This document shows positions 1 to 64,000 of a DNA stretch of 64,000 nucleotides, one piece after another. The notes below the pieces were generated by a model. The model was not told where the DNA came from. It saw nothing but the letters and a program-made list of their open reading frames with translations, and did no database searches. Source of the stretch: Synechococcus sp. MVIR-18-1 (GTDB taxonomy: Bacteria > Cyanobacteriota > Cyanobacteriia > PCC-6307 > Cyanobiaceae); contig NZ_CP047942.1 in NCBI RefSeq assembly GCF_014279835.1, positions 868,001 to 932,000 of the forward strand, given 5' to 3'. Positions within the stretch are counted from its first letter, which is position 1, and each line of letters begins with the position of its first letter. A program made the position numbers and the translations under genes.

Positions 1-702
1 TTGGGGAATGCCGACGCCTAAGACGCCACGGGATGTGCAGGCAGCACCAGGACCAATCCCCACCATCACGCCTGCAGCACCGGCGCGCATCAGTTGTAGG
101 GCAACCTCATAGGTCACGCAGTTGCCGATCACCACGGGCACACCCATCTCGCGGCAAAGCGTTTCCAAATTGAGAGTCTCTTGTCCTTCAGGGCCGATGT
201 GGTTTGTGGAGACCACGGTGGCTTGCACAAAAAACAAATCGGCTCCAGCCTCTGCAATCGCTTTGCCAAAGCGCAATGCTGCGACGGGGGTGCCGCTCAC
301 CGCTGCAATGCCGCCCTGGGATTTGATCGCTTCAATGCGCTTGCGAATCAGGCTTTCTTGAACCGGTTTGCTGTAGATCTCTTGCATCAACGGCACAAAG
401 TCGTCCTTGCCGACGGATGTGATGCGATCTAAAGCCTCGGTGGGGTCCTCGTAGCGGGTCTGAATGCCTTCAAGATTTAAGACGCCAAGCGCTCCGAGCT
501 GGGAGAGCCGCACTGCCATGTCCACGTCCACCACTCCGTCCATCGCACTGGCAATGATCGGGATTTCACGTTCGATTCCCCCGAGGGACCAGCTGGTGTT
601 GGTGACTTCCGGATCAACCGTGCGACCCCCCGGCACCAGGGCGATCTCATCGATGCCATAGGCCCGGCGAACAACTTTGGAGCGTCCGAGCTGAATGTCC
701 AC
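1..702 (-). CDS. IMP dehydrogenase-related protein (GuaB3 type), N-terminal part
   Basis: The gene runs off the left edge, so only the first 234 codons are visible. The reverse strand reads VDIQLGRSKVVRRAYG from a GTG at 702 and continues without a stop. The IMPDH/GMP reductase TIM-barrel signature is seen: ASAMDGVVD near residue 45, GIAAVSG near 130, and the catalytic loop GIGPGAACTSRG near 220 with the active-site Cys. No CBS domains interrupt the barrel in the visible part, which fits the short cyanobacterial/actinobacterial GuaB3 class. Whether it is a true IMP dehydrogenase or a GMP reductase-like enzyme cannot be told from this fragment. The GTG start is chosen because the next upstream codons give no better start. 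Confidence 0.88.
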   Translation of the reverse strand, partial: MDIQLGRSKVVRRAYGIDEIALVPGGRTVDPEVTNTSWSLGGIEREIPIIASAMDGVVDVDMAVRLSQLGALGVLNLEGIQTRYEDPTEALDRITSVGKDDFVPLMQEIYSKPVQESLIRKRIEAIKSQGGIAAVSGTPVAALRFGKAIAEAGADLFFVQATVVSTNHIGPEGQETLNLETLCREMGVPVVIGNCVTYEVALQLMRAGAAGVMVGIGPGAACTSRGVLGVGIPQ

Positions 703-762
703 CGCGAGTCGTATTAAAGATCAGTACAAACTACCAACCGGTCATGCGCTGCGTGGCCGTGA

Positions 763-1446
763 TCAGGGACGAACGGAGCCCCTGAAGGCGGCCCAAATGC
801 CGCCCACGTTTGCGAGCAATGCTTTTCGCTCCTCGCTGCGAATCAGCCTTGTGGTTGAGAACCAGATCACCCAACCAAGGCCTACCAGTTCAAACAATCT
901 TGGAGCGAGAGGGATGCTGCCAATCGCCGCCAGGATTCCGCTGTAAATCCTGATCAGCAGGGTTAAGCCAATCAGGCCCACAAGCAGAAATAGGGGCCGG
1001 CGGGACCGTTGCCAGAGCTCAACGAGGTTGTTGTCATCCCACCACTGACGCACTTTGGAGCTCAGCAGATCCCACTCCCCGCCAGCGCTGGAGGTGTCGT
1101 CGCTGCTGGCTGTGGCTGCCACTTGGATGCGCTCAGCGATCGCTTCCGATGCTGCGGGCGTTGGAGCGGATGCGGTAGCAGGTTCTTGAACAATCTCGGG
1201 TTTCTGAGCGATCACAGGATCTGGAGTGATCGGGGCCGTAGGACTGACGGGTTCTGGTGGCTGGGTCTCGGCTTGAACTGCTGACGGCTCTGCCGCAGCG
1301 GGATCGGCTGCTGATGACTCTTCGACAGAAGGTTCTGGTGCTGCAGGCTCTGAGGCTGGCGAACCTGATGCGATCGGATCGGTGCTGTTGATCTCCATCG
1401 AGGGGCTGGAGTCAGAGGGCGACGGATTGATCGGATCGGTTTCCAT
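763..1446 (-). CDS. CAAD domain membrane protein
   Basis: The protein is 227 residues from an ATG at 1446. The first 110 residues are a disordered Pro/Glu/Ala/Ser-rich tail. The last ~90 residues (WDLLSSKVRQWWDDNN onward) contain two hydrophobic helices separated by a short loop, the layout of the CAAD (cyanobacterial aminoacyl-tRNA synthetase appended domain)/CURT1-like family, which anchors proteins in thylakoid membranes. An open frame continues to 1653 but would overlap the start of gyrA, so the internal ATG (METDPINPS) is preferred. It is divergent from gyrA, with a 130-bp shared promoter region. Role as a free-standing membrane-shaping or anchoring protein is inferred from the family. 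Confidence 0.8.
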   Translation of the reverse strand: METDPINPSPSDSSPSMEINSTDPIASGSPASEPAAPEPSVEESSAADPAAAEPSAVQAETQPPEPVSPTAPITPDPVIAQKPEIVQEPATASAPTPAASEAIAERIQVAATASSDDTSSAGGEWDLLSSKVRQWWDDNNLVELWQRSRRPLFLLVGLIGLTLLIRIYSGILAAIGSIPLAPRLFELVGLGWVIWFSTTRLIRSEERKALLANVGGIWAAFRGSVRP

Positions 1447-1576
1447 GGCCTTGGTAGCACTGCGCGGATGCGCAACTTTAAGGGCGTTTTCTCGTGCCGT
1501 TTTGAAGACGCAGCAAACCCTGACGTAGTCGAGCGTCCTTCTCGCGATAAGATGGGAAAAGGCATTTAGGTCTTGT

Positions 1577-4198
1577 ATGGCGGATCCAGTGGGACCCGGC
1601 AGCGGCGGTCCCGGCGAATCCGACGAACGGATCATCCAGACAGATTTGCGCAAGGAAATGTCGCGCTCCTATCTGGAGTACGCGATGAGCGTGATCGTTG
1701 GGCGTGCGCTGCCCGACGCTCGAGATGGGCTTAAGCCCGTGCACCGGCGAATTTTGTACGCCATGTACGAGCTCGGGCTCACCAGTGATCGGCCCTACCG
1801 GAAGTGCGCCCGTGTGGTGGGCGAGGTGCTTGGTAAGTACCACCCGCATGGTGATACGGCGGTCTACGACGCCCTGGTGCGCATGGCCCAGGACTTTTCG
1901 ATGTCCATGCCGCTGATTGATGGGCATGGCAACTTCGGATCGGTCGACAACGACCCACCGGCCGCCATGCGTTACACCGAATCGCGGTTGCAGGCGCTCA
2001 CCACCGACAGCCTCCTTGAAGATATCGAGGCTGAAACGGTTGATTTCGCCGACAACTTCGATGGTTCGCAGCAAGAACCCACCGTTCTGCCATCACGGAT
2101 CCCCCAGCTGCTCCTGAATGGATCAGCGGGAATTGCGGTGGGCATGGCCACCAATATTCCTCCGCACAACCTCGGAGAACTGATCACTGGTCTGCTGGCC
2201 TTAATCAGCAACCCGGAGATCACAGATCAGGAGCTGATGACCCTGATCCCAGGCCCTGACTTCCCCACCGGCGGTCAAATCCTGGGTCGCAGCGGCATTC
2301 GTGAGACCTATCTCACCGGCCGCGGCTCGGTGACGATGCGAGGGGTTGCGGGGATCGAAACGATCGAGGCGACCGGTCGCCCGGATCGTGATGCGGTGAT
2401 CATCACGGCCCTGCCTTACCAAACCAATAAGGCGGCGATGATTGAACGCATCGCCGAGATGGTGAACGACAAGAAGCTGGAAGGGATTTCCGATATTCGC
2501 GATGAAAGCGATCGCGATGGGATGCGCGTGGTGGTGGAACTGCGCCGCGACGCCTACCCGCAGGTGGTGCTCAACAACCTCTACAAGCTCACCCCGCTCC
2601 AGAGCAATTTCAGCGCCCACATGCTGGCGTTGGTGAACAGCGAGCCGATCCTGCTCACCTTGCGCAAGATGCTCGAGGTGTTCCTCGAGTTCAGAGTTGA
2701 GACGATTGAACGCCGCACGCGCTATCTGCTGCGCAAGGCGGAAGAGCGCGATCACATTCTCCTGGGCTTGTTGCTGGCCCTGGACCAACTTGATCCGATC
2801 ATTGCCCTGATTCGTGCGGCACCCGATGCCGCAACAGCGCGCACGCAGTTGCAGGAGCGCCATGGTTTGTCTGCTGTGCAAGCAGACGCCATCTTGCAGA
2901 TGCAGCTCAGGCGTCTTACGGCGTTGGAAGCGGACAAGATCCGCTTGGAGCACGAGGATCTTGTCACGAAGATCGCCGACTACAAGGACATCCTTGGCCG
3001 TAGGGAGCGGGTGTTCGGGATCATCGAAGACGAGCTGGGGCAGCTGCGCGATCGCCATGCCGTTCCTCGCCGCACTGAGATTCTGGATCTTGCCGGTGGT
3101 CTGGAAGACATCGATCTGATCGCCAATGAGCGCTCCGTGGTGTTGCTCACCGAAACGGGGTATCTCAAGCGGATGCCGGTGAGTGAATTTGAAGCCACCA
3201 GCCGCGGCACGCGCGGCAAAGCCGGTACGCGCAGCCAAGGGGAAGAGGCGGTCAAACTCTTTATTGGCTGCAACGACCACGACACCTTGTTGCTGTTTAG
3301 CGATCGCGGCGTGTCGTATGCCGTGCCTGCCTACCGGGTGCCTCAGTGCAGCCGTACTGCGAAGGGCACACCGATCGTGCAGCTGCTGCCCATCCCTCGG
3401 GAAGAGGCGATTACGTCGTTGCTGGCGGTGTCCGAATTCAACGATGACACCGACTTGTTGATGCTCACCACGGGCGGATACATCAAACGCACCAGGCTTT
3501 CGGCCTTTAGCAACATCCGCTCCAACGGTTTGATTGCCATCGGCCTGGAAGAGGGTGATGCGCTCACTTGGGTGCGGCTTGCTGTGCCTGGAGACAGCGT
3601 GCTGATTGGGTCTCGAGCAGGAATGACGATTCACTTCCGGCTCAATGACAACGAGCTGCGCCCATTGGGGCGTACGGCTCGTGGCGTGCGCTCGATGAAT
3701 CTGCGCGCTGGCGACAGCTTGGTGAGCATGGACGTGTTGCCGGTGGAGTTGGCGGATCAAATCGCTGCCAGTAGCGATGAGGGCGATGAAGGCAGTGATG
3801 AGGGCGACACTGCTGCGGTGGCGGAAGGCCCTTGGGTGCTGGTGGCCTCGGCCTCTGGCCTTGGCAAACGGGTGCCGGTTACGCAGTTCCGTTTGCAAAA
3901 GCGGGCTGGCATGGGCCTGCGGGCGATGAAGTTCCGCACCGATGCCGATGAACTTGTGGGCTTGCGGGTGCTGGGTGCGGGTGAGGAGCTGCTGCTGGTG
4001 AGCGAAAAAGGTGTGATTGTGCGCACCAGTGCTGATGCAATCCCGCAGCAATCCCGCGCAGCCACAGGTGTGCGCTTGCAGCGGCTCGATAAGGGAGATC
4101 GTTTGGCCGATGTGGTGTTGGTTCCACCTGAAGCCGAAACGGACGACGACAACGAAGCCAGTGCAGAGGAGTCGTCTGAACCATCAGCTGAGGGCTGA
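1577..4198 (+). CDS. gyrA: DNA gyrase subunit A
   Basis: GyrA breaks and rejoins DNA in the A2B2 gyrase that supercoils the chromosome. The 873-residue protein has the N-terminal winged-helix/breakage domain with [17 protein letters not shown] (42-58), the quinolone-pocket segment [11 protein letters not shown] (Thr94 at the position of E. coli Ser83), and catalytic Tyr133 in RYTESRL. The C-terminal six-bladed beta-pinwheel repeats follow from about residue 520. The GyrA box is degenerate: SRGTRGK near residue 545 instead of QRRGGKG. An acidic insert rich in Asp/Glu/Gly lies near 735-750, and the tail is acidic. crtL follows after two bases, so the two are probably co-transcribed. Confidence 0.97.
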
Positions 4199-4200
4199 CC

Positions 4201-5439
4201 TTGGCTGATGGCGCCGATGTGCTGGTGATCGGGGGCGGTCCGGCCGCCCTTTGCATCGCTTCTGAATTGCATCAGCGCGGAGTGTTGGTGGAGGGCATTG
4301 CACCGAATCCGGTGGATGCCCCTTGGCCGAACACCTACGGGATTTGGGCGAAGGAACTTGAGCTCTTAGGCCTGGAGGATTTGCTCGAACACCGCTGGAG
4401 CAACACGGTGAGTTTTTATGGCGCGGGTGGCTCTGATGCAGACGATCAAGCCACGCCGCACGGGCTGGATTACGGGCTGTTTGATCGCCACAAGCTTCAG
4501 CAGTACTGGTTGGGCCATGGTGAGGGAATCACCTGGCATCAAGACAGCGTCGATCGCATCGAGCTGAAGGCTGATCGCACCAGAGTGGATTGCGCCTCGG
4601 GGAAGCGGCGCCTGGCCCGGGTGGTGATTGACGCTTCAGGTCACCGATCGCCGCACATCCGCCGGCCGGACCAAGGGCCTGTCGCTGGGCAAGCGGCCTA
4701 TGGCGTGGTGGGTCGCTTTCAAAAAGCTCCAGTGGAGCCAGGCCAATTCGTGCTGATGGATTTTCGCTGCGATCACCTCAGCTCTGAGCAACGCCAGCAA
4801 CCTCCTACTTTTCTGTATGCGATGGATTTTGGTGATGGGGTGTATTTCGTGGAGGAAACATCGCTAGCTCTCGCACCGGCTTTTCCTGAAGCTGAATTGA
4901 AACAACGCCTAGAGCAACGCCTGGCCAAGGCGGGAAATGCGATCACCGAAGTGATTGATGAGGAGCATTGTTTGTTTCCGATGAATTTGCCGCTACCTGA
5001 TTTCAACCAGCCGCTGCTCGCCTTTGGCGGTGCGGCGAGCATGGTGCATCCAGCTTCTGGCTACATGGTGGGAGCGTTATTAAGACGCGGGCCTGGATTG
5101 GCGGACGCCTTGGCCGCGGCTTTAAAAGAGCAACCAGCGATGGGATCTGCAGCTCTGGCGCGCGTGGGCTGGCAAGCTCTGTGGCCGATGGAGTTGGTGT
5201 TGCGCCACCGCCTGTTTCAGTTTGGTTTAGGCCGTTTGATGGGCTTCGATGAACGGCTATTGCGCCGCCACTTCACGAGCTTTTTTCAGCTATCGCAAGC
5301 GGATTGGAGTGGCTTCCTCACCAACACCTTGCCGTTGCCGCAACTGATGGGCGTGATGCTGCGTCTGTTTGCGATCTCACCTTGGGATGTGAGGCGCGGG
5401 TTGGTGCTGGGGGCACAAAAATTTTCAAGCGATTTATGA
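4201..5439 (+). CDS. crtL: Lycopene cyclase, CrtL type
   Basis: This FAD-dependent enzyme cyclises the ends of lycopene to give beta (or epsilon) rings in carotenoid synthesis at the membrane. The 412-residue protein starts with a Rossmann FAD motif, VLVIGGGPAALCIASEL (8-24), followed by the plant/cyanobacterial lycopene cyclase signature PWPNTYGIWAKELE (about 43-56). FLYAMDFGDGVYFVEETSLA (about 201-220) matches the conserved FLYAMP/EETSL block, and GGAASMVHPASGY (about 277-289) the second conserved region. The only fitting start is TTG at 4201, two bases after the gyrA stop, suggesting translational coupling. Beta versus epsilon specificity cannot be read from the sequence. Confidence 0.92.
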   Translation: MADGADVLVIGGGPAALCIASELHQRGVLVEGIAPNPVDAPWPNTYGIWAKELELLGLEDLLEHRWSNTVSFYGAGGSDADDQATPHGLDYGLFDRHKLQQYWLGHGEGITWHQDSVDRIELKADRTRVDCASGKRRLARVVIDASGHRSPHIRRPDQGPVAGQAAYGVVGRFQKAPVEPGQFVLMDFRCDHLSSEQRQQPPTFLYAMDFGDGVYFVEETSLALAPAFPEAELKQRLEQRLAKAGNAITEVIDEEHCLFPMNLPLPDFNQPLLAFGGAASMVHPASGYMVGALLRRGPGLADALAAALKEQPAMGSAALARVGWQALWPMELVLRHRLFQFGLGRLMGFDERLLRRHFTSFFQLSQADWSGFLTNTLPLPQLMGVMLRLFAISPWDVRRGLVLGAQKFSSDL

Positions 5440-5607
5440 CTCCGGCTTAACGCATGATGTTTTGTGTTAAGTAAATATTAAATTAATAGCTGCAACCACT
5501 TCTTTGTTCGCTTTGGTTCGAAAAGTGCAGATATTTCGTGATCAGACGAGAATGCGCGTTGCCAAGTTCCAGAAAGCAGCCCAAAGTTGAAAAAATTCAT
5601 TTATTAA

Positions 5608-8600
5608 ATGAAACTTCGACATTTCACTGTCACAGCTTTTGGTGCTGTAGTTGCATGTTCTTTTTTGCCCAAAGCAATGGCAAGTGATTACAATCTTGTA
5701 AAAGGTAGCGACGGTAAAGTTTATTGTATTGGTACAACTACTGGGACATATTATTTTGCTGGAGAAAATGTTAAAGGGTTTGGGATTAATGGTAACACTG
5801 ATAGGGCTGAGTATTCGTCCACCGTTCCTGTCAACCCAGAAAATGGTAATAACGGGAAAGTAGATAAGGGACTTGAAACGAATAGAAATCACTGGTCTAA
5901 CGAAGGGCAGTCTGTTTGGGGATTTGATTACTATACTAATGGGAGCAGTAATAAGGTTGCTAAAAGTATCTCCCAAGTTATTAGTCTTCAATTCCCAACG
6001 GGAATTGGGAGTGCAAATAGGCTAAGGGGATTTGAAGGAGGGACACATCAGCCGAATGTGCTAGATAAAGAAGTTCGAGCTTATACGGTTGAAAATGTCG
6101 CTTATTCGGTATCTCTTAATTTGTGCGAATACGAATATAGTGATGACATTCCTCCTGTAAATCTGGAAAAAACTTGGTATACTTCTAAGGAGTTGCTGAC
6201 CGGTCAGGTTCGTCCTGTTTTTGAGGGCGGTACGCTTCTGTTTGACAAAAATGCGCTTTACTCAGATGATAACTTTGTTGTTAATAATGTTATTGGTAAT
6301 GCAATTCACAATAACGATTTAAATATTGAGTTGAGAGGTGTTCTGTCTGGTCAGGGAGGACTAAGCTTTTTAGGAAATGGCACGACGACTTTGTCTGGCG
6401 CCAATTCCTACATTGGAGATACTAATATTTTATCTGGCATATTTAAAGTAACAGGCTCTCTCAGCGATGTAACCGCAGTTTCTGTGAGTCAAGGCGCTGT
6501 ATATAAAGTTGCAAGTACAGATACTGTTGGCTCTATTGAAGGTGCTGGCGACATACAAGTGTTTCCTGGTAAAGTGTTAACGACTGGTGGCAATAATCGA
6601 AATACTACATTCTCTGGTTATCTCCGTGGTGATGGAGGCCTTTCAAAGATCGGAAGCGGTGTATTAACTATCTCGGGCTCGAAAAATGACTATCTGGGAA
6701 GCACGACTATTAGCGGAGGAACCTTAAGGCTAGGTAATCCAAAAGGTATTCCTCAGGCTTCTGCGACAGTAGTAAATTACGGTGGAACACTTGACTTAAA
6801 TAATCAATCTCCAGTAATTGATTCTCTTGCGCTGAATGGAGGTAATGGTAGCGGAACATTGGATGATATCTTGAAGAATACTGCCAAGATTCAGGGCGGA
6901 AATTTACCAGGAACAATTACCTCAAATGGTGGTATGTTGATCGGTATTACGGGTACTAACGCAATATTAAATGCCACGAGCGGCAGAACTTTTCTGCGTG
7001 ATGGTGTGAATTTAGGAACAGGTTCTTTGACGGGTGGTCAGCTGTGGGCTGCTGATGATGATACGGCTGCATTCACGAATTTTACGTTGAATACAGTTGC
7101 TGTGGTTCCTAATGAGCCTGGCAAAGGGGCTGGGCTTGGAACTAATAATCCAGGATTGGTTGTTGGTTTTGGTGAGAAAGATTCGTATTCAATGCGCATT
7201 GGTGTAGACGCGCAGGGTAATGATAATGGCGGTCGTTTTACTTATACTGGTGGTAATGTTTATCTCTTTAACCCTGTTACCGACGCTGATCGTAATTCTG
7301 ATCGATCTCAGTATGAAGGAACGTGGAATGTACTTGATTTCACAGAGGGTGATTTAACGGCTGCAGAGTATTCGACAATGTTTAGTAACACCTATCTATT
7401 GCTTGTCGCCCCAGATGGAAGTGATTACGACTATTTGAAGTTTAATGCTGCTGGAGTTCCTGTTGATCCAAAGGGAGCGACGCGTGAGGTTGAGTTGGTC
7501 AAGGGATCATTGAAGGTAAATGTTGGTGGCGTTAATCCTAATGCTCGAATTTCTAATTTTTGCGGCAGCGCCCAGGGCGGCCTGTCACAAGACATGTTCA
7601 ATCAATTCCCGCTTATGTCTACAGAAGATTTTTCTGAGGGTGCACGGCGTGGATTCTGCCCGCGCAATATTGATGCTGCGGGCCAAGCGATGGCTAATTA
7701 CAATAATTTGCTTGCCGATACGATTTTTGAGCGCACACCAATGCGCCGGTTTACGGAAGTGGAGGTTGCCGCGGTTGAACCTGTCACCGAGCTTGAGGTG
7801 GAACCAGTGGTTGAGCCTGCAGTTGAACCGGTGCGCGGCTTGTGGAGCAAGAGCGGTGAGCTGAATGATGCAGCAGCTGGTGAGTATTTAGAGCAAAAGG
7901 TTGATCCTCAGCCGCTGGTGATTGCAGATGCGCAAATCGCTGCTGATCATCAAGAGCAGCACGTGATTGAGGTGAACGGCAGAACCTACGCCGAGGATGA
8001 TTCTTTAACGGCTGAGTATGCAGATGTTGAGGGAGTGCGTGGTTGGTTCCGCGGCTTTGGTGGTTCCTCTGGTGATTACAACGGAGAGACGGGAACGGTT
8101 TATAACCCTTACGGCATCTCCGGTGGCGGCGGAGTGGTTGGAGCGGATGTCTCGCTGAGTGAGTCGTTCCAGTTGGGCGCTTATGCCAACTATGGCGACA
8201 TCAGCCTGTGGCAGACCAACAGCGGCGACACCTTTGGTGGCGGCGGCTGGAATGCCGATGGTTGGGGCGGCGGCATCACGGCTGATTACTGGACCAACAA
8301 TTTCTATGTGCAGGGATTGCTCGGAGCAACAGGATTCAGCGGCGAGCAGCGGCGGACGATTAATGAGTACGGGGCCATGTACACAGCAGGAACAGCCAAG
8401 GGCGAAAAGTCCTCTAGTTCGATGGTGGGAGCGCTGAGGATTGGCGCACCATTCCAGAGTGGTAGCACCTATTTCGAGCCGCAGTTCACAGCGACCTGGT
8501 CAGGCAATAACGAGAACAGGTTTAGTGAATCGGCCGATGATGATCGTTTGGGCCTGACCTATAAGGGCCGCAACACGAATTATTTGCAAACGGCACTAGG

Positions 8601-8916
8601 CATGAAGTTTGCCTGGCCGATGAAGACAGGAGATACGGGGCTATTGACCCCCAGCGTGAAGCTGGCCTGGCTTGGGGATTGGAATATGGGAAATGAAGAC
8701 CAAACGATTGGCTTTGGTTTCAGCGATAAGACCTATTCAGTGGGATCCAATCAAGAGAATCAAAACGGCGGATTGATTGAAGCGGGTCTTGATTACAGCG
8801 TGGCCAAGATTGAATCCACCACGGTGAAGGCTTACTTGCGTGGTGGGGCGGAAGTATGGGGAGGCAATAGGGGAACGAACTGGCGCGCGAGCGGTGGGAT
8901 GACCTTCCAGTTCTGA
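5608..8916 (+). CDS. Autotransporter (type Va) surface protein
   Basis: The 1102-residue protein has a signal peptide (about 1-25, cleavage likely after AMA). A long passenger rich in Gly/Asn/Ser/Thr follows. It contains PATR-type autotransporter beta-strand repeats around residues 250-420 (LSGQGGLSFLGNGTTTLSG, GDGGLSKIGSGVLTISG). A Glu/Pro/Val linker (EVEPVVEPAVEPV) lies near 730, and a C-terminal beta-barrel from about 810 starts GWFRGFGG and ends in aromatic QF, as outer-membrane barrels do. The passenger would be exposed on the cell surface; its ligand is unknown. The passenger half is clearly AT-richer and uses different codons from the barrel half, suggesting that the passenger was swapped in. 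No clear ribosome-binding site precedes the ATG. Confidence 0.88.
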   Translation: MKLRHFTVTAFGAVVACSFLPKAMASDYNLVKGSDGKVYCIGTTTGTYYFAGENVKGFGINGNTDRAEYSSTVPVNPENGNNGKVDKGLETNRNHWSNEGQSVWGFDYYTNGSSNKVAKSISQVISLQFPTGIGSANRLRGFEGGTHQPNVLDKEVRAYTVENVAYSVSLNLCEYEYSDDIPPVNLEKTWYTSKELLTGQVRPVFEGGTLLFDKNALYSDDNFVVNNVIGNAIHNNDLNIELRGVLSGQGGLSFLGNGTTTLSGANSYIGDTNILSGIFKVTGSLSDVTAVSVSQGAVYKVASTDTVGSIEGAGDIQVFPGKVLTTGGNNRNTTFSGYLRGDGGLSKIGSGVLTISGSKNDYLGSTTISGGTLRLGNPKGIPQASATVVNYGGTLDLNNQSPVIDSLALNGGNGSGTLDDILKNTAKIQGGNLPGTITSNGGMLIGITGTNAILNATSGRTFLRDGVNLGTGSLTGGQLWAADDDTAAFTNFTLNTVAVVPNEPGKGAGLGTNNPGLVVGFGEKDSYSMRIGVDAQGNDNGGRFTYTGGNVYLFNPVTDADRNSDRSQYEGTWNVLDFTEGDLTAAEYSTMFSNTYLLLVAPDGSDYDYLKFNAAGVPVDPKGATREVELVKGSLKVNVGGVNPNARISNFCGSAQGGLSQDMFNQFPLMSTEDFSEGARRGFCPRNIDAAGQAMANYNNLLADTIFERTPMRRFTEVEVAAVEPVTELEVEPVVEPAVEPVRGLWSKSGELNDAAAGEYLEQKVDPQPLVIADAQIAADHQEQHVIEVNGRTYAEDDSLTAEYADVEGVRGWFRGFGGSSGDYNGETGTVYNPYGISGGGGVVGADVSLSESFQLGAYANYGDISLWQTNSGDTFGGGGWNADGWGGGITADYWTNNFYVQGLLGATGFSGEQRRTINEYGAMYTAGTAKGEKSSSSMVGALRIGAPFQSGSTYFEPQFTATWSGNNENRFSESADDDRLGLTYKGRNTNYLQTALGMKFAWPMKTGDTGLLTPSVKLAWLGDWNMGNEDQTIGFGFSDKTYSVGSNQENQNGGLIEAGLDYSVAKIESTTVKAYLRGGAEVWGGNRGTNWRASGGMTFQF

Positions 8917-8978
8917 TTGGGCTAAGTCTGATTGAACCAGCTCTGATTTGCTCTTGTCCTGCAGAGAGAGGATTGTTG

Positions 8979-9007
8979 AACAAAGCCTCCCTTCGGGGAG
9001 GTTTTGT
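8979..9007. terminator. Bidirectional Rho-independent terminator
   Basis: The stem AACAAAGCCTCCC / GGGAGGTTTTGTT with a TTCG loop has one mismatch and A-rich and T-rich flanks, so it can stop transcription from both the autotransporter gene (plus) and the convergent GH57 gene (minus). Confidence 0.85.
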
Positions 9008-9016
9008 TATTGAGTT

Positions 9017-10585
9017 TTAAACAGCCACTTGTTTCCAATCAGCAGGTTGAATCAAAGGGAATAGGGAATCTTCTGATTCCACATCGTTGAGCCAGGTTTC
9101 ACTCATGCTGTCTCGGCCATCGATGCAGGCCATCAGCGTCCAAAAGCGTTCTAAGTGGCGTTCGATGCGTTCTTTGGCCAGTCCAGTGGTGGTGCCTGCG
9201 CGCAGGATGAAACTCCAGTCTGACGACTGAGACAGCAGCAATTCGCGGCCAGCTTGATGGAGCATGCGCAGCCCTTGTTCACTGCCAACCCCGCGGCTGC
9301 AGCGTTCTTTCATCGCTCTGCCGGCGCGGCTCCATTCCGGAATGATCCAGGCGTTGCTGTCGTTGAGCCAATAATCGTGAAATCCCCCTTGTCCCCAGCT
9401 GGAGGGAGAGGGATCGCAGATTTGCAGATTGGGAGTTTTGCTGAGCACCCCGCGCAGGGTGGTGAACGTCACCTGTTGCTCCGGTCCTTGCCGGAACAGC
9501 TCAGCTAAAAACGATGGGCCTTCATACCACCAGTGGCCAAACAGTTCGGCATCAAATGGCGCCACCAATAAGGGAGCCGTTTCCATGCGCTCTTCAAGGG
9601 CCTCGAGTTGCAGACGCCGGCCCTCGAGGTAATGCTTGGCGTGGTCCTTGGTGCGTGCCTGAGCAAGCTCTGGTTCATAGGGCTGTTTGGCATCCAGCGG
9701 AGCGCGTTGGTCGCTAACGCGATGCAACTTGAGGCCCAGCGGTCGTTGGGTGGGCAGTCCAAAGGCTTCAATTTGCTCTTGAGGGAGATCCCAGCCCAGA
9801 TCACGGTGGAATTCCCGGTAGGCAGGATCGCCGGGGTAGCCATCACGCGCGGACCAGACCGGCAGGGTGGCATCGCTGTCGCGCCCGAAAAAGGCCACAC
9901 CATTGCGGCTGCTAATCGGGGCGTAGACCCCGTATCTGGGCCTTGGCTTGGCGTGGAGCAAACCATGGCCATCCAGTACCGCGTAGCGCAAACCTGCATC
10001 GCGCATCCATACATCAAGGCCCTCGTAGTAAGCGCATTCCGGTAGCCAGATCCCCAGTGGTTGCTGGCCGATCAGGCGATGATGTTCTCGAACTGCGGTG
10101 CGCAACTGGGCCCGAACAGCTTCCGGGTGTTCTCGCAGCAACGGCATGTAGCCGTGGGTGGCACCGCAGGTGAGCAGGTCGAGCACTCCTTGTTGTTGCA
10201 GGGCGCTAAAGCGTCCGATCAGATCACCGTTGCTGTTGTGCCAGCTGCACAGGTAGCGCTCAAAGCAACTCTGAAGGTGCAGTGCAGCGGCTTTGCGATC
10301 GCTGGGGGCCTGTTGCAGCAGCTGCAAGCGCGCTTGAACCCAGTTCGGGAAGCGTTCGTGGAGGGTGCTGTCTGCGAGCAGCGACAACAGGGTTGGTGAG
10401 ATCCCCATCGTGAGCCGTGCTTGCTGTTTTGGATCGCCTGCAGCCGCCTCCAACATCTCCACCAAGGGGAGATAGCACTCGATTAATGCTTGAAAAAACC
10501 AGTCTTCTTCCAGCGAATTCGCTTCGCTTGCCCGCACATAGGGAAGGTGCGCATGGAGAACAAGGGCTAATGCTCCTTGGGCCAA
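9017..10585 (-). CDS. GH57 family 1,4-alpha-glucan branching enzyme-like protein
   Basis: The 522-residue protein begins with ALALVLHAHLPYVR, the N-terminal GH57 motif. The nucleophile is Glu183 in GIWLPECAYY and the acid/base is Asp345 in APFDAELFGHWW, both conserved GH57 motifs. A C-terminal DUF1957-like domain holds WSFILRAGTT and many aromatic residues. GH57 enzymes of this length act on glycogen as branching enzymes; the exact activity is inferred. It is convergent with the autotransporter gene and divergent from leuA. Confidence 0.87.
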   Translation of the reverse strand: MAQGALALVLHAHLPYVRASEANSLEEDWFFQALIECYLPLVEMLEAAAGDPKQQARLTMGISPTLLSLLADSTLHERFPNWVQARLQLLQQAPSDRKAAALHLQSCFERYLCSWHNSNGDLIGRFSALQQQGVLDLLTCGATHGYMPLLREHPEAVRAQLRTAVREHHRLIGQQPLGIWLPECAYYEGLDVWMRDAGLRYAVLDGHGLLHAKPRPRYGVYAPISSRNGVAFFGRDSDATLPVWSARDGYPGDPAYREFHRDLGWDLPQEQIEAFGLPTQRPLGLKLHRVSDQRAPLDAKQPYEPELAQARTKDHAKHYLEGRRLQLEALEERMETAPLLVAPFDAELFGHWWYEGPSFLAELFRQGPEQQVTFTTLRGVLSKTPNLQICDPSPSSWGQGGFHDYWLNDSNAWIIPEWSRAGRAMKERCSRGVGSEQGLRMLHQAGRELLLSQSSDWSFILRAGTTTGLAKERIERHLERFWTLMACIDGRDSMSETWLNDVESEDSLFPLIQPADWKQVAV

Positions 10586-10716
10586 CGCTCACCTGCTTGA
10601 TCACTGATGTGAATGTACCGGTATTTCTCCCTAAAGCCGCCGGCTCGTAACGCCCGCCTCGATTAAGATGGCGTAACTCATAGTCATTCCGACTAAAACC
10701 CTTCGAGGCTTTAGCC

Positions 10717-12339
10717 ATGGCCAAGGATCCAGGCCGCGTATTGATCTTCGACACCACTCTTAGAGATGGTGAACAATCCCCCGGAGCCAGCCTCAACCTC
10801 GAGGAGAAGTTGGCGATTGCGCAGCAACTGGCCCGTCTTGGCGTGGATGTGATCGAGGCTGGCTTCCCCTTCGCGAGCCATGGTGATTTTGCTGCTGTGC
10901 AGCGCATTGCCCAGCAGGTTGGTGGTGAGAACGGCCCGATCATCTGTGGTTTGGCCCGCGCCTCCCGCGGCGACATCAAGGCCTGCGCTGATGCTGTGGC
11001 CCCGGCCCCCAACCGCCGCATCCATACCTTTATTGCCACCAGCGACATCCATCTCGAGCACAAATTGCGCAAGAGCCGCAAAGACGTGCTGGGCATCGTT
11101 CCCGAGATGGTGGCCTACGCCCGCTCCTTCGTGGACGATGTTGAATTTTCCTGTGAGGACGCCGGACGCAGCGATCCTGAGTTTTTGTACGAAGTGATCG
11201 AAGCGGCGATTGCTGCTGGTGCCACCACCGTCAATATTCCAGACACGGTGGGCTACACCACACCGTCTGAATTTGGGAGTCTGATTGCGGGCATTAATCA
11301 GCATGTGCCGAACATCGATGACGCGGTGATTTCCGTGCATGGCCACAACGATCTCGGGCTGGCCGTCGCCAATTTCCTTGAGGCCGTGAAATCGGGGGCC
11401 CGTCAGCTGGAATGCACGGTGAATGGCATCGGTGAACGCGCTGGTAATGCCGCTCTCGAAGAGCTGGTGATGGCCATGCATGTGCGCCGGCGCTATTTCA
11501 ATCCCTTCTTTGGACGAGACGAGAATTCACCAACGCCCCTCACGGGAATTCGAACGGAAGAAATCACAAAGACCTCGCGTTTGGTTTCCAATCTCACTGG
11601 CATGGTGGTGCAGCCCAACAAGGCGATTGTGGGTGCCAATGCTTTTGCCCATGAATCGGGCATCCATCAAGACGGTGTGCTCAAAAACCGGCTCACCTAC
11701 GAAATCGTTGATGCCCGAACCGTGGGGCTCTCTGACAACCGGATTTCCTTGGGCAAGCTCAGCGGCCGCAGCGCTGTTCGGGCTCGCCTCGAAGAGCTCG
11801 GCTACGACCTCAGCCGTGAAGACCTTGATGATGCCTTTGCCCGCTTCAAGGATCTTGCCGATCGCAAACGGGAGATCACAGACCGCGATCTGGAGTCGAT
11901 CGTCAGCGTTCAGGTGCAACAGCCCGATGCCAAATATCAGCTCAAGTTGGTGCAGGTGAGCTGCGGAAATAGTCTTCAGCCCACAGCCACGGTGACCCTC
12001 GCCGATGAAAATGGCCAGGAACAAACCGCAGCGTCTGTGGGCACCGGACCGGTGGATGCGGTGTGCCGTTCTCTGAATCAACTGGCAGGGGAGCCCAATG
12101 AATTGGTGGAGTTTTCTGTGAAGTCGGTCACCGAAGGGATTGATGCCATGGGTGATGTCACCATTCGTCTGCGCCGCGACGGCCAGCTCTATTCCGGTCA
12201 TTCCGCTCATACCGATGTGGTGGTGGCCGCCGCCGAGGCCTTTGTGAATGCTCTCAATCGTCTTGTGACAGGAACAGCCGGACCAACCATCCATCCCCAA
12301 CGGGATATGGCTGAGCTGGATTCCAGCCCGGTCCATTAA
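10717..12339 (+). CDS. leuA: 2-isopropylmalate synthase
   Basis: LeuA condenses 2-oxoisovalerate with acetyl-CoA in the first committed step of leucine synthesis. The 540-residue protein carries [13 protein letters not shown] (11-23), which holds catalytic Arg16 and a metal-binding Asp17. [15 protein letters not shown] supplies the HxH metal ligands, and NGIGERAGN closes the barrel site. The linker motif [13 protein letters not shown] follows, and the C-terminal third is the leucine-sensing dimer domain. Length is normal. A permease gene follows after 10 bp, probably as read-through. Confidence 0.97.
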
Positions 12340-12349
12340 TTAGGGCTCG

Positions 12350-13201
12350 ATGGCGCTCAAATCCATGTCGCTTAAGTCCACCCTGCGTCCGGCTCCCCTG
12401 CTGCAGTTGCTGCTGCTGATCCTGCTGGCACTTGCCGTGCTGGTTCCTCTGCTGTGGCTGGTGAGCACGTCTTTAAAAGGTCCCGCTGAAGACATCTTCA
12501 CGAGCCCTCCTTCGCTGTTTCCGAGCCAGCCCAGCCTCGATGCCTATGGGCGGCTGTTTCGTGATAACCCGCTTTGGACTTACATCTTCAACAGCTCCAT
12601 CGTCAGTTTTCTTGCGGTGGTGGCCAATCTTTTGTTCTGCTCCCTTGCGGCTTACCCCCTGGCGCGGATGCGCTTTTTTGGACGGGGCCTTGTGTTGGCC
12701 CTTGTGGTGGCAACGATTCTCATCCCTTTCCAGGTGGTGATGATTCCGCTGTATCTGCTGATGGTTCAGCTTGGCCTGCGCAACACCTTGATGGCGCTGG
12801 TGATTCCTCAGGCGGCAACCGCCTTTGGCTTGTATCTCTTGCGGCAAAGCTTCCTCGGTGTGCCCGTTGAACTGGAAGAGGCCGCTCGCATCGATGGTTG
12901 CAGCAAGCTCGGTGAGTGGTGGAACGTGATGATTCCTGCGGCTAAGGCTGATTTGATCACCCTGGCGATGTTCGTATTCATCGGCACCTGGAGTGACTTC
13001 CTCTGGCCCTTGGTGATCCTTGATGATCCAGGCCTGTTCACCCTGCCGCTCGGACTGCAGCAACTGGCCAGCAGCTTTTCCCTCGATTGGCGGATTGTGG
13101 CAGCCGGTTCAGTGGTGTCGATCCTGCCGGTGCTGGTGATGTTTGTGCTGCTCCAGCGTTTCATCCTTCCCAATGCCAGTGGGGATGCCGTTAAGGGATA
13201 G
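12350..13201 (+). CDS. Carbohydrate ABC transporter permease (MalG-like)
   Basis: The 283-residue integral membrane protein has about six hydrophobic helices and the EAA loop for docking the ATPase: LEEAARIDGCSKLGEWWNVMIPAAK (in two parts, about residues 176-200). This is the MalG/GgtD type of sugar permease subunit. No partner permease, binding protein or ATPase gene lies nearby, so the rest of the transporter must be encoded elsewhere. A compatible-solute (glucosylglycerol, sucrose or trehalose) role is possible but cannot be shown here. The 3' end overlaps the convergent gene by 11 bases. Confidence 0.88.
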   Translation: MALKSMSLKSTLRPAPLLQLLLLILLALAVLVPLLWLVSTSLKGPAEDIFTSPPSLFPSQPSLDAYGRLFRDNPLWTYIFNSSIVSFLAVVANLLFCSLAAYPLARMRFFGRGLVLALVVATILIPFQVVMIPLYLLMVQLGLRNTLMALVIPQAATAFGLYLLRQSFLGVPVELEEAARIDGCSKLGEWWNVMIPAAKADLITLAMFVFIGTWSDFLWPLVILDDPGLFTLPLGLQQLASSFSLDWRIVAAGSVVSILPVLVMFVLLQRFILPNASGDAVKG

Positions 13202-13562
13202 GGATGAAGTCCAGGCTCGTGTTTGGTTTGAACGCAGGCTTCATCTCTCGTTCTACGGGCTTGGGCGTTGATTCAAGTCTCTGGCGTCGTTGACGTTCCT
13301 GCGTGAGCCAGTCCTGCTGGGATCGCCTTGATTCGCCAATCTGCTTCTCTAGATCCTGTTGACGGCGTTGCAGGAACTCCAGCTGTTCCTCCATCAAATT
13401 GGTGGTGTTCACCTCGGTTTGTTGTTGTTCGAGCTCATGGAGTTGAAGTCGCAGCGCACGGATCGCATCGGTGTGATGACGGAATCCTTGCCAGAGCCCT
13501 AGGAACAACAGGGTGAGCAGGGGTAGGGCCATCGCTTCGATGACACGCCATCGAGAAACCAT
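13191..13562 (-). CDS. Membrane-anchored coiled-coil protein, unknown function
   Basis: The 123-residue protein has one N-terminal hydrophobic helix (about 8-24, ALPLLTLLFLGLW). A long charged Gln/Glu/Arg coiled coil follows (about 30-100) and then a Pro-rich tail. The architecture resembles FtsB/FtsL-like or other single-pass scaffold proteins, but no family is recognised. Confidence 0.65.
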   Translation of the reverse strand: MVSRWRVIEAMALPLLTLLFLGLWQGFRHHTDAIRALRLQLHELEQQQTEVNTTNLMEEQLEFLQRRQQDLEKQIGESRRSQQDWLTQERQRRQRLESTPKPVEREMKPAFKPNTSLDFIPIP

Positions 13563-13704
13563 GGTCGGCGAAAAGGCTTGTTTCTTGTTTGCCCATGATT
13601 GCCGACGTCAGGTCTGCCCTGCTTTGAACGGTGTCAGGTTGTTGCGCGCTAAACGCTGAACGGGTGGGGTGCTGGTGTAGATCAATTTCAATTGACCCTG
13701 GGCC

Positions 13705-13950
13705 ATGTCGCTGCAAGATCTCGATCAATTGCTTGGCTTGCGTCATGACGATCCGGCTTTGGCAGAGCAACTTGCCCAGCCATTGCCCTTGGAGGAGTTG
13801 ATCGCCCTGGCTCAATCACGAGGTCTCACGATCACGGAAGACGACGTGTTTCAGGCTCAACAGCGTGAGCAGACCAAGGCCAGCGCCGCTGATCTCCAGC
13901 AACAAATGGCCCCCGAGTCCAGACGGCTCAGGCACTTCATTCCAGGTTGA
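13705..13950 (+). CDS. Nif11-domain-like small protein
   Basis: The 81-residue protein begins MSLQDLDQLLGLRHDDPALAEQL, followed by a helix ending ALAQSRGLTITEDD. This is the layout of Nif11/N11P-type domains that often serve as leaders of ribosomally made peptides. It lacks a double-Gly cleavage site and a Cys/Ser/Thr-rich core, so it is more likely a stand-alone Nif11 protein than a peptide precursor. Confidence 0.6.
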   Translation: MSLQDLDQLLGLRHDDPALAEQLAQPLPLEELIALAQSRGLTITEDDVFQAQQREQTKASAADLQQQMAPESRRLRHFIPG

Positions 13951-14036
13951 TCTTGGCGCTAATCGTTTGGGATCTCTGACGATCTAAGACCGTGCTGTTC
14001 AATCTCGTTAAAAAGAGTCTGATCTCTTGATGCGTC

Positions 14037-14318
14037 ATGGCTTCTTTCACGATCAACATCGAAGGTGGATCCAGCTTCAGCTGCGCCGATGATCAATACA
14101 TTCTTGATGCGGCTGAAGAGCAAGGCATTGATCTCGCCTACTCCTGCCGGGCTGGCGCGTGCAGCACATGCGCTGGAAAAATCCTCAACGGAAGCGTTGA
14201 TCAGGCTGACCAGAGCTTCCTGGATGACGACCAGATGTCGAAGGGCTTTGCCTTGCTTTGTGTGAGCTATCCGCAGAGTGATTGCACGATCAAGTCCAAC
14301 GTGGAAGACGAGCTTTAA
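14037..14318 (+). CDS. petF: Plant-type [2Fe-2S] ferredoxin
   Basis: This soluble electron carrier takes electrons from photosystem I to FNR and other reductases. The 93-residue protein has the four cluster cysteines at Cys37, Cys42, Cys45 ([13 protein letters not shown]) and Cys75 (LLCVSYP). The acidic C-terminus (VEDEL) is typical. Its partner petH is in the same window at 33.7 kb. Convergent with a small gene that overlaps its stop by four bases. Which of the several picocyanobacterial ferredoxins it is cannot be fixed. Confidence 0.93.
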
Positions 14319-14521
14319 GCGAGCTTGATCACGTCTGGGGTCTCGCCATGGGTCTGGCCAATTAACAAGGCATGGCTCACAGCTCCCTCATGGCTGTGAA
14401 AACTCCATGCCGCTTCAACGCTGGAGACCCCTTCAATCGACTGGGTTTGATGATTCAAGCTCAAGTAGCTACCCGTGCAGTTTTGACGCAGCACATAGCG
14501 TTCAGCAACGGGGGCTCTCAT
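14315..14521 (-). CDS. Small conserved-type protein, unknown
   Basis: A 68-residue protein from an ATG at 14521 ([14 protein letters not shown]), composed of beta-like segments ([16 protein letters not shown]). A longer reading to 14734 is Arg/Ser-rich and overlaps the gene upstream, so the shorter form is preferred. No family recognised. Confidence 0.5.
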
Positions 14522-14636
14522 GGCGTTCTCATCAAGGCTTAATTCAGGGTTAGCGGTGGTCGAAGCGCGATCTTTCGGCCTACAGAATTTCCTTTGTTTT
14601 GAACCCTTGACACTGTTACTGAGCGCCCTAGATCCG

Positions 14637-15092
14637 CTATTCGCGGATTGTTGAATCGTTTTCGGTTGTGAACGCAGATCGGCGGGTCCAGACCAATCCA
14701 TCAGGGGCTGGTGCTTGTTGCTGATGCCCCCCATTTCGGAACCAGGGATCGTTTAACGCCTCGAAGCAGCTGGGATCGAGCCCCCAGGTGTTGTGGAGGT
14801 AGTCGGAGCACATCTGCTCTGATGCAGCTTCGTTTTGTTGCCAGTGCACCAAAGAAAGACGCGTGGGCCGAATCGTTACGACCGCAATCTTTCCAAGCGG
14901 TGCCTTCTCCGGGTCTGGTTCGACCGATTCTTCGACCCGTTCTTCCGCTACAAACAACCGCAACGCACTGCTGCAATCGCGCCCATCTAAGGGGTATTTG
15001 TCGAGGTAGAGGCGTCGTGCTCGCTTGAACAGTGCTGAGGGCGCGCGCACCATCAGCTGCTCAAGGGCGTCTTGGAGTTGTGGGTGGCTCAT
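14637..15092 (-). CDS. Conserved-type hypothetical protein
   Basis: The 151-residue soluble protein is not recognised. It opens with a basic helical segment (LMVRAPSALFKRARRLYLDKY) and has an acidic middle. A region follows with IAVVTIRPTRLSLVHWQQN. It is divergent from the gene starting near 15177. Confidence 0.6.
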   Translation of the reverse strand: MSHPQLQDALEQLMVRAPSALFKRARRLYLDKYPLDGRDCSSALRLFVAEERVEESVEPDPEKAPLGKIAVVTIRPTRLSLVHWQQNEAASEQMCSDYLHNTWGLDPSCFEALNDPWFRNGGHQQQAPAPDGLVWTRRSAFTTENDSTIRE

Positions 15093-15176
15093 CGTGAGCT
15101 GATCGTGACGTTTCGGCTGTCTTCTAGCTTCCCCCCTGGCGTTGTGGCACAGAGGTGGAAGACTAGGGACAGCTGC

Positions 15177-15446
15177 GTGATTGGAACATTGCCGAAACTT
15201 GTTCGTTCTTTATACCGATTGATCGCATTAGACGGCAGTCCCCATCCGGTGCTGGATGCTCCCTATGAATCGATGGATGCCGCTGAAGCAGCCGCCCAAA
15301 GCTGGTGTTCTGGTCAGGGGCGTGATCTCTCTCTTCAGCAGCGTGGAATTGGTTTAGAGGTGCAAACAAGTTGCGGTGCTTGGAGAACGATTCGCTACCC
15401 GCAGGCTTGTCTGCGCGATGGCGGAGAGCACTCCCCCGTTCATTGA
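15177..15446 (+). CDS. Small hypothetical protein
   Basis: About 89 residues from a GTG at 15177; a TTG at 15189 is the alternative start and would give PKLVRSLYRLIAL as the N-terminus. The frame stays open upstream to 15072, but that part reads as non-coding and overlaps the divergent gene. The mixed alpha/beta sequence is not recognised. It lies 10 bp before the thiamine-binding-type gene and is probably in the same transcript. Confidence 0.55.
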   Translation: MIGTLPKLVRSLYRLIALDGSPHPVLDAPYESMDAAEAAAQSWCSGQGRDLSLQQRGIGLEVQTSCGAWRTIRYPQACLRDGGEHSPVH

Positions 15447-15456
15447 GATTTAACCG

Positions 15457-15759
15457 ATGAACGTGAGCGTGGATCTTTGTGTTGTGCCGGTGGGCCTTGA
15501 AGGTTCGTTGGCGCCGTGGGTGGCCATCTGTCATGAGCTGATTCAAGACTCGGGACTTGAGTACGAGCTCGGGCCCAATGGAACAGCGATTGAGGGCGAT
15601 TGGGATGCTGTGTTTGCTTGCGTGAAGCGCTGTCATGAGCGCCTGCACGGGGAGGGGGTGCCAAGGATTCACACCACGCTTCGCGTGAATACGCGCGTAG
15701 ACCGAGAACAGTCGTTCCGCGACAAAGTTCCCAGCGTTGAGCGTTTGATCCAGCACTGA
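15457..15759 (+). CDS. MTH1187/YkoF-type thiamine-binding protein
   Basis: The 100-residue protein matches the MTH1187 (DUF77) family closely: MNVSVDLCVVPVG start, GTAIEGDWDAVF in the middle, CHERLHGEGVPRI, and a C-terminal TRVDREQSFRDKVPSVE. Family members form tetramers with a ferredoxin-like fold and bind thiamine or its pyrimidine precursor; this activity is inferred. No thiamine transporter genes lie adjacent. Confidence 0.85.
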   Translation: MNVSVDLCVVPVGLEGSLAPWVAICHELIQDSGLEYELGPNGTAIEGDWDAVFACVKRCHERLHGEGVPRIHTTLRVNTRVDREQSFRDKVPSVERLIQH

Positions 15760-15866
15760 GTATTCCTCAGGCTTTGGGTCTGGCGCAAATCTGTAGATCC
15801 AAAATTGCGCGTTCTCATTTGTCTCTCCTGTGTCTTGAATGAGATCAAGCGTCGGTTAGGCCGTTG

Positions 15867-16421
15867 ATGTGGCAATACGTTCTTCGTTCCAAACGGTTCG
15901 CCCTCGTGGTGCTGGGAGCCCCCTTGATCGGGGCAATCTCGATTGGAACTTCAGTGAGTGCCCAGTCATGGGCTGACATCGGGAACTATTCCTCTCTTTT
16001 GCGTCGTGCCGGCACCCAAACCTTGGTGGCAAAAGACTGCCCCTCTGGACTCTTTGGTGCTTTTCATGCCGGACGGAATGCCTTGCTGTTGTGCTCCAAC
16101 AACCTTCGAGATGATCCGGCTCAAGTGTGGACTGTGCTGGCCCATGAATCAGCGCACGTGATGCAGCATTGTCAACAAGGGCCTCTCTTGCCTGATCATC
16201 AGATTGGCAACGCCCTTGCCCAAATTGAGAAGCAGTCGTTGAGCGCGTTTCAGGAATTGCGGCTGTACCACCAGTCCCAGCGCCGCGATGAAATTGAGGC
16301 CAGGCTGGTTCAAGGATTGCCGATGGCTGAGGTGGAGGCGTTGTTTCGAGGTTTTTGTGGCGATCGGCTAAATCGGCATGCTCCAAAGAGCATTCCTGCT
16401 GTGGGGTTAGGCGATGGATGA
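15867..16421 (+). CDS. Secreted or membrane-tethered HExxH putative metallopeptidase
   Basis: The 184-residue protein has a signal peptide (about 1-33, hydrophobic core FALVVLGAPLIGAISIG, cleavage near VSA). The zinc-ligand motif HESAH is at His93-Glu94-His97 within VLAHESAHVMQHC, and Cys pairs may form disulfides. A plausible third ligand, a Glu in RRDEIEAR, comes about 50 residues later. That pattern is gluzincin-like, but no known peptidase family is recognised. A TTG immediately upstream of the ATG is an alternative start. The next gene overlaps its stop by eight bases, so they are co-translated. Confidence 0.65.
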   Translation: MWQYVLRSKRFALVVLGAPLIGAISIGTSVSAQSWADIGNYSSLLRRAGTQTLVAKDCPSGLFGAFHAGRNALLLCSNNLRDDPAQVWTVLAHESAHVMQHCQQGPLLPDHQIGNALAQIEKQSLSAFQELRLYHQSQRRDEIEARLVQGLPMAEVEALFRGFCGDRLNRHAPKSIPAVGLGDG

Positions 16422-16710
16422 GGACGCTCCGATCACGCCGATTACCGGTCCCAACATCGATGCAGAGGGCCGTCTCACCTACATGGGGGAGGACGGACGT
16501 CGTTATGTGGTGATGGATGGCGACGAACGGGATGAAACGTCCTCAGCAGCCGTCATGGAGGCACTGCGTAGTGCTGGAACCTTGTTTGAGGAAATTGAAA
16601 CGCTTTGCCAGGGCTGGGTGGATGAGGTGAGTGACGCTGCCTTAACCCGGTCAGAAGCGGTTGCCTTACTGCTGGCGACCCTTGAGACCTTGCTGGATGA
16701 CGAGAGCTGA
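16414..16710 (+). CDS. Small acidic protein coupled to the HExxH gene
   Basis: The 98-residue acidic protein has a beta-rich N-half (GRLTYMGEDGRRYVVMDG) and a helical C-half (LFEEIETLCQGWVDE, AVALLLATLETLLDD). It overlaps the preceding gene by eight bases. Function unknown. Confidence 0.7.
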   Translation: MDEDAPITPITGPNIDAEGRLTYMGEDGRRYVVMDGDERDETSSAAVMEALRSAGTLFEEIETLCQGWVDEVSDAALTRSEAVALLLATLETLLDDES

Positions 16711-16751
16711 CACTCCGGTGTTTACGGTGGCCATTCCTGGTTTGATCGTCG

Positions 16752-17159
16752 ATGGGTCCCAAGTTGCCCGGCTACTGGTTGATGACCTGGCTTGGACTCA
16801 CCGGGAATTTCCTGGCTTTGCCGGTGATTGGTCTTGTTGCTTTCCAGGCATCCAGCCTTCAGGCCGCAACCATCAGCGTGGCGTTTGCGCTCGCCTGGCC
16901 GGCGGCGATCGTGGGGATCGTTGCCTCTGCTGGCTTGCTCGGTGAGCGGCACTGGGGGGTGATTTTGGCCATCGTCTCGCTGTCGATGGCTTTGGCTGGA
17001 TCTCTGCCCTATGGCATTGTGCGCCTCTCCTTGCTTGCGTTTGGGGGAGGGGAGCAAGCGATTGCGTTGGGTGTGGCCTCGATTGTGTTGGGCGTTCTCA
17101 ACGTGCTGGCCCTGCTGTATTGGTGCCGTCCCGGCCATCGCCGTGGTGGTCGCCTCTGA
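16752..17159 (+). CDS. Four-helix membrane protein, unknown
   Basis: The 135-residue protein has about four hydrophobic segments (residues 8-32, 36-60, 70-90 and 105-125) and a basic C-terminus RPGHRRGGRL. It lies between the small acidic gene and the pseudouridine synthase with short gaps. Function not recognised. Confidence 0.7.
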   Translation: MGPKLPGYWLMTWLGLTGNFLALPVIGLVAFQASSLQAATISVAFALAWPAAIVGIVASAGLLGERHWGVILAIVSLSMALAGSLPYGIVRLSLLAFGGGEQAIALGVASIVLGVLNVLALLYWCRPGHRRGGRL

Positions 17160-17162
17160 GCG

Positions 17163-17825
17163 ATGGCCGAGGTATCGGAATCGCTTGAAGGTTCATCCCT
17201 CGCGGGACTCTTCATTCATTGCTGGCATCCACATTTTGTGGTTGTGGAGAAGCCGTCCGGGTTGCTCAGTCAGCCCGGTCTTGGCGATGCCCAGAGCGAT
17301 TCCTTGATCACCCGGGTGCAAGCTGTTCGGCCGGAACTTCGGCTCGTGCATCGTCTCGATCGCGACACCTCCGGTTTGCTGTTGTTGGCCCGGGATCAAG
17401 CGAGCTTGAAGGCGCTCGGAGGCTTGTTTGCTGATCGCAAAGTGCACAAGTTGTATGCGGCCGAAGTGCATGGCCATCCCGAAGCCCTGTCCGGGTCGGT
17501 GCGCTTGCCATTAGCGCGTTTGTCTACCCACCCACCTCGTTATGGGCCTCACCGGGATGGTCGCTCTTGTTTGACCTTGTGGCGTTGTGCACAGCTGGGA
17601 ACCGATCGCTCACGCCTTTGGCTCTCTCCTCGAACAGGCCGCTCCCATCAATTGCGGGCGCATTTGGCAGCGATTGGTTTACCAGTGATCGGCGATCCGA
17701 TCTATGCCGCACCTGAGCAGGGCTCCTCTCTTGAACGTCTTCACCTGCATGCGCTTGGTTTGAGCTTTGCTGATCCCTTCAGCGGGCAGCGCATTCGGGT
17801 GCGCTCTCCCCTGCCTTGGGCCTAG
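17163..17825 (+). CDS. RluA-family pseudouridine synthase
   Basis: The enzyme isomerises specific uridines in rRNA or tRNA. The 220-residue protein has the catalytic motif HRLDRDTSGLLLL with nucleophile Asp66. The preceding substrate loop VVVEKPSGLLSQPG and the later RTGRSHQLRAHLA are also RluA signatures. It is shorter than RluC/RluD and has no S4 domain, like the small RluA class. The target site is unknown. Confidence 0.92.
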   Translation: MAEVSESLEGSSLAGLFIHCWHPHFVVVEKPSGLLSQPGLGDAQSDSLITRVQAVRPELRLVHRLDRDTSGLLLLARDQASLKALGGLFADRKVHKLYAAEVHGHPEALSGSVRLPLARLSTHPPRYGPHRDGRSCLTLWRCAQLGTDRSRLWLSPRTGRSHQLRAHLAAIGLPVIGDPIYAAPEQGSSLERLHLHALGLSFADPFSGQRIRVRSPLPWA

Positions 17826-17831
17826 GGATAT

Positions 17832-19937
17832 TTAGGCGCTGAAGCTGCGTTTTGCAGGGATTGGATAGGGAATCCGGCGATGCCGCATGCGCCTCCAGAC
17901 GCGCACAAAGGCATGCATCACCAGATCAACTTCGGCGCGACTCAGACCGCTTTGACTCAGCTGCCCATCGGCCAAGCGCGCCTCCAAGATGCGTTTCACT
18001 GTGGTTTGCGCTTCGCTGTCGCTGGTGTCGGGGGGAAGGGATCGCAAGGCGGCCTCACAGCCGTCAGCCAGCATCAAAATTCCGGTTTCTTTCGATCGAG
18101 GCGTGGGGCCTCGATAGCGAAATAAGTGTTCCGAAACCGTTGGATCTTTTTGCTGGGCTTGATGCAAGAAAAAGCCCATCCGCAAGGTGCCTTGATGCTC
18201 TGGAATGAAATCCGCGATCGGCCGCGGCAAGCGGTAGCGCCGAGCCAATTTGAGGCCTTCATCCACATGGGCTTGGAGAACTCCGGCACTCGCGACCGGA
18301 TCGTTCAATTTGGTGTGTGGATTCTCTTCGCCGGTGGTTTGATTTTCGATGAACCAGTTCGGAGCATGGAGTTTGCCCACATCGTGATAAAGGGATCCTG
18401 TTTTGATCAGATCCACATCGGCCCGAATCGCACGCGCTCCCTCCTCGGCCAACCCGCAGATCATCAATGTGTGTTCAAACGTTCCAGGTGCTTCTGACGA
18501 CAACCGGCGCAGCAGTGGGCGCTCTTGATCGGCCAGTTCCATCAAACGGGCCCGCGTGAGCAGGCCGAATGAGCTTTCCAGCAGCGGAATCAGCAGAATC
18601 GTGAGCATCATCAGCAGACCCATCAGCAAGGCCTCAGACGCGAGTTCTCCGGTATCGGGAGTGAGCCGTGTCCAGGACAGGTTCACGGCTTCAAACGGTT
18701 GACGCAGCACCACCATTTCGGCGACTAACGCACCCAACGGCAGCAACACTGCTAGTTGCAACAACTGAGCTCGGCTGCGTAATCGTCCGGCCTGAATGGC
18801 GGCGATCGCCGCAACGGCAGCGGTAATCAGCAGCCGGCCTTCGCCCAATCCGCTCACTGGAGTGGGCCAAAGCAAACAGCTCACCGCCATCCAGGTCAGA
18901 CCACTGGTGGTTCCGAGGCCTTGAGCGAGAAGCAGGGTGGGTGGCACGATCACAGCCAGTGGGCTCACCGCTGCACCGAACCAAATCTTGCTGAATTGGC
19001 TGATCAACAGCAGGCCGATCGCCAGAAACCCGTGGGAGGCCTCAAGGCAGGGCCTTTCCCGTTTCATCACGAGCAGCATCACTCCACAACTTGCGAGGGC
19101 TTCGGTGAAACGCAACAACCAAATTCCGAGTTTCGGGCTGCGATTGATCAGCCCAAAGAAATCGAGTACGTCGTAGGCCTGGGAGCTAATCGGTTCGCCT
19201 TTGCGGGTGATCAGATCGCCAGCTTTCACTTCAATGCTTGGAATCCCTTGCTTGGTGATCAGCTCTTCGATCAGTCGTTGACTGCGCAGCGGATCGGTTT
19301 GGAGGTTGCTAGCTCCTTGAAGCGTTGTGGTGGCGATCTTGCTGCCGAGGGTTCTTGCTGGAACGTTCTCAGGGCCTAAGGCTTCGAGTTGCAGTGATGA
19401 AGCCTTTCTGAGCTGCTCAATCGCCAGTGTGTTCACAAGGCCTTGGCTGAGCATGCGATCGACAGCCCTACGGATCGCCATATCCCAGTTTTTGCGATCG
19501 TTTTGCGAGCGTTTTTCCAGCCAACGTTGCTCGTCTGCGGTCAGATTGACGGGGCCAATTCGGTCGATGTTCTGGCTTCTGGCGACGCGTTCTAATTCGG
19601 CAAGATGCCGCTCGAGTCTGAGCTTGAGGAGGCTTGATTGCTGTTCATCCACCACCTGTACAAAGGTGTTGGGCATCAAGCTAGATCGCCTTTGATCGAG
19701 CGCTTCGCTGTCGACGACCCTCGCTGCCTTCGGAGCAATCGAATCGAATGGCGCTGGGATTCCAGGTCGTAAGTCGGGTTCCACCAGCCATGGCCAGCTG
19801 GAGACCAGGGCTACGGCAATGCAGACCACAAGCAATCCCGCCTTCTGAAGGCGGTTCCAGCGCAGCACAGGGCGTCGCGGTGACTCACTCCGCAACCAGC
19901 TTCTCCAGAGCTGGGCTAGGGGATGAGATCGGAACAC
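17832..19937 (-). CDS. 7TM-HD (PgpH-type) phosphohydrolase
   Basis: The 701-residue membrane protein has an N-terminal helix (about 32-50). An extracytoplasmic domain follows (about 55-260), then about seven helices (about 270-470) and a C-terminal HD domain. The metal ligands are seen in [17 protein letters not shown] and [15 protein letters not shown], with EHQGT following. PgpH proteins of this architecture degrade cyclic di-AMP; that activity is inferred here. It is convergent with the pseudouridine synthase gene and divergent from folD. Confidence 0.88.
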
Positions 19938-20008
19938 AGCTGTTGATCACTGATACAGACGCTAACCCCACTGAGGAAGCAAACTGGGGTCAGTGTCAAC
20001 AGACCTCG

Positions 20009-20890
20009 ATGGCTCTCAGGCTGGATGGCAAGCAGCTCGCCGCGCAGCTTGAAGTGCGTTTGCAGCAGCAGATTCAAAATGGCATGGCTTCAGCAGGGCG
20101 TTCACCAGGCCTGGCTGTGCTCCGTATTGGCGACGATCCCGCCAGTGCGGTCTATGTGCGCAACAAAGAGAAGGCCTGTGCACGCATTGGGGTGGAGAGC
20201 TTTGGCTCCCATCTCCCAGCTCATGCTTCACAGCAGGAGGTGTTGACAGCCATCCGCGAGCTCAATGCTGATGAACGGGTGGATGGGATCCTGCTCCAGC
20301 TGCCGCTGCCAAAGGGCTTGGATGAGACCCCGCTGCTGGCTGAAATCGATCCGAACAAAGATGCCGATGGATTGCACACCTTGAATCTCGGGCGCCTGTT
20401 GAAGGGTGAGCAGGGTCCACGAAGTTGCACACCTGCCGGTGTAATGGTGATGCTTCGTGATCAGGGCATCGATCCCGCCGGCAAACGTGCCGTCGTGGTG
20501 GGCCGCAGCATCCTGGTGGGCCAGCCGATGGCCCTCATGCTTCAGGCGGCGAACGCCACCGTCACGGTGGCCCATTCGCGCACGCAAGATCTGGAATCGA
20601 TTACCCGTCAGGCTGAGATTCTTGTGGTGGCAGCAGGTCGCCCCGAAATGATCGGTGCCGATCACATCACACCGGGTTGTGTGGTGGTGGATGTTGGTAT
20701 CCATCGCCGCCCTGAAGGCGGGCTTTGCGGTGATGTGCGCGCGGAGGAGCTAGAACCCGTCGCTTCAGCTCTTTCTCCAGTCCCTGGGGGGGTTGGCCCC
20801 ATGACGGTCACGATGTTGCTGGTCAACACTGTGGTGGCCTGGTGTCGACGCCATCAAGTTGCAATGGAATTGTCTGATTTGGTGGTTTGA
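20009..20890 (+). CDS. folD: Methylene-THF dehydrogenase/cyclohydrolase
   Basis: FolD interconverts 5,10-methylene-THF and 10-formyl-THF, supplying one-carbon units. The 293-residue protein has the conserved Tyr/Lys site [22 protein letters not shown], and [14 protein letters not shown]. The NADP site has [17 protein letters not shown], and [15 protein letters not shown] closes the C-terminus. The open frame extends upstream into the divergent gene, but the ATG at 20009 ([11 protein letters not shown]) matches the family start. Confidence 0.96.
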
Positions 20891-20904
20891 CCCCCTCGGC
20901 CTGA

Positions 20905-21870
<966 letters not shown>

Positions 21871-21872
21871 CC

Positions 21873-22388
21873 ATGACGATTTCAATGATCTCAACGCTGT
21901 CCATGCCTGCTCAGATTTTGGATAATGCTGTGCTCGCCTGGGGATTGGCCGCCTGCGGGTTGGCGCAGTTCTCCAAGCTGTTCCTTGAATTGGTGCTGCA
22001 TCGGCGCTGGAGGCCGGCGGTGTTGTTTGAAACCGGAGGGATGCCTTCGAGTCACTCGGCATTGGTCACTGGCACAGCCGCTGGAGTGGGCTGGCAGATG
22101 GGTTTTGATCAGCCTGCGTTTGCGCTGGCTGCCACGGTGGCATTTGTGGTGATGTACGACGCCAGTGGGGTGCGCCGAGCGGCTGGATTTACGGCCGCTC
22201 GGCTCAACGAACTTCCTGATTCGCTCTGGCCCAACCCTCCGGAGAAGCCCCTCAAAGAGCGGCTCGGTCATACGCGCACGGAGGTGTTGGTGGGCAGTTT
22301 GCTGGGACCTTTAATCGCACTCCCTGGACTCTTTTTTGTGGGGTCGCCCCTTCATTTGGCCCAAACGTTTGGTTTGTTGAGCGGGTGA
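21873..22388 (+). CDS. Divergent PAP2 (DUF212) membrane protein
   Basis: The 171-residue protein has GGMPSSHSALVTG, the hallmark of the divergent PAP2 family. MYDASGVRRAAG and LGHTRTEVLVG follow, set among about four hydrophobic helices. Family members may be acid phosphatases acting on lipid phosphates; its position directly after crtE suggests an isoprenyl-phosphate link, an inference only. The start at 21873 puts it two bases after the crtE stop. Confidence 0.88.
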   Translation: MTISMISTLSMPAQILDNAVLAWGLAACGLAQFSKLFLELVLHRRWRPAVLFETGGMPSSHSALVTGTAAGVGWQMGFDQPAFALAATVAFVVMYDASGVRRAAGFTAARLNELPDSLWPNPPEKPLKERLGHTRTEVLVGSLLGPLIALPGLFFVGSPLHLAQTFGLLSG

Positions 22389-23857
22389 GCAGGCTGAAGC
22401 CCTCTGAGGCCATCCTTACCAACGATCAGCAGACGGCAGCTGCATTGTTTGAGACCTGGCTGGCAAACGAGGATCCCAGTATTCCGTTTGTGTTGAGCGG
22501 TTACGCCGGCAGTGGCAAAACCTTCCTCTCGATGCGTTTGCTGCGCCAAGTGGAAGCGACGGGGCTGTGTTGGACCGTTGTCGCCCCCACCCATAAAGCG
22601 GTTGGGGTGTTGCGCCATGCCCTTGATTTAGAGGGGCTCCACCCCACGTGGTACCCCTCCACCATCCATCGACTGTTGCGGCTCAAGTTGCGTCGCCAGG
22701 GGGATCGGGAGGTTTGCGAATCCACCGAACAAACGGCGGCCTCGTTGGAACATCTCGGCCTGGTCCTGGTTGATGAGTCCTCCATGGTCGATAGCTCGCT
22801 GTTGTCTGTCGCACTGCAGTGCGCGCATCCTTTCAAAACTCGGCTTGTGTTCGTTGGCGATCCGGCCCAGCTTCCGCCGGTGGGAGAAGCGGATAGCCCT
22901 GTGTTCTCCATGGACCGCGCGATCACAGCGTCGCTTAAGCAAGTGGTTCGTCATCAAGGGCCTGTGCTGCAGCTGGCGAGCTGCTTGCGGGATGGACGCT
23001 TGCCCTGTGAGCTGCCGCCCTTAATGCCTCCGCTGCGCAGCGAATTGGGTCAGGTGGGTGTTCTTAATCGTTCGGCTTGGCTAATCCAGGCTCAAGATGG
23101 CCTGCGCCGGGCTGCGGCCTGTGACAACCCAGATGCAGCGCGCATTCTTTGCTACACCAATCGCACCCTGGATGCGCTTGTGCCCCATGCACGACGCGCC
23201 ATTCATGGTGAGATGGCGGATCAGATGGCTGTTCTTCCTGGAGAAGTCTTGATCAGCCGTACAGCGGTGATGGCGCCTGCCTCCCGCGATGGGGCCGAAA
23301 CAGGGGAAGAACCCGATCTAGTGCTGGGCTCGAATCGGGAAGTGGTGGTGGAGGATGTCACCCCCGAACGTTGTGACCTCGCTGAATTTGGGTTTGCGGG
23401 GGAGACGCAGATGGCACTCGCTGGATTCGAGGCACCTGTTATTGACACTGTGACAGCGAGGGTTCGTAGTGGAGAGCTAGAGCTCAGTTTGCGCTTGCAG
23501 CCGCCTTCCGGGAGTGCAGCAAGGCAGCGCCTTGATGGGGTCCTTCAGGGGTTACGCACCCAGGCAAGGGATGCGGGAAAGCGGGGTGGACGGCCTCTTT
23601 GGCGTCAGTATTTTTTGATCCGTGATGCTTTTGCCTCGTTGGGTCCAGCGGCCGTGCTGACTGTTCACCGCAGTCAAGGCAGCAGTTTTGGAGAGGTGTT
23701 TGTTGCCGATGACGTGTTCTGGCCGCAGGATCTTGTCCTGCGGCGGCAGTTGGCCTATGTCGCGGTGAGTCGAGCGCAAGAGGCGGTCTGGATAGCGGGA
23801 AGGTCGTCATCAGTCAAAGCCGTGGAACGTTGGACTCGGGCGCTGAGGACTGAATAA
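22385..23857 (+). CDS. RecD/PIF1-like DNA helicase
   Basis: The 490-residue superfamily 1 helicase has Walker A GYAGSGKT (39-46), Walker B VLVDESSMVD, and motif III FVGDPAQLPPVGE. A C-terminal UvrD-like fold follows with TVHRSQGSSFGEVFV and YVAVSRAQEAVWI. It starts with GTG overlapping the DUF212 stop (GTGA), so translation is coupled. It is shorter than RecD2 and lacks its N-terminal HhH region. Probable role is in DNA repair or recombination. Confidence 0.88.
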   Translation: MSRLKPSEAILTNDQQTAAALFETWLANEDPSIPFVLSGYAGSGKTFLSMRLLRQVEATGLCWTVVAPTHKAVGVLRHALDLEGLHPTWYPSTIHRLLRLKLRRQGDREVCESTEQTAASLEHLGLVLVDESSMVDSSLLSVALQCAHPFKTRLVFVGDPAQLPPVGEADSPVFSMDRAITASLKQVVRHQGPVLQLASCLRDGRLPCELPPLMPPLRSELGQVGVLNRSAWLIQAQDGLRRAAACDNPDAARILCYTNRTLDALVPHARRAIHGEMADQMAVLPGEVLISRTAVMAPASRDGAETGEEPDLVLGSNREVVVEDVTPERCDLAEFGFAGETQMALAGFEAPVIDTVTARVRSGELELSLRLQPPSGSAARQRLDGVLQGLRTQARDAGKRGGRPLWRQYFLIRDAFASLGPAAVLTVHRSQGSSFGEVFVADDVFWPQDLVLRRQLAYVAVSRAQEAVWIAGRSSSVKAVERWTRALRTE

Positions 23858-24206
23858 CACCAATGAGAGTTCTGGGCTTAACTCCCTGACTGCCTATTCA
23901 TCTGCAATTGGCAGGATTTCAGCTTTGAATGAGGTTCCACCTCATAGAAAGACGCTCATCTAAAGCAGTGCATTCATGTCTTGATGCCCTGCAAATTAGC
24001 TCGATGCAAAAGTATCAGATGATTTAAATGAATAAATTGCTCGAAAGCACTGTCTTGGCTGGGATCTGTACACAATTCTTGGTCGCTCAACACCCTCAGT
24101 AGGAGCCATTGGCCTCGACGATTTACGACAGCATTGTTTGCAATGAATTGATTGACGCTGATGATTATTTCTGCTTTAATAGAACTAGAGAGAAAGGTGA
24201 GTAATT
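23858..24206. other. AT-rich intergenic region
   Basis: The region marks a sharp drop in GC after the helicase. A 24-codon frame starts at 24028 (MNKLLESTVLAG) but has no clear support. Nothing else is seen. Confidence 0.4.
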
Positions 24207-24305
24207 ATGCTGACAATTAATTGGGTAGGAACTGTCGTTTTGATCGTATTAATTGCAGGAATGACATGGGTCTCTTACGTAGAAACCCATCCAAAGTGTC
24301 TATGA
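24207..24305 (+). CDS. 32-residue single-helix membrane protein
   Basis: A short frame MLTINWVGTVVLIVLI continues to MTWVSYVETHPKCL. A good ribosome-binding site (GAAAGGTGAG) lies 5-14 bases upstream of the ATG. One transmembrane helix spans about residues 7-24. It resembles in size and layout the tiny photosystem or cytochrome subunits, but no family is recognised. Confidence 0.5.
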   Translation: MLTINWVGTVVLIVLIAGMTWVSYVETHPKCL

Positions 24306-25050
24306 GGGATTTGCGATAAGTATTAATGCTTGGCTATATCGAATGCTTATCTCTCCCTATCCTCTAAAAAAGTCCCAGGTTCCAGATGCTTCGTGATGCA
24401 CATCGTCACGCAAACTCCATCCTTGAGTCCGCAACTTGTGACGCATTCAAGATAAGCATCGACAGCATCCCAGCGTTCGGTGATTGATTTGCAACTATGT
24501 TCATTTTTGAATGCTCTCATCTTGTGCTCCCAAGTGGAAATTGATTACGATGGTTTTTATTTTTTGGCAAGTAAATCATTACGATATAAATTGTTCCTAG
24601 GTTAATTTGCTCATCTGAGATGAATTAAGGGCAAGCAAGATAGATCCGGCCTCTTTATATTTGCTTAATATTTACCAGTTATCGATCATTCTTTGGCATT
24701 AAAAAACGCCTGTACCGAGGGGTGCAAGCGGACTCTGTTGAAGTGATTTTTAATTTGCAGCAATTAGTGTATTACAGCTGAAAAGCAGAGATGAAATAAT
24801 GTGTATGTGGCGATACCAATTGAGATCGCTGGAACTGTAAAGCTCATGACTACTCCTGTGGATAACAGTAACTTAATAGGAGGAATTTGCTTCTTTGGCA
24901 TTAAGAGCTACACAATTCTTCTAAAGAGTAATAATACCTAGACAACTATGCTTGTTTTGCTCTCAAGCGCAGTCCGAAGAGCTAATGTTTGATGAGCTAA
25001 TGTTCAATCAAGTAGTAACTACTCTCTTTGATCGTGTGGAATTAATCAAT
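24306..25050. other. Sparse AT-rich region
   Basis: No convincing gene longer than 30 codons is seen. A 27-codon minus-strand frame at 24764-24847 (MSFTVPAISIGIATY) has an AGGAG box 6 bases upstream of its ATG and a hydrophobic middle, so it might be a tiny membrane protein; confidence in it is low. Confidence 0.35.
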
Positions 25051-25221
25051 CTATAAAGCGCATACCGGAGGCAAGGCACTATTTTTAACATCGTAGATAA
25101 AGTCTCTGCTTTGATCGATCTCCTGTGGAGATTCAGCTACCTTGCTAACAACTTCTAATGCCAAATGCATCAGTTGTCCATTTGGGATGTTTTCATTCGT
25201 TGAGGTCTGCGGATCTGCCAC
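25051..25221 (-). CDS. 56-residue hypothetical protein
   Basis: From a GTG at 25221 the frame reads MADPQTSTNENIPNGQLMH and then a helical, acidic segment LALEVVSKVAESPQEIDQS ending in LPPVCAL. Codon use looks coding. No family is recognised and no strong ribosome-binding site is present. Confidence 0.45.
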   Translation of the reverse strand: MADPQTSTNENIPNGQLMHLALEVVSKVAESPQEIDQSRDFIYDVKNSALPPVCAL

Positions 25222-25953
25222 GAGTAGGACATTGAATTAATGATTAGTTTATTGTTCGCTTTTGACAGTGTTTGTATCTATAGGCACTCTCTTTGTTATG
25301 AAGCCTACGCAGAAGGACTCCACATAGATTAAATCTGGTTGGTCTTAAGGTTGAAGGCTTACAGATTTTGCTTAGTAGCGAAAGTTACATCGTGATTCTT
25401 GCGGTGTATGCACTCAGTATTGAGCTCGTAACAAGTTTGGCAATGCGAGGCGATCAGTATGGAAAGAAAGAAGTCGTCTGTATCTGTACCCTTCCAACCT
25501 CTAGCTATCTCCCTGAACCGCTCCTGACAACAGACGCTCTTGGCGTATGCAAGCTGTAGAAAATTTGTTAAGGAAGGGTTAGCCCTTTGTTGGTGTGTGT
25601 GAATTCGAATGATTGAGTAGCTCGGCCGCCAATAAATCCTTGGCCAGCATCGATAAACCTACACCCATCAGAGCCAGAGCTAGGCCTTGATGGGTGTCTG
25701 CACTATTAGATACCTTTCTGGAAAGTTCTAGGTGTTGTTTCCAGGAGAAGTGCATTGAAAACAGGCGTCACCATGCTTTTTAGGCTAATTAGTGGTTTCA
25801 ATCAAAGGTATAAGGCCCTTTAGGCAACGATCTGTAATATGGGAAATGTAGTGACTTGAGCATGTAATCCTCAAATCAGTTGCAATCACTACCTGATTGA
25901 TTTGCGATGTTATGCCTTACGGGTTAACTTCAGCGCACCTAGCAAAAAGACCA
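25222..25953. other. AT-rich region with little coding signal
   Basis: A 63-codon plus frame at 25368-25559 (internal Met-poor, Thr/Leu-rich end) is not convincing. Nothing else is seen. Confidence 0.35.
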
Positions 25954-26130
25954 ATGGATCCAATTGCTTTGACGATCGGACAAATGTTCGAGATCGAGAA
26001 GTTTTCAAGAGAAATTGATAGTTCTAAAGACGTTGAGGAGTTGCAATCTATTGCTAAAAACCTTCTTGTCGCTTGGAAACAGCAGCAAGCTGCATCTGCT
26101 TGGATCATCCGTCAGCAACAGGGACTTTGA
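25954..26130 (+). CDS. NblA-like small helical protein (tentative)
   Basis: The 58-residue protein from the ATG at 25954 reads MDPIALTIGQMFEIEKFSRE and then ELQSIAKNLLVAWKQQQAA. It predicts two helices. Size, the (S/T)(L/I)xQxF..(E/R).F start of helix 1 and the Gln-rich second helix resemble NblA/Ycf18, the adaptor that directs phycobilisome degradation under nutrient stress. The likeness is in pattern, not strong identity, so another small cyanobacterial family is possible. A longer reading from 25897 exists. Confidence 0.55.
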   Translation: MDPIALTIGQMFEIEKFSREIDSSKDVEELQSIAKNLLVAWKQQQAASAWIIRQQQGL

Positions 26131-26283
26131 GTGCATTGAAAGAAAGCATCAAACCGGCCTAGAGAAATGGTTGCCAGAATTTTCTCTTGTAACCTTTTTC
26201 GTAGGTTCAATCCTTTTAATTGTGGATCTTGATGTTTAGTGCTGGCCCACGGCACGGCTTCACGTCCCACCTTCATTTCAGCC

Positions 26284-26970
26284 CTAAATCAGGGTAAGAC
26301 CGCTGATTCCTTGCCAGCCGAGATAGCCCCCGATTCCGATGCTGACGGCGGCTAAAACCAGCTCGCCTCGAGCAAACAGCACCTCTTTTCCGCGTTCTAA
26401 TACAGGCACGACTTTTTCTCGACCAATCGCAACGGCGATTAAAGGGGTAAGCATCAACAGGCTTGCTCCGATCGTGAAGGCCAAAAGGCCAATCAGTTCT
26501 TGCCAAGTAGGCAGTTGAGCGGCTAAGACAACGCCTGCTGATTTCGCGAACAGCACGAGATCATCAGGACTGGCAACTTCCGCGACCGCACCCAACACCA
26601 ACAGCAAAGGGAGGGGCATGTTCACAAAGCGATCCACGCTTGCGGTCCATGCCGGCGGTGTGTCTCCATCGGTGAACGATCGCAGCAATTCCCTACTGCC
26701 AACGGCGATTAAGGCCCCACCAGCGAGGAGATCCAAGCCCGTTCGGTGATGGGAGCCCTGCGTCATGTCCAGTACCAGTGAATGCCCCACAGTCACCAAT
26801 AGAGCTGACGTCGCCATTGTGGTGACAACCCATCCCGCAACGAACCAGCCCCCGCGTTGTAAGGGTTTCGGTCCCAGGAGAAGCAGCAGTAGAACGGCGA
26901 TGTGGATCGGGGATAGGCCGATGCCAGTGCCATAGGCGAGTAGCTCAGCCCAGAGCGTGGTGTCGCTCAT
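26284..26970 (-). CDS. GAP/LysE-superfamily membrane protein
   Basis: The 228-residue protein from MSDTTLWAELLAYG has about six hydrophobic helices and the early motif GIGLSPIHIAVLLLLL. It resembles the GAP (Sap, sulfolipid-addressing protein) branch of the LysE exporter superfamily. The substrate is unknown. GC content is like the core genome, unlike the AT-rich surroundings. Confidence 0.7.
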   Translation of the reverse strand: MSDTTLWAELLAYGTGIGLSPIHIAVLLLLLLGPKPLQRGGWFVAGWVVTTMATSALLVTVGHSLVLDMTQGSHHRTGLDLLAGGALIAVGSRELLRSFTDGDTPPAWTASVDRFVNMPLPLLLVLGAVAEVASPDDLVLFAKSAGVVLAAQLPTWQELIGLLAFTIGASLLMLTPLIAVAIGREKVVPVLERGKEVLFARGELVLAAVSIGIGGYLGWQGISGLTLI

Positions 26971-26988
26971 CGTTAAGCCGAAACACAA

Positions 26989-27412
26989 AATTTCAAAGTG
27001 ATCGTATTAGGGCTTGTGCCCAAGCAACTGCTCAATACAAGAGTTTGCCCAGCAGTGAACCGTTGAGATCCTTGTCAGATACAGGATTTGAGCTGAGATC
27101 TGAACTGATTGGTGTCTTATCCACAATGACGAGGAAAATCAGCGGCTGAATTTCGTGGGGTGTGATGCACGCACCGCAGGGTTGGTTGAGCAATGCTCCA
27201 ATCCGATTCAAGGGGAAGGTATGAAAATTTCGATAACGCCCTTAGACAAAACCGATTAACTAGCAGGTTGTAGATGTTGATAGGATACTTATATGCAACT
27301 TAAAAATCGCATCTTCTGCGTTAACTGATTGGATCTCTTGTGTAAAAAATGTAATATTTAGGCTGCCATGCATTACGTTTGAACTATGCCTTATAGTTGG
27401 ATTTGTAATACG
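26989..27412. other. Intergenic region
   Basis: No gene is seen. The right half is AT-rich. Confidence 0.4.
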
Positions 27413-27925
27413 TTATTGTTTGTCTTCTTGGACTGAATAGAAGACAGACTGGACGATGATTTTAAAGTTATTTAGTTGATCGACAATTGTTTTGATCCCA
27501 GCCTCGTCGTCATCAGTGAGCAAGGGATACTGGCGATGAAAGGATACGGTAAATGACCCATCCATGCTAATAAGGTTGGTCCTTTCGTGATAGATGAATG
27601 AGGAGCACAGGCGCTTTGTTGCTAATTGAGCCATAGCGTCTTGCCCTTTTTTAAATACCCTATCGATCTGGAAGTGTATATATTTATCCTTTCCTGCATT
27701 CGCTTGTGGGTTGAATTCGGCTTCGTCTGATTTGGCGAACTCTGATTCTGTGGATTTGGTTGATCCTACTTCGTCGATACCCTCAATGGTCCAAGTCATC
27801 CCATCAAGTAAAACATTTACTTTTGCCCACTCTGGTTCTTTCATCCAGATGTCTAAGTCGCATTTATACCCCTCTTTTTTTAGCCCTTCGTAAATGTTTC
27901 GACTCGTTAGTTCAAAGGTTACCAA
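27413..27925 (-). CDS. Unrecognised protein, paralogue of the gene at 61.4 kb
   Basis: The 170-residue protein, if it starts at the TTG at 27925 (MVTFELTSRNIYEGLKKEG), aligns with the protein at 61397-61861. Both share ELTSR near the N-terminus, then (Y/F)xCxL, then a Trp-containing WxIEG segment near residue 45. Both also have a PL(L/I)xDDD segment before a helical C-terminus. The middle (residues 55-80) is an acidic Ser/Glu insert absent from the paralogue. Family unknown; an upstream TTG at 27937 is the alternative start. Confidence 0.65.
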   Translation of the reverse strand: MVTFELTSRNIYEGLKKEGYKCDLDIWMKEPEWAKVNVLLDGMTWTIEGIDEVGSTKSTESEFAKSDEAEFNPQANAGKDKYIHFQIDRVFKKGQDAMAQLATKRLCSSFIYHERTNLISMDGSFTVSFHRQYPLLTDDDEAGIKTIVDQLNNFKIIVQSVFYSVQEDKQ

Positions 27926-28277
27926 TAGGTCACACAATTTATTTCACCCGCAACCCTAACGGGCTTGAGGCAGAACGGGACTTGTGTTTGTTTCAACACC
28001 TATTTTATTTGGAGATTGATTCAGTCAAGAGGTGAATTGATGGATAGGAATGTATAAAAAGCACCTCTTAATGGTGAGTGCGTTATTGAATATGATTTCT
28101 TGTGAGCAAGTCGTCAACTCAGGTGATTGTGTTGACGGTGGCGCACTGCATGGCTGTAAGCAGCGACCTATTCCTCATGCATTTCATTTCTATTGCCGAG
28201 CTCGATGTGCCTGCGGTCAGTCGATCCATGAGCTTGGATCTCAATCTTGTGAGTTGAGCCTGAAAGGTTTAGTCCGC

Positions 28278-28871
28278 TCAAAATAAGCCGTTGGTAGGGG
28301 CATTCCAGCGGGCGATCGCGCGTTGCCCCCGCTCGAAGCCCAGGATGCAGATTGTTCCTGTGCCGAGCTGGAAGTAGCGCCCACCTGCTGCACCGAGTCC
28401 CAACCATGTGCCTGTTAAGGCACGTAGCACGTGCCCATGGGCAAAGAGGGCAACATCCCCCTCACCCGGAGCCGCTAAGGCGATAGCAATGGTGTGTTCG
28501 CAGCGTTGTTGTACAGATTCCGCGTCTTCCCCATTGGGGCAGCCATGACTCCATACCGTCCAGTTCGGATTGGTCTTGCGAATCTCGGGGGTTGTGATTC
28601 CTTCGTAATCGCCGTAATCCCACTCGCGCAAGCTGTCCATGATGTGACGTTGTTGGCCAAGGCCGCCCAGCTCACATGTGCGTGTTGCCCGTTGCAGTGG
28701 TGAACTAAAAACGGCTGCAAACTGATGATTTGTGAGCGCAGGCGCAAGTTGCTTTGCCTCTTCTTCGCCCTCAGGCAATAAAGGCAGATCGGTGCTGCCT
28801 GTGTGTCGTCCGTTTTTGGCCCATTCCGTGGCTCCGTGTCGAAGCAACCAGAGCTGACGTTCGTTACCCAT
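28278..28871 (-). CDS. Histidine phosphatase (phosphoglycerate mutase-like)
   Basis: The 197-residue protein has the catalytic LLRHGATEWAKNGRHTG at residues 9-25, with the phosphohistidine in RHG. The conserved SSPLQRATRTCEL and LREWDYGDYEG follow, and ALFAHGHVLRAL gives the second histidine. It is a cofactor-independent-of-BPG type phosphatase by length; the substrate could be a sugar phosphate or other phosphoester. Confidence 0.9.
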   Translation of the reverse strand: MGNERQLWLLRHGATEWAKNGRHTGSTDLPLLPEGEEEAKQLAPALTNHQFAAVFSSPLQRATRTCELGGLGQQRHIMDSLREWDYGDYEGITTPEIRKTNPNWTVWSHGCPNGEDAESVQQRCEHTIAIALAAPGEGDVALFAHGHVLRALTGTWLGLGAAGGRYFQLGTGTICILGFERGQRAIARWNAPTNGLF

Positions 28872-28931
28872 GGTGTGGATCAGTGCGCTGTTGTGCTGGT
28901 GGCTGTTGATTTGGTGGCTGTCTTGTTCCTC

Positions 28932-29282
28932 TTAAGTCCGAATGTCAAACCAGTCATGTCCAGTGACGGGCATCTTTGAGAACAACACCCTGCTCACGCT
29001 TGCTGTGCTTGGGCCGCGCTCAAACCACAGACGTAATTCGTTCAAGGCTCTTTCGCCTCCCTCCGCCTGAACTTCCACGCTCCCGTCTTTGAGGTTGCGA
29101 ACCCAGCCACAAAGACCAAGATCGATGGCTCGTTGTCGGCAACTCTGTCTGAATCCCACCCCTTGCACGCTGCCTTCGATCAGAAATCTCCAGCGTTCCT
29201 TTAAGGGTTGCTGTGGCTGACGCGTGGTCTTTATGAATCCGTCGCGATCTGTGTCGCCACGGTTTCGAGAGCGGCGCGCCAT
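28932..29282 (-). CDS. Acylphosphatase
   Basis: The 116-residue protein contains a complete acylphosphatase domain in its last 90 residues. IEGSVQGVGFRQ holds the catalytic Arg, and GWVRNLKDGSVEVQAEG holds the Asn and the second conserved motif. The extra 25-residue basic N-terminus overlaps the end of cobB by about 50 bases; no later start exists, so the ATG at 29282 (or 29288) is used. Confidence 0.87.
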   Translation of the reverse strand: MARRSRNRGDTDRDGFIKTTRQPQQPLKERWRFLIEGSVQGVGFRQSCRQRAIDLGLCGWVRNLKDGSVEVQAEGGERALNELRLWFERGPSTASVSRVLFSKMPVTGHDWFDIRT

Positions 29283-30619
29283 CGGCATGAGATCGTCGAA
29301 GAGCTGGCCCAGTGAAGATGCACCCAGCTTGCGTGAACGGTCGGAAGTGCCCATCCCTCTTCTCTGCGATCAACATGCCAGCCATCAACCTGCCACAGCG
29401 GTTGCCATCTGCCCATAGGTTCCTCGCTGAGCTCCCAGCGGTGAAATTCATGTCCCATCCACTGATCACCCGCTTTCAGGAGCAAGCTGTCGTGGGATGC
29501 CGTTAAGTGGCGATAGCCCACCTGCAATCTCCCGCGTTGGGCGTGAAACGGTAAGACCCCTGCCATGGCATGGGTTTGTCCCTCCCCATCCATCAAACTG
29601 GTTCCCAGCATCAACATCCCGCCGCATTCGGCGTACAGCGGTTTGTGTTTTACCCAGTTGCGCAGGCCTAACAGGCTTTGTTGGCATCGGCTCAGTTGTT
29701 CGGCATGCAGTTCAGGGAAGCCTCCAGGGATCACAAGTCCATAGGCCGCTTGCGGCAACGGCTCGTCCTCCAAGGGGTGCCAAGGGATTACCGGCATCCC
29801 CAGTGCCTCGAGGCAATCCTGCATCTCGGGATAACGGAAATGGAAGGCGTTGTCCTGGGCGACGGCCACTGGCAGTGGCTCTCGCTGGGTGTCCTGTGCC
29901 AGAGCGTTCGCGAGCACGGTTTGGATCGGTTCTGGACCTCGCGTTGGCGCTGCCATCAGCCTCTCAAAGACCCCCATCTCCAGATGTTGATCAGCGATCG
30001 CTGCCCATTGCCCCAGGCGAACATTCAGTTGATCGAGTTCGTGGGCTGGAGCTAAGCCCAAATGCCGGCTGGGTAGTTCGAGGCTTGAATCCCGCGGAAG
30101 ACAGCCCAGGCAGGGCACGTCAATGGAGGTCAAGACATCTTCGAGAAGCAAGCGATGGCGCTCAGTGCTGACGCGATTGAGCACCACACCAGCCAGTTGC
30201 ACGTCGGGGTCAAGATCACGAAATCCGCTCACGAGGGCGGCGAGCGATCGCGCTTGGCCGCCGGCATCCACCACCAGCACCACTGGCAAATTCAGGTGTT
30301 TGGCGACGGCGGCGCTGCTTCCTTCGCCCGTTGAGCCGATCCCATCGAATAGGCCCATCACCCCCTCCACGAGGGCTAAGTCGCAGCGACCTCCATAGCC
30401 ATGGAAACTGGTCTTCACCCAGTCGGGTCCGCACAAGGGCAGGTCGAGATTGCGACAAGGGCGCCCGGCGCTGGCCCCAAGCACTTGGGGGTCGAGGTAA
30501 TCAGGCCCCACCTTGAAAGGTTGGATGCTCAATCCCCTCTGTTGGGCCCAGGCGATCAGGCTGAGGCTGAGCAGAGTTTTGCCGCTGCTGCTCGATGGAG
30601 CAGCGATCACACAGGCCAT
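29231..30619 (-). CDS. cobB: Cobyrinic acid a,c-diamide synthase
   Basis: CobB/CbiA amidates the a and c side chains of cobyrinic acid in cobalamin (pseudocobalamin) synthesis. The 462-residue protein has an N-terminal P-loop-like APSSSSGKTLLSLSL (7-21) and GPDYLDP. Its C-terminal class I glutamine amidotransferase domain carries the nucleophile Cys in YAECGGMLML. It lies between opcA and acylphosphatase on the minus strand. Confidence 0.93.
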   Translation of the reverse strand: MACVIAAPSSSSGKTLLSLSLIAWAQQRGLSIQPFKVGPDYLDPQVLGASAGRPCRNLDLPLCGPDWVKTSFHGYGGRCDLALVEGVMGLFDGIGSTGEGSSAAVAKHLNLPVVLVVDAGGQARSLAALVSGFRDLDPDVQLAGVVLNRVSTERHRLLLEDVLTSIDVPCLGCLPRDSSLELPSRHLGLAPAHELDQLNVRLGQWAAIADQHLEMGVFERLMAAPTRGPEPIQTVLANALAQDTQREPLPVAVAQDNAFHFRYPEMQDCLEALGMPVIPWHPLEDEPLPQAAYGLVIPGGFPELHAEQLSRCQQSLLGLRNWVKHKPLYAECGGMLMLGTSLMDGEGQTHAMAGVLPFHAQRGRLQVGYRHLTASHDSLLLKAGDQWMGHEFHRWELSEEPMGRWQPLWQVDGWHVDRREEGWALPTVHASWVHLHWASSSTISCRWRAALETVATQIATDS

Positions 30620-30635
30620 GCTGCTCAGCTAGGAA

Positions 30636-31931
30636 TCAACTCAGAAGCTTGGCAGCCAGAGGGGCAGCTGCAGCTAGGAGCGGGTTTGAGGAGTCGTGCC
30701 CACCTTCAAGGAGGCGAGCCATGTCGGCTTCCACATGGGTATGGAGCAAGGGCACCACTTCTTCCACGAGTTCCATGCTGGCCATGCCCCCAGCTTCAAG
30801 GCGCATGCAACCCCCGGATTCTGCGCAGAGAATCACGCACATCGCCCCGCCATGCTCGGGTTTGGAAATCATCCGCAGTCCCACGATTTGTCCTGGATGA
30901 ATGCTGGGTTGCCCCATGGGTACGGGAGACACCCGCAGCGGCACCTCTGTTCCATCAGGACGTTGGAACATCCCACTGATATCGGAATCGCCGGTTTTGG
31001 CATCATGCCGACCGGTCTCTTTCAGGGTCCAACCCAGTCGATCTGCAATCCAAGAGGCCAACAGAAGGCCTTGGACAGGGTGATCTCCCTCGACATCGAT
31101 GTCGAGTTGCACCACATGGCTCAGGGCATCGCGGCGGTGCGGGGGATCAAACACCATCGCCAGGGTTTGATGCCAGCTGCCCAGCCTCAGCCAGTTGAGA
31201 TCATTCACGGCTTGCCCGCTTGCGAGCCTGGTGGCGAGAAGGTTCAGGCAGTAAGAGGGATCACCAAGAGCGGAATCGAGAATCAGCCTGCGAGGACTGA
31301 TCGAGAGCTGCTCCAATAGCTCAGGCGATTCATCGAGCGGCCCGTTCCACCACACCCAAGAGGGCAGGTCATCGGGAAGCAAGGGCTGCAAGGTGTCGAG
31401 TCCTTCCTGCAGGGCTTTCGTTCCACCGCGGAGCACCACCACATCACCACAGGCAACGGTGCCCCCGCCTTCTTCCGGTAAGGGGCAATAAGCGGCCACC
31501 AAGGTTTCCAACGGGCGTGTGGAATCCAAACTTGGCGCCAGGGTGATCAAGCGCCGTGGTCTGAGCGTGCTTAAGGCCCCGTCAACATGTTGACCACGAA
31601 GGTCATCACTGGTTTTGCTGCCATCAACCTTGGCCAGACTGTTTGACACCGAGCTCCCCAAGGGCGGGGTGCTGAGGGGGAGATCAAGCTCAAGGATTGC
31701 TTTCCGCCCAGCCTCTTCCACCTCGTCGCGTTGGACACCCATGATTGGGCCCTGGATTCTGCCCGTGCGGACCAGCTGTTGTTCCACCCAGGCTGGCTGC
31801 CAGATCAACAGGCAAAAGGTGTGGGCCCCAATGCTGCTGGCTTGGTCGCGGGACCACAATTGATTGAGGTAATTGGAAACCTCCGATGGAGGGAGCTCGA
31901 GGGGAGTTTGAAGCGTGAGCTGAGGGGACAT
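30636..31931 (-). CDS. opcA: Glucose-6-phosphate dehydrogenase assembly protein
   Basis: OpcA activates and assembles glucose-6-phosphate dehydrogenase in cyanobacteria. The 431-residue protein lies directly downstream of zwf, as in other cyanobacteria. It carries OpcA-type segments RRLITLAPSLDSTRP, GDVVVLRGG and ASWIADRLGWTL. No catalytic motifs are expected. The 56-base gap to zwf fits one operon. Confidence 0.93.
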   Translation of the reverse strand: MSPQLTLQTPLELPPSEVSNYLNQLWSRDQASSIGAHTFCLLIWQPAWVEQQLVRTGRIQGPIMGVQRDEVEEAGRKAILELDLPLSTPPLGSSVSNSLAKVDGSKTSDDLRGQHVDGALSTLRPRRLITLAPSLDSTRPLETLVAAYCPLPEEGGGTVACGDVVVLRGGTKALQEGLDTLQPLLPDDLPSWVWWNGPLDESPELLEQLSISPRRLILDSALGDPSYCLNLLATRLASGQAVNDLNWLRLGSWHQTLAMVFDPPHRRDALSHVVQLDIDVEGDHPVQGLLLASWIADRLGWTLKETGRHDAKTGDSDISGMFQRPDGTEVPLRVSPVPMGQPSIHPGQIVGLRMISKPEHGGAMCVILCAESGGCMRLEAGGMASMELVEEVVPLLHTHVEADMARLLEGGHDSSNPLLAAAAPLAAKLLS

Positions 31932-31987
31932 GCTGCGGCCTGAAGGAGGGCGGTATCGAGGTGAGCTTGGGTGTTGTTTGGGGCTGT

Positions 31988-33511
31988 CTAGGGGCGACGC
32001 CAGAGCAGGCCGTCTCGTGCCAGCAGGGCGTCAGCAGCGGCAGGTCCCCAGGTGCGTGACTCGTAGGGATGGATCGGCAACTTCCAGGGGCTGTCTTCGA
32101 TGAGTTCCAACAGAGGGGTATAGAGCCTCCAAGCTGCCTCGACTTCATCGCTCCGCGTGAACAGCGTTGGATCGCTCAACATCGCGTCCGCCAGTAGGCG
32201 TACATAGCCCTCATCAGAGGGTTCACCAAAGGATTCGTCGTAAGAGAATTCCATTTCGACAGGCCGGCTGCGCATGCCGGAACCTGGAGATTTCACTTCA
32301 AATTTGAACTCAGCACCCTCATCAGGCTGAATGCGCAGGATGAGCTGGTTGGCTGTTGGACTGCCACCGGCAGCATCGAAGAGGTGAACGGGTGCTTCGC
32401 GGAAGGTCAAGACCACTTCGCTCAGACGCTTGGCGAGGCGCTTGCCGGTGCGCACATAGAAAGGAACGCCCTGCCAGCGCCAGTTATCGATGAACAGCTT
32501 CATCGCCACGTACGTTTCCGTGGTGCTGTGGGGATCGACGCCTGGTTCTTGCCGGTAGCCGCTGAGAGGTGCGCCATCGCTTCCTCCCGGCCCGTATTGA
32601 CCGCGGATGCAGCAGTTCCAGGGTTCAAGTTCATCGGCAAGGCGTGCCGCTTGAAGAACCTTGGCCTTTTCACTGCGGATGGCCTCTGGATCAAAACGTC
32701 CAGGGGTTTCCATGGCGGTGATCGCCAACATTTGGGTTAGGTGGTTTTGCACCATGTCGCGCAGGGCGCCAGAGGTTTCGTAGTAGCCGGCGCGTTCCTC
32801 CACTCCGACGGTTTCAGAGGCAGTGATCTGAACGCTGGAGATGTAGTTCCGATTCCAGATGGGCTCGAAAATCGCGTTGGCGAACCGCATCACCATGATG
32901 TTTTGGACCGTTTCCTTCCCGAGGTAGTGGTCGATGCGAAAGATCTGGTTCTCTTGGCCGCAGCCTTGAACCACCTTGTTTAGGGATTGGGCGCTGCCGT
33001 AGTCCCGTCCGAATGGTTTTTCAATGACAACGCGGCTGCGCTGGGGATCTTTCAGCAGGCCAGCATCGGCCAGGGCTCGGCAGCCACCCGCATAAAACTT
33101 CGGCGACACCGATAGGTAGAAGGTGCGGTTGCTTCGTGTGGCTCTTTGACGGTCGATCTCCTGAAGTCGACCCCCGAGCTTCACGACGTCTTCAGGTTTC
33201 TGAAGGTCCACCGGTTCGTAAAACATTCCGGCGGCAAATTGCTCCCACGCTTCGGGATGGTCGCGAACCTTGTCACCCATCGCCTCAGCCATTTTGCTGC
33301 GGAATTCTTCGTCGCTCCAAGGTCTTCTGGCGCAGCCCAGGAGGGCAAATTCGCTGGGAAGTCGTCGTTGCTGAAATAACTCGAAGAGGGCTGGAACCAG
33401 TTTGCGATGGGTGAGGTCGCCGCTCGCTCCAAAAATCACCAGGCACTGTGGAGCGATAACCCGTTCCTGTCGCAGCCCAACCCTGAGTGGGTTCGTGATC
33501 GTTGCGGTCAT
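31988..33511 (-). CDS. zwf: Glucose-6-phosphate 1-dehydrogenase
   Basis: Zwf makes 6-phosphogluconolactone and NADPH, feeding the oxidative pentose phosphate pathway at night. The 507-residue protein has the NADP loop GASGDLTHRK (28-37). The substrate site RIDHYLGKE with the catalytic His region lies near residue 200. Later conserved NHLTQMLA and RTGKRLAKR are also present. It heads the zwf-opcA-cobB cluster. Confidence 0.97.
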   Translation of the reverse strand: MTATITNPLRVGLRQERVIAPQCLVIFGASGDLTHRKLVPALFELFQQRRLPSEFALLGCARRPWSDEEFRSKMAEAMGDKVRDHPEAWEQFAAGMFYEPVDLQKPEDVVKLGGRLQEIDRQRATRSNRTFYLSVSPKFYAGGCRALADAGLLKDPQRSRVVIEKPFGRDYGSAQSLNKVVQGCGQENQIFRIDHYLGKETVQNIMVMRFANAIFEPIWNRNYISSVQITASETVGVEERAGYYETSGALRDMVQNHLTQMLAITAMETPGRFDPEAIRSEKAKVLQAARLADELEPWNCCIRGQYGPGGSDGAPLSGYRQEPGVDPHSTTETYVAMKLFIDNWRWQGVPFYVRTGKRLAKRLSEVVLTFREAPVHLFDAAGGSPTANQLILRIQPDEGAEFKFEVKSPGSGMRSRPVEMEFSYDESFGEPSDEGYVRLLADAMLSDPTLFTRSDEVEAAWRLYTPLLELIEDSPWKLPIHPYESRTWGPAAADALLARDGLLWRRP

Positions 33512-33623
33512 GGCTACAGCAGCTCTTAGGCAGGTTTAACCAGGATTTCTCGATCGGACAGCGCAATTGCTCCTGCAGGCCGTGTTTTGTGGCTGTCTCC
33601 TGAAAAACAACAGGATTAGACAT

Positions 33624-33650
33624 TAAAAAAGCCCGCTTTTGGCGGGCTTG
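33624..33650 (-). terminator. Rho-independent terminator of petH
   Basis: On the minus strand AAGCCCGCC, a short AAA loop and GCGGGCTT are followed by a T-run. It sits just after the petH stop, before zwf. Confidence 0.9.
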
Positions 33651-33669
33651 ATTCATTTACATCAGAGGT

Positions 33670-34848
<1,179 letters not shown>

Positions 34849-35010
34849 CTATAAGCGTCACCACTGACTTGCAAATCAGTTTTCGCTGAATTGAAGTTTC
34901 TTCCTTAGAGTCAGCGTCATCAATCTCTCAGGATTAGAAGCGAAAACGGTTTGGCATCTTTCAGTGGTCTGACACAACTGAAGCGCGGCGAAACGCCCAG
35001 AGGAGAGGCG

Positions 35011-35508
35011 ATGTCGTCGCATCACCAGCCCATTGAACAGACTGTTGAAAGGATGTCTGATGGCGTCCGCCGCCTTGCTGCTCAGCTGCTCACACCGGTA
35101 TCTGCGGATCAGATCTGGGCTGTTTTGACGGATTACGACCAACTCAGTGCTTTCATTCCCAACCTTGCAAGCAGCCGGTTACTGCTTCGAGAAGGAAATA
35201 AAGTTCACTTGCAACAAGAGGGATGTCAGCAATTCCTAGGAATGAAATTTTCGGCTTCCGTAGAGCTTGTGCTTGAAGAATTTGCTCCTGAGGGGACGCT
35301 GAAATTCAAGATGAAAAAGGGTGATTTTCGGCGCTTTGAGGGAACCTGGAGGTTGAAAACCATGCCAGAAGCAACGGCTCTTTTCTACGAACTCACGGTT
35401 CAGGGATGTTTAGGGATGCCAATCGGCTTGATTGAGCAACGACTGCGTGACGATCTCACCACCAACCTCAAAGCAGTTGAAGCAGAAGCGCGACGCAGAT
35501 CTCGTTAG
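35011..35508 (+). CDS. START-like (SRPBCC/COQ10-type cyclase) protein
   Basis: The 165-residue protein from the ATG at 35011 is preceded by AGGAGAGG, a good ribosome-binding site, so the longer frame from 34951 is rejected. The LTPVSADQIWAVLTDYDQL start and the later VELVLEEFAPEGTLKF are typical of the ligand-cavity fold. Cyanobacterial members probably bind lipids, quinones or pigments; no ligand can be named. Confidence 0.85.
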   Translation: MSSHHQPIEQTVERMSDGVRRLAAQLLTPVSADQIWAVLTDYDQLSAFIPNLASSRLLLREGNKVHLQQEGCQQFLGMKFSASVELVLEEFAPEGTLKFKMKKGDFRRFEGTWRLKTMPEATALFYELTVQGCLGMPIGLIEQRLRDDLTTNLKAVEAEARRRSR

Positions 35509-35653
35509 TTGTTGGCTGATCTTTTGACAGCCTGATGCCAATCCATTGGATTGGGATTGGTTTTTTGTTGTTGCGTTCGACCGTGGTGGTCTAGATCTCC
35601 AGAACCTGGTGTGTGCCGTCTGCTTGCGGCCTAGTTCATCCACGGTTTGGCAT

Positions 35654-35683
35654 AAAAAAACTCCCCCCGAGAGGAGAGTCTTT
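35654..35683 (-). terminator. Rho-independent terminator after tRNA-Glu
   Basis: The minus strand has ACTCTCC, loop TCTC, then GGGGGGAGT and a long T-run, about 35 bases after the tRNA 3' end. Confidence 0.8.
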
Positions 35684-35715
35684 GATCAAACTCGATGAAA
35701 TTTCATCCAGTTCTT

Positions 35716-35791
<76 letters not shown>

Positions 35792-35837
35792 AAGAACGTG
35801 ATCGAAAAGTCTTCTGAACTTCCGCCACCCTGTGAAA

Positions 35838-36989
35838 TTAAGGTTCAGCCTGACCCTCCGTCAAGACAACGTTCTCCTTCTCTTGACCTTGGCCCTGCCA
35901 GACGGGCACGTTGAAGGTGAAGCAAGCTCCTTTGTCTGGTTCTGAGATCACCCAGATCCGGCCGCCATGGACTTCAACAATGCGCCTGCAGACCGAGAGT
36001 CCAACCCCGAAGCCTGAGGCTCCAGCTGATGTTTGAGGGAGCCGGACGCGGTCAAGAAAAATGCGCTGTTGCTCTTCTTCCGGAATCCCTGGCCCGCTGT
36101 CGCAGATACTCACCTGCACCCACTGACTCGTGCGATGCAGCATGGTCAAGGAGATCAAACCTCCGTTGGGTGTGTACTTCAGCGCATTTTCCAGCAAATT
36201 CAGGAGCACCTGGCGCATCCTGCGCTGATCGGCAAACACCTTGGGAAGATCCGCAGGGATGTCGGTGTGGATGGTCACATCTCTGCCGAGCCAAAGTTTC
36301 TCGAGTTCCAGAATCGCTTCGGCGGCAACACTGGCTAAATCCAGGCGCTGGGGATTGAACAAGGCCTCCCAGCGTGTGCTCCCCACCTCCAACAGATCCA
36401 TGGAAAGCAACGCGATTTCCTCGAGGCGTCTTTTGAGGACATCCCTGAATCGATGGATATCGATTTGGCCTAGTTCTTGACTTTGCACAGCAAGCGTGGC
36501 CGCGGTGAGTGGTGTACGCACTTCATGGGCCACCATGCGCAGCAAGCGCTCTTGGGCTTGCAGGCGGTCAATCAGGGTTTCGTTTTCCTGACGCAGCACC
36601 AGCAACTGATCCTCGAGCTGAAGCTCTCTTTGGGTGCGGCTGCCGTCGAGCTCTGTTGGCTTGAGACTCAAGCCAAGGCCACTCACCACCTCGTCTTGCT
36701 GCCAGCGCGGCAACCAGCCACGCAATTGCTGAAAGATGCTGCTGCCCGCAAACACCTGTTTTGGCTGCGGTTGCAGCTTCACCAACGATGGGGTGACAAC
36801 CAAGCGGTGCAGTTCCAGCAACTCAGGTTGTTGGCTTGGATCTGAGATTTGAAGACTGACGTCGAACCCGCAATCTTCGTTCTGCAGGAATTCGACCAAC
36901 TCGCGGAGGTCGCGGCTGGACAGATGGTGGCGACCAGCAACGAGTAACAAACTCAGTTGTTGGCGCGGATTGCGATCAATCCCATCCAC
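35838..36989 (-). CDS. sasA: Circadian adaptive-response sensory kinase
   Basis: SasA reads the KaiC clock and phosphorylates RpaA to drive day/night transcription. The 383-residue protein has a KaiB-like thioredoxin-fold sensor domain (about 10-95). The HisKA helix follows with His155 ([14 protein letters not shown]). The ATP-binding domain has N box [12 protein letters not shown]1 [11 protein letters not shown] and G2 [12 protein letters not shown]. Length matches the family. Divergent from the gene at 37093. Confidence 0.95.
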
Positions 36990-37092
36990 CGACGGAGCTT
37001 CGCAATGTTGAGGCTTACCTTATGGGTTTTTGACCTGTCCCGCAGATCCGCTAAGAAGAAGGAGAACACTCTGTTGTTACCTAGGAGACGGC

Positions 37093-37665
37093 ATGTCCCT
37101 TCTGCCGCTTGAACAACGGGGCTCAAAGCCACCGAACGGAGAGCCTCCAGTCTCCGAAAGGATGTACTTAGACAGCAATCTGAGGCGGTGGTTTGCGCGG
37201 AACCTTGGACTCTGGAGGTCTAGACGTCAATATCTTTTCAACAATGAGGAAGTCTTTTTCCTGGACATGATGATCCGGGTTGAGATCTTCTCGGAATTTC
37301 AATTTGGTGAGCCTCGCTACCGCTTCAGTTGGTGGCCTGAACGAGAAACAGACTTTTTTGATCGAAACCCCCGTTACGAGAAGGCCGGCGTCATGGAAGC
37401 CACATTGATGGGCCACCAACTCCAGCGGAATCGTGCCTACCTAGAGCCAACGGCTCACCGCACGCAGATCAGGCAGGTGGATGAACACGAAATGATCTTC
37501 GAATCTCATTATGGAGACTGGGATGTGCAGGAGTACACCCGGATGATTTATGACGACCGCTATCGCTCTCGAGCCATTTACAGCTGGCAAAACAACGTGC
37601 TCGAGATCGTTGAACATCACCACGAAACGCGTATGGAGGATGCCTCAGCTCCGATTCCGGCCTGA
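37093..37665 (+). CDS. Conserved protein, possible CpeS/CpcS-like lipocalin fold
   Basis: The 190-residue protein starts at an ATG preceded by CTAGGAGACG. It is rich in aromatic and Arg residues. RNRAYLE and the following beta-strand segments (EMIFESHYGDWDVQEYT) resemble the lipocalin-like bilin lyase superfamily, but no clear lyase signature is seen. Other cyanobacterial functions are possible. It is divergent from sasA. Confidence 0.55.
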   Translation: MSLLPLEQRGSKPPNGEPPVSERMYLDSNLRRWFARNLGLWRSRRQYLFNNEEVFFLDMMIRVEIFSEFQFGEPRYRFSWWPERETDFFDRNPRYEKAGVMEATLMGHQLQRNRAYLEPTAHRTQIRQVDEHEMIFESHYGDWDVQEYTRMIYDDRYRSRAIYSWQNNVLEIVEHHHETRMEDASAPIPA

Positions 37666-37731
37666 AAAGATCCTGTTCGGGTCAATTTGGGTCAAATTTG
37701 GACATCTTTCCACTAGCCCTAAGCGGTGAAG

Positions 37732-38193
37732 ATGCGGCACCATGGCTGCGTATTCCGGTTTGATCCTTTGCGTCCCCTTAACCGACTCCGTTCTGCTCTG
37801 TCGGCACCATTGCTTTTGCTGCCTCTCTGCTTAGCAGCTCCTGCTGCGATGGCTCAGTCGGCCGCCAAGGCGCCAACGTCGCCTGCCAGCAATGATGACG
37901 TATTCCTGTATCGCGGCATGGGGTCGTCCTTCGTTTGCAACGCGCGCACAGCAGGGATTGAGTTCCCGAAAGCTGTTGGCGTTGCGGCGGCAACCTATGT
38001 CCAACTTCTGAATGGACGCCACGGCGGCAAGGTTGCATCCACAGGCAACAAGAAGCTGACCAATGAGCAGCTGTTTGCCGGTGCCGAATTTCAAATCATC
38101 ACCGGTGCCATGCAGTTCTGTCCCGACAAGGTGCCTGCCGACGTCAAGACCAAGGTGGAAGAAGCGTTGAAGAAAGCCAAGGCTGCAAAATAA
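37732..38193 (+). CDS. Secreted cyanobacterial protein, unknown
   Basis: The 153-residue protein has a signal peptide (hydrophobic LSAPLLLLPLCLAAPAAMA, cleavage near AMA-QS). The mature domain of about 100 residues begins DDVFLYRGMGSSFVCNA, has two Cys likely paired, and ends in a Lys-rich helix. A GTG at 37726 is an alternative start. Function unknown. Confidence 0.7.
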   Translation: MRHHGCVFRFDPLRPLNRLRSALSAPLLLLPLCLAAPAAMAQSAAKAPTSPASNDDVFLYRGMGSSFVCNARTAGIEFPKAVGVAAATYVQLLNGRHGGKVASTGNKKLTNEQLFAGAEFQIITGAMQFCPDKVPADVKTKVEEALKKAKAAK

Positions 38194-38293
38194 GCCGATC
38201 CTCTCGGCGTGAGAGTGGAGACACCCAGTTCAGGCTTGGTGCCTCCACGGCAGTGACGCCTGCACGCCAAGATCGGTGTAGAGACTCCTGTAC

Positions 38294-40924
38294 ATGGCTA
38301 CCGCCTCCACCACTGCTCCGACGATCCGGCTGAAGGATTACAAGCCTTTTCCCTGTCGCATTCCATCCATTGCTTTGGATGTGGTGATCGGCTCTGATTC
38401 GGTTGAGGTCAGCTCGCGCATGGAGCTGACTCCGGTGTTGGGATCGGAGCCGCAAGCCCTCGAGCTTCAAGGGGTGGATTTGCGCTTGCAATCGATTGCC
38501 ATCGATCACCACGAGCTCAAACCCTCTGACTACAGCATTACTTCGGAAAAACTGATCATTCACCAGCCCCCGCAGGTGCCTTTTCAGCTCAAGACGGTGT
38601 GCAGGATTGACCCGCAGGCCAATACCTCGCTTGAAGGCCTTTATGCCAGTGGGGGGATGTTGACCACCCAGTGCGAAGCCGAGGGATTTAGGCGGATTAC
38701 TTACCACCCGGATCGTCCCGATGTGCTCAGTCGGTTCACGGTTCGCATCGAGGCCGATCGCGAGCGTTATCCGGTGTTGCTCTCCAATGGCAACGCCTTA
38801 AGCGCTGGGCCCCTCGCTGGTGATCCCACCCGCCATGAGGTGACATGGGAGGACCCGTCCCTGAAGCCCTCCTATCTGTTTGCCCTTGTGGCCGGTGATC
38901 TTCACGAGGTTCGCGATCGGTTCGTCACCCTTTCGGGACGCAACGTGAGCCTGAGGCTTCACGTGGAGCCAGGCGATGAGCCCTTCACAGCCCATGCCAT
39001 GGAGTCGTTGAAGCGATCGATGGCCTGGGATGAACAGGTGTATGGCTTGGAATATGACCTTGATGAATTCAATACCGTTGCGGTGCGCCACTTCAACATG
39101 GGCGCGATGGAGAATAAAAGCCTCAATATTTTTAACTCCAAGTTGGTTCTTGCCGATGCAGAAACAGCATCAGATGCCGAACTTGAGCGGATTGAAAGTG
39201 TTGTTGCCCACGAGTATTTCCACAATTGGTCTGGCAATCGCATCACCTGCCGTGATTGGTTTCAGCTGTCCTTAAAGGAAGGGCTCACTGTCTTTAGGGA
39301 TCAATGTTTTACGGCTGATCTTCATTCAGAGGCTTTAAAGCGTATTGAGGATGCGGCCATGCTCCGCAATACGCAGTTTCGAGAAGACGCAGGTCCAACA
39401 GCCCACCCTGTGAAGCCAGATGCTTATCAAGCCATCGATAATTTTTATACGACCACGATTTATGAGAAGGGTGCTGAGTTAATACGCATGCTCAGAACGC
39501 TTCTGGGCGAGACACGATTCATGCGTGGTATGGCGCTGTATTTCAAACGCCATGACGGAGAAGCTGCCACGACGGACGATTTTGTAGCGGCGATTGCTGA
39601 GGGTGCATGTCTTGAAGGTGAGCCGCTTGGTTTTGATTTAAATCAGTTCAAACGTTGGTATGAACAAGCCGGTACTCCCACGGTGACCGTGGAGCGCACC
39701 TGGGATTCCACCAGCGGGGTGTTGCGCCTGAACTTGCGTCAAAGCACGCCTCCAACACCGGGGCAGCCGCAGAAGCAGCCCTTGGTGATTCCCTTGCTAT
39801 GGACCGTGGTCCCAGCCAATGGGGAGCCTGGGGAAGAGCAGCTTCTCGTGTTTGATCAGGAGGAGCACACGCTGGAACTCAAGGGGCTGCCGTGTTCAGA
39901 ACAGCCCCCTGCTCTTTCACTCTTCAGGCAATTTTCTGCTCCAGTGCACTGGGAAGCGAGTCAAGAGCCAGCTGAGCTGTTCACCCTTTTGGCCTGCGAC
40001 AACGATCCATTTGCCCGTTGGGATGCGGGGCAGCAGCTCTGGCGAAGGCTGTTGTTGGCTCGGGCCTCTGGAACTCCGAATGCCGATCTGGAAGGCCAGA
40101 TGTTGGAGGCTTTGACCAAGCTCTTGGCTCCAGATGGAGAACAAGATTCAGCAGTGCTCTCCACATTGATGGCCTTTCCCGGCGGCCCTGAGTTGGAAGC
40201 ACTTCAGCAGGAGGCTGACCCCCCCGCTTTGTACCGAGCGGCGTGCGAGCTGCGCGAGCAATTTGGTCAGTCTTTGGCCCCCCTGTTGCGGGAGCGGCTG
40301 AATGGTGTCGCGCCCGATCTTGCACTGGCATGGCCCGAGGGTCAGGGTCAGCGGCAACTCACCGGCTTGGTCTGGGCCTGGCTGGCTGCAGCTGGTGATT
40401 CAGCGGTGCGCAAAGCTGCTTTGGCTGCCGTCGGTGGTCCGTCGATGACCTTGGCACGTGCCGCTCTGCGGGCTCTTCAGCCTTTGGACTGCCCAGAACG
40501 AGAGGAAGCGTTGCGTCAATTCCACGATCGTTGGCAAGAGAAGCCAGTGATCTTTGACAGCTGGTTTGCCTTGGAGGCATCAACGCCTCGGGCGGATGGC
40601 TTGCAACGGGTGGCTTCCCTTTTGCAGCATCCACGCTTTGATCCGATGGCGCCCAATGCGGTGCGTGCGGTGTTGGGTGGATTCGCTGGCAACCTTTTGG
40701 TGTTTCACGCAGAGGATGGCAGTGGCTATCGGTTCATGGCGGAACAAATCATTGCCTTGGATCAGCGCAATGCGATTACCGCATCGCGCTTGGCAAAGGT
40801 CTTTAGTCGTTGGGGCACCTACAGCTCCAAGCGCCAAGCGCTTGTAAAGGCAGCCCTGCATCAACTCTCCTCTGCCCAGCTTTCCTCCAACACCCGAGAG
40901 GTTGTGCAGATGATGTTGGGATAA
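38294..40924 (+). CDS. pepN: Aminopeptidase N (M1 family)
   Basis: This zinc aminopeptidase trims N-terminal residues from peptides in the cytoplasm. The 876-residue protein has the substrate-binding GAMENKSLNIF near residue 270. The zinc motif VVAHEYFHNWSGNR follows near 305, and the third ligand Glu is in SLKEGLTVFRDQ. The four-domain length matches E. coli PepN. Confidence 0.96.
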   Translation: MATASTTAPTIRLKDYKPFPCRIPSIALDVVIGSDSVEVSSRMELTPVLGSEPQALELQGVDLRLQSIAIDHHELKPSDYSITSEKLIIHQPPQVPFQLKTVCRIDPQANTSLEGLYASGGMLTTQCEAEGFRRITYHPDRPDVLSRFTVRIEADRERYPVLLSNGNALSAGPLAGDPTRHEVTWEDPSLKPSYLFALVAGDLHEVRDRFVTLSGRNVSLRLHVEPGDEPFTAHAMESLKRSMAWDEQVYGLEYDLDEFNTVAVRHFNMGAMENKSLNIFNSKLVLADAETASDAELERIESVVAHEYFHNWSGNRITCRDWFQLSLKEGLTVFRDQCFTADLHSEALKRIEDAAMLRNTQFREDAGPTAHPVKPDAYQAIDNFYTTTIYEKGAELIRMLRTLLGETRFMRGMALYFKRHDGEAATTDDFVAAIAEGACLEGEPLGFDLNQFKRWYEQAGTPTVTVERTWDSTSGVLRLNLRQSTPPTPGQPQKQPLVIPLLWTVVPANGEPGEEQLLVFDQEEHTLELKGLPCSEQPPALSLFRQFSAPVHWEASQEPAELFTLLACDNDPFARWDAGQQLWRRLLLARASGTPNADLEGQMLEALTKLLAPDGEQDSAVLSTLMAFPGGPELEALQQEADPPALYRAACELREQFGQSLAPLLRERLNGVAPDLALAWPEGQGQRQLTGLVWAWLAAAGDSAVRKAALAAVGGPSMTLARAALRALQPLDCPEREEALRQFHDRWQEKPVIFDSWFALEASTPRADGLQRVASLLQHPRFDPMAPNAVRAVLGGFAGNLLVFHAEDGSGYRFMAEQIIALDQRNAITASRLAKVFSRWGTYSSKRQALVKAALHQLSSAQLSSNTREVVQMMLG

Positions 40925-41042
40925 AGGTAGCTCAACTAAAATATGACTTGATGATTGGAGAGAGTGGGCGAATTTGCTCGACTCTCCTCTGATCATAAGC
41001 TGATTGGAATCACTATCATTCACCTTGATTGGTGGGCTCTAA

Positions 41043-42212
41043 TTATTGTTCAGGGCCCATCTGCTTGAAGACTTGTTTACGGTATTGAGCCCCTTCTGAT
41101 CCAGAATGTTTTCCCCATAATCCCTCCCAGTAAAAGTAAATCACCCCGTATCCACGATCATTTGCTAGCCGAACCTTCTCTTTTAAAATATTCATCGAGG
41201 TGGTTCGTTTGCCAAAGCCAGCTAAAACTCCAATCGAGATGGGGATGCCCCATTCGCGGGCTTTGCGTAGGGCAGGCTGGTCGAGATCTTTGGCATATCC
41301 CCTGAGGGAATAGGCATAGTTTTGAACAACAAGATCATCAATCAGCTGTCCTACCGCCCAGAGCTCCCAATCTTGAAGCCAATTGTTGTAGGCAAACCGA
41401 AATGGCCCTGGTGACAAACTAATTCGTACTGGAAGCGATTCTTGTTCCAAGCGAATGCGAAGTTCGCGAAGAAGACCAGTGAGCTGGCGGCGACGCCAGG
41501 TCATCCAATAACGATTGGTGTAGTCGCGGGGTGGAGCAATGCCGAATTCAGCTTCATAAAGCCCAGATGTGTAAGGGTCGTAGCCCAATTCCACAGGCCA
41601 AGCGAAGTGGTCATCGAGTTGCAGGCCGTCCATCCGGCAGCGTTTCATGACCTCAACCACGAGACCAATGAATCGCTCTCGCACTTGTGGGTGTGCAGGA
41701 TTGAGCCACACCATCTCCTTGCCGTGCATTTTCATTACCGGGTCACCATTAGCCCGTGACAACACCCAGTCCGGATTGTTTTGAACCACCTCTGCCGAGG
41801 CGGGCTCCATTAATCCGTACTCAAACCAGGGAACCACTTTCATCCCGCGTTTGTGAGCTTCTTTGCTCAGGGTGCAAATGGGGTCAACCGTGACACCAGC
41901 GCTCTTTAGGGCGGGCTCAATCGGTGCAAATTCACTGGTGTGAAAGGTCGTTCCACGACTCCAAACATTGGGATAAAGCACGGAGAATCCTGCTTGCTCA
42001 AGCTCATCGACGGCTTGCTTGATGTTCTGCTGGTCGTAGTACAGCGGGCTAGGACTGTTGGTGAGCCAGACCCCCAACGCCTGTTTTCGCTCAACACTCG
42101 GTAAACGACTTTTACTCAGCAGCACGTTTGTGCCCTGGCCAAACGTGGCTGGCGGGGCCATGAACAGGCTGAAAGGCAGGCAGAGGGCCAAAAAAAAGTG
42201 ACGCAACAGCAC
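41043..42212 (-). CDS. GHL10-type (DUF187) secreted glycoside hydrolase-like protein
   Basis: The 389-residue protein has a signal peptide (about 1-26, LLRHFFLALCLPFSLF). The GHL10 TIM barrel includes ALGVWLTNSP, VLYPNVWSRGTTFH, VVPWFEYGL and MDGLQLDDHFAWP. These proteins resemble DigH, which cleaves denuded peptidoglycan glycan strands at division; an envelope-glycan role is inferred. It is convergent with pepN. Confidence 0.85.
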   Translation of the reverse strand: MLLRHFFLALCLPFSLFMAPPATFGQGTNVLLSKSRLPSVERKQALGVWLTNSPSPLYYDQQNIKQAVDELEQAGFSVLYPNVWSRGTTFHTSEFAPIEPALKSAGVTVDPICTLSKEAHKRGMKVVPWFEYGLMEPASAEVVQNNPDWVLSRANGDPVMKMHGKEMVWLNPAHPQVRERFIGLVVEVMKRCRMDGLQLDDHFAWPVELGYDPYTSGLYEAEFGIAPPRDYTNRYWMTWRRRQLTGLLRELRIRLEQESLPVRISLSPGPFRFAYNNWLQDWELWAVGQLIDDLVVQNYAYSLRGYAKDLDQPALRKAREWGIPISIGVLAGFGKRTTSMNILKEKVRLANDRGYGVIYFYWEGLWGKHSGSEGAQYRKQVFKQMGPEQ

Positions 42213-42676
42213 AGATCAAGCTTGGGTTGAGTTAGCGGAACATCGGGGCATAAGCCAGTCACAGCCAACGTTTAATGCAGTGATTGCCCGAGTTAAACAG
42301 TGCTGTTGTGCAATGCTCATGCCTCCATTCTGACCCAGATCAACAGCGTCACTGTTGGAGCCACAGATGGGCAAAGAAATAGAAGCGCGAGCACGCACGT
42401 GTGTCTTACGCGCCCACGCCTGCCCGCCCCTGCGTTACAGGTTGACCCGCTCATCCCTGACCTGATCACGGTTGTTGTTCTTCGATTAGAGCAACCATCC
42501 AGTCAGCGCCAGGGATTTCAGCCCCTAAGGCCCTACCCACCCCACCCTATTGATCGATCTGGGCTTGGGCGGCAGCATCATCATCATCACCCGGGCAGGT
42601 ATTTTTACTTACGCCACGGGGTATAAGGGGTTTTTGGGGCAGACGCTATTAGGTACAGGCTTCAGAAATTTGCAAC
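42213..42676. other. Intergenic region
   Basis: No supported gene. A 62-codon plus frame at 42550 is Gly/Ile-rich and lacks a ribosome-binding site. The segment marks the change from GC-rich core to accessory DNA. Confidence 0.35.
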
Positions 42677-42862
42677 CTATTTGCCCTGGCAATCTTCTTC
42701 GTCGTAGAGAAAGTTCAGGCTCGTCACAGGGCTGCTGAGATCACCTGTGAGCTCTGAATCAGGCTTCAAGGCCACTCCGCTATTCGACAACCATTTGACC
42801 GCCTCTGCAAGGAGCCTGGGATTCACTTCACCCACGATGTTGCCTGCCGATCTGAAACTCAT
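42677..42862 (-). CDS. 61-residue hypothetical protein with repeated 5' end
   Basis: The frame reads MSFRSAGNIVGEVN, then a helix LLAEAVKWLSNSGVAL and an acidic end. GAAAGG abuts the ATG, closer than usual for a ribosome-binding site. About 55 bases around its start resemble the region around the 5' end of the decayed DUF3104 gene at 53.9 kb. Function unknown; it may be a chimera or remnant. Confidence 0.4.
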   Translation of the reverse strand: MSFRSAGNIVGEVNPRLLAEAVKWLSNSGVALKPDSELTGDLSSPVTSLNFLYDEEDCQGK

Positions 42863-43064
42863 CCTTTCGAGTGAGTGGGTCTCAATCCGTTTTGGGGATG
42901 TGGATGACAGGCATTCTTGATAGTTGCTCGTAATAAAGCTTGTTCAAGAAGGAGATCTCCTGCCCTTAAGAGAACTAACTAAGTCTTTCTCTACTTGAAA
43001 TTCATAAAAATGACCCCCCTGCTGAACAAAGAGGCCATTTCCGTCAATAATAAGTGAATGCTGT

Positions 43065-44099
43065 TTAATTTACCTTAACTGTATCCATTGAGTCTAAGGC
43101 TTTAGAGACACTCTTGAAATCAAAACCCATGCTCCTCAAAGCATGCCAGAAGTGGCCCTGTAGGAAGAAAAAAGCCAAGTAAAAGTGTGTATTAGCAAGC
43201 CATGCTCTTGCGGTATGCCCATTGTTTAATACAGATACTGTATCACTAAAATAGGGGGAGAATGCAAAATTGAGCTTTAAAGCCTCGCCATAGAATTCAA
43301 CTGGATAAATCGTTGTATTCTGTGCACACCATATACTTGTCACGAAGCCCATTAGCGCGATTCCTGCAAGTGAATAGGAAAGAATTGCTTCTCCAGAGTA
43401 GATGAGTATTTTCTTGAAGGGACCAAATGGACTTGTGACAATGTGCCAAACCCCACCAATGGTTAATATAAAAGCTAATACTGCATGGCCCCCTATTACG
43501 TCTTCCAAACTGCTAATGGACAGGAAATTAGTCTGATAGCCCCACACCATCCCTAGGTCAATGTTGGGTTCAACCTTGCGAACTGCGCCAATGGCAGTGT
43601 CGTAAATTCCGTGGTGCTGTGCCCATTCAACAAAAGCAATTGCACCCAGGCCTAAAAAGATGAGATGGTGCCCAAGAATAAAAGTAAGTTTCTTGGGATT
43701 ATCCCATTCAAAATGGAATTTTTCCGCTCGTCCTTCTGCCTTGGATAAATCCTTGGGAGCTCTGAGGGTGTGCCAAATACCAGCAGCTCCTAATACCGCA
43801 GAAGAGACCAAGTGAAATGCAGCTATAGCAATGTAAGGCTCTGTATTGGTGATAGTTGCATCTGCACCAAGGCCTAAGCCTAATGAAGCCAAATGAGGAA
43901 GAAGGATTAATCCTTGCTCCCCCATGGGCAGCAACGAGTCATAACGAGCCAACTCAAAGAGTGTGAATGCTCCAGCCCAAAACATGATGAGGCCTGCATG
44001 TGCTGCATGAGCAGCAATGAAAGAACCAGACCGACTCGCGACCCCTGAATTACCTGCCCACCAGTCATAACTGACTGATGGCTTCCCATAGGATTGCAT
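43065..44099 (-). CDS. Pcb/IsiA (CP43') chlorophyll-binding antenna protein
   Basis: The 344-residue six-helix protein belongs to the CP43-like antenna family. It begins MQSYGKPSVSYDWWAGNSG and continues with SFIAAHAAHAGLIMFWAGAFTLFEL and ILGHHLIFLGLGAIAFVEWA, with His residues that bind chlorophyll, and it lacks the large lumenal loop of CP43. IsiA forms rings around photosystem I under iron stress; Pcb proteins serve as constitutive antennae. Length suits either. No isiB flavodoxin follows. Its codons are AT-rich. It is divergent from the 44379 gene. Confidence 0.92.
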   Translation of the reverse strand: MQSYGKPSVSYDWWAGNSGVASRSGSFIAAHAAHAGLIMFWAGAFTLFELARYDSLLPMGEQGLILLPHLASLGLGLGADATITNTEPYIAIAAFHLVSSAVLGAAGIWHTLRAPKDLSKAEGRAEKFHFEWDNPKKLTFILGHHLIFLGLGAIAFVEWAQHHGIYDTAIGAVRKVEPNIDLGMVWGYQTNFLSISSLEDVIGGHAVLAFILTIGGVWHIVTSPFGPFKKILIYSGEAILSYSLAGIALMGFVTSIWCAQNTTIYPVEFYGEALKLNFAFSPYFSDTVSVLNNGHTARAWLANTHFYLAFFFLQGHFWHALRSMGFDFKSVSKALDSMDTVKVN

Positions 44100-44378
44100 T
44101 TGTTGATTTACTTAGGCATTGTCAGATTAAACAGCTTAGTGACGCCATTGGTCTGTTCTTTAACATTTTTTTGACTGAACAATTGGGCTGTAAATAAGGC
44201 ATACAAGGATGCTTAAAAGACACAAGCTAATGGCTAATATCTTCCCACAACTCGTCTCTATGATTCCAACTCTCAGTATAAAATGCGCTCATATTCTCTT
44301 CAAAAGCTTCTTTCCGAGGCATCAAATGTTTTCTTCGTAGAGCTCGCTTCGCGTACTATTTGAAATTACTTCTTTCTA
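44100..44378. promoter_or_regulatory. Divergent promoter region of antenna gene
   Basis: This 279-bp AT-rich stretch separates two divergent genes, so it must hold both promoters. No operator sequence is clear by eye. Confidence 0.4.
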
Positions 44379-44786
44379 ATGGCGTTATCAGAATTTGAAA
44401 TCATTGTTGGTGGTTTGACCTCTATACCGGTACTTGCAAGTGTTTTCTTTGTAGTTGAAAAAATATATGGCTCTAAGAATTATCAAAGGAAGCCAGTGAA
44501 AGCTTCGCCCGCTCCCAAGTCAACGGCTCCTAAGCCTCCTGCCTCCAAGGCTTCTACCTCCAAGGCTGCTGCCTCAAAGACAGCTGCTCCAGAGCAACAA
44601 GATGGATCCAGCGTTAAGCCTCCCTCGACGAAGACTCCATCAACGAAGCTAAAGACATCTATTCCGACCAAGAAAAGTGCCGCTTCAACTCCTGCATCGG
44701 TACCTGACCAGGTTGAGTCCATTCAGACAAAAGTTTCTACGCCAGCTGAGAAAAACCCTGAGAGCTCCAAAGATACTTCCTCATAA
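44379..44786 (+). CDS. Membrane-tethered Lys/Ala/Ser/Pro-rich disordered protein
   Basis: The 135-residue protein has one N-terminal helix (about 8-27, IVGGLTSIPVLASVFFVVE). From residue 40 on, it is a low-complexity tail of Lys-Ala-Ser-Pro-Thr repeats (SKASTSKAAASKTAAP), histone H1-like in composition. It sits opposite the Pcb/IsiA gene. A cytoplasmic basic tail tethered to the membrane could bind nucleic acid or phycobilisomes; this is speculation. Confidence 0.65.
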   Translation: MALSEFEIIVGGLTSIPVLASVFFVVEKIYGSKNYQRKPVKASPAPKSTAPKPPASKASTSKAAASKTAAPEQQDGSSVKPPSTKTPSTKLKTSIPTKKSAASTPASVPDQVESIQTKVSTPAEKNPESSKDTSS

Positions 44787-44953
44787 AAGATGGACTTAGA
44801 TATACTTAAAGGTCTACTTATGAGAAAATATTAAAGCTATTTTTCGCCTTATCAGCTTAAGTAAAATTAAATTTTAACCTGGTATTTGTCGATATTTGAG
44901 TTATCTTCCATTCATGTGATCATTGCCTCACCTGTTTGTTCTTGAGGCTTTGA

Positions 44954-45175
44954 TTAAATAAAATATGTCCAAAATCTCTTTCTTACAGCAAATCGAATCC
45001 AGAGTCCAATGCTGACTAGCATTAATGCTAAAAACGTCATGCCCATGACCCACAGACTTGTCTTTTCAGTGCCCAGAAAATCAATACAGTGATAGTAGCC
45101 ACCACATAAAAATAATATGAATCCTATCGTTCTGAAGTTTTCGAGTCCGTAAGGAGGGCTTGTTGATTTCTGCAT
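44954..45175 (-). CDS. Two-helix small membrane protein
   Basis: The 73-residue protein has two hydrophobic helices (about 16-32 and 41-60) and a basic C-terminus. It begins 3 bp after the stop of the gene at 45179-45406, so the two are almost certainly one operon. Confidence 0.65.
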   Translation of the reverse strand: MQKSTSPPYGLENFRTIGFILFLCGGYYHCIDFLGTEKTSLWVMGMTFLALMLVSIGLWIRFAVRKRFWTYFI

Positions 45176-45178
45176 GAT

Positions 45179-45406
45179 TCAATTGACGTATTTGTTGACG
45201 AATGTAAACCAAAGAATCATTGTTGCTACTGCTGATGGAATAATTGCCAGCAAAGCACTTTCTGCCTCACTTCCGTCGACGATTAATGGCATGACGACAA
45301 GAGCAAAGAACAATACGAATATTGCATTGAGGATTGATCTAGATCGAAAATGTGATGCCATGAAGCCTGCTGTTTTTAGTTTGAATGCAGTTGCAAGACC
45401 TTCCAT
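45179..45406 (-). CDS. Two-helix small membrane protein
   Basis: The 75-residue protein has two hydrophobic helices (about 25-42 and 50-68) after a basic N-terminus. It is the first gene of a two-gene unit with 44954-45175. Not recognised. Confidence 0.65.
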   Translation of the reverse strand: MEGLATAFKLKTAGFMASHFRSRSILNAIFVLFFALVVMPLIVDGSEAESALLAIIPSAVATMILWFTFVNKYVN

Positions 45407-45885
45407 TCATCTATCTGCTAACTCTTGAACTGTAGTGTTCCTACGTTGACAAGCCTGCATCCTTATACATGACAGAGAATCATCTGATCGCTCTTGAGCC
45501 TTTTTTTGCTGTATTTGGATAGATGGTAAAGCCCAATGCTTTGGTTGATCTCCTCTTGTTTTTAATCTGCCTGACAGCATTTCAATTTAGTTGCCTATTG
45601 GCCACTTCTTATAACCTTTTCTAGCATCTATATTTTATCAAGCCTTAGGCAGGCAAATCCTAAATTGCTATCGGTGCGAAATGATTAGTTTTGTCTACCT
45701 GTTTTATGGCTATTAACTTGGTAGGCATACTCCTCCCACGCCAAATGACTTGATTGTCCAAGCATTGACCATCGGCATTGGTAATACTTAATTTCTAAAT
45801 TGCATTAGCGGCATGTTGCTGAAGAGGGCGCTGCCCTTGTAACTTCGATGGGTTATTCTGACGAGTTAGCGAATTGCTTTCAACA
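45407..45885. other. AT-rich intergenic region
   Basis: No gene is supported; short frames are broken by stops. Confidence 0.4.
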
Positions 45886-45886
45886 A

Positions 45887-45925
45887 AAAAGCCTGCACAG
45901 ATTTAACTCCTTGCAGGCACTTTTT
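45887..45925. terminator. Terminator of hli operon, usable both ways
   Basis: The stem GCCTGCA/TGCAGGC has a 14-base loop, with A-run before and T-run after on both strands. On the minus strand it lies 30 bases after the last gene of the hli pair. Confidence 0.85.
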
Positions 45926-45955
45926 CGATCACTAATAGTTTGCTTGGTTTGACTT

Positions 45956-46117
45956 CTAGAAAAGATTGGCCGTACTCACTAGTGAAGTCCATAGATGGCG
46001 TATGGCTATGTTGCCTCCAATGCCAAGTACTGCAATGAATGCTGCGAAATAAAAGAGCTGGAAATGCCCAGTTCTGTTATTGGGCATCCAGACGTCGGTT
46101 TCTAGAGCAGGTTTCAC
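45956..46117 (-). CDS. 53-residue membrane protein coupled to hli
   Basis: The start GTG overlaps the hli stop (GTGA). The frame reads MKPALETDVWMPNNRTG, then a helix FYFAAFIAVLGIGGNIAI. The strict overlap suggests co-translation and perhaps a complex with the Hli protein. No family is recognised; ATG at 46086 is an alternative start. Confidence 0.7.
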   Translation of the reverse strand: MKPALETDVWMPNNRTGHFQLFYFAAFIAVLGIGGNIAIRHLWTSLVSTANLF

Positions 46118-46251
46118 CCTAGACCTACCTGGGAAAGAATCCCCTGTCCTGTTAGGAGCTCTGTACCTAGACCAATGACGAAACCCAGCATCGCGAGGCG
46201 CCCATTCCATTGTTCTGCAAAGAATGAGAAGCCAAATTTTGAATCACTCAT
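46114..46251 (-). CDS. hli: High-light-inducible protein (single-helix chlorophyll-binding)
   Basis: The 45-residue protein contains the Hlip core FAEQWNGRLAMLGFVIG, with the Glu and Asn/Arg that ligate chlorophyll, and a C-terminal TELLTGQGILSQ. Hlips protect photosystem assembly and bind free chlorophyll. It is in one unit with the downstream 53-residue gene. A second hli copy is at 52.2 kb. Confidence 0.93.
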   Translation of the reverse strand: MSDSKFGFSFFAEQWNGRLAMLGFVIGLGTELLTGQGILSQVGLG

Positions 46252-46876
46252 CTGAGTTAAGAAATCTGAAGAAACTGTAACAGATTATTGCGCTTTCCGG
46301 CCTGTCTGTTCTTTTTCACCTTTCTTGTTGCTTCTCGCTAAGGGGCTGCTTCAAGTGATTTCCAGGAACCAGTGCGCTTGCCGCGCAAGCAATCAGTGCC
46401 CTTCCAAGCTTGCGTCCACACATATTTTGTCTGGCGGAGCGTCAAAGAGGTATTTGTTTAGGCGTGTCTTAATCGATTTTCTATGACGGGACCACTTTCT
46501 CTGCAAAATTTTTCATGCGTTTTGTTCATTGCAAGGGAATGATATTTATTTGTCGGTAATGACCAATTATGAATTCATCTGCAAAGCACTCAATCTTGCT
46601 AGACATAGGTGAATCTCCTTCAAAGCGGGTTTTCAATTGTGCTTATGGAATTGATCCAGAAATAGTTCTACTCTCTACAAATTTCTATTATTGTATGCAG
46701 CCATCTTTAATTGCTTTTGCATTCTTTTTTTAAGACACTATCGCTGTTGCCATGTTGACACCTTAAGAGTCATGCGAGAGTGAAGCCCCAGTCGTCACTA
46801 CTGCAGGGCGCTCCAGGAGATGGACGGTGTTTTAAAAACCTAACGTTTAGGCCTCTAATTCGCTTTACAATTCAAG
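46252..46876. other. Upstream region of hli copy 1, partly duplicated
   Basis: It contains no supported gene. A stretch at about 46330-46410 (GCTTGCCGCGCAAGCAATCA) resembles 52430-52500 upstream of hli copy 2, so the duplication reaches into the hli promoter regions. Confidence 0.55.
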
Positions 46877-47110
46877 GTACTGTCCCTCAACCTCGCGCGG
46901 GCTTCTAAATCGCGAAAGGTTGATGGTTGTGGGACTGTTGACCCCGTCCAAAGAGTCACCTATCTATTTTTCTCCAATAGCAGACTTCATTAGTGTGAAA
47001 AGTTCTCAATAGCTGTGACTTATGAGCGTGATGCCTGCACAAAAGCGAGGCATTCTCTCTTGCTCCCTTGACCTCTAGCACTGGGACTCTCTGAGAAAGG
47101 GAAGGTTCGG
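46877..47110. repeat. Long direct repeat with hairpin, copy 1
   Basis: About 160 bases here match 52817-52975 closely, and weaker likeness continues to about 47110. The best part forms a hairpin at about 46879-46934: GTCCC with GGGAC, TCAACCT with AGGTTGA and CGCG with CGCG, around the loop GGCTTCTAAAT. Just after it, GTTGACCCCGTCC could pair with the GGGAC arm in an alternative fold. It is not coding in any frame. A structured RNA or a regulatory element is likely. Confidence 0.75.
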
Positions 47111-47296
47111 ACCGTAAATTTGAAAGGTGGATGTCTTCTCCTTCTTCTGGGGCTATAAAGAGTCACTTTTCCCTAAGGTGTTGACTGGAGCAATCAATAC
47201 TTGACACGGAGTTGTGATTGCGGTTACGCGCCTATCTGTTTTTTGTCATAAATTGAATCTAAGACTCAAGGATAATGAATCAGTTTTGATTCTCAG

Positions 47297-47572
47297 ATGA
47301 AACCAATTAAAAGGCGTAATCAGCCTCAAGGTCATGCAAGTAATTCAATTAGCATTTTTGATAAAATATCTAGCAATCCAAGCTTTTGTCGCGATGAGTG
47401 GAAACCATCAAAAGACGAGCTTGAAGGGGAAATAAATGATGCTATTGAGTCAATAAGGTTTGCTGTTTTGAGCCTACAGCTAAAGATAAAAGCTACTGAC
47501 CAGTATGTACTCGGATTGCTAGATGTCGTGGCCGATGACTACAGAGCTCAACGGCCATCAGGGAAAAACTGA
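47297..47572 (+). CDS. 91-residue helical hypothetical protein
   Basis: The protein has a basic N-terminus (MKPIKRRNQPQG) and a helical second half (DELEGEINDAIESIRFAVLS). No family recognised. The ribosome-binding site is weak. Confidence 0.55.
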   Translation: MKPIKRRNQPQGHASNSISIFDKISSNPSFCRDEWKPSKDELEGEINDAIESIRFAVLSLQLKIKATDQYVLGLLDVVADDYRAQRPSGKN

Positions 47573-47885
47573 AGTAATGATTCTTCCATAAAGCCAGCTC
47601 TGTTTAGGTGCAACTTAATAGTAACCACCAGTCGGAATTCTTGTGGATTGTGGAGAGAGCAATCCTGCTCACTCCTTTTACTCCCTTGAAGCATATAAAT
47701 AGTTTTAGTATTTGCTATTGCTATGTGATTAGCGTATTGGAATTCTTCGCTGACCCCAGGTCACTTTTGCATTACTGGCCGAGCTTATTAATGCGGCGGT
47801 TTTGTATCAACGATGACATCTATTCGTAATTTGCAAGATGATTGATCAATTGGCATGGCTTTGAATATTTGAAACACTTTTTCCT
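47573..47885. other. Intergenic region
   Basis: No supported gene; a 73-codon plus frame at 47608 lacks coding character. Confidence 0.35.
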
Positions 47886-48650
47886 ATGATCAAAAAACTT
47901 TCCTTGGCCTTAGTTCTCATGATGCTAGGAGCATGTTCGTCGGAGTCGGATACTAAGGAATCCACAAATGATACCGCATCCCAAGAACAACTGTCCGCAG
48001 ACAGAAGTGGTGTAGAAGCCTATGAGCAAAACGACACCACCCTTTCCGGGGAGCAGAACAACAAAGAGTTTGTCAACAAACTCGACGACAAAGCTCTTGT
48101 CAGCGCTCTGAGGGATGGTGGTCATGTCATTTACCTTCGACATACTAAAACTGTTAAAGATTGGGGTGACCAGGTCAGCCCTTCACTTGATCTCTCCGAC
48201 TGCAATACCCAGCGTCGCCTGAGTACTGAAGGTAAAGCTGATGCCAAAGTGATCGGCGAAGGTATTAAGGCGGCAGGTATTCCCGTTGGAGATGTCATTT
48301 CAAGCGATTACTGCCGTGCATACAACACAGCTGATCTAGCTTTCGGCACCTACACCAAGAACTCAAAACTGAACTTCCTGCCCTGTGTTGAGTGCACTCC
48401 GGAGGGCTACAAAGAATACGCGACGCGCGTTTCTCCTTTGATGTCCGCGAAGCCTGAGTCTGGAAAAAACACGTTCTTAGTTGGACATGATGATCCTTTC
48501 CAGGGAGTGACAATGCCTGTCGTTCCAGCTGAGGGTATTTATCCCGAACCGATGGGTGTTGCCTATATTGCAAAACCCCTTGGTGATGGCAAGTTCGATC
48601 TGGTCGCCAAGATTAAGCCTAATCAGTGGCAATCGTTGGCTCAACTCTGA
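47886..48650 (+). CDS. Lipoprotein with histidine phosphatase-like domain
   Basis: The 254-residue protein has a lipoprotein signal with lipobox LGAC (Cys17). A Ser/Asp/Gln-rich linker follows, then a histidine phosphatase-like domain from residue 65. The catalytic segment reads VIYLRHTKT (Arg85-His86), with Thr in place of the usual Gly. SSDYCRAYNTADLAFG and FLVGHDDPFQG supply the remaining conserved parts. A periplasmic phosphatase is likely; the substrate is unknown. Confidence 0.82.
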   Translation: MIKKLSLALVLMMLGACSSESDTKESTNDTASQEQLSADRSGVEAYEQNDTTLSGEQNNKEFVNKLDDKALVSALRDGGHVIYLRHTKTVKDWGDQVSPSLDLSDCNTQRRLSTEGKADAKVIGEGIKAAGIPVGDVISSDYCRAYNTADLAFGTYTKNSKLNFLPCVECTPEGYKEYATRVSPLMSAKPESGKNTFLVGHDDPFQGVTMPVVPAEGIYPEPMGVAYIAKPLGDGKFDLVAKIKPNQWQSLAQL

Positions 48651-48680
48651 TCTGTCCTCTACTGCAAGTCCTTTAGAGGT

Positions 48681-48711
48681 AGCTGGCTCATTGATTGAGC
48701 CAGCTTTTTTA
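48681..48711 (+). terminator. Rho-independent terminator
   Basis: AGCTGGCTCA and TGAGCCAGCT form a perfect 10-bp stem with a 5-base loop and a T-run, 30 bases after the lipoprotein stop. Confidence 0.92.
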
Positions 48712-48799
48712 ATTCGATGAGTATCTATATCATGATTCGTGTTTGTTATTTACTGGCTTGATGCTTTGATTTATTTGAATTTCTGTTTTTGAATTGCAT

Positions 48800-49021
48800 C
48801 TAGGTGAGATCATCGTGGTTCGTAGTAGTCTTTATAGGCTTCGCTTTTTTCATGAAATCCAAGGGTATACCTCCATAAATCGTTATTATTATGGGAATGA
48901 ATACCATCCCTACGATTAGAAGGCCAATAGGCTGCTGTTGTTCATATTCCCTTGTGGCCGCATAAATAGCCAAAGTACAAACAACAGCATAAAGTGACAT
49001 TGAAGTTATGAATTTTAGCAC
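48800..49021 (-). CDS. Two-helix small membrane protein
   Basis: The 73-residue protein (GTG start at 49021; ATG at 49000 is the alternative) has helices at about 5-22 and 30-50 and a polar Lys/Thr tail. Not recognised. Confidence 0.55.
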   Translation of the reverse strand: MLKFITSMSLYAVVCTLAIYAATREYEQQQPIGLLIVGMVFIPIIITIYGGIPLDFMKKAKPIKTTTNHDDLT

Positions 49022-49710
49022 TTTGATTTATTTGTATATTTTTTACTTTAGGAAACCGTGTCGTATTTAGTGGCATTTGTCGCTACGGCTGAGACTGTCT
49101 TTGATTACCTGGCATGGTGACTAAAGAAGATCAGGCTCCGTTCTTAGTATAGTTTGGCAATAAAAAATCGGTATTAATGGTTTTCGATTCCCAGGGGCAA
49201 GATTTTCTAGCCTGATTGAGTCTAGACAAGGATAAAACCGTTTTCTATCTCTTACAAAAATAATACGCTGTAAGTTTTCTGGTGTAGTTCGTTTATCTGG
49301 TGTCTTACATCGACTCGGTCTTGGATTCGATCATGTTTCTCTAAGCAAAAAAAAGCCGCCCTGTCCAGGAGCGACTTGGTGTATGCGCCACCGTGTTGAC
49401 CAAACGGTGCCTTCTTCTATTAAAACTAAATGAGAGCCAATTGTCCCAGCGATAAGAACAATTTAATTACTCACTTGTTATGAGGGGTTGTAACTTATGC
49501 AATTCTCTCAGTTGTTGGGGAATAGATGTGATCGTGCACAAATTAGACTTGAAAAGCCTTCAGTCACAGCCTTATTACTGATTCGACGATGCTTGTCTCC
49601 GTTGTCTCCTCTGAACTGTTGGGTTTGACACCTCTCCTGTATTTGTGAGTGGGGCGTTTGTATTTATACCAATGCCAGTACGTTATGCATATAATTCACT
49701 TGTTGTGAGC
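49022..49710. other. AT-rich gap with hairpins
   Basis: No gene is supported. On the minus strand GTCGCTCCTGGACAGGGCGGC followed by eight T lies at 49349-49376 and looks like a terminator. Next to it CACCGT/ACGGTG forms a second hairpin at about 49391-49412. The nearest upstream minus-strand gene is 330 bp away, so a small RNA may end here. Confidence 0.5.
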
Positions 49711-49941
49711 TTATTGCTCCTCCTCTTCTTCTTCCATTTTCATTATTAGCTCTTTATTCTCTTCTGAATAACATGTTTTTATGAAATCTCCAGGTGTAAA
49801 GCTGTCATAGCTTTCGGCCTCGAATTCTATTTCTCCACTTTTAATCTTTTCTAATACTTCATTTGGCTCTAAGCCTGCGGGCGCTTTTACCGTGATGTGA
49901 TAGATAGTGGGAAACTTTAGCGCCCAAGAGTAAATAGACAA
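49711..49941 (-). CDS. 76-residue acidic hypothetical protein
   Basis: Starts at a TTG (MSIYSWALKFPTIYHITV). A beta-strand segment is followed by an acidic part and a Glu-rich tail (MKMEEEEEEQ). No family recognised; start uncertain. Confidence 0.5.
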   Translation of the reverse strand: MSIYSWALKFPTIYHITVKAPAGLEPNEVLEKIKSGEIEFEAESYDSFTPGDFIKTCYSEENKELIMKMEEEEEEQ

Positions 49942-50443
49942 GTTTTAAATACAGAAGATATTTTTATTTTAACTTCCTCCGCTGTTCTATTGCTCTGTCA
50001 TCTGATTCATTTGCATGTAGTTCAATTGCTTCTTCCACCCTGCCATCAGTTCATGTGGTGGCTGGTTTGGGGTTTGGGCCAGCTGAAAGTAAGAAATGTA
50101 TTCTAGATAGAGGGTGGTAGTAAGCATTCTCTTGTTTGGTTGGTTTCGACTATTTTTGTTTAATATCCTCTGAATTTTCTTGATCCTAAGCTATGGCCTT
50201 GCATTGTTTATTTGTTTCTTTTATTCGTCAGACGGATTACTTCGCTTTTGGTTTTAATTCTTGCAAGCCAAGGTTCTTTTGGAGGTGAACAGTATTTGAA
50301 AAGGATTTATTGAAGTTTGTTTTCATTCCTCTCCGATTAGGATGATCCATATTTTTCTCTGGAAATGGGCTAAAGCTTCGATTTAAATACTTTTACTGGC
50401 TTTTTACCCCTTAAAAATTTTAGAATTTTCTTTTAACCAATTT
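49942..50443. other. AT-rich intergenic region
   Basis: No coding frame or clear RNA is seen. Confidence 0.4.
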
Positions 50444-50665
50444 CTAATTTGCTTTTTTGTTTATGTGAAGGGAGTCTTGATAAATCTCTAATTCTTTTTT
50501 TGCAGTAATCCATTCGTCTAGAAGGTTAGATGTCTGGTAGTCTTTCCAGTTTATTTCGCAAGAAATGACTCGAGCATGCAATGCTCTTTCTGTTTTAGTT
50601 CTAAATCGGATAGTACCGCTATCAAGAGGGGCAATTGCAAAATAATACCAGTTTGGTGTAACCAC
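50444..50665 (-). CDS. 73-residue hypothetical protein
   Basis: Starts at a GTG with AGGAG spaced properly upstream (MVTPNWYYFAIAPL). The middle is charged (RFRTKTERALHARVI) and the end helical. Not recognised. Confidence 0.55.
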   Translation of the reverse strand: MVTPNWYYFAIAPLDSGTIRFRTKTERALHARVISCEINWKDYQTSNLLDEWITAKKELEIYQDSLHINKKAN

Positions 50666-50879
50666 AAATCTCTCCTATTCCTTCTATCAAAGCGTAGCAA
50701 GGATCTTGTTGGACTATTAAACGAAATAATCTTTCTGATTCAGTATGACAAGATGCTATTTCATTTTAGTCACAACTAATTTACTTTCTTCCCTGCCATT
50801 TGATGCATTGATATGTAAGAAAGGCTTTACTTGTTTTGTTTTTGGTATGTAATCTATTCAAATCAGGTTTTGAAAGGCT

Positions 50880-51011
50880 ATGGATTGGCGAATAATTGCT
50901 GTTTTTACGCCCATTGTGCTAGCAATCTCTTGGGCTGTCTTTAATATAGGGCGTGCGGCGTTGGGACAGCTGCAATTAGCTGTCAAGGATTTCAAGAAAA
51001 ATCAATCATGA
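50880..51011 (+). CDS. psbY: Photosystem II protein Y
   Basis: The 43-residue protein MDWRIIAVFTPIVLAISWA continues VFNIGRAALGQLQL and ends in a basic tail. The single helix with (W/G)xxxNIGRAAxGQ is the PsbY signature; PsbY sits near cytochrome b559 at the edge of photosystem II. GAAAGG lies just before the ATG. It is below most length cut-offs and easily missed. Confidence 0.82.
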   Translation: MDWRIIAVFTPIVLAISWAVFNIGRAALGQLQLAVKDFKKNQS

Positions 51012-51323
51012 TCAGCTTAGTGTGTTTCGATCCTCCAGGTTTTTAGCTTCTGTTTTATGAGCCTTTTGCTCTAAATCTTTAGTTTTATATTATTGGGTTC
51101 AGTAAGTATTGGGTTTTTGCTTATGATGGGGTGAGTTATTGCTTTTTCTTTCTTCTCTTTTGAAAAGTATTTGCTGTTGTGATTGTCTCAATTAGGCCCC
51201 GCCTCACTGTGGTTAGGATTTATTGATTTGTCAAAAGTTCTGTCAATCCCCGCGTTGGATTTGATTTAATAGCCCTTCATCTTCCTGTTCTAATATTGTT
51301 TTGAATAGAAGAATGGTGGTATC
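51012..51323. other. Intergenic region
   Basis: AT-rich; nothing recognised. Confidence 0.4.
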
Positions 51324-51509
51324 TTAGATGAAGTAATAAGTTTCTATTACTTCTAACTCGTCGTCAACGAGCTCTATGGCTATTAAGCTCATTTCATTCT
51401 GCCTTGATATTAAATCAGCCCAGGCTGTCTTTGCTAGTTCAAGCGTTTCATAAGTTCCAGAACTGTTTTCTTCTTCTACATCGCATTGAAAAATTTGATA
51501 GGGAGGCAT
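51324..51509 (-). CDS. 61-residue hypothetical protein
   Basis: The frame MPPYQIFQCDVEEENS has a GGGAGG-like site near the ATG on the other side (in reverse CTCCC is absent, so the site is weak). A beta-alpha-beta layout (LAKTAWADLISRQNEM, IAIELVDDELEVIETY) suggests a small soluble protein. Unknown. Confidence 0.5.
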   Translation of the reverse strand: MPPYQIFQCDVEEENSSGTYETLELAKTAWADLISRQNEMSLIAIELVDDELEVIETYYFI

Positions 51510-51719
51510 GTTCAGTTTTTTTGGAGTTTTTTAGGCTTTTTTGGGCTTTTTGATCTGTTTTCGTTAGAGTGATTCTAAGTCTTGCTGCTATCTATCGGTT
51601 AGTGCATAAATGCCTATCACTCTATCTCCTGTCATCTATTACTTGAGAATGTTGTATTGGTTAATAGTCTCAGATTGCTTAGCCTCCATGATTGAGATGT
51701 ATTGTTATTTTCTTCCCTA

Positions 51720-51890
51720 ATGGTTTCTTTGTTTATCGAAGCATGGCCTGTTGAACTAACTTATGGAGACAATCAAGTTTTGGTTTTGGGAACATGGGTT
51801 TTTATGCTTACAACGTGTATGGCTCTACTGCTTGGTGCGATTTCAATGTTTGAAGAGGATATTCCTGAACCGGGTAGAAGGAACAAGTGA
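51720..51890 (+). CDS. 56-residue small membrane protein
   Basis: From the ATG at 51720: MVSLFIEAWPVELTYGDNQ then a helix VLVLGTWVFMLTTCMALLLG and a charged tail. One or two membrane segments. Not recognised. Confidence 0.55.
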   Translation: MVSLFIEAWPVELTYGDNQVLVLGTWVFMLTTCMALLLGAISMFEEDIPEPGRRNK

Positions 51891-52120
51891 AGTTATTATT
51901 GCCTAGCTAGATAGCGCAAGAGGCCACAAATATTTCTTTATAACTATCGATCCTCATGGATGCCGACTGTTTAATGTAGATAAACTCCTCCGATAGAGCA
52001 CAGGGTTTTACTCAATAATATGTTTCTTTCTTGAGGCATATAGGGTTTTATGGATAACAGTAGTGAATCTGAAGTGAGGCATATGTCATGATCTTGGTTT
52101 CCAGTTCATAAAATCTACAC

Positions 52121-52152
52121 AAAAAAAGAGCTGGATATATCCAACTCTTTTT
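52121..52152. terminator. Terminator after hli copy 2
   Basis: The near-palindrome GAGCTGGATATATCCAACTC is flanked by an A-run and a T-run, and works in both directions. It lies 35 bases past the hli copy 2 stop. Confidence 0.88.
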
Positions 52153-52186
52153 TATTCTTGGCTAGATCTTAGGTAGCTAGTCGGCT

Positions 52187-52324
52187 TCAACCGAGACTGA
52201 TTTGAGAAATAATGCCTCGACCAGTCAGAAGTTCCGTACTGAGGCCTTTCACGAAGCCCATCATTGCAAGCCTCCCGTTCCACTGCTCAGCGAAGGATGA
52301 GAAACCAAATCTCGATTTCCTAAT
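52187..52324 (-). CDS. hli: High-light-inducible protein copy 2, non-standard start
   Basis: The 45-residue frame contains FAEQWNGRLAMMGFVKG and TELLTGRGIISQ, colinear and of the same length as the 46.1-kb copy. At the position of the first Met the codon is ATT, not ATG, and no ATG, GTG or TTG lies between the in-frame stop (52331-52333) and the core. It either uses a rare ATT start or is no longer translated. No coupled small gene follows as in copy 1. Confidence 0.75.
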   Translation of the reverse strand: MRKSRFGFSSFAEQWNGRLAMMGFVKGLSTELLTGRGIISQISLG

Positions 52325-52816
52325 TTGAGTTTAAAATTTTAAGGTATCTTAAGTTTGTTGCGCACCATGCGGCTTAGGCATGTTTCTTTCCTGTTATTTC
52401 AATAGTAGATGCCCGCTTGTTTGTTCCTCTCGCGAAAGGTCAGCTTCAAATGGTTGTCAAGGAAAGAGTGCTCTTGCTGTGCAAGCAATCAGTAACATTC
52501 CAATTTTTCATTCCAATGTCTTTTTTTGGGAAATCATTTATGCCCCCCTGAACCTTTCTGACATTGCGGTTTTTCAGTTGCTCCCATGGAATTCCTCCAA
52601 AATAATTTTGATATATCCCAAGTTCGTCACGGTGTATTCAGCTATCTTGAATTATTAGTGTTTTTCTTGTTCAAGAAGAGTTACCTTTGATGCTTTGATG
52701 AAGCCTGACAGAGATGAATCAGGCAAGCCCCAGCAGTATTCCTAGAGTGGCAGTCTTTCACCTTGATAGGGTTTTAATATCGTACCGTTTTGGTCTTTAC
52801 CTCGTTGCATCAAAAA
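52325..52816. other. Upstream region of hli copy 2
   Basis: Parts (about 52430-52500) resemble 46330-46410 upstream of hli copy 1. A 92-codon plus-strand frame here is a by-product of the repeat and is not supported. Confidence 0.5.
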
Positions 52817-53050
52817 AGTAATGTCCCTCAACCTTTCGCGGGCTTCTAAATCGCGAAAGTTTGATGTCTGTGGGACTGTTGACCCCGTCCAAAGAGTCAC
52901 CTATCTATTTTGTCTCATAACAGACTTGGTTCGTGCAAAAAGCTCTCATGAGCTGTGACTTATGACTACAATCACTAAGCCAATATGTGCACTCTTTCTC
53001 TTTTTTCTTTGCCCTTTAGTGCTGAGACTCTCTACGGAATGCGAGGCCTT
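52817..53050. repeat. Long direct repeat with hairpin, copy 2
   Basis: Second copy of the 46877-47110 element. The hairpin spans about 52819-52873: GTCCC/GGGAC and TCAACCTTTCGCG with CGCGAAAGTTTGA, one mismatch, loop GGCTTCTAAAT. The mismatch pattern differs between copies while the stem is kept. On the minus strand the hairpin is followed by ATTACTTTTTT, which could terminate. Confidence 0.75.
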
Positions 53051-53103
53051 ATACCTTTTATATAAAAGTAAGGCACTTCATCAATCCAACTGGACTAGAT
53101 AAT

Positions 53104-53699
53104 GCCTCATCAGCTACATCGTTCTGTGCTTTATGACCTAAGCGGACATGAGCAACTTTGGTTCGACCAAGTAAGAAGTTGTTTGTTGTATCTACGCAAC
53201 ATGCTTCGAAGAAGCCACTCCCTCACTGAGTGGGTTTTTGATGCCAACTCTCATGTGTCATTCCAACTGTGCAGCTAACGCCTCATTAGCAACACCTTTA
53301 AGTCAATTGAGCCTGGTCGGCCTGTGCTTTATGGCTTGGGCGGACACGAGCAACTTGGTTTGACTTAGTGAGCAGTTGACGGGTATGCCTATCGAGGAGA
53401 CACAGCAGATTTCTTACTTCCCATCCAACTGACTATTGGATGATGACGCAACGTTCAAGCGGAGCCGCTTCTGTCCAGGGGGTGGCTTTTTTATTGCCTT
53501 CTGTCGTGGGTCAATCCAACTGTCCAGCTAACGCCTCATCAGCAACATCGTTCTGTGCTTAATGCCTTTAGTGCAAGGCCCTTGCTTGATTTGACTGAGT
53601 GAGTCGTTGATGGAGGAAGAGTTCTTTATTCGGTTTTGGATTAAACAGTTCGTTCCTGTAAGCCACCCATTGGCGTAGGTTGTTTTTTTATGCCTTATT
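53104..53699. repeat. Array of long repeat units (block 1, three units)
   Basis: Units begin at about 53104, 53280 and 53533 with GCCTCAT(C/T)AGC(A/T)ACA. The conserved core is TGTGCTTTATGxC, GCGGACA(C/T)GAGCAACTT and TTTGAC, followed by a variable part. Most units end in a GC-rich hairpin with T-run (for example GCCACTC/GAGTGG near 53211) and the linker TCATTCCAACTGT or similar. The layout of core, variable insert and terminator suggests repeated small-RNA genes. Unit 3 is the most diverged and leads into a decayed DUF3104 gene. Confidence 0.7.
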
Positions 53700-53913
53700 T
53701 TATGGGATTCCGTGAGTAACTGTATCGCCTTCTACCCAGGCGATTTCTGCGTTGTCAACGTTGGCGATCTGGAACATGGTGTTCACCCTCGGGTCTCTCG
53801 CTCCGCCTTCAAACCAGATGACCTGCCCCATGAATCAGTCGCCGTTGCCCTTCTGAGCCACCTGCTGTTGAGTCTGAACAATCACGATCTTGCCTGGACG
53901 AACTGAAACTCAT
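53700..53913 (-). pseudogene. DUF3104-type gene, broken by a stop codon
   Basis: On the minus strand the frame gives RPGKIVIVQTQQQVAQKGNGD, then TGA, then FMGQVIWFEGGARDPRVN and TMFQIANVDNAEIAWVEG. The intact relative at 61 kb has Trp (TGG) at the stop (53835-53837). The 5' end is also out of frame, with a TGA before VSVRPG. DUF3104 proteins are small picocyanobacterial proteins of unknown function. Confidence 0.78.
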
Positions 53914-54059
53914 TTGCTCGAGTGAGTTGGTCTCACCCCAATGGGTAATCTCGCCAATCTGCTCGGATGTGGCAGCAGCAGCCTGATTACTCCCGATACA
54001 AAGAGAAGCTCAACTGTGAAGGCTGGCTGGTCAATAGGCCAGAAGGGATGCTCCTCCAG

Positions 54060-54252
54060 ATCAAGCCCAATGCAGCAACGCAACATGCTCAGTTGGGCCA
54101 TTCATAACTTGATGGCCGCGGCTGGTGTTGGCATCAAACACAAGCAGCCATACGTCACTGTTGGTGCCGTACGCGAACTTGATGCGTTGTTGGGCCTTGT
54201 ACTCAAAACCAATTCTCCCACTTTTTTACTGTTGCAGGCATTTGTGGGTTAG
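54060..54252 (+). pseudogene. Fragment related to the 57.8-kb gene
   Basis: The plus frame reads MLSWAIHNLMAAAGVGIKHK and then VTVGAVRELDALLG. It aligns without gaps to LLAWSIQTLMAAAAQAK... of the gene at 57795, with about 14 of 37 positions identical. No start or N-terminal half is visible, so it is a remnant. Confidence 0.55.
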
Positions 54253-54485
54253 CGCCAAATACGAGCAATAACCCAGGCAAAAATGCCACAAGTGATAGCG
54301 AAGCCGATAGTTGCAAACGACCCCATCAATGGGGGTACTGCCCAACTTGGAACTAAGTAAGACAGGTACCACAGCACATTGCGTAGAGCGCCGCTGCCTA
54401 GGCACCAAACAGGTAACCAGTACATGGCTGGAACAAAGAGCACCGACAGGACTGTCGTAGTGACAATTTGCTGGGTTCTGTTCAT
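54249..54485 (-). CDS. 78-residue membrane protein
   Basis: The protein from MNRTQQIVTTTVLSVLFVPA has about two or three hydrophobic segments and ends IARIWR. Not recognised. Confidence 0.55.
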   Translation of the reverse strand: MNRTQQIVTTTVLSVLFVPAMYWLPVWCLGSGALRNVLWYLSYLVPSWAVPPLMGSFATIGFAITCGIFAWVIARIWR

Positions 54486-54661
54486 ACAGTCATTTAGGGG
54501 CAACGTCCCACATGGCGAATTTCGTAATGAACCGCTTTTCGCAAGTGAGGTTGCGACTGATTAAGTAAAATTCCTTTAACAGCTTACAGATGAAACCACT
54601 GTTCCTTATGTAGTTAGAAGATATAAAAAGAGCGATAGCTCATGCCTGAACGTGTTGTGAT

Positions 54662-54871
54662 TTATCCAATCCCCATCATTGGGGCCATCCATTCCGCATG
54701 AATTGCTGCAAGCATAGACATGTCAAAGGCATGAACAGCTGGATTGGTTTTATCGACAAACCACAAGACTCCAAACGGAGCATTAATAACAAGTTGCAGC
54801 TTCCATCGCCAAGTCACGATTTTCCAAATCTTTTGGAGCAACGGCTTTGGCTCAACAGATGGATCTGTCAT
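54662..54871 (-). CDS. 69-residue hypothetical protein
   Basis: The frame reads MTDPSVEPKPLLQKIWKIVT, then a weakly hydrophobic part INAPFGVLWFVDKTNPAVH. The ATG at 54874 is an alternative. Trp-rich; may associate with the membrane. Not recognised. Confidence 0.55.
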   Translation of the reverse strand: MTDPSVEPKPLLQKIWKIVTWRWKLQLVINAPFGVLWFVDKTNPAVHAFDMSMLAAIHAEWMAPMMGIG

Positions 54872-55380
54872 CATCGTCACCAAATGGATTTCTAATATGG
54901 CTTTCTACAGCTGAGTTGTGTGTCCGCCAGAGGAGAGGCGAGTTACAAACCACTTTCAACCTCGATGGGACCTTGATTTGTTCGGACGAATCCAAAAAGA
55001 GATTCTCGTCGCTTAAATACCGATGAAGGGGAAGTGTTGTGAATCTTGGCTTATTCTGAGATCAAGCCCCGTGGCCATCGGTGAGGATGGTGGATATTTG
55101 CTTCGAGAATTGCCTCATCAAGTTGCGGCTTTGATTTTGATAATTTTCTTTTTATTACCGAAAATCCAAGAAAGCACTAAATGCTTTCATCCTTATTCAA
55201 GAATTGCTGTGATCAGATGAGATCTGTTTCGCAACTCTTCAGCGGAATGCCCTTTAATGCCCCGACTCTTTAGCGCAGACACAATACCTATTCTCATTTA
55301 TTACCAGAGATTGTGACTATTTTTCCCAAGTAGCTAAATCCTGCGAATAAAATTTTACGACTTCAACATCAGTCAAAAAC
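54872..55380. other. Intergenic region
   Basis: A 65-codon plus frame at 55023 is unsupported. Nothing else is seen. Confidence 0.35.
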
Positions 55381-55536
55381 ATGGATCTTCGTCTTGTTGA
55401 GCTGCTTGGGAAGTATCAGGAAGAAGAGCTTGAAGCAATAGAAATATGGTTTAACCATACGCAGCCATTGGCTCTTGAAATCATGGGAAGCATGAAGATT
55501 GCGCGAGGTACCATTAAAAGGGAACAAAAACCGTAA
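55381..55536 (+). CDS. 51-residue hypothetical protein
   Basis: MDLRLVELLGKYQEEELEAI then EIWFNHTQPLALEIM and a basic end. It is strongly helical and acidic, preceded by a long AT-rich leader. Not recognised. Confidence 0.5.
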   Translation: MDLRLVELLGKYQEEELEAIEIWFNHTQPLALEIMGSMKIARGTIKREQKP

Positions 55537-55902
55537 GTGTTTTCTGCGGATGGTTGAAAGGCCATTTCTTTTTCATAAATGACCTATTTATACTCACATT
55601 TTATTACATACATATTTTGAAAATCTGATCTGTTTTTTTATTTTCAGGCAATCTTGCTTGCAAGTATTTAGTATTGTTTCTTTATATCAAACTATAAATA
55701 GTGTCGCTTGAGCCTTTTGATTTAAATGCCTCACGAAAATGATCATTCTCTTTGTTTTGATGACTTGTATATTATTAATTCCTGTATTAGCAGCAACCTA
55801 AAATCAGACGCTTTGGATATATGGTTAATTACTGGTTTGTTTTTGGGCTTATTGAGCTAATCACCTCTTCTTATGTTCAAGATAAAAATACACGGCCTAG
55901 TA
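55537..55902. other. AT-rich intergenic region
   Basis: No coding frame is supported. Confidence 0.4.
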
Positions 55903-56634
55903 TTAGTTGATTGTGAACGTTGATTTGAAAATTGCTAAGACTATCCAGATCGAAATTCCTATGGATGTCGTGAGTGTAAGGATCCATAATGTTAGAGCTC
56001 TACCTGTTGGCTTGTCATAAAGTAGCTTTTCAATTGATGTCTTATTGCTGAAGAGTAAATGGTCAGAAATTGACATCATTAACTTGCTTGATGTCAGTTT
56101 TCTCTGCCACTCAGCGCCGTATCTTGGATATTGTTGATATAAGGGGATTGAGCCTTTTTCACGTCCTGGAAGAATTCTAGAGACCTCGCTTGGAGGTATA
56201 TCGTATCCAAATCGATTCATGTACTCGTCACTATCTAGCACATAGTCTATAAAATATTCAAACCCCTTTTCCCCAATGATTATCGATAGTGCTAAACATT
56301 CTGCTCCATTGTATGCTTTTCTCCCAAGAGCTCTGGCTATTACTTGTTCTGCCAATCGATAGTTGTTGTTGCATTCGATATAACCGCGTCGAAATCGATC
56401 AGACAAAAAGAGTCCTCGAATAAAATCCCGTATAGTGATCGAATTATTGCGAAGTTGTGATTCAAGATAAACTTCCCTATCGCTTTCCAACAGGTGAAAA
56501 AATACTTGTTGATAGCAGCTCTTTATTGCTTTTTCTGATTCATCCTCTAGGGCGATTTCTATGTTTTGATTGCTGACTGCCTTCACCCTCGAATTTTGGG
56601 TTGAGAGAGTGAAACTCTTTGAGGGAATTGTCAT
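55903..56634 (-). CDS. Phycobilisome rod linker with C-terminal membrane helix (CpcL/CpcG2-like)
   Basis: The 243-residue protein has a phycobilisome linker domain (about 30-165): YQQVFFHLLESDREVYLESQ, RDFIRGLFLSDRFRRGY, RLAEQVIARALGRKAY and YFIDYVLDSDEYMNRFG. A Lys/Ser-rich stretch follows. The C-terminus carries a strong hydrophobic helix (about 213-235, ALTLWILTLTTSIGISIWIV), as in CpcL, which anchors rod-only phycobilisomes to the thylakoid for photosystem I supply. CpcG proteins without such a helix bind the core instead. The gene is AT-rich and sits alone. Confidence 0.83.
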   Translation of the reverse strand: MTIPSKSFTLSTQNSRVKAVSNQNIEIALEDESEKAIKSCYQQVFFHLLESDREVYLESQLRNNSITIRDFIRGLFLSDRFRRGYIECNNNYRLAEQVIARALGRKAYNGAECLALSIIIGEKGFEYFIDYVLDSDEYMNRFGYDIPPSEVSRILPGREKGSIPLYQQYPRYGAEWQRKLTSSKLMMSISDHLLFSNKTSIEKLLYDKPTGRALTLWILTLTTSIGISIWIVLAIFKSTFTIN

Positions 56635-57027
56635 ATTATTTTGATAATAGTTTCATGCTATGCTCGTTGTTACGCCATGATCTGTATATTGGTAACAATG
56701 CAGCGTATCAATGGTGGCTTTGCATTGCTTATAAGTTTCAGTCCTCTTGAGTCTCTACGTGCTTCATACTCTTATCGGGAATTGTTTAAAAGTCGAATTC
56801 CCTTTTCGATCAGAGAATTTTATAGTCTGATTGTCTTGATTGACGTGCTTCAGGCCATGCAGTGAATGACTTTAATCCTAATTATTTATATGTAGTGATT
56901 GATGTAATTATGCTTTATTGATGATTTTAATGGATTTTCTTAATGGTTGGCTAAAAGAAAAATCTTCAGACGTGGAGTTGTTACAACCAAAATCCTGCAA
57001 GTTGTCAAGAGCTCCACAGAATGATCG
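56635..57027. other. AT-rich region upstream of integrase remnant
   Basis: Short frames only (for example MDFLNGWLKEKSSDVELL near 56931); none is recognised. Confidence 0.35.
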
Positions 57028-57474
57028 AAGAAACAACCAGTTAACCCAGGTGGCATGATCGCGATTGTTCGCTGGAAAGATATTGATCCTCTTAATAATA
57101 GAGGCCAAATTTACCTTTTCGGCAAGTGATCAAAGCGACACACTGTCCGCGTATCTCCAGAAACGCTCGAACTTTTTGAGGGCCTAGGTCGTGGCGCTGA
57201 TGAAGAGTTTGTTTTCCCCAGTCCAAGGTGAGATGGGCATCTCACGCGTCAAGCAATTGGGGATGTCTGCAGAAAATGGGGGCGAGCCGCTGGATTCCAT
57301 GATCATCCAAATCAGTTGTTTCATAGCCATGCAACGCAGGCGATTCGCCGCGGAGTAGATGTTTTCACGCTTCAGGTACGGCTCGGCCACTCATCAAGTG
57401 CAACCACTGATCATTACGTGGCTGCTTACCCTCGGGGCAGCAGTTTACTTCGACTTGGGTGAAGTTTCTGAAGG
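57028..57474 (+). pseudogene. Tyrosine recombinase (integrase) remnant with two in-frame stops
   Basis: A single plus-strand frame reads IAIVRWKDIDPLNNRGQIY, GK, TGA, SKRHTVRVSPETLELFEGL, FPSPR, TGA, DGHLTRQAIGDVCRKWG, and RLGHSSSATTDHYVAAYPRG. The catalytic Tyr region (HSSSATTDHY) is kept, but the HxxR box is damaged (LFHSHAT, Arg missing). The N-terminal domain is lost. A decayed site-specific recombinase. Confidence 0.8.
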
Positions 57475-57794
57475 GAGCGACACTTCCTTCAGTCGTAATT
57501 CGCATTGCGTCAGAAAAGTTAGATCTCGCCACAGTTTCAAAAGAACTATGAAAACAATCATCTTCTCTATCATTAGCTAATATTGGAAGAGGTGGATTTC
57601 CTGCTTTTTACGGCTTTGTCATATGGTTAATTAATGATCTCTGCCGATCTACTTAGGGTGACAACTTGCCTTACATCAACGCATCACAATTATCCAGAAA
57701 TACTGTCAAGTCTGGTGCCGTTATTCGCTGGAGTGGTGGTAATGACCCAGCGAGATCTCATCACTTACTTGCTCAATACGGAGGCTGATTGGCC

Positions 57795-58121
57795 ATGGCA
57801 AGAGCAAAAACAGAAGAGATCTCCGACCGCATCGATGCCCTTCAGGGAATGATCCTTGAGGGTGAGCCCAAGACTTTATGTCTCATTTTTGCGCGACAGC
57901 AGTGGGGGGTCTCAAGGGCTCAGGGTTACCGCCTTCTTAAACGTGCCTGGACGCAAATCAAAGCTGATGTTGATGAGACCGGTATTGATAGACAGGAGCT
58001 GTTGGCCTGGTCAATTCAGACGCTGATGGCTGCTGCTGCTCAGGCAAAACAACAGAAGAATCCTGGAGCAGTTGTTACTTATATTAAGCAGCTCGACTGG
58101 ATGACGGGTTCAATTCAATAG
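57795..58121 (+). CDS. Helical protein, possibly phage-type DNA-binding or packaging protein
   Basis: The 108-residue protein from MARAKTEEISDRIDALQGMI has a helix-turn-helix-like part (FARQQWGVSRAQGYRLLKRA, about 33-52) and a helical C-half. Layout resembles small terminase subunits or phage regulators, but no family is certain. A remnant of a relative is at 54.1 kb. It lies between the integrase remnant and psbA. Confidence 0.6.
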   Translation: MARAKTEEISDRIDALQGMILEGEPKTLCLIFARQQWGVSRAQGYRLLKRAWTQIKADVDETGIDRQELLAWSIQTLMAAAAQAKQQKNPGAVVTYIKQLDWMTGSIQ

Positions 58122-58496
58122 TTGGAAGCAGTTCTCAGCGCAGACGTTGAAGCTTCAGGTCATATTTACGACGGCACGGTTATTCCCCGTTGGCTTGCTT
58201 GAGATGATTTGGAGGCGCTGCCCCCGCCACGAGAGGTGTTTTTTATTGCCTTGAGATCAGAGTCCATAGCGGACGCTGTAATCACCCAATCCTTAGCTCG
58301 TCGCTCCAGGTATCGTCCTCACGCCTCAAACCCACTCCAACAGAGCCGTGATCAGCTGAGCTGATCACGGGGATCAGGAGCGCTCACGCCGGGAATTGTG
58401 TCAGCAGCGCAAACTTCCTTTACATTGCCGGTGTCGGGTTAACCGACCTTCTTTATTCGCCACCGGGATTCATCCCACAGGCTCCTTTCCGTTCTC
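58122..58496. promoter_or_regulatory. psbA upstream region
   Basis: GC-rich compared with the island to its left. The 120 bases before psbA include TTTACA at 58419, a possible -35 element, but no clear -10 at the right distance. A weak CGCC/GGTG hairpin with a T-run lies near 58218-58245. Confidence 0.35.
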
Positions 58497-59576
58497 ATGA
58501 CTACCACCATCCAGCAGCGCTCCGGCGCTAACGGCTGGCAGCAGTTCTGTGAGTGGGTCACCTCCACCAACAACCGTCTTTATGTCGGTTGGTTCGGTGT
58601 GTTGATGATCCCCACACTGCTTGCCGCTACCACTTGCTTCATCGTTGCTTTTATCGCCGCTCCTCCGGTTGATATCGACGGCATCCGCGAGCCTGTTGCA
58701 GGTTCACTGATGTATGGCAACAACATCATCTCTGGTGCTGTTGTTCCTTCCAGCAACGCCATTGGCTTGCACTTCTACCCAATCTGGGAAGCTGCCTCAC
58801 TCGACGAGTGGCTCTACAACGGCGGTCCTTTCCAACTGGTTGTCTTCCACTTCCTGATCGGCATCTACGCCTATATGGGACGTGAGTGGGAACTTTCCTA
58901 CCGCTTGGGCATGCGCCCTTGGATCTGTGTTGCATACAGCGCACCTGTTGCTGCTGCATCTGCAGTGTTCCTGGTCTACCCCTTCGGTCAGGGTTCTTTC
59001 TCTGACGCCATGCCTTTGGGCATCTCTGGAACCTTCAACTACATGTTGGTCTTCCAGGCTGAGCACAACATCCTGATGCACCCCTTCCACATGCTTGGAG
59101 TGGCTGGTGTCTTCGGTGGTTCACTGTTCTCCGCCATGCACGGTTCATTGGTGACCTCATCCTTGGTTCGTGAAACAACCGAGACCGAGTCCCAGAACTA
59201 CGGCTATAAGTTCGGCCAAGAAGAAGAGACGTACAACATCGTGGCTGCTCACGGCTACTTCGGTCGCCTGATCTTCCAATACGCCTCGTTCAACAACAGC
59301 CGTAGCCTTCACTTCTTCCTTGCAGCCTGGCCTGTGGTCGGCATCTGGTTCACCGCCCTTGGCGTGTCAACCATGGCCTTCAACTTGAACGGCTTCAACT
59401 TCAACCAGTCAATCCTTGATGGTCAGGGCCGCGTCCTGAACACCTGGGCCGACGTTCTTAACAGAGCTGGACTTGGTATGGAAGTGATGCACGAGCGCAA
59501 CGCTCATAACTTCCCCCTCGACCTGGCAGCTGCTGAGTCCACACCTGTGGCACTTCAAGCACCTGCAATCGGTTGA
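58497..59576 (+). CDS. psbA: Photosystem II D1 protein, Glu130 form
   Basis: D1 binds the reaction-centre pigments, the secondary quinone and the Mn cluster. The 359-residue protein has Tyr161 ([10 protein letters not shown]), Asp170, His190 and His198 (special pair chlorophyll). Residue 130 is Glu ([13 protein letters not shown]), the form linked with high-light D1 in cyanobacteria; the alternative carries Gln. The C-terminal extension follows LDLA (after Ala344) and is removed by CtpA. Confidence 0.98.
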
Positions 59577-59615
59577 TCTGGAACCCCTTCAAAGTTCAGA
59601 TCAACTGAACTAGAA

Positions 59616-59645
59616 AGCCCCCTCCTCACAGAGGGGGCTTTTTTG
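59616..59645 (+). terminator. Terminator of psbA
   Basis: GCCCCCTC/GAGGGGGC stem with a 6-base loop and T-run, 40 bases after the stop. Confidence 0.95.
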
Positions 59646-59837
59646 TGCCTTCCTTTCTTCCTCAACAACACAGAAAAAGCGATCACAATTCACAAGCAAT
59701 CCTTCGATCCTTATCCAATAAGGATCCCTTCACATGTCACCCATTCCAGTTGAAAAAAACTAATGGAAAAAACTGACTAGCACGATGACAAAACCGGCCT
59801 TCTCAACTATATTTCGAAAAGTAACGGAGATTTATTG

Positions 59838-60023
59838 ATGGGCGAATATGTCGTCTCTGAAAGCATCAACTTTCCGTTCCAACTTGTTATTAGCATCGTT
59901 GGAAGCATTTTGATTGGGGCGTATGCGCTCAGCAGCCAACCCAACGAAAACTCAGATGATGATGATTTCGGCAATGGCGATGGGGGCATGATGCAGCCGG
60001 TGGCCGCCACCGGAGCCATCTAA
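59838..60023 (+). CDS. 61-residue single-helix membrane protein
   Basis: From the ATG at 59838: MGEYVVSESINFPFQ, a helix LVISIVGSILIGAYALS, then an acidic tail SDDDDFGNGDGG. A TTG three bases earlier is an alternative. It has a GGAGA ribosome-binding site and its own terminator, and lies right after psbA. Unknown function. Confidence 0.7.
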   Translation: MGEYVVSESINFPFQLVISIVGSILIGAYALSSQPNENSDDDDFGNGDGGMMQPVAATGAI

Positions 60024-60061
60024 GCCCCAAATCAAACGACTTGCCTTCAAAAGCAGGAATT

Positions 60062-60087
60062 AACACTGCCGTCGGGTGGTGTTTTTT
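60062..60087 (+). terminator. Terminator
   Basis: AACACTGCC pairs with GGGTGGTGTT (two G-U pairs), followed by T-run, 40 bases after the membrane protein stop. Its T-run runs into the array linker TTATTGCCTTCTGTCATGG. Confidence 0.75.
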
Positions 60088-60414
60088 ATTGCCTTCTGTC
60101 ATGGATCAATCCATCTGGTCTAGCTAATGCCTCATCGGCAACACCATTCTGTGCTTTATGACCTGAGCGGACATGAGCAACTTGGTTTGACTGAGCAAGA
60201 AGTTGTTTGTTGTGTCAACGCAACATCCCTTCGAAGAAGCCACTCCCTCACTGAGTGGCTTTTTTGATGCCTTCTGTCATGGGTCATTCCAACTGTTCAT
60301 CTAACGCCTCATCAGCAACACCTTTAAGTCAAATGAGCCTGGTCGGACTGTGCTTTATGGCTTGAGCGGACACGAGCAACTTGGTTTGAATTGGAAGGTA
60401 AATGTCATCGAGAG

Positions 60415-60522
60415 ATGTCCATGCCACCTGGTGACCCGATTCCACTTTCCGTATGGCTGGCCTGCCTCTCGATTGGAGTGGGGCTGGGCGGAACGTTAAT
60501 GCAATTCTTGATGACGGGTTAA
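60415..60522 (+). CDS. 35-residue single-helix protein
   Basis: MSMPPGDPIPLSVWLACLSI continues GVGLGGTLMQFLMTG. One membrane helix; codon use looks core-like. It sits inside the repeat array. Too short to assign. Confidence 0.5.
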   Translation: MSMPPGDPIPLSVWLACLSIGVGLGGTLMQFLMTG

Positions 60523-60686
60523 GCGCTGGCTGTACACAGCTAAAACAAAATAGTAACCAAATCTTTTCAAAGAACTTTGCGTTCTTGGCAGCGAAGACTC
60601 GATATCAGTAGTAGTCGTTTCATTGAGCCAGTTTGCCTTGTAAGTTTTACTTAAATGATCTTCAATTTAATTAACTAAGCAACCAG

Positions 60687-60710
60687 CTAACTAACTAACT
60701 AACTAACTAA
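60687..60710. repeat. (CTAA)6 tetranucleotide tract
   Basis: Six perfect CTAA copies. With a 4-base period it gives stop codons in all reading frames on both strands. Confidence 0.9.
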
Positions 60711-60940
60711 TTCATGACTCATCAGCAACACCTTCTAGTCAAATCAGCTTGGCCTGACTGTGCTTTATGTCTTGAGCGGACACGAGCAACTTGGTTTGAC
60801 TTATAGGGCAGATGTAGGGGATGCCTATCGAGGAGACACAGCAGATTTCTTCCTTCCCATCCAACTGACTATTGGATGACGACTCAAACACTTGCAGTGA
60901 GCCGCTTCTGTCCAGGGGGTGGCTTTTTTTATGCCTTCTT

Positions 60941-61212
60941 TTATGGGAGTACGTGAGTGACTGCATCACCGTTTACCCAGGTGATCTCCCCGCTATCAAC
61001 GTTGGCTACCTGAAACATGGTGTCACCCTTGGGTCTCTCGCTCCGCCTTCACACCAGATGACCTGCCCCATGAACCAGTCGCCGTTGCTCTTCTGAGCCA
61101 CCTGCTGTTGAGCTTGGACAATCACGAGGTTGCCTGGACTCACTGACAGGAAGGCAGGTGGTGGAGTGTTGGCCAGTGGTGAGGGTGCTGACGTTGGATG
61201 ATCTGTGCTCAT
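60941..61212 (-). pseudogene. DUF3104 gene with a frameshift
   Basis: The minus strand starts MSTDHPTSAPSPLANT and reads FLSVSPGNLVIVQAQQQ, GDWFMGQVIWCEGGARDPRV. Then a one-base loss near 61022 shifts the frame; the other frame continues NTMFQVANVDSGEITWVNG and ends THVLP. The 53.7-kb copy has the missing base. Without repair the product is 68 residues instead of about 90. Confidence 0.8.
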
Positions 61213-61396
61213 GCTTCGACTGCTCAGTACACCTGTTCTACTCCTTAGCTTGTCTTGTTCTTTCGCAGGATCACGACAACAGCACCACCAGCTTTTTCAA
61301 GGCAGCTCTCATTCGCTGAACCTAAGAAGATTGTGCTGATTCGCGAGCTTTGTATTGGAGTTTGAGCAAATATCTGCAGTGCGGATTACTCTTTTC
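61213..61396. other. Intergenic gap
   Basis: Nothing is recognised. Confidence 0.35.
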
Positions 61397-61861
61397 TCAA
61401 GTTTCTTGTTTTGCCTCGCATCCAATTGATTTGCATACAGCAGCTTTAAACTGGTAAAACTGATTAATGATCAGGGCCTCTTCAATGTCGTCATCAGGAA
61501 TTAAGGGAATGGGAAGAAGGATGAGAAGAGGTACAGGTCTGGAAAAGTCTTCGCTGCCACATAAATACGTCTTTACGCCCAACAAAAGCTTGGAAATCCT
61601 TTTGATGACAACTTCGCAGCTGTTTTGGTCTTCGAATAAGATCTGCGCTTTGAACTGAATGTCAATCTCGCAATCGTTAGTATCGCTTACGTGATTTGAG
61701 TTTCTCCATACTCCTTCAATCATCCACCACATTCCTCCGTTATGAACCCAAACTGTTGCCAATTCTGGAGGGTTTGCTTTGAAGATATTGAGTTGACAAT
61801 TAAAGCCTTTGTCTTTGAGGATCTTGCAAATTCTTCTGCTTGTAAGCTCGGTTGCTTGCAC
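61397..61861 (-). CDS. Unrecognised protein, paralogue of the gene at 27.4 kb
   Basis: The 154-residue protein (GTG start) reads MQATELTSRRICKILKDKG, then FNCQLNIFK, WWMIEGVW, and later LLPIPLIPDDDIEEALII. It matches the 27.4-kb protein in N-terminus, Trp segment and the PLxxDDD motif. No known family. A fold with mixed beta strands is suggested. Confidence 0.65.
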   Translation of the reverse strand: MQATELTSRRICKILKDKGFNCQLNIFKANPPELATVWVHNGGMWWMIEGVWRNSNHVSDTNDCEIDIQFKAQILFEDQNSCEVVIKRISKLLLGVKTYLCGSEDFSRPVPLLILLPIPLIPDDDIEEALIINQFYQFKAAVCKSIGCEAKQET

Positions 61862-62038
61862 GGGATTGATCGCAGATGTGCTCGTATTATCATCATCCTT
61901 TGCGCAGTTACTGCAGCTTGCAGATGAGGCATGAGCGCGTTCATTTCATACTAAGTAACTGTAAGTATTGTCTGCCTGTATTACGCGTTAAGAGGCGGTA
62001 GAAGGGAGAAGGCCAAGTAAAGACTTCTCCTAGCTAGA

Positions 62039-62329
62039 TCAGGGGGTTTTAATGCCGCTGATTTTGGCTATCTGTTGGATTGTCTTAGAGGAAAAGCAAG
62101 TTAAGTTCATCAGTGTCTCAGTACACATGTTCTGCTTTATTGCCTTCGATGAGAGATATCTCTTGGTGGTGGGGTGGAGATAACCCGGTGGTAACGCAGG
62201 TCCATAGATGCCCCGATGGGTTTCTACAAGGGAGCCACAGGTGCGGCAGTTCCATGTCTTCGCAGATGGAGCCCACTTGCTGTTGTGCGGCTGAATGGTT
62301 CCGCAATGGATGACGGTGAACTCGGGCAT
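62039..62329 (-). CDS. 96-residue protein, coupled to integrase remnant
   Basis: The start ATG overlaps the integrase stop (TGATG). The protein has one CxxC pair (WNCRTCGSLVE) in a possible zinc-ribbon half, a Pro/Tyr-rich middle and a Lys-rich helix. Unknown. Co-translated with the integrase frame. Confidence 0.5.
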   Translation of the reverse strand: MPEFTVIHCGTIQPHNSKWAPSAKTWNCRTCGSLVETHRGIYGPALPPGYLHPTTKRYLSSKAIKQNMCTETLMNLTCFSSKTIQQIAKISGIKTP

Positions 62330-63560
62330 CAGTTCTTACCTCCCATCCATTCATCGAGCTGAGACCATATTGGCGTGATTGCTGTCTTGAATCTGTCGAC
62401 GCCATAGCCATCTCCATAGGTGCTCTTCATGCCGTCAAGAGCATGCCCCACAAAGGCCTCCAGGACGTCCTCAGAGCCGCCTAAATCTCTATTAATACGT
62501 ATTAGTCCATGACGGAAGCTATGGCTGCTGACGTCCTTGTTAACCCGCTGTAGCTTCCTGTTAATGATGGTATTAGAGGGCCAGTGGAAGTCGAAGTCTT
62601 TTAGCTCTTCACATAACCAAACCGGCAGAGGAATGACTCGATTGGACTGCTTATTCTTTGTAGCCTTCTGTGCCTTGAACTCGTGCTTGATTGTGAAAGT
62701 ACAAGCATCAAGATCAAAGTCTTTTGCATCACGTCGTTTGATCTCACTGATACGTGTTCCGGTGTAAGCCTGGATCAAGATTGCCAGCCTCTGATTATTT
62801 GCAATGGTTGCCAGTAATGCAGTCAATCCTTTGTAATCAGGCTCAATTGCGGTGTAGATATGCTTTACCTCGCTGGTGCTGAAGTCAACTCGCGTGAATG
62901 GGTTTGTCTCCAGGTCATGCAGCAGGCCGCTCTTGATGCTGACGTTGATGAGAGATCGAAGAGTCGCGCAGTTGATCTCGATGCTTCGCGGGCTTAACCC
63001 TTCAGAGGCCATTGCCTGCATCCACGCCCTGATGGTGACCGGTGAAGCTTCAGACAAGGAGAAAGGACCCGCTGGATAGCGAACTTCTGATTTGAATACC
63101 AACCATCGGAGAAGTCCTCACCCGTCTTGCGCTTCTTGACCGCCACCGCCTCGTTCACCAGGTCACGCCAATCCAGACGCTTGATCTGGTCGTCGTTGGC
63201 TATCTCACCCCAAGTAATCGTCTTGGCCGTTGCGTTGTCGAAATCATTAAACCCGTCTGGGTTCGTTGGAATCGTCCACTCGGTGCCTTCTGTGTCCGCT
63301 GCCTATCTGCTCTGTCCTCCCGTGGTTGCTGCCTGCTGAAGCTCAGCTATGGCCTGTGCTGCTCTCTTGGTGGCTTGAACCTGATCCCTGGTCTCAAGGC
63401 TCTTGGCCGTCCGCTTGCCATCGATCCACAGCACTACCTGGTAGATGCCGCTGGCCTTCCTCTGGATTGTCCTCTATGGCCTTGCCATTGTCGCAGTTCT
63501 CGATCAGTGTTCTGCACCAATGCCGCAGTATGACTGGACTTTGCTGGTGCTGACTGCAGT
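62329..63560 (-). pseudogene. Tyrosine integrase, frameshifted
   Basis: The 257-codon open part (62329-63102) holds the catalytic half: Arg in YTGTRISEIKRRD, HSFRHG with HxxR, and the Tyr in MKSTYGDGYG. Upstream (63060-63560) the expected N-terminal half continues in a different frame: LDWRDLVNEAVAVKKRKTGE, KTITWGEIANDD, ALIYQVVLWIDGKRTAK-like segments with a TAG between GGQSR and AADTEG. The frame change is near 63070. The N-terminal start itself has not been found. A probably inactive integrase next to prs. Confidence 0.72.
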
Positions 63561-63565
63561 ATTAC

Positions 63566-64000
63566 TTAGCGGAACATCGAGCTGACAGAACTTTCCTCAT
63601 GGATGCGCCAGATCGCTTCGCCGAGCATGTTGGCGACAGACAGCACATGCAGCTGGGGAAAGGTGTGATTGGATGCGATTGGAATGCTGTTGGTGACCAC
63701 GACCTGTTCGAACAGTCCATCAACAGACAATCGCTCGATCGCTGGTGGAGAGAAAACGGGATGGGTGGCACAAGCAATGACACCAGTAGCGCCTTGCTCT
63801 CTCAGCAACTTGGCACCAGAGCAGATCGTGCCTCCGGTATCGATCATGTCGTCGATCAGGATCGCCGTGCGACCGCTCACATCGCCAATCACGGTGAGGC
63901 TTTCAGCCATGTTGTGACCAGTTCGGCGCTTATCGATGATGGCGAGAGGCGCACCGTTCATTTGTTTAGCAAAGGCCCTGGCTCGGGCCACACCACCCAC
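63566..64000 (-). CDS. prs: Ribose-phosphate pyrophosphokinase, C-terminal part
   Basis: The C-terminal 144 residues of PRPP synthase are visible; the gene continues past the right edge. The PRPP-binding loop is ILIDDMIDTGGTICSGA, and DKRRTGHNMAE and ACATHPVFSPPAIERL are conserved. Prs feeds purine, pyrimidine, His and Trp synthesis. Core-like GC and codon use. Confidence 0.95.
   Translation of the reverse strand: MGGVARARAFAKQMNGAPLAIIDKRRTGHNMAESLTVIGDVSGRTAILIDDMIDTGGTICSGAKLLREQGATGVIACATHPVFSPPAIERLSVDGLFEQVVVTNSIPIASNHTFPQLHVLSVANMLGEAIWRIHEESSVSSMFR

Follow-up and report, generated by a model that had tools for sequence, protein, structure and literature searches.

Two hairpin elements in the window, the 64,000-nucleotide stretch of the Synechococcus sp. 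MVIR-18-1 genome analysed here, are probably each part of a gene for an independent small RNA (RNA-A, about 90 nt long) transcribed from the minus strand. RNA-A would have its own promoter, a 5′ core and a terminator-like hairpin, and it most likely acts in trans. Sequence comparison shows on which strand RNA-A lies, how it folds, that it has a conserved core and a -10 box, how widely it is spread and which genes lie near it. The genes isiA/pcb and flavodoxin are iron-stress genes, and marine Synechococcus is thought to answer iron and light with few protein regulators. A structured RNA family that in seven genomes stands some 450 nt ahead of isiA/pcb, and is found ahead of flavodoxin as well, is a candidate RNA layer in the iron response of an organism group that is a major ocean primary producer, and a possible paired antisense partner adds to its interest. 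The relevant features of the window are:

46870-46959 (-), RNA-A copy 1: 5′ core GUGACUCUUUGGACGGGGUCAACA, then hairpin P2; both ends predicted, 3′ end approximate
46931-46935 with 46882-46886 (P2a) and 46911-46923 with 46887-46899 (P2b), stems of P2 in copy 1; loop of 11 nt
52811-52900 (-), RNA-A copy 2, layout as in copy 1, U-rich tail AUUACUUUUUUG after the hairpin; both ends predicted
46966-46971 (-), -10 box of copy 1, AAAAAT on the minus strand
52907-52912 (-), -10 box of copy 2, CAAAAT on the minus strand
46992-47020 (-), conserved upstream promoter region of copy 1 with two CAC-type half-sites, judged by eye without a statistic
about 52932-52960, its counterpart in copy 2
46837-46842, TAGGTT, preceding the module B remnant of copy 1
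46820-46827 (-), module B remnant: 7 nt, CCGUCCA, complementary to the RNA-A core
46783-46813 (-), degenerate, terminator-like module B stem, GCGCCC...GGGGCUU, judged by eye; strict terminator searches found none here
46114-46251 (-), hli gene, 45 aa, about 0.7 kb downstream of the start of RNA-A copy 1 on the same strand
52187-52330 (-), second hli, coordinates approximate, a frame without start codon
43065-44099 (-), pcb/isiA-type chlorophyll-binding protein (TIGR03041, E 1.2e-153), 2.9 kb downstream of RNA-A copy 1
47886-48650 (+), NF004841 protein (NCBIfam, named hypothetical), with a weak histidine-phosphatase match under the Pfam cut-off

The original prediction placed two copies of a hairpin element of about 160 bases upstream of both hli genes, and blastn finds these copies at 46874-47025 and 52815-52965, 88% identical to each other. 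With 46860-47110 as query against the own genome, the self match (100%) is followed by the second copy at query positions 15-166 (88%, E 1.3e-47) and no third copy was found, the nine remaining matches being 14-17 nt long with E of at least 1.86. The similarity does extend over about 150 nt, but only the first ~55 nt are hairpin; the remainder, read on the minus strand, is a core of ~24 nt and the promoter region. Each hairpin consists of 5 + 13 pairs around a loop that reads GGCTTCTAAAT on the plus and AUUUAGAAGCC on the minus strand, and the anticipated stem changes are present, namely C-G in copy 1 for A-G in copy 2 and a T-C mismatch in copy 1 for T-A in copy 2. One diverged duplicated segment of ~1 kb carries both copies and hli (46625-47105 versus 52566-53046, 69%; second part 46035-46428 versus 52108-52524, 65%). 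While hli indeed lies downstream of both copies on the strand of the RNA, the two neighbourhoods are not independent because they belong to one duplication, and the link to hli is a single observation. No ATG, GTG or TTG stands ahead of the conserved part of the second hli frame, a probable pseudogene; the 45-aa protein, without Pfam or NCBIfam match, is provisionally named hli by sequence recognition.

Judged from base pairing across the family, the hairpin RNA is encoded on the minus strand, the same as hli. A score blind to strand was used to place 42 unique hairpins, whose 756 pair cells comprise 640 Watson-Crick pairs, 89 G-U on the minus strand, 10 A-C (equivalent to G-U on the plus strand) and 17 others; 35 of these sequences have more G-U in the minus reading and two have more A-C. 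Upon comparison of the folds of 49 sequences, the minus strand is lower in 42 and the plus strand in six. The riboregulator folded on the plus strand, as originally proposed, is very unlikely: that strand also folds, and slightly lower than the minus strand in both window copies, but the excess of G-U over A-C points to the opposite strand and no consistent plus-strand -10 box is seen by eye among the 66 first-round matches. An early reading of a plus-strand RNA with the -10 box TACAAT (46866-46871) was dropped after the same G-U/A-C comparison.

That the element is a structured RNA is borne out by covarying pairing, which scores 0.612 versus 0.247 in shuffles (0 of 500) in 45 distinct sequences of alignment A7, an alignment fitted to the structure of the R3 model and including a few partial matches. 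There, 19 of 20 pairs have changed on both sides and 89.6% of 843 cells are paired, versus 66.5% in shuffles and at most 54.0% in slid controls; 21 sequences lack the first P2b pair and 10 the third core-stem pair. As the sequences are related, with 10 of 42 near-identical to the window type, the p-values are inflated. The independent placement of the 42 unique hairpins, from which one decayed copy was left out and in which two shortened copies were unplaceable, also supports covariation. Hairpins were placed by geometry and by model because sequence-only MAFFT alignments did not recover the structure; RNAalifold on the MAFFT alignment A4 gave four pairs, none in P2, and a different small core stem instead. 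The bases of a proposed second pairing, GTTGACCCCGTCC with GGGAC, are nearly invariant in alignment A1, so that covariation is uninformative there; in our reading the core forms a 5′ element of its own.

Within the core, GGACGGG is kept in 38 of 42 sequences, the exact 14-nt form CCUUGGACGGGAUC, the commonest in relatives, in only 14 of 42. A minus-strand -10 match (at least 4 of 6 positions, with A2 and T6) occurs at a fixed site before the core in 37 of 50 loci and in 0-9 at control places; the loosest form NANNNT, found in 50/50 loci but also in 2-37/50 at control places, was left out, and neither window copy has a promoter by a strict sigma-70 scan. RNA-A would have its own promoter, as trans-acting sRNAs do. 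The U fraction in the 12 nt after P2 is 0.442 versus 0.267 (sd 0.019), with UUUU within 22 nt in only 13 of 50 tails; the tail of copy 1 is not U-rich. Seven pcb loci have U tracts where P2 ends, and there pcb carries its own conserved region closer to the gene, as would be expected if the short RNA is independent of it.

In the proposed mechanism, transcription of RNA-A would start from its own promoter, whose -10 box ends 4-7 nt ahead of the core. A small stem GUC...GAC would hold the 5′ core and expose the loop CUUUGGACGGGGUC in the window, and the 18-pair hairpin with its 5-8-nt bulge, often followed by U-rich sequence, probably ends transcription. RNA-A most likely acts in trans, and under iron or light stress its core would pair with target RNAs; transcript ends, trans action and iron or light control are what we infer. 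The GAPDH mRNA was considered as a target and rejected: 22 of 24 nt are complementary in G163, yet this genome has no accepted RNA-A, and in seven RNA-A genomes the matches are at chance level (best 13-16 versus shuffled maxima of 17-18).

The gene neighbourhood provides the ground for another explanation, in which the mRNAs of isiA/pcb, flavodoxin and hli begin at the element, which would serve as their cis-acting 5′ leader in the manner of an attenuator or riboswitch, with either a stop at P2/terminator or read-through into the gene. On the same strand downstream of RNA-A lie isiA/pcb in seven copies (424-467 nt) and flavodoxin in another seven (450-958 nt), and a strict terminator follows RNA-A within the searched stretch in 19 of 42 loci, five of them flavodoxin-linked, versus 6 of 252 random windows. 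The distances to flavodoxin and hli, on the other hand, vary, the conserved region of pcb itself is closer to the gene, and about 35 of 51 placements have neither pcb nor flavodoxin within 1 kb downstream, all of which makes a leader unlikely. In pcb-linked loci of other genomes, relatives of the NF004841 protein are found directly upstream of RNA-A. The suggested tie to the high-light response is conjectural; an hli-like gene lies within 1.4 kb downstream on the RNA strand in only 6 of 53 matches, one of these six being a decayed copy. The order RNA-A to pcb, conserved in seven genomes, also bears on whether the element is a small inverted-repeat mobile or recombination element instead of a functional RNA; it is a multi-copy hairpin and one copy stems from segmental duplication, but the compensatory changes and the fixed -10 box, together with this order, render that highly improbable.

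A stretch complementary to the seed (module B) is present behind RNA-A in 27 of 50 loci and absent from 23. At least 8 complementary nt are located 52-85 nt behind P2 in 22 of 42 loci, versus 1.3% of shuffled sequences, and 17 of these 22 have a strict terminator behind them. These figures are in line with a single RNA of ~170-200 nt, closed ahead of the terminator by pairing of its 5′ core with CCCGUCCAAGG (module B) further downstream. Such a molecule is nevertheless doubtful, as module B is missing from nearly half of the loci and decayed in the window, and 18 of 27 loci have a TATAA-type box immediately ahead of it, compared with 4 of 27 for a control window, which suggests that module B has its own start. 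Tentatively, the seed loop of the stand-alone RNA-A and a ~50-nt RNA-B, with its own TATAA-type box and terminator, might form a two-gene switch in which RNA-B sponges RNA-A or the reverse. The putative RNA-B would lie on the same strand directly behind RNA-A, with its 5′ end at (A)UCCCGUCC and its first 7-14 nt the exact seed complement, and possibly titrates RNA-A. If this switch is real, several copies exist around iron- and light-stress genes, and in the window, where copy 2 has no complementary match of at least 7 nt, RNA-B has decayed and RNA-A is left unchecked.

Relatives of RNA-A are present in other marine Synechococcus; we accept the RNA in 30 of 400 family genomes, and in only 9 of 31 genomes of the own genus; R3, built without sequences of this genus, recovers both window copies (46881-46959 (-), E 1.1e-4; 52821-52900 (-), E 3.9e-4). 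From 66 first-round matches, 13 were dropped and 53 kept for neighbour analysis, the dropped ones being GAPDH-like (G163, G177, G100), G339, G312, three second-motif pieces in G005 and G345, and conserved sequence presumed to be coding (G019:C9, G023, G027, G000:704970, G020:708464). The accepted count omits many weak matches of two search rounds (in the later one G002, G012, G014, G025, G029, G101, G121, G134, G141, G186, G196, G221, G242, G247, G267, G275, G294, G318, G323, G329, G338 and two extra places in G327). A search across the class gave matches in 8 of 242 genomes, two of them outside the family (G550, G486), the G550 match requiring a 39-nt insert and being judged chance. Phage records gave no match to the plus-strand DNA of the element. 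Among 29 pattern matches in viral contigs, the two that the model scored highest, L329 (25.5 bits, E 2.6e-5) and L355 (23.3 bits, E 1.2e-4), were taken as chance, since both were chosen by the same core pattern, have no P2-like fold and lie inside long open frames.

Rfam release 15 has no family at the gathering cut-off at the element in the window or the 18 loci scanned, and the relaxed threshold returned one miRNA match only (E 0.4, far under its cut-off). Yfr1/Yfr2-type sRNAs are short and combine an exposed, conserved motif with a terminator stem. RNA-A resembles the layout of Yfr1/Yfr2 (Cyano-1, RF01701), as outlined in PMC2518516, but has another motif. In G258, which we take to be CC9605, another non-coding family has seven clear loci and one weak 40-nt match, whereas RNA-A has 1-2 copies. 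Yfr103, reported in PMC5069720 as the most abundant ncRNA of MIT9313 with seven paralogs of 290-328 nt in CC9605 and an imperfect palindrome at -29 to -58 from the mapped start, is similarly non-coding and multi-copy in marine picocyanobacteria including Synechococcus. Identity of the element copies with it is almost certainly wrong and was rejected once 1.2 Mb of G258 had been compared with itself and a DNA search had been run: Yfr103-like loci, identified by copy number and length, number seven in G258 and four in the window's genome, and none is RNA-A. IsrR (RF01419) concerns the same region and regulation of isiA by RNA (Rfam description), but is antisense inside pcb (window match 43535-43706 (+)), whereas RNA-A is a separate locus upstream.

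PsrR1 is under RpaB/HLR1 control. A related conserved element, A′, at G000:1407061 in the own genome carries HLR1-like repeats, yet there is no Rfam PsrR1 call there, and RNA-A has other upstream repeats. The core of A′ matches the commonest form at every letter and a terminator-like stem comes next, which speaks for the proposed reading of RNA-A; the G023 match is an A′ element, as are probably some of the own-genus rows.

The duplicated structured element put forward in the original prediction is real, as it occurs in two copies with 88% identity (blastn against its own 2.45 Mb genome, G000, in which blastn detected no third copy) and its hairpin pairing is conserved and covaries across relatives. 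On comparative sequence evidence, the element, here called RNA-A, is a real, conserved and structured small RNA family predicted to be encoded on the minus strand. Both copies, together with hli, are contained in one diverged duplication, within which the RNA-A part is better preserved than the flanks:

46870..46959, minus strand, RNA-A copy 1 (predicted ends)
52811..52900, minus strand, RNA-A copy 2 (predicted ends)
46625-47105 versus 52566-53046, duplicated block 1, 69% identity
46035-46428 versus 52108-52524, duplicated block 2, 65% identity
52187-52330, minus strand, second hli, start codon lost

Of the two hli genes named in the original prediction, the second, lacking a start codon, is probably a pseudogene, so that one gene and one relic are concerned. 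The name hli is given by sequence recognition; the protein had no match among family models. By eye, the alignment of the duplicates also displays a GCTTGC...GCAAGC-type hairpin ahead of hli, common to both (window ~46370-46400 and 52470-52500, minus strand).

The architecture of RNA-A is constant from 5' to 3', with a core of about 24 nt, the five-pair helix P2a, a 5'-side bulge of 5-8 nt, the 13-pair helix P2b with a loop of 6-12 nt and, after 0-1 nt in the placed relatives, the returning strand P2a'. GGACGGG is present in 38/42 cores, the commonest 14-nt core form being CCUUGGACGGGAUC (14/42), followed by the form of the window, CUUUGGACGGGGUC (10/42). The RNA model R3, although trained on 13 sequences of genus g5 only, recovered both window copies with E values of 1.1e-4 and 3.9e-4 (460 kb searched). 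In the alignment of its 55 matches (45 distinct), which is structure-fitted and includes a few partial matches, but with which an independent strand-neutral placement agrees, 89.6% of 843 cells are paired and 19 of the 20 pairs have changes on both sides; the covariation score of 0.612 compares with 0.247 upon shuffling (reached in 0/500 shuffles) and at most 0.191 for slid versions. RNAalifold did not recover the hairpin P2 (P2a and P2b) from a plain sequence alignment.

The original prediction had folded the element on the plus strand. In an early alignment of close sequences, some stem pairs which are C-A on the plus strand are G-U on the opposite strand. Hairpins were subsequently placed in every relative with a score blind to this difference (51 placed, 43 unique, 42 kept after one decayed copy was dropped). 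Among the 756 pair cells, 640 are Watson-Crick, 89 G-U, 10 A-C and 17 other, and G-U pairs prevail in 35 sequences versus A-C pairs in two, which favours the minus strand. The fold is lower on the minus strand in 42/49 and on the plus strand in six, both window copies among the latter; the p-values of ~1e-8 and 7e-8 are overstated as the sequences are related. Over the family, the predicted direction is clear, and the minus strand is also the strand of hli and pcb.

DNA searches found matches in 6/60 relatives including the own genome, with five in G020; the named relatives sharing the element are marine Synechococcus. R1, built from 14 close sequences, matched 15/300 family genomes, including distant relatives with the hairpin wholly changed and the core unchanged. 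R2 and R3 matched 75/400 (E<=0.05) and 54/400 (E<=0.01) family genomes, respectively, lists that include false positives such as a GAPDH gene. Based on the rows inspected, RNA-A was accepted in 30 genomes: nine out of the 31 searched from the genus of the window, 20 from g5 and one from g49. The small-genome genera g41 and g79 are absent from the R3 list at E<=0.01, and the one weak R2 row inspected from these genera (G339) was rejected. A GAPDH coding sequence complementary to the core in 22/24 nt (L387, G163:C31:310586-310641) was judged a coincidence; G163 has no accepted RNA-A.

At a fixed site ahead of the core, a -10 box (at least 4/6, with A2 and T6) is found in 37/50 loci versus 0-9 at 13 shifted places, while the loosest form was uninformative and a strict sigma-70 scan gave no promoter at either window copy. 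Conserved half-sites about 22 bp apart are visible by eye farther upstream. The U fraction in the 12 nt after P2 is 0.442 versus 0.267; four consecutive U follow in only 13/50 loci, and P2 leads directly into a U tract in seven pcb-linked loci. RNA-A would be an RNA of about 90 nt with a 5' seed followed by a terminator-like hairpin.

Downstream, at least 7 nt complementary to the core, designated module B, are located after P2 in 27/50 loci; at least 8 nt are found in 22/42 unique loci, 52-85 nt behind P2 (1.3% in shuffles). Module B would either supply the 3' strand of a closing helix or form the 5' end of another short RNA. A TATAA-type box immediately precedes it in 18/27 loci versus 4/27 in a control window, and a strict minus-strand terminator comes next in 17 of the 22 (6/252 random windows). 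A remnant of 7 nt is left in window copy 1 and none in copy 2. Locus L243 (G345:C2:109277-110600) harbours two tandem cassettes of RNA-A and module B, both of which carry a terminator and a complement to the seed that is perfect over 14 nt.

The seed belongs to a wider family, here called A', as the exact 16-mer TTCCTTGGACGGGATC is found in 9/31 genus genomes, for example in the genome of the window:

G000:C1:1407061-1407076, plus strand, A' element (locus L323), identical in sequence to the most frequent core form of RNA-A

At several A' loci, L323 among them, HLR1-like direct repeats precede the seed and a terminator follows. In G000, A' is situated ~380 nt from a Cyano-1/Yfr2 RNA.

The surroundings of RNA-A were surveyed for 51 placements, with the first in-frame ATG/GTG/TTG as gene start. 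On the same strand, pcb/isiA starts 424-467 nt downstream in six genomes and, in an aligning seventh (G250), at 455 nt, and flavodoxin (the one tested matching NF006738) starts 450-958 nt downstream of seven copies in six genomes. For six of these seven copies, a protein with a Crp-type helix-turn-helix (one tested) is encoded 0.5-0.9 kb upstream in the same orientation; it could be an IdiB-type regulator. An NF004841-type protein adjoins RNA-A in eight genomes, ending 113 nt before it in six. As pcb/isiA and flavodoxin are iron-stress genes, a possible link to iron emerges as a neighbourhood pattern. Of 53 hits, six (one of them decayed) are followed within 1.4 kb by an hli-like gene in the orientation of the RNA, and the suggested high-light role is a guess. 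Opposite pcb/isiA, the window encodes an IsrR-type antisense RNA (RF01419; 43535-43706, plus strand), as do L248, L317, L318 and L319.

Rfam had no family match at RNA-A in the window or at 18 loci of relatives. An assignment to Yfr103 was rejected, as RNA-A differs from the family fitting the Yfr103 description in PMC5069720; copies resembling Yfr103 are located in G000 outside the window (C1:722099, 1404899, 1752633 and 1890754). The consulted portions of the literature on Yfr103, hli-linked ncRNAs, isiA/isiB-linked sRNAs and the core seed (including PMC5069720, PMC2518516 and PMC7368042) contain no description of RNA-A, which may well be already among unnamed start sites in published supplements.

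The window additionally contains two clusters of tandem intergenic repeats of ~170-250 nt (53097-53700 and ~60074-60947), the first with plus-strand intrinsic terminators. Beyond short matches, these repeats were found only in the own genome (seven genomes searched) and are possibly a lineage-specific sRNA array.
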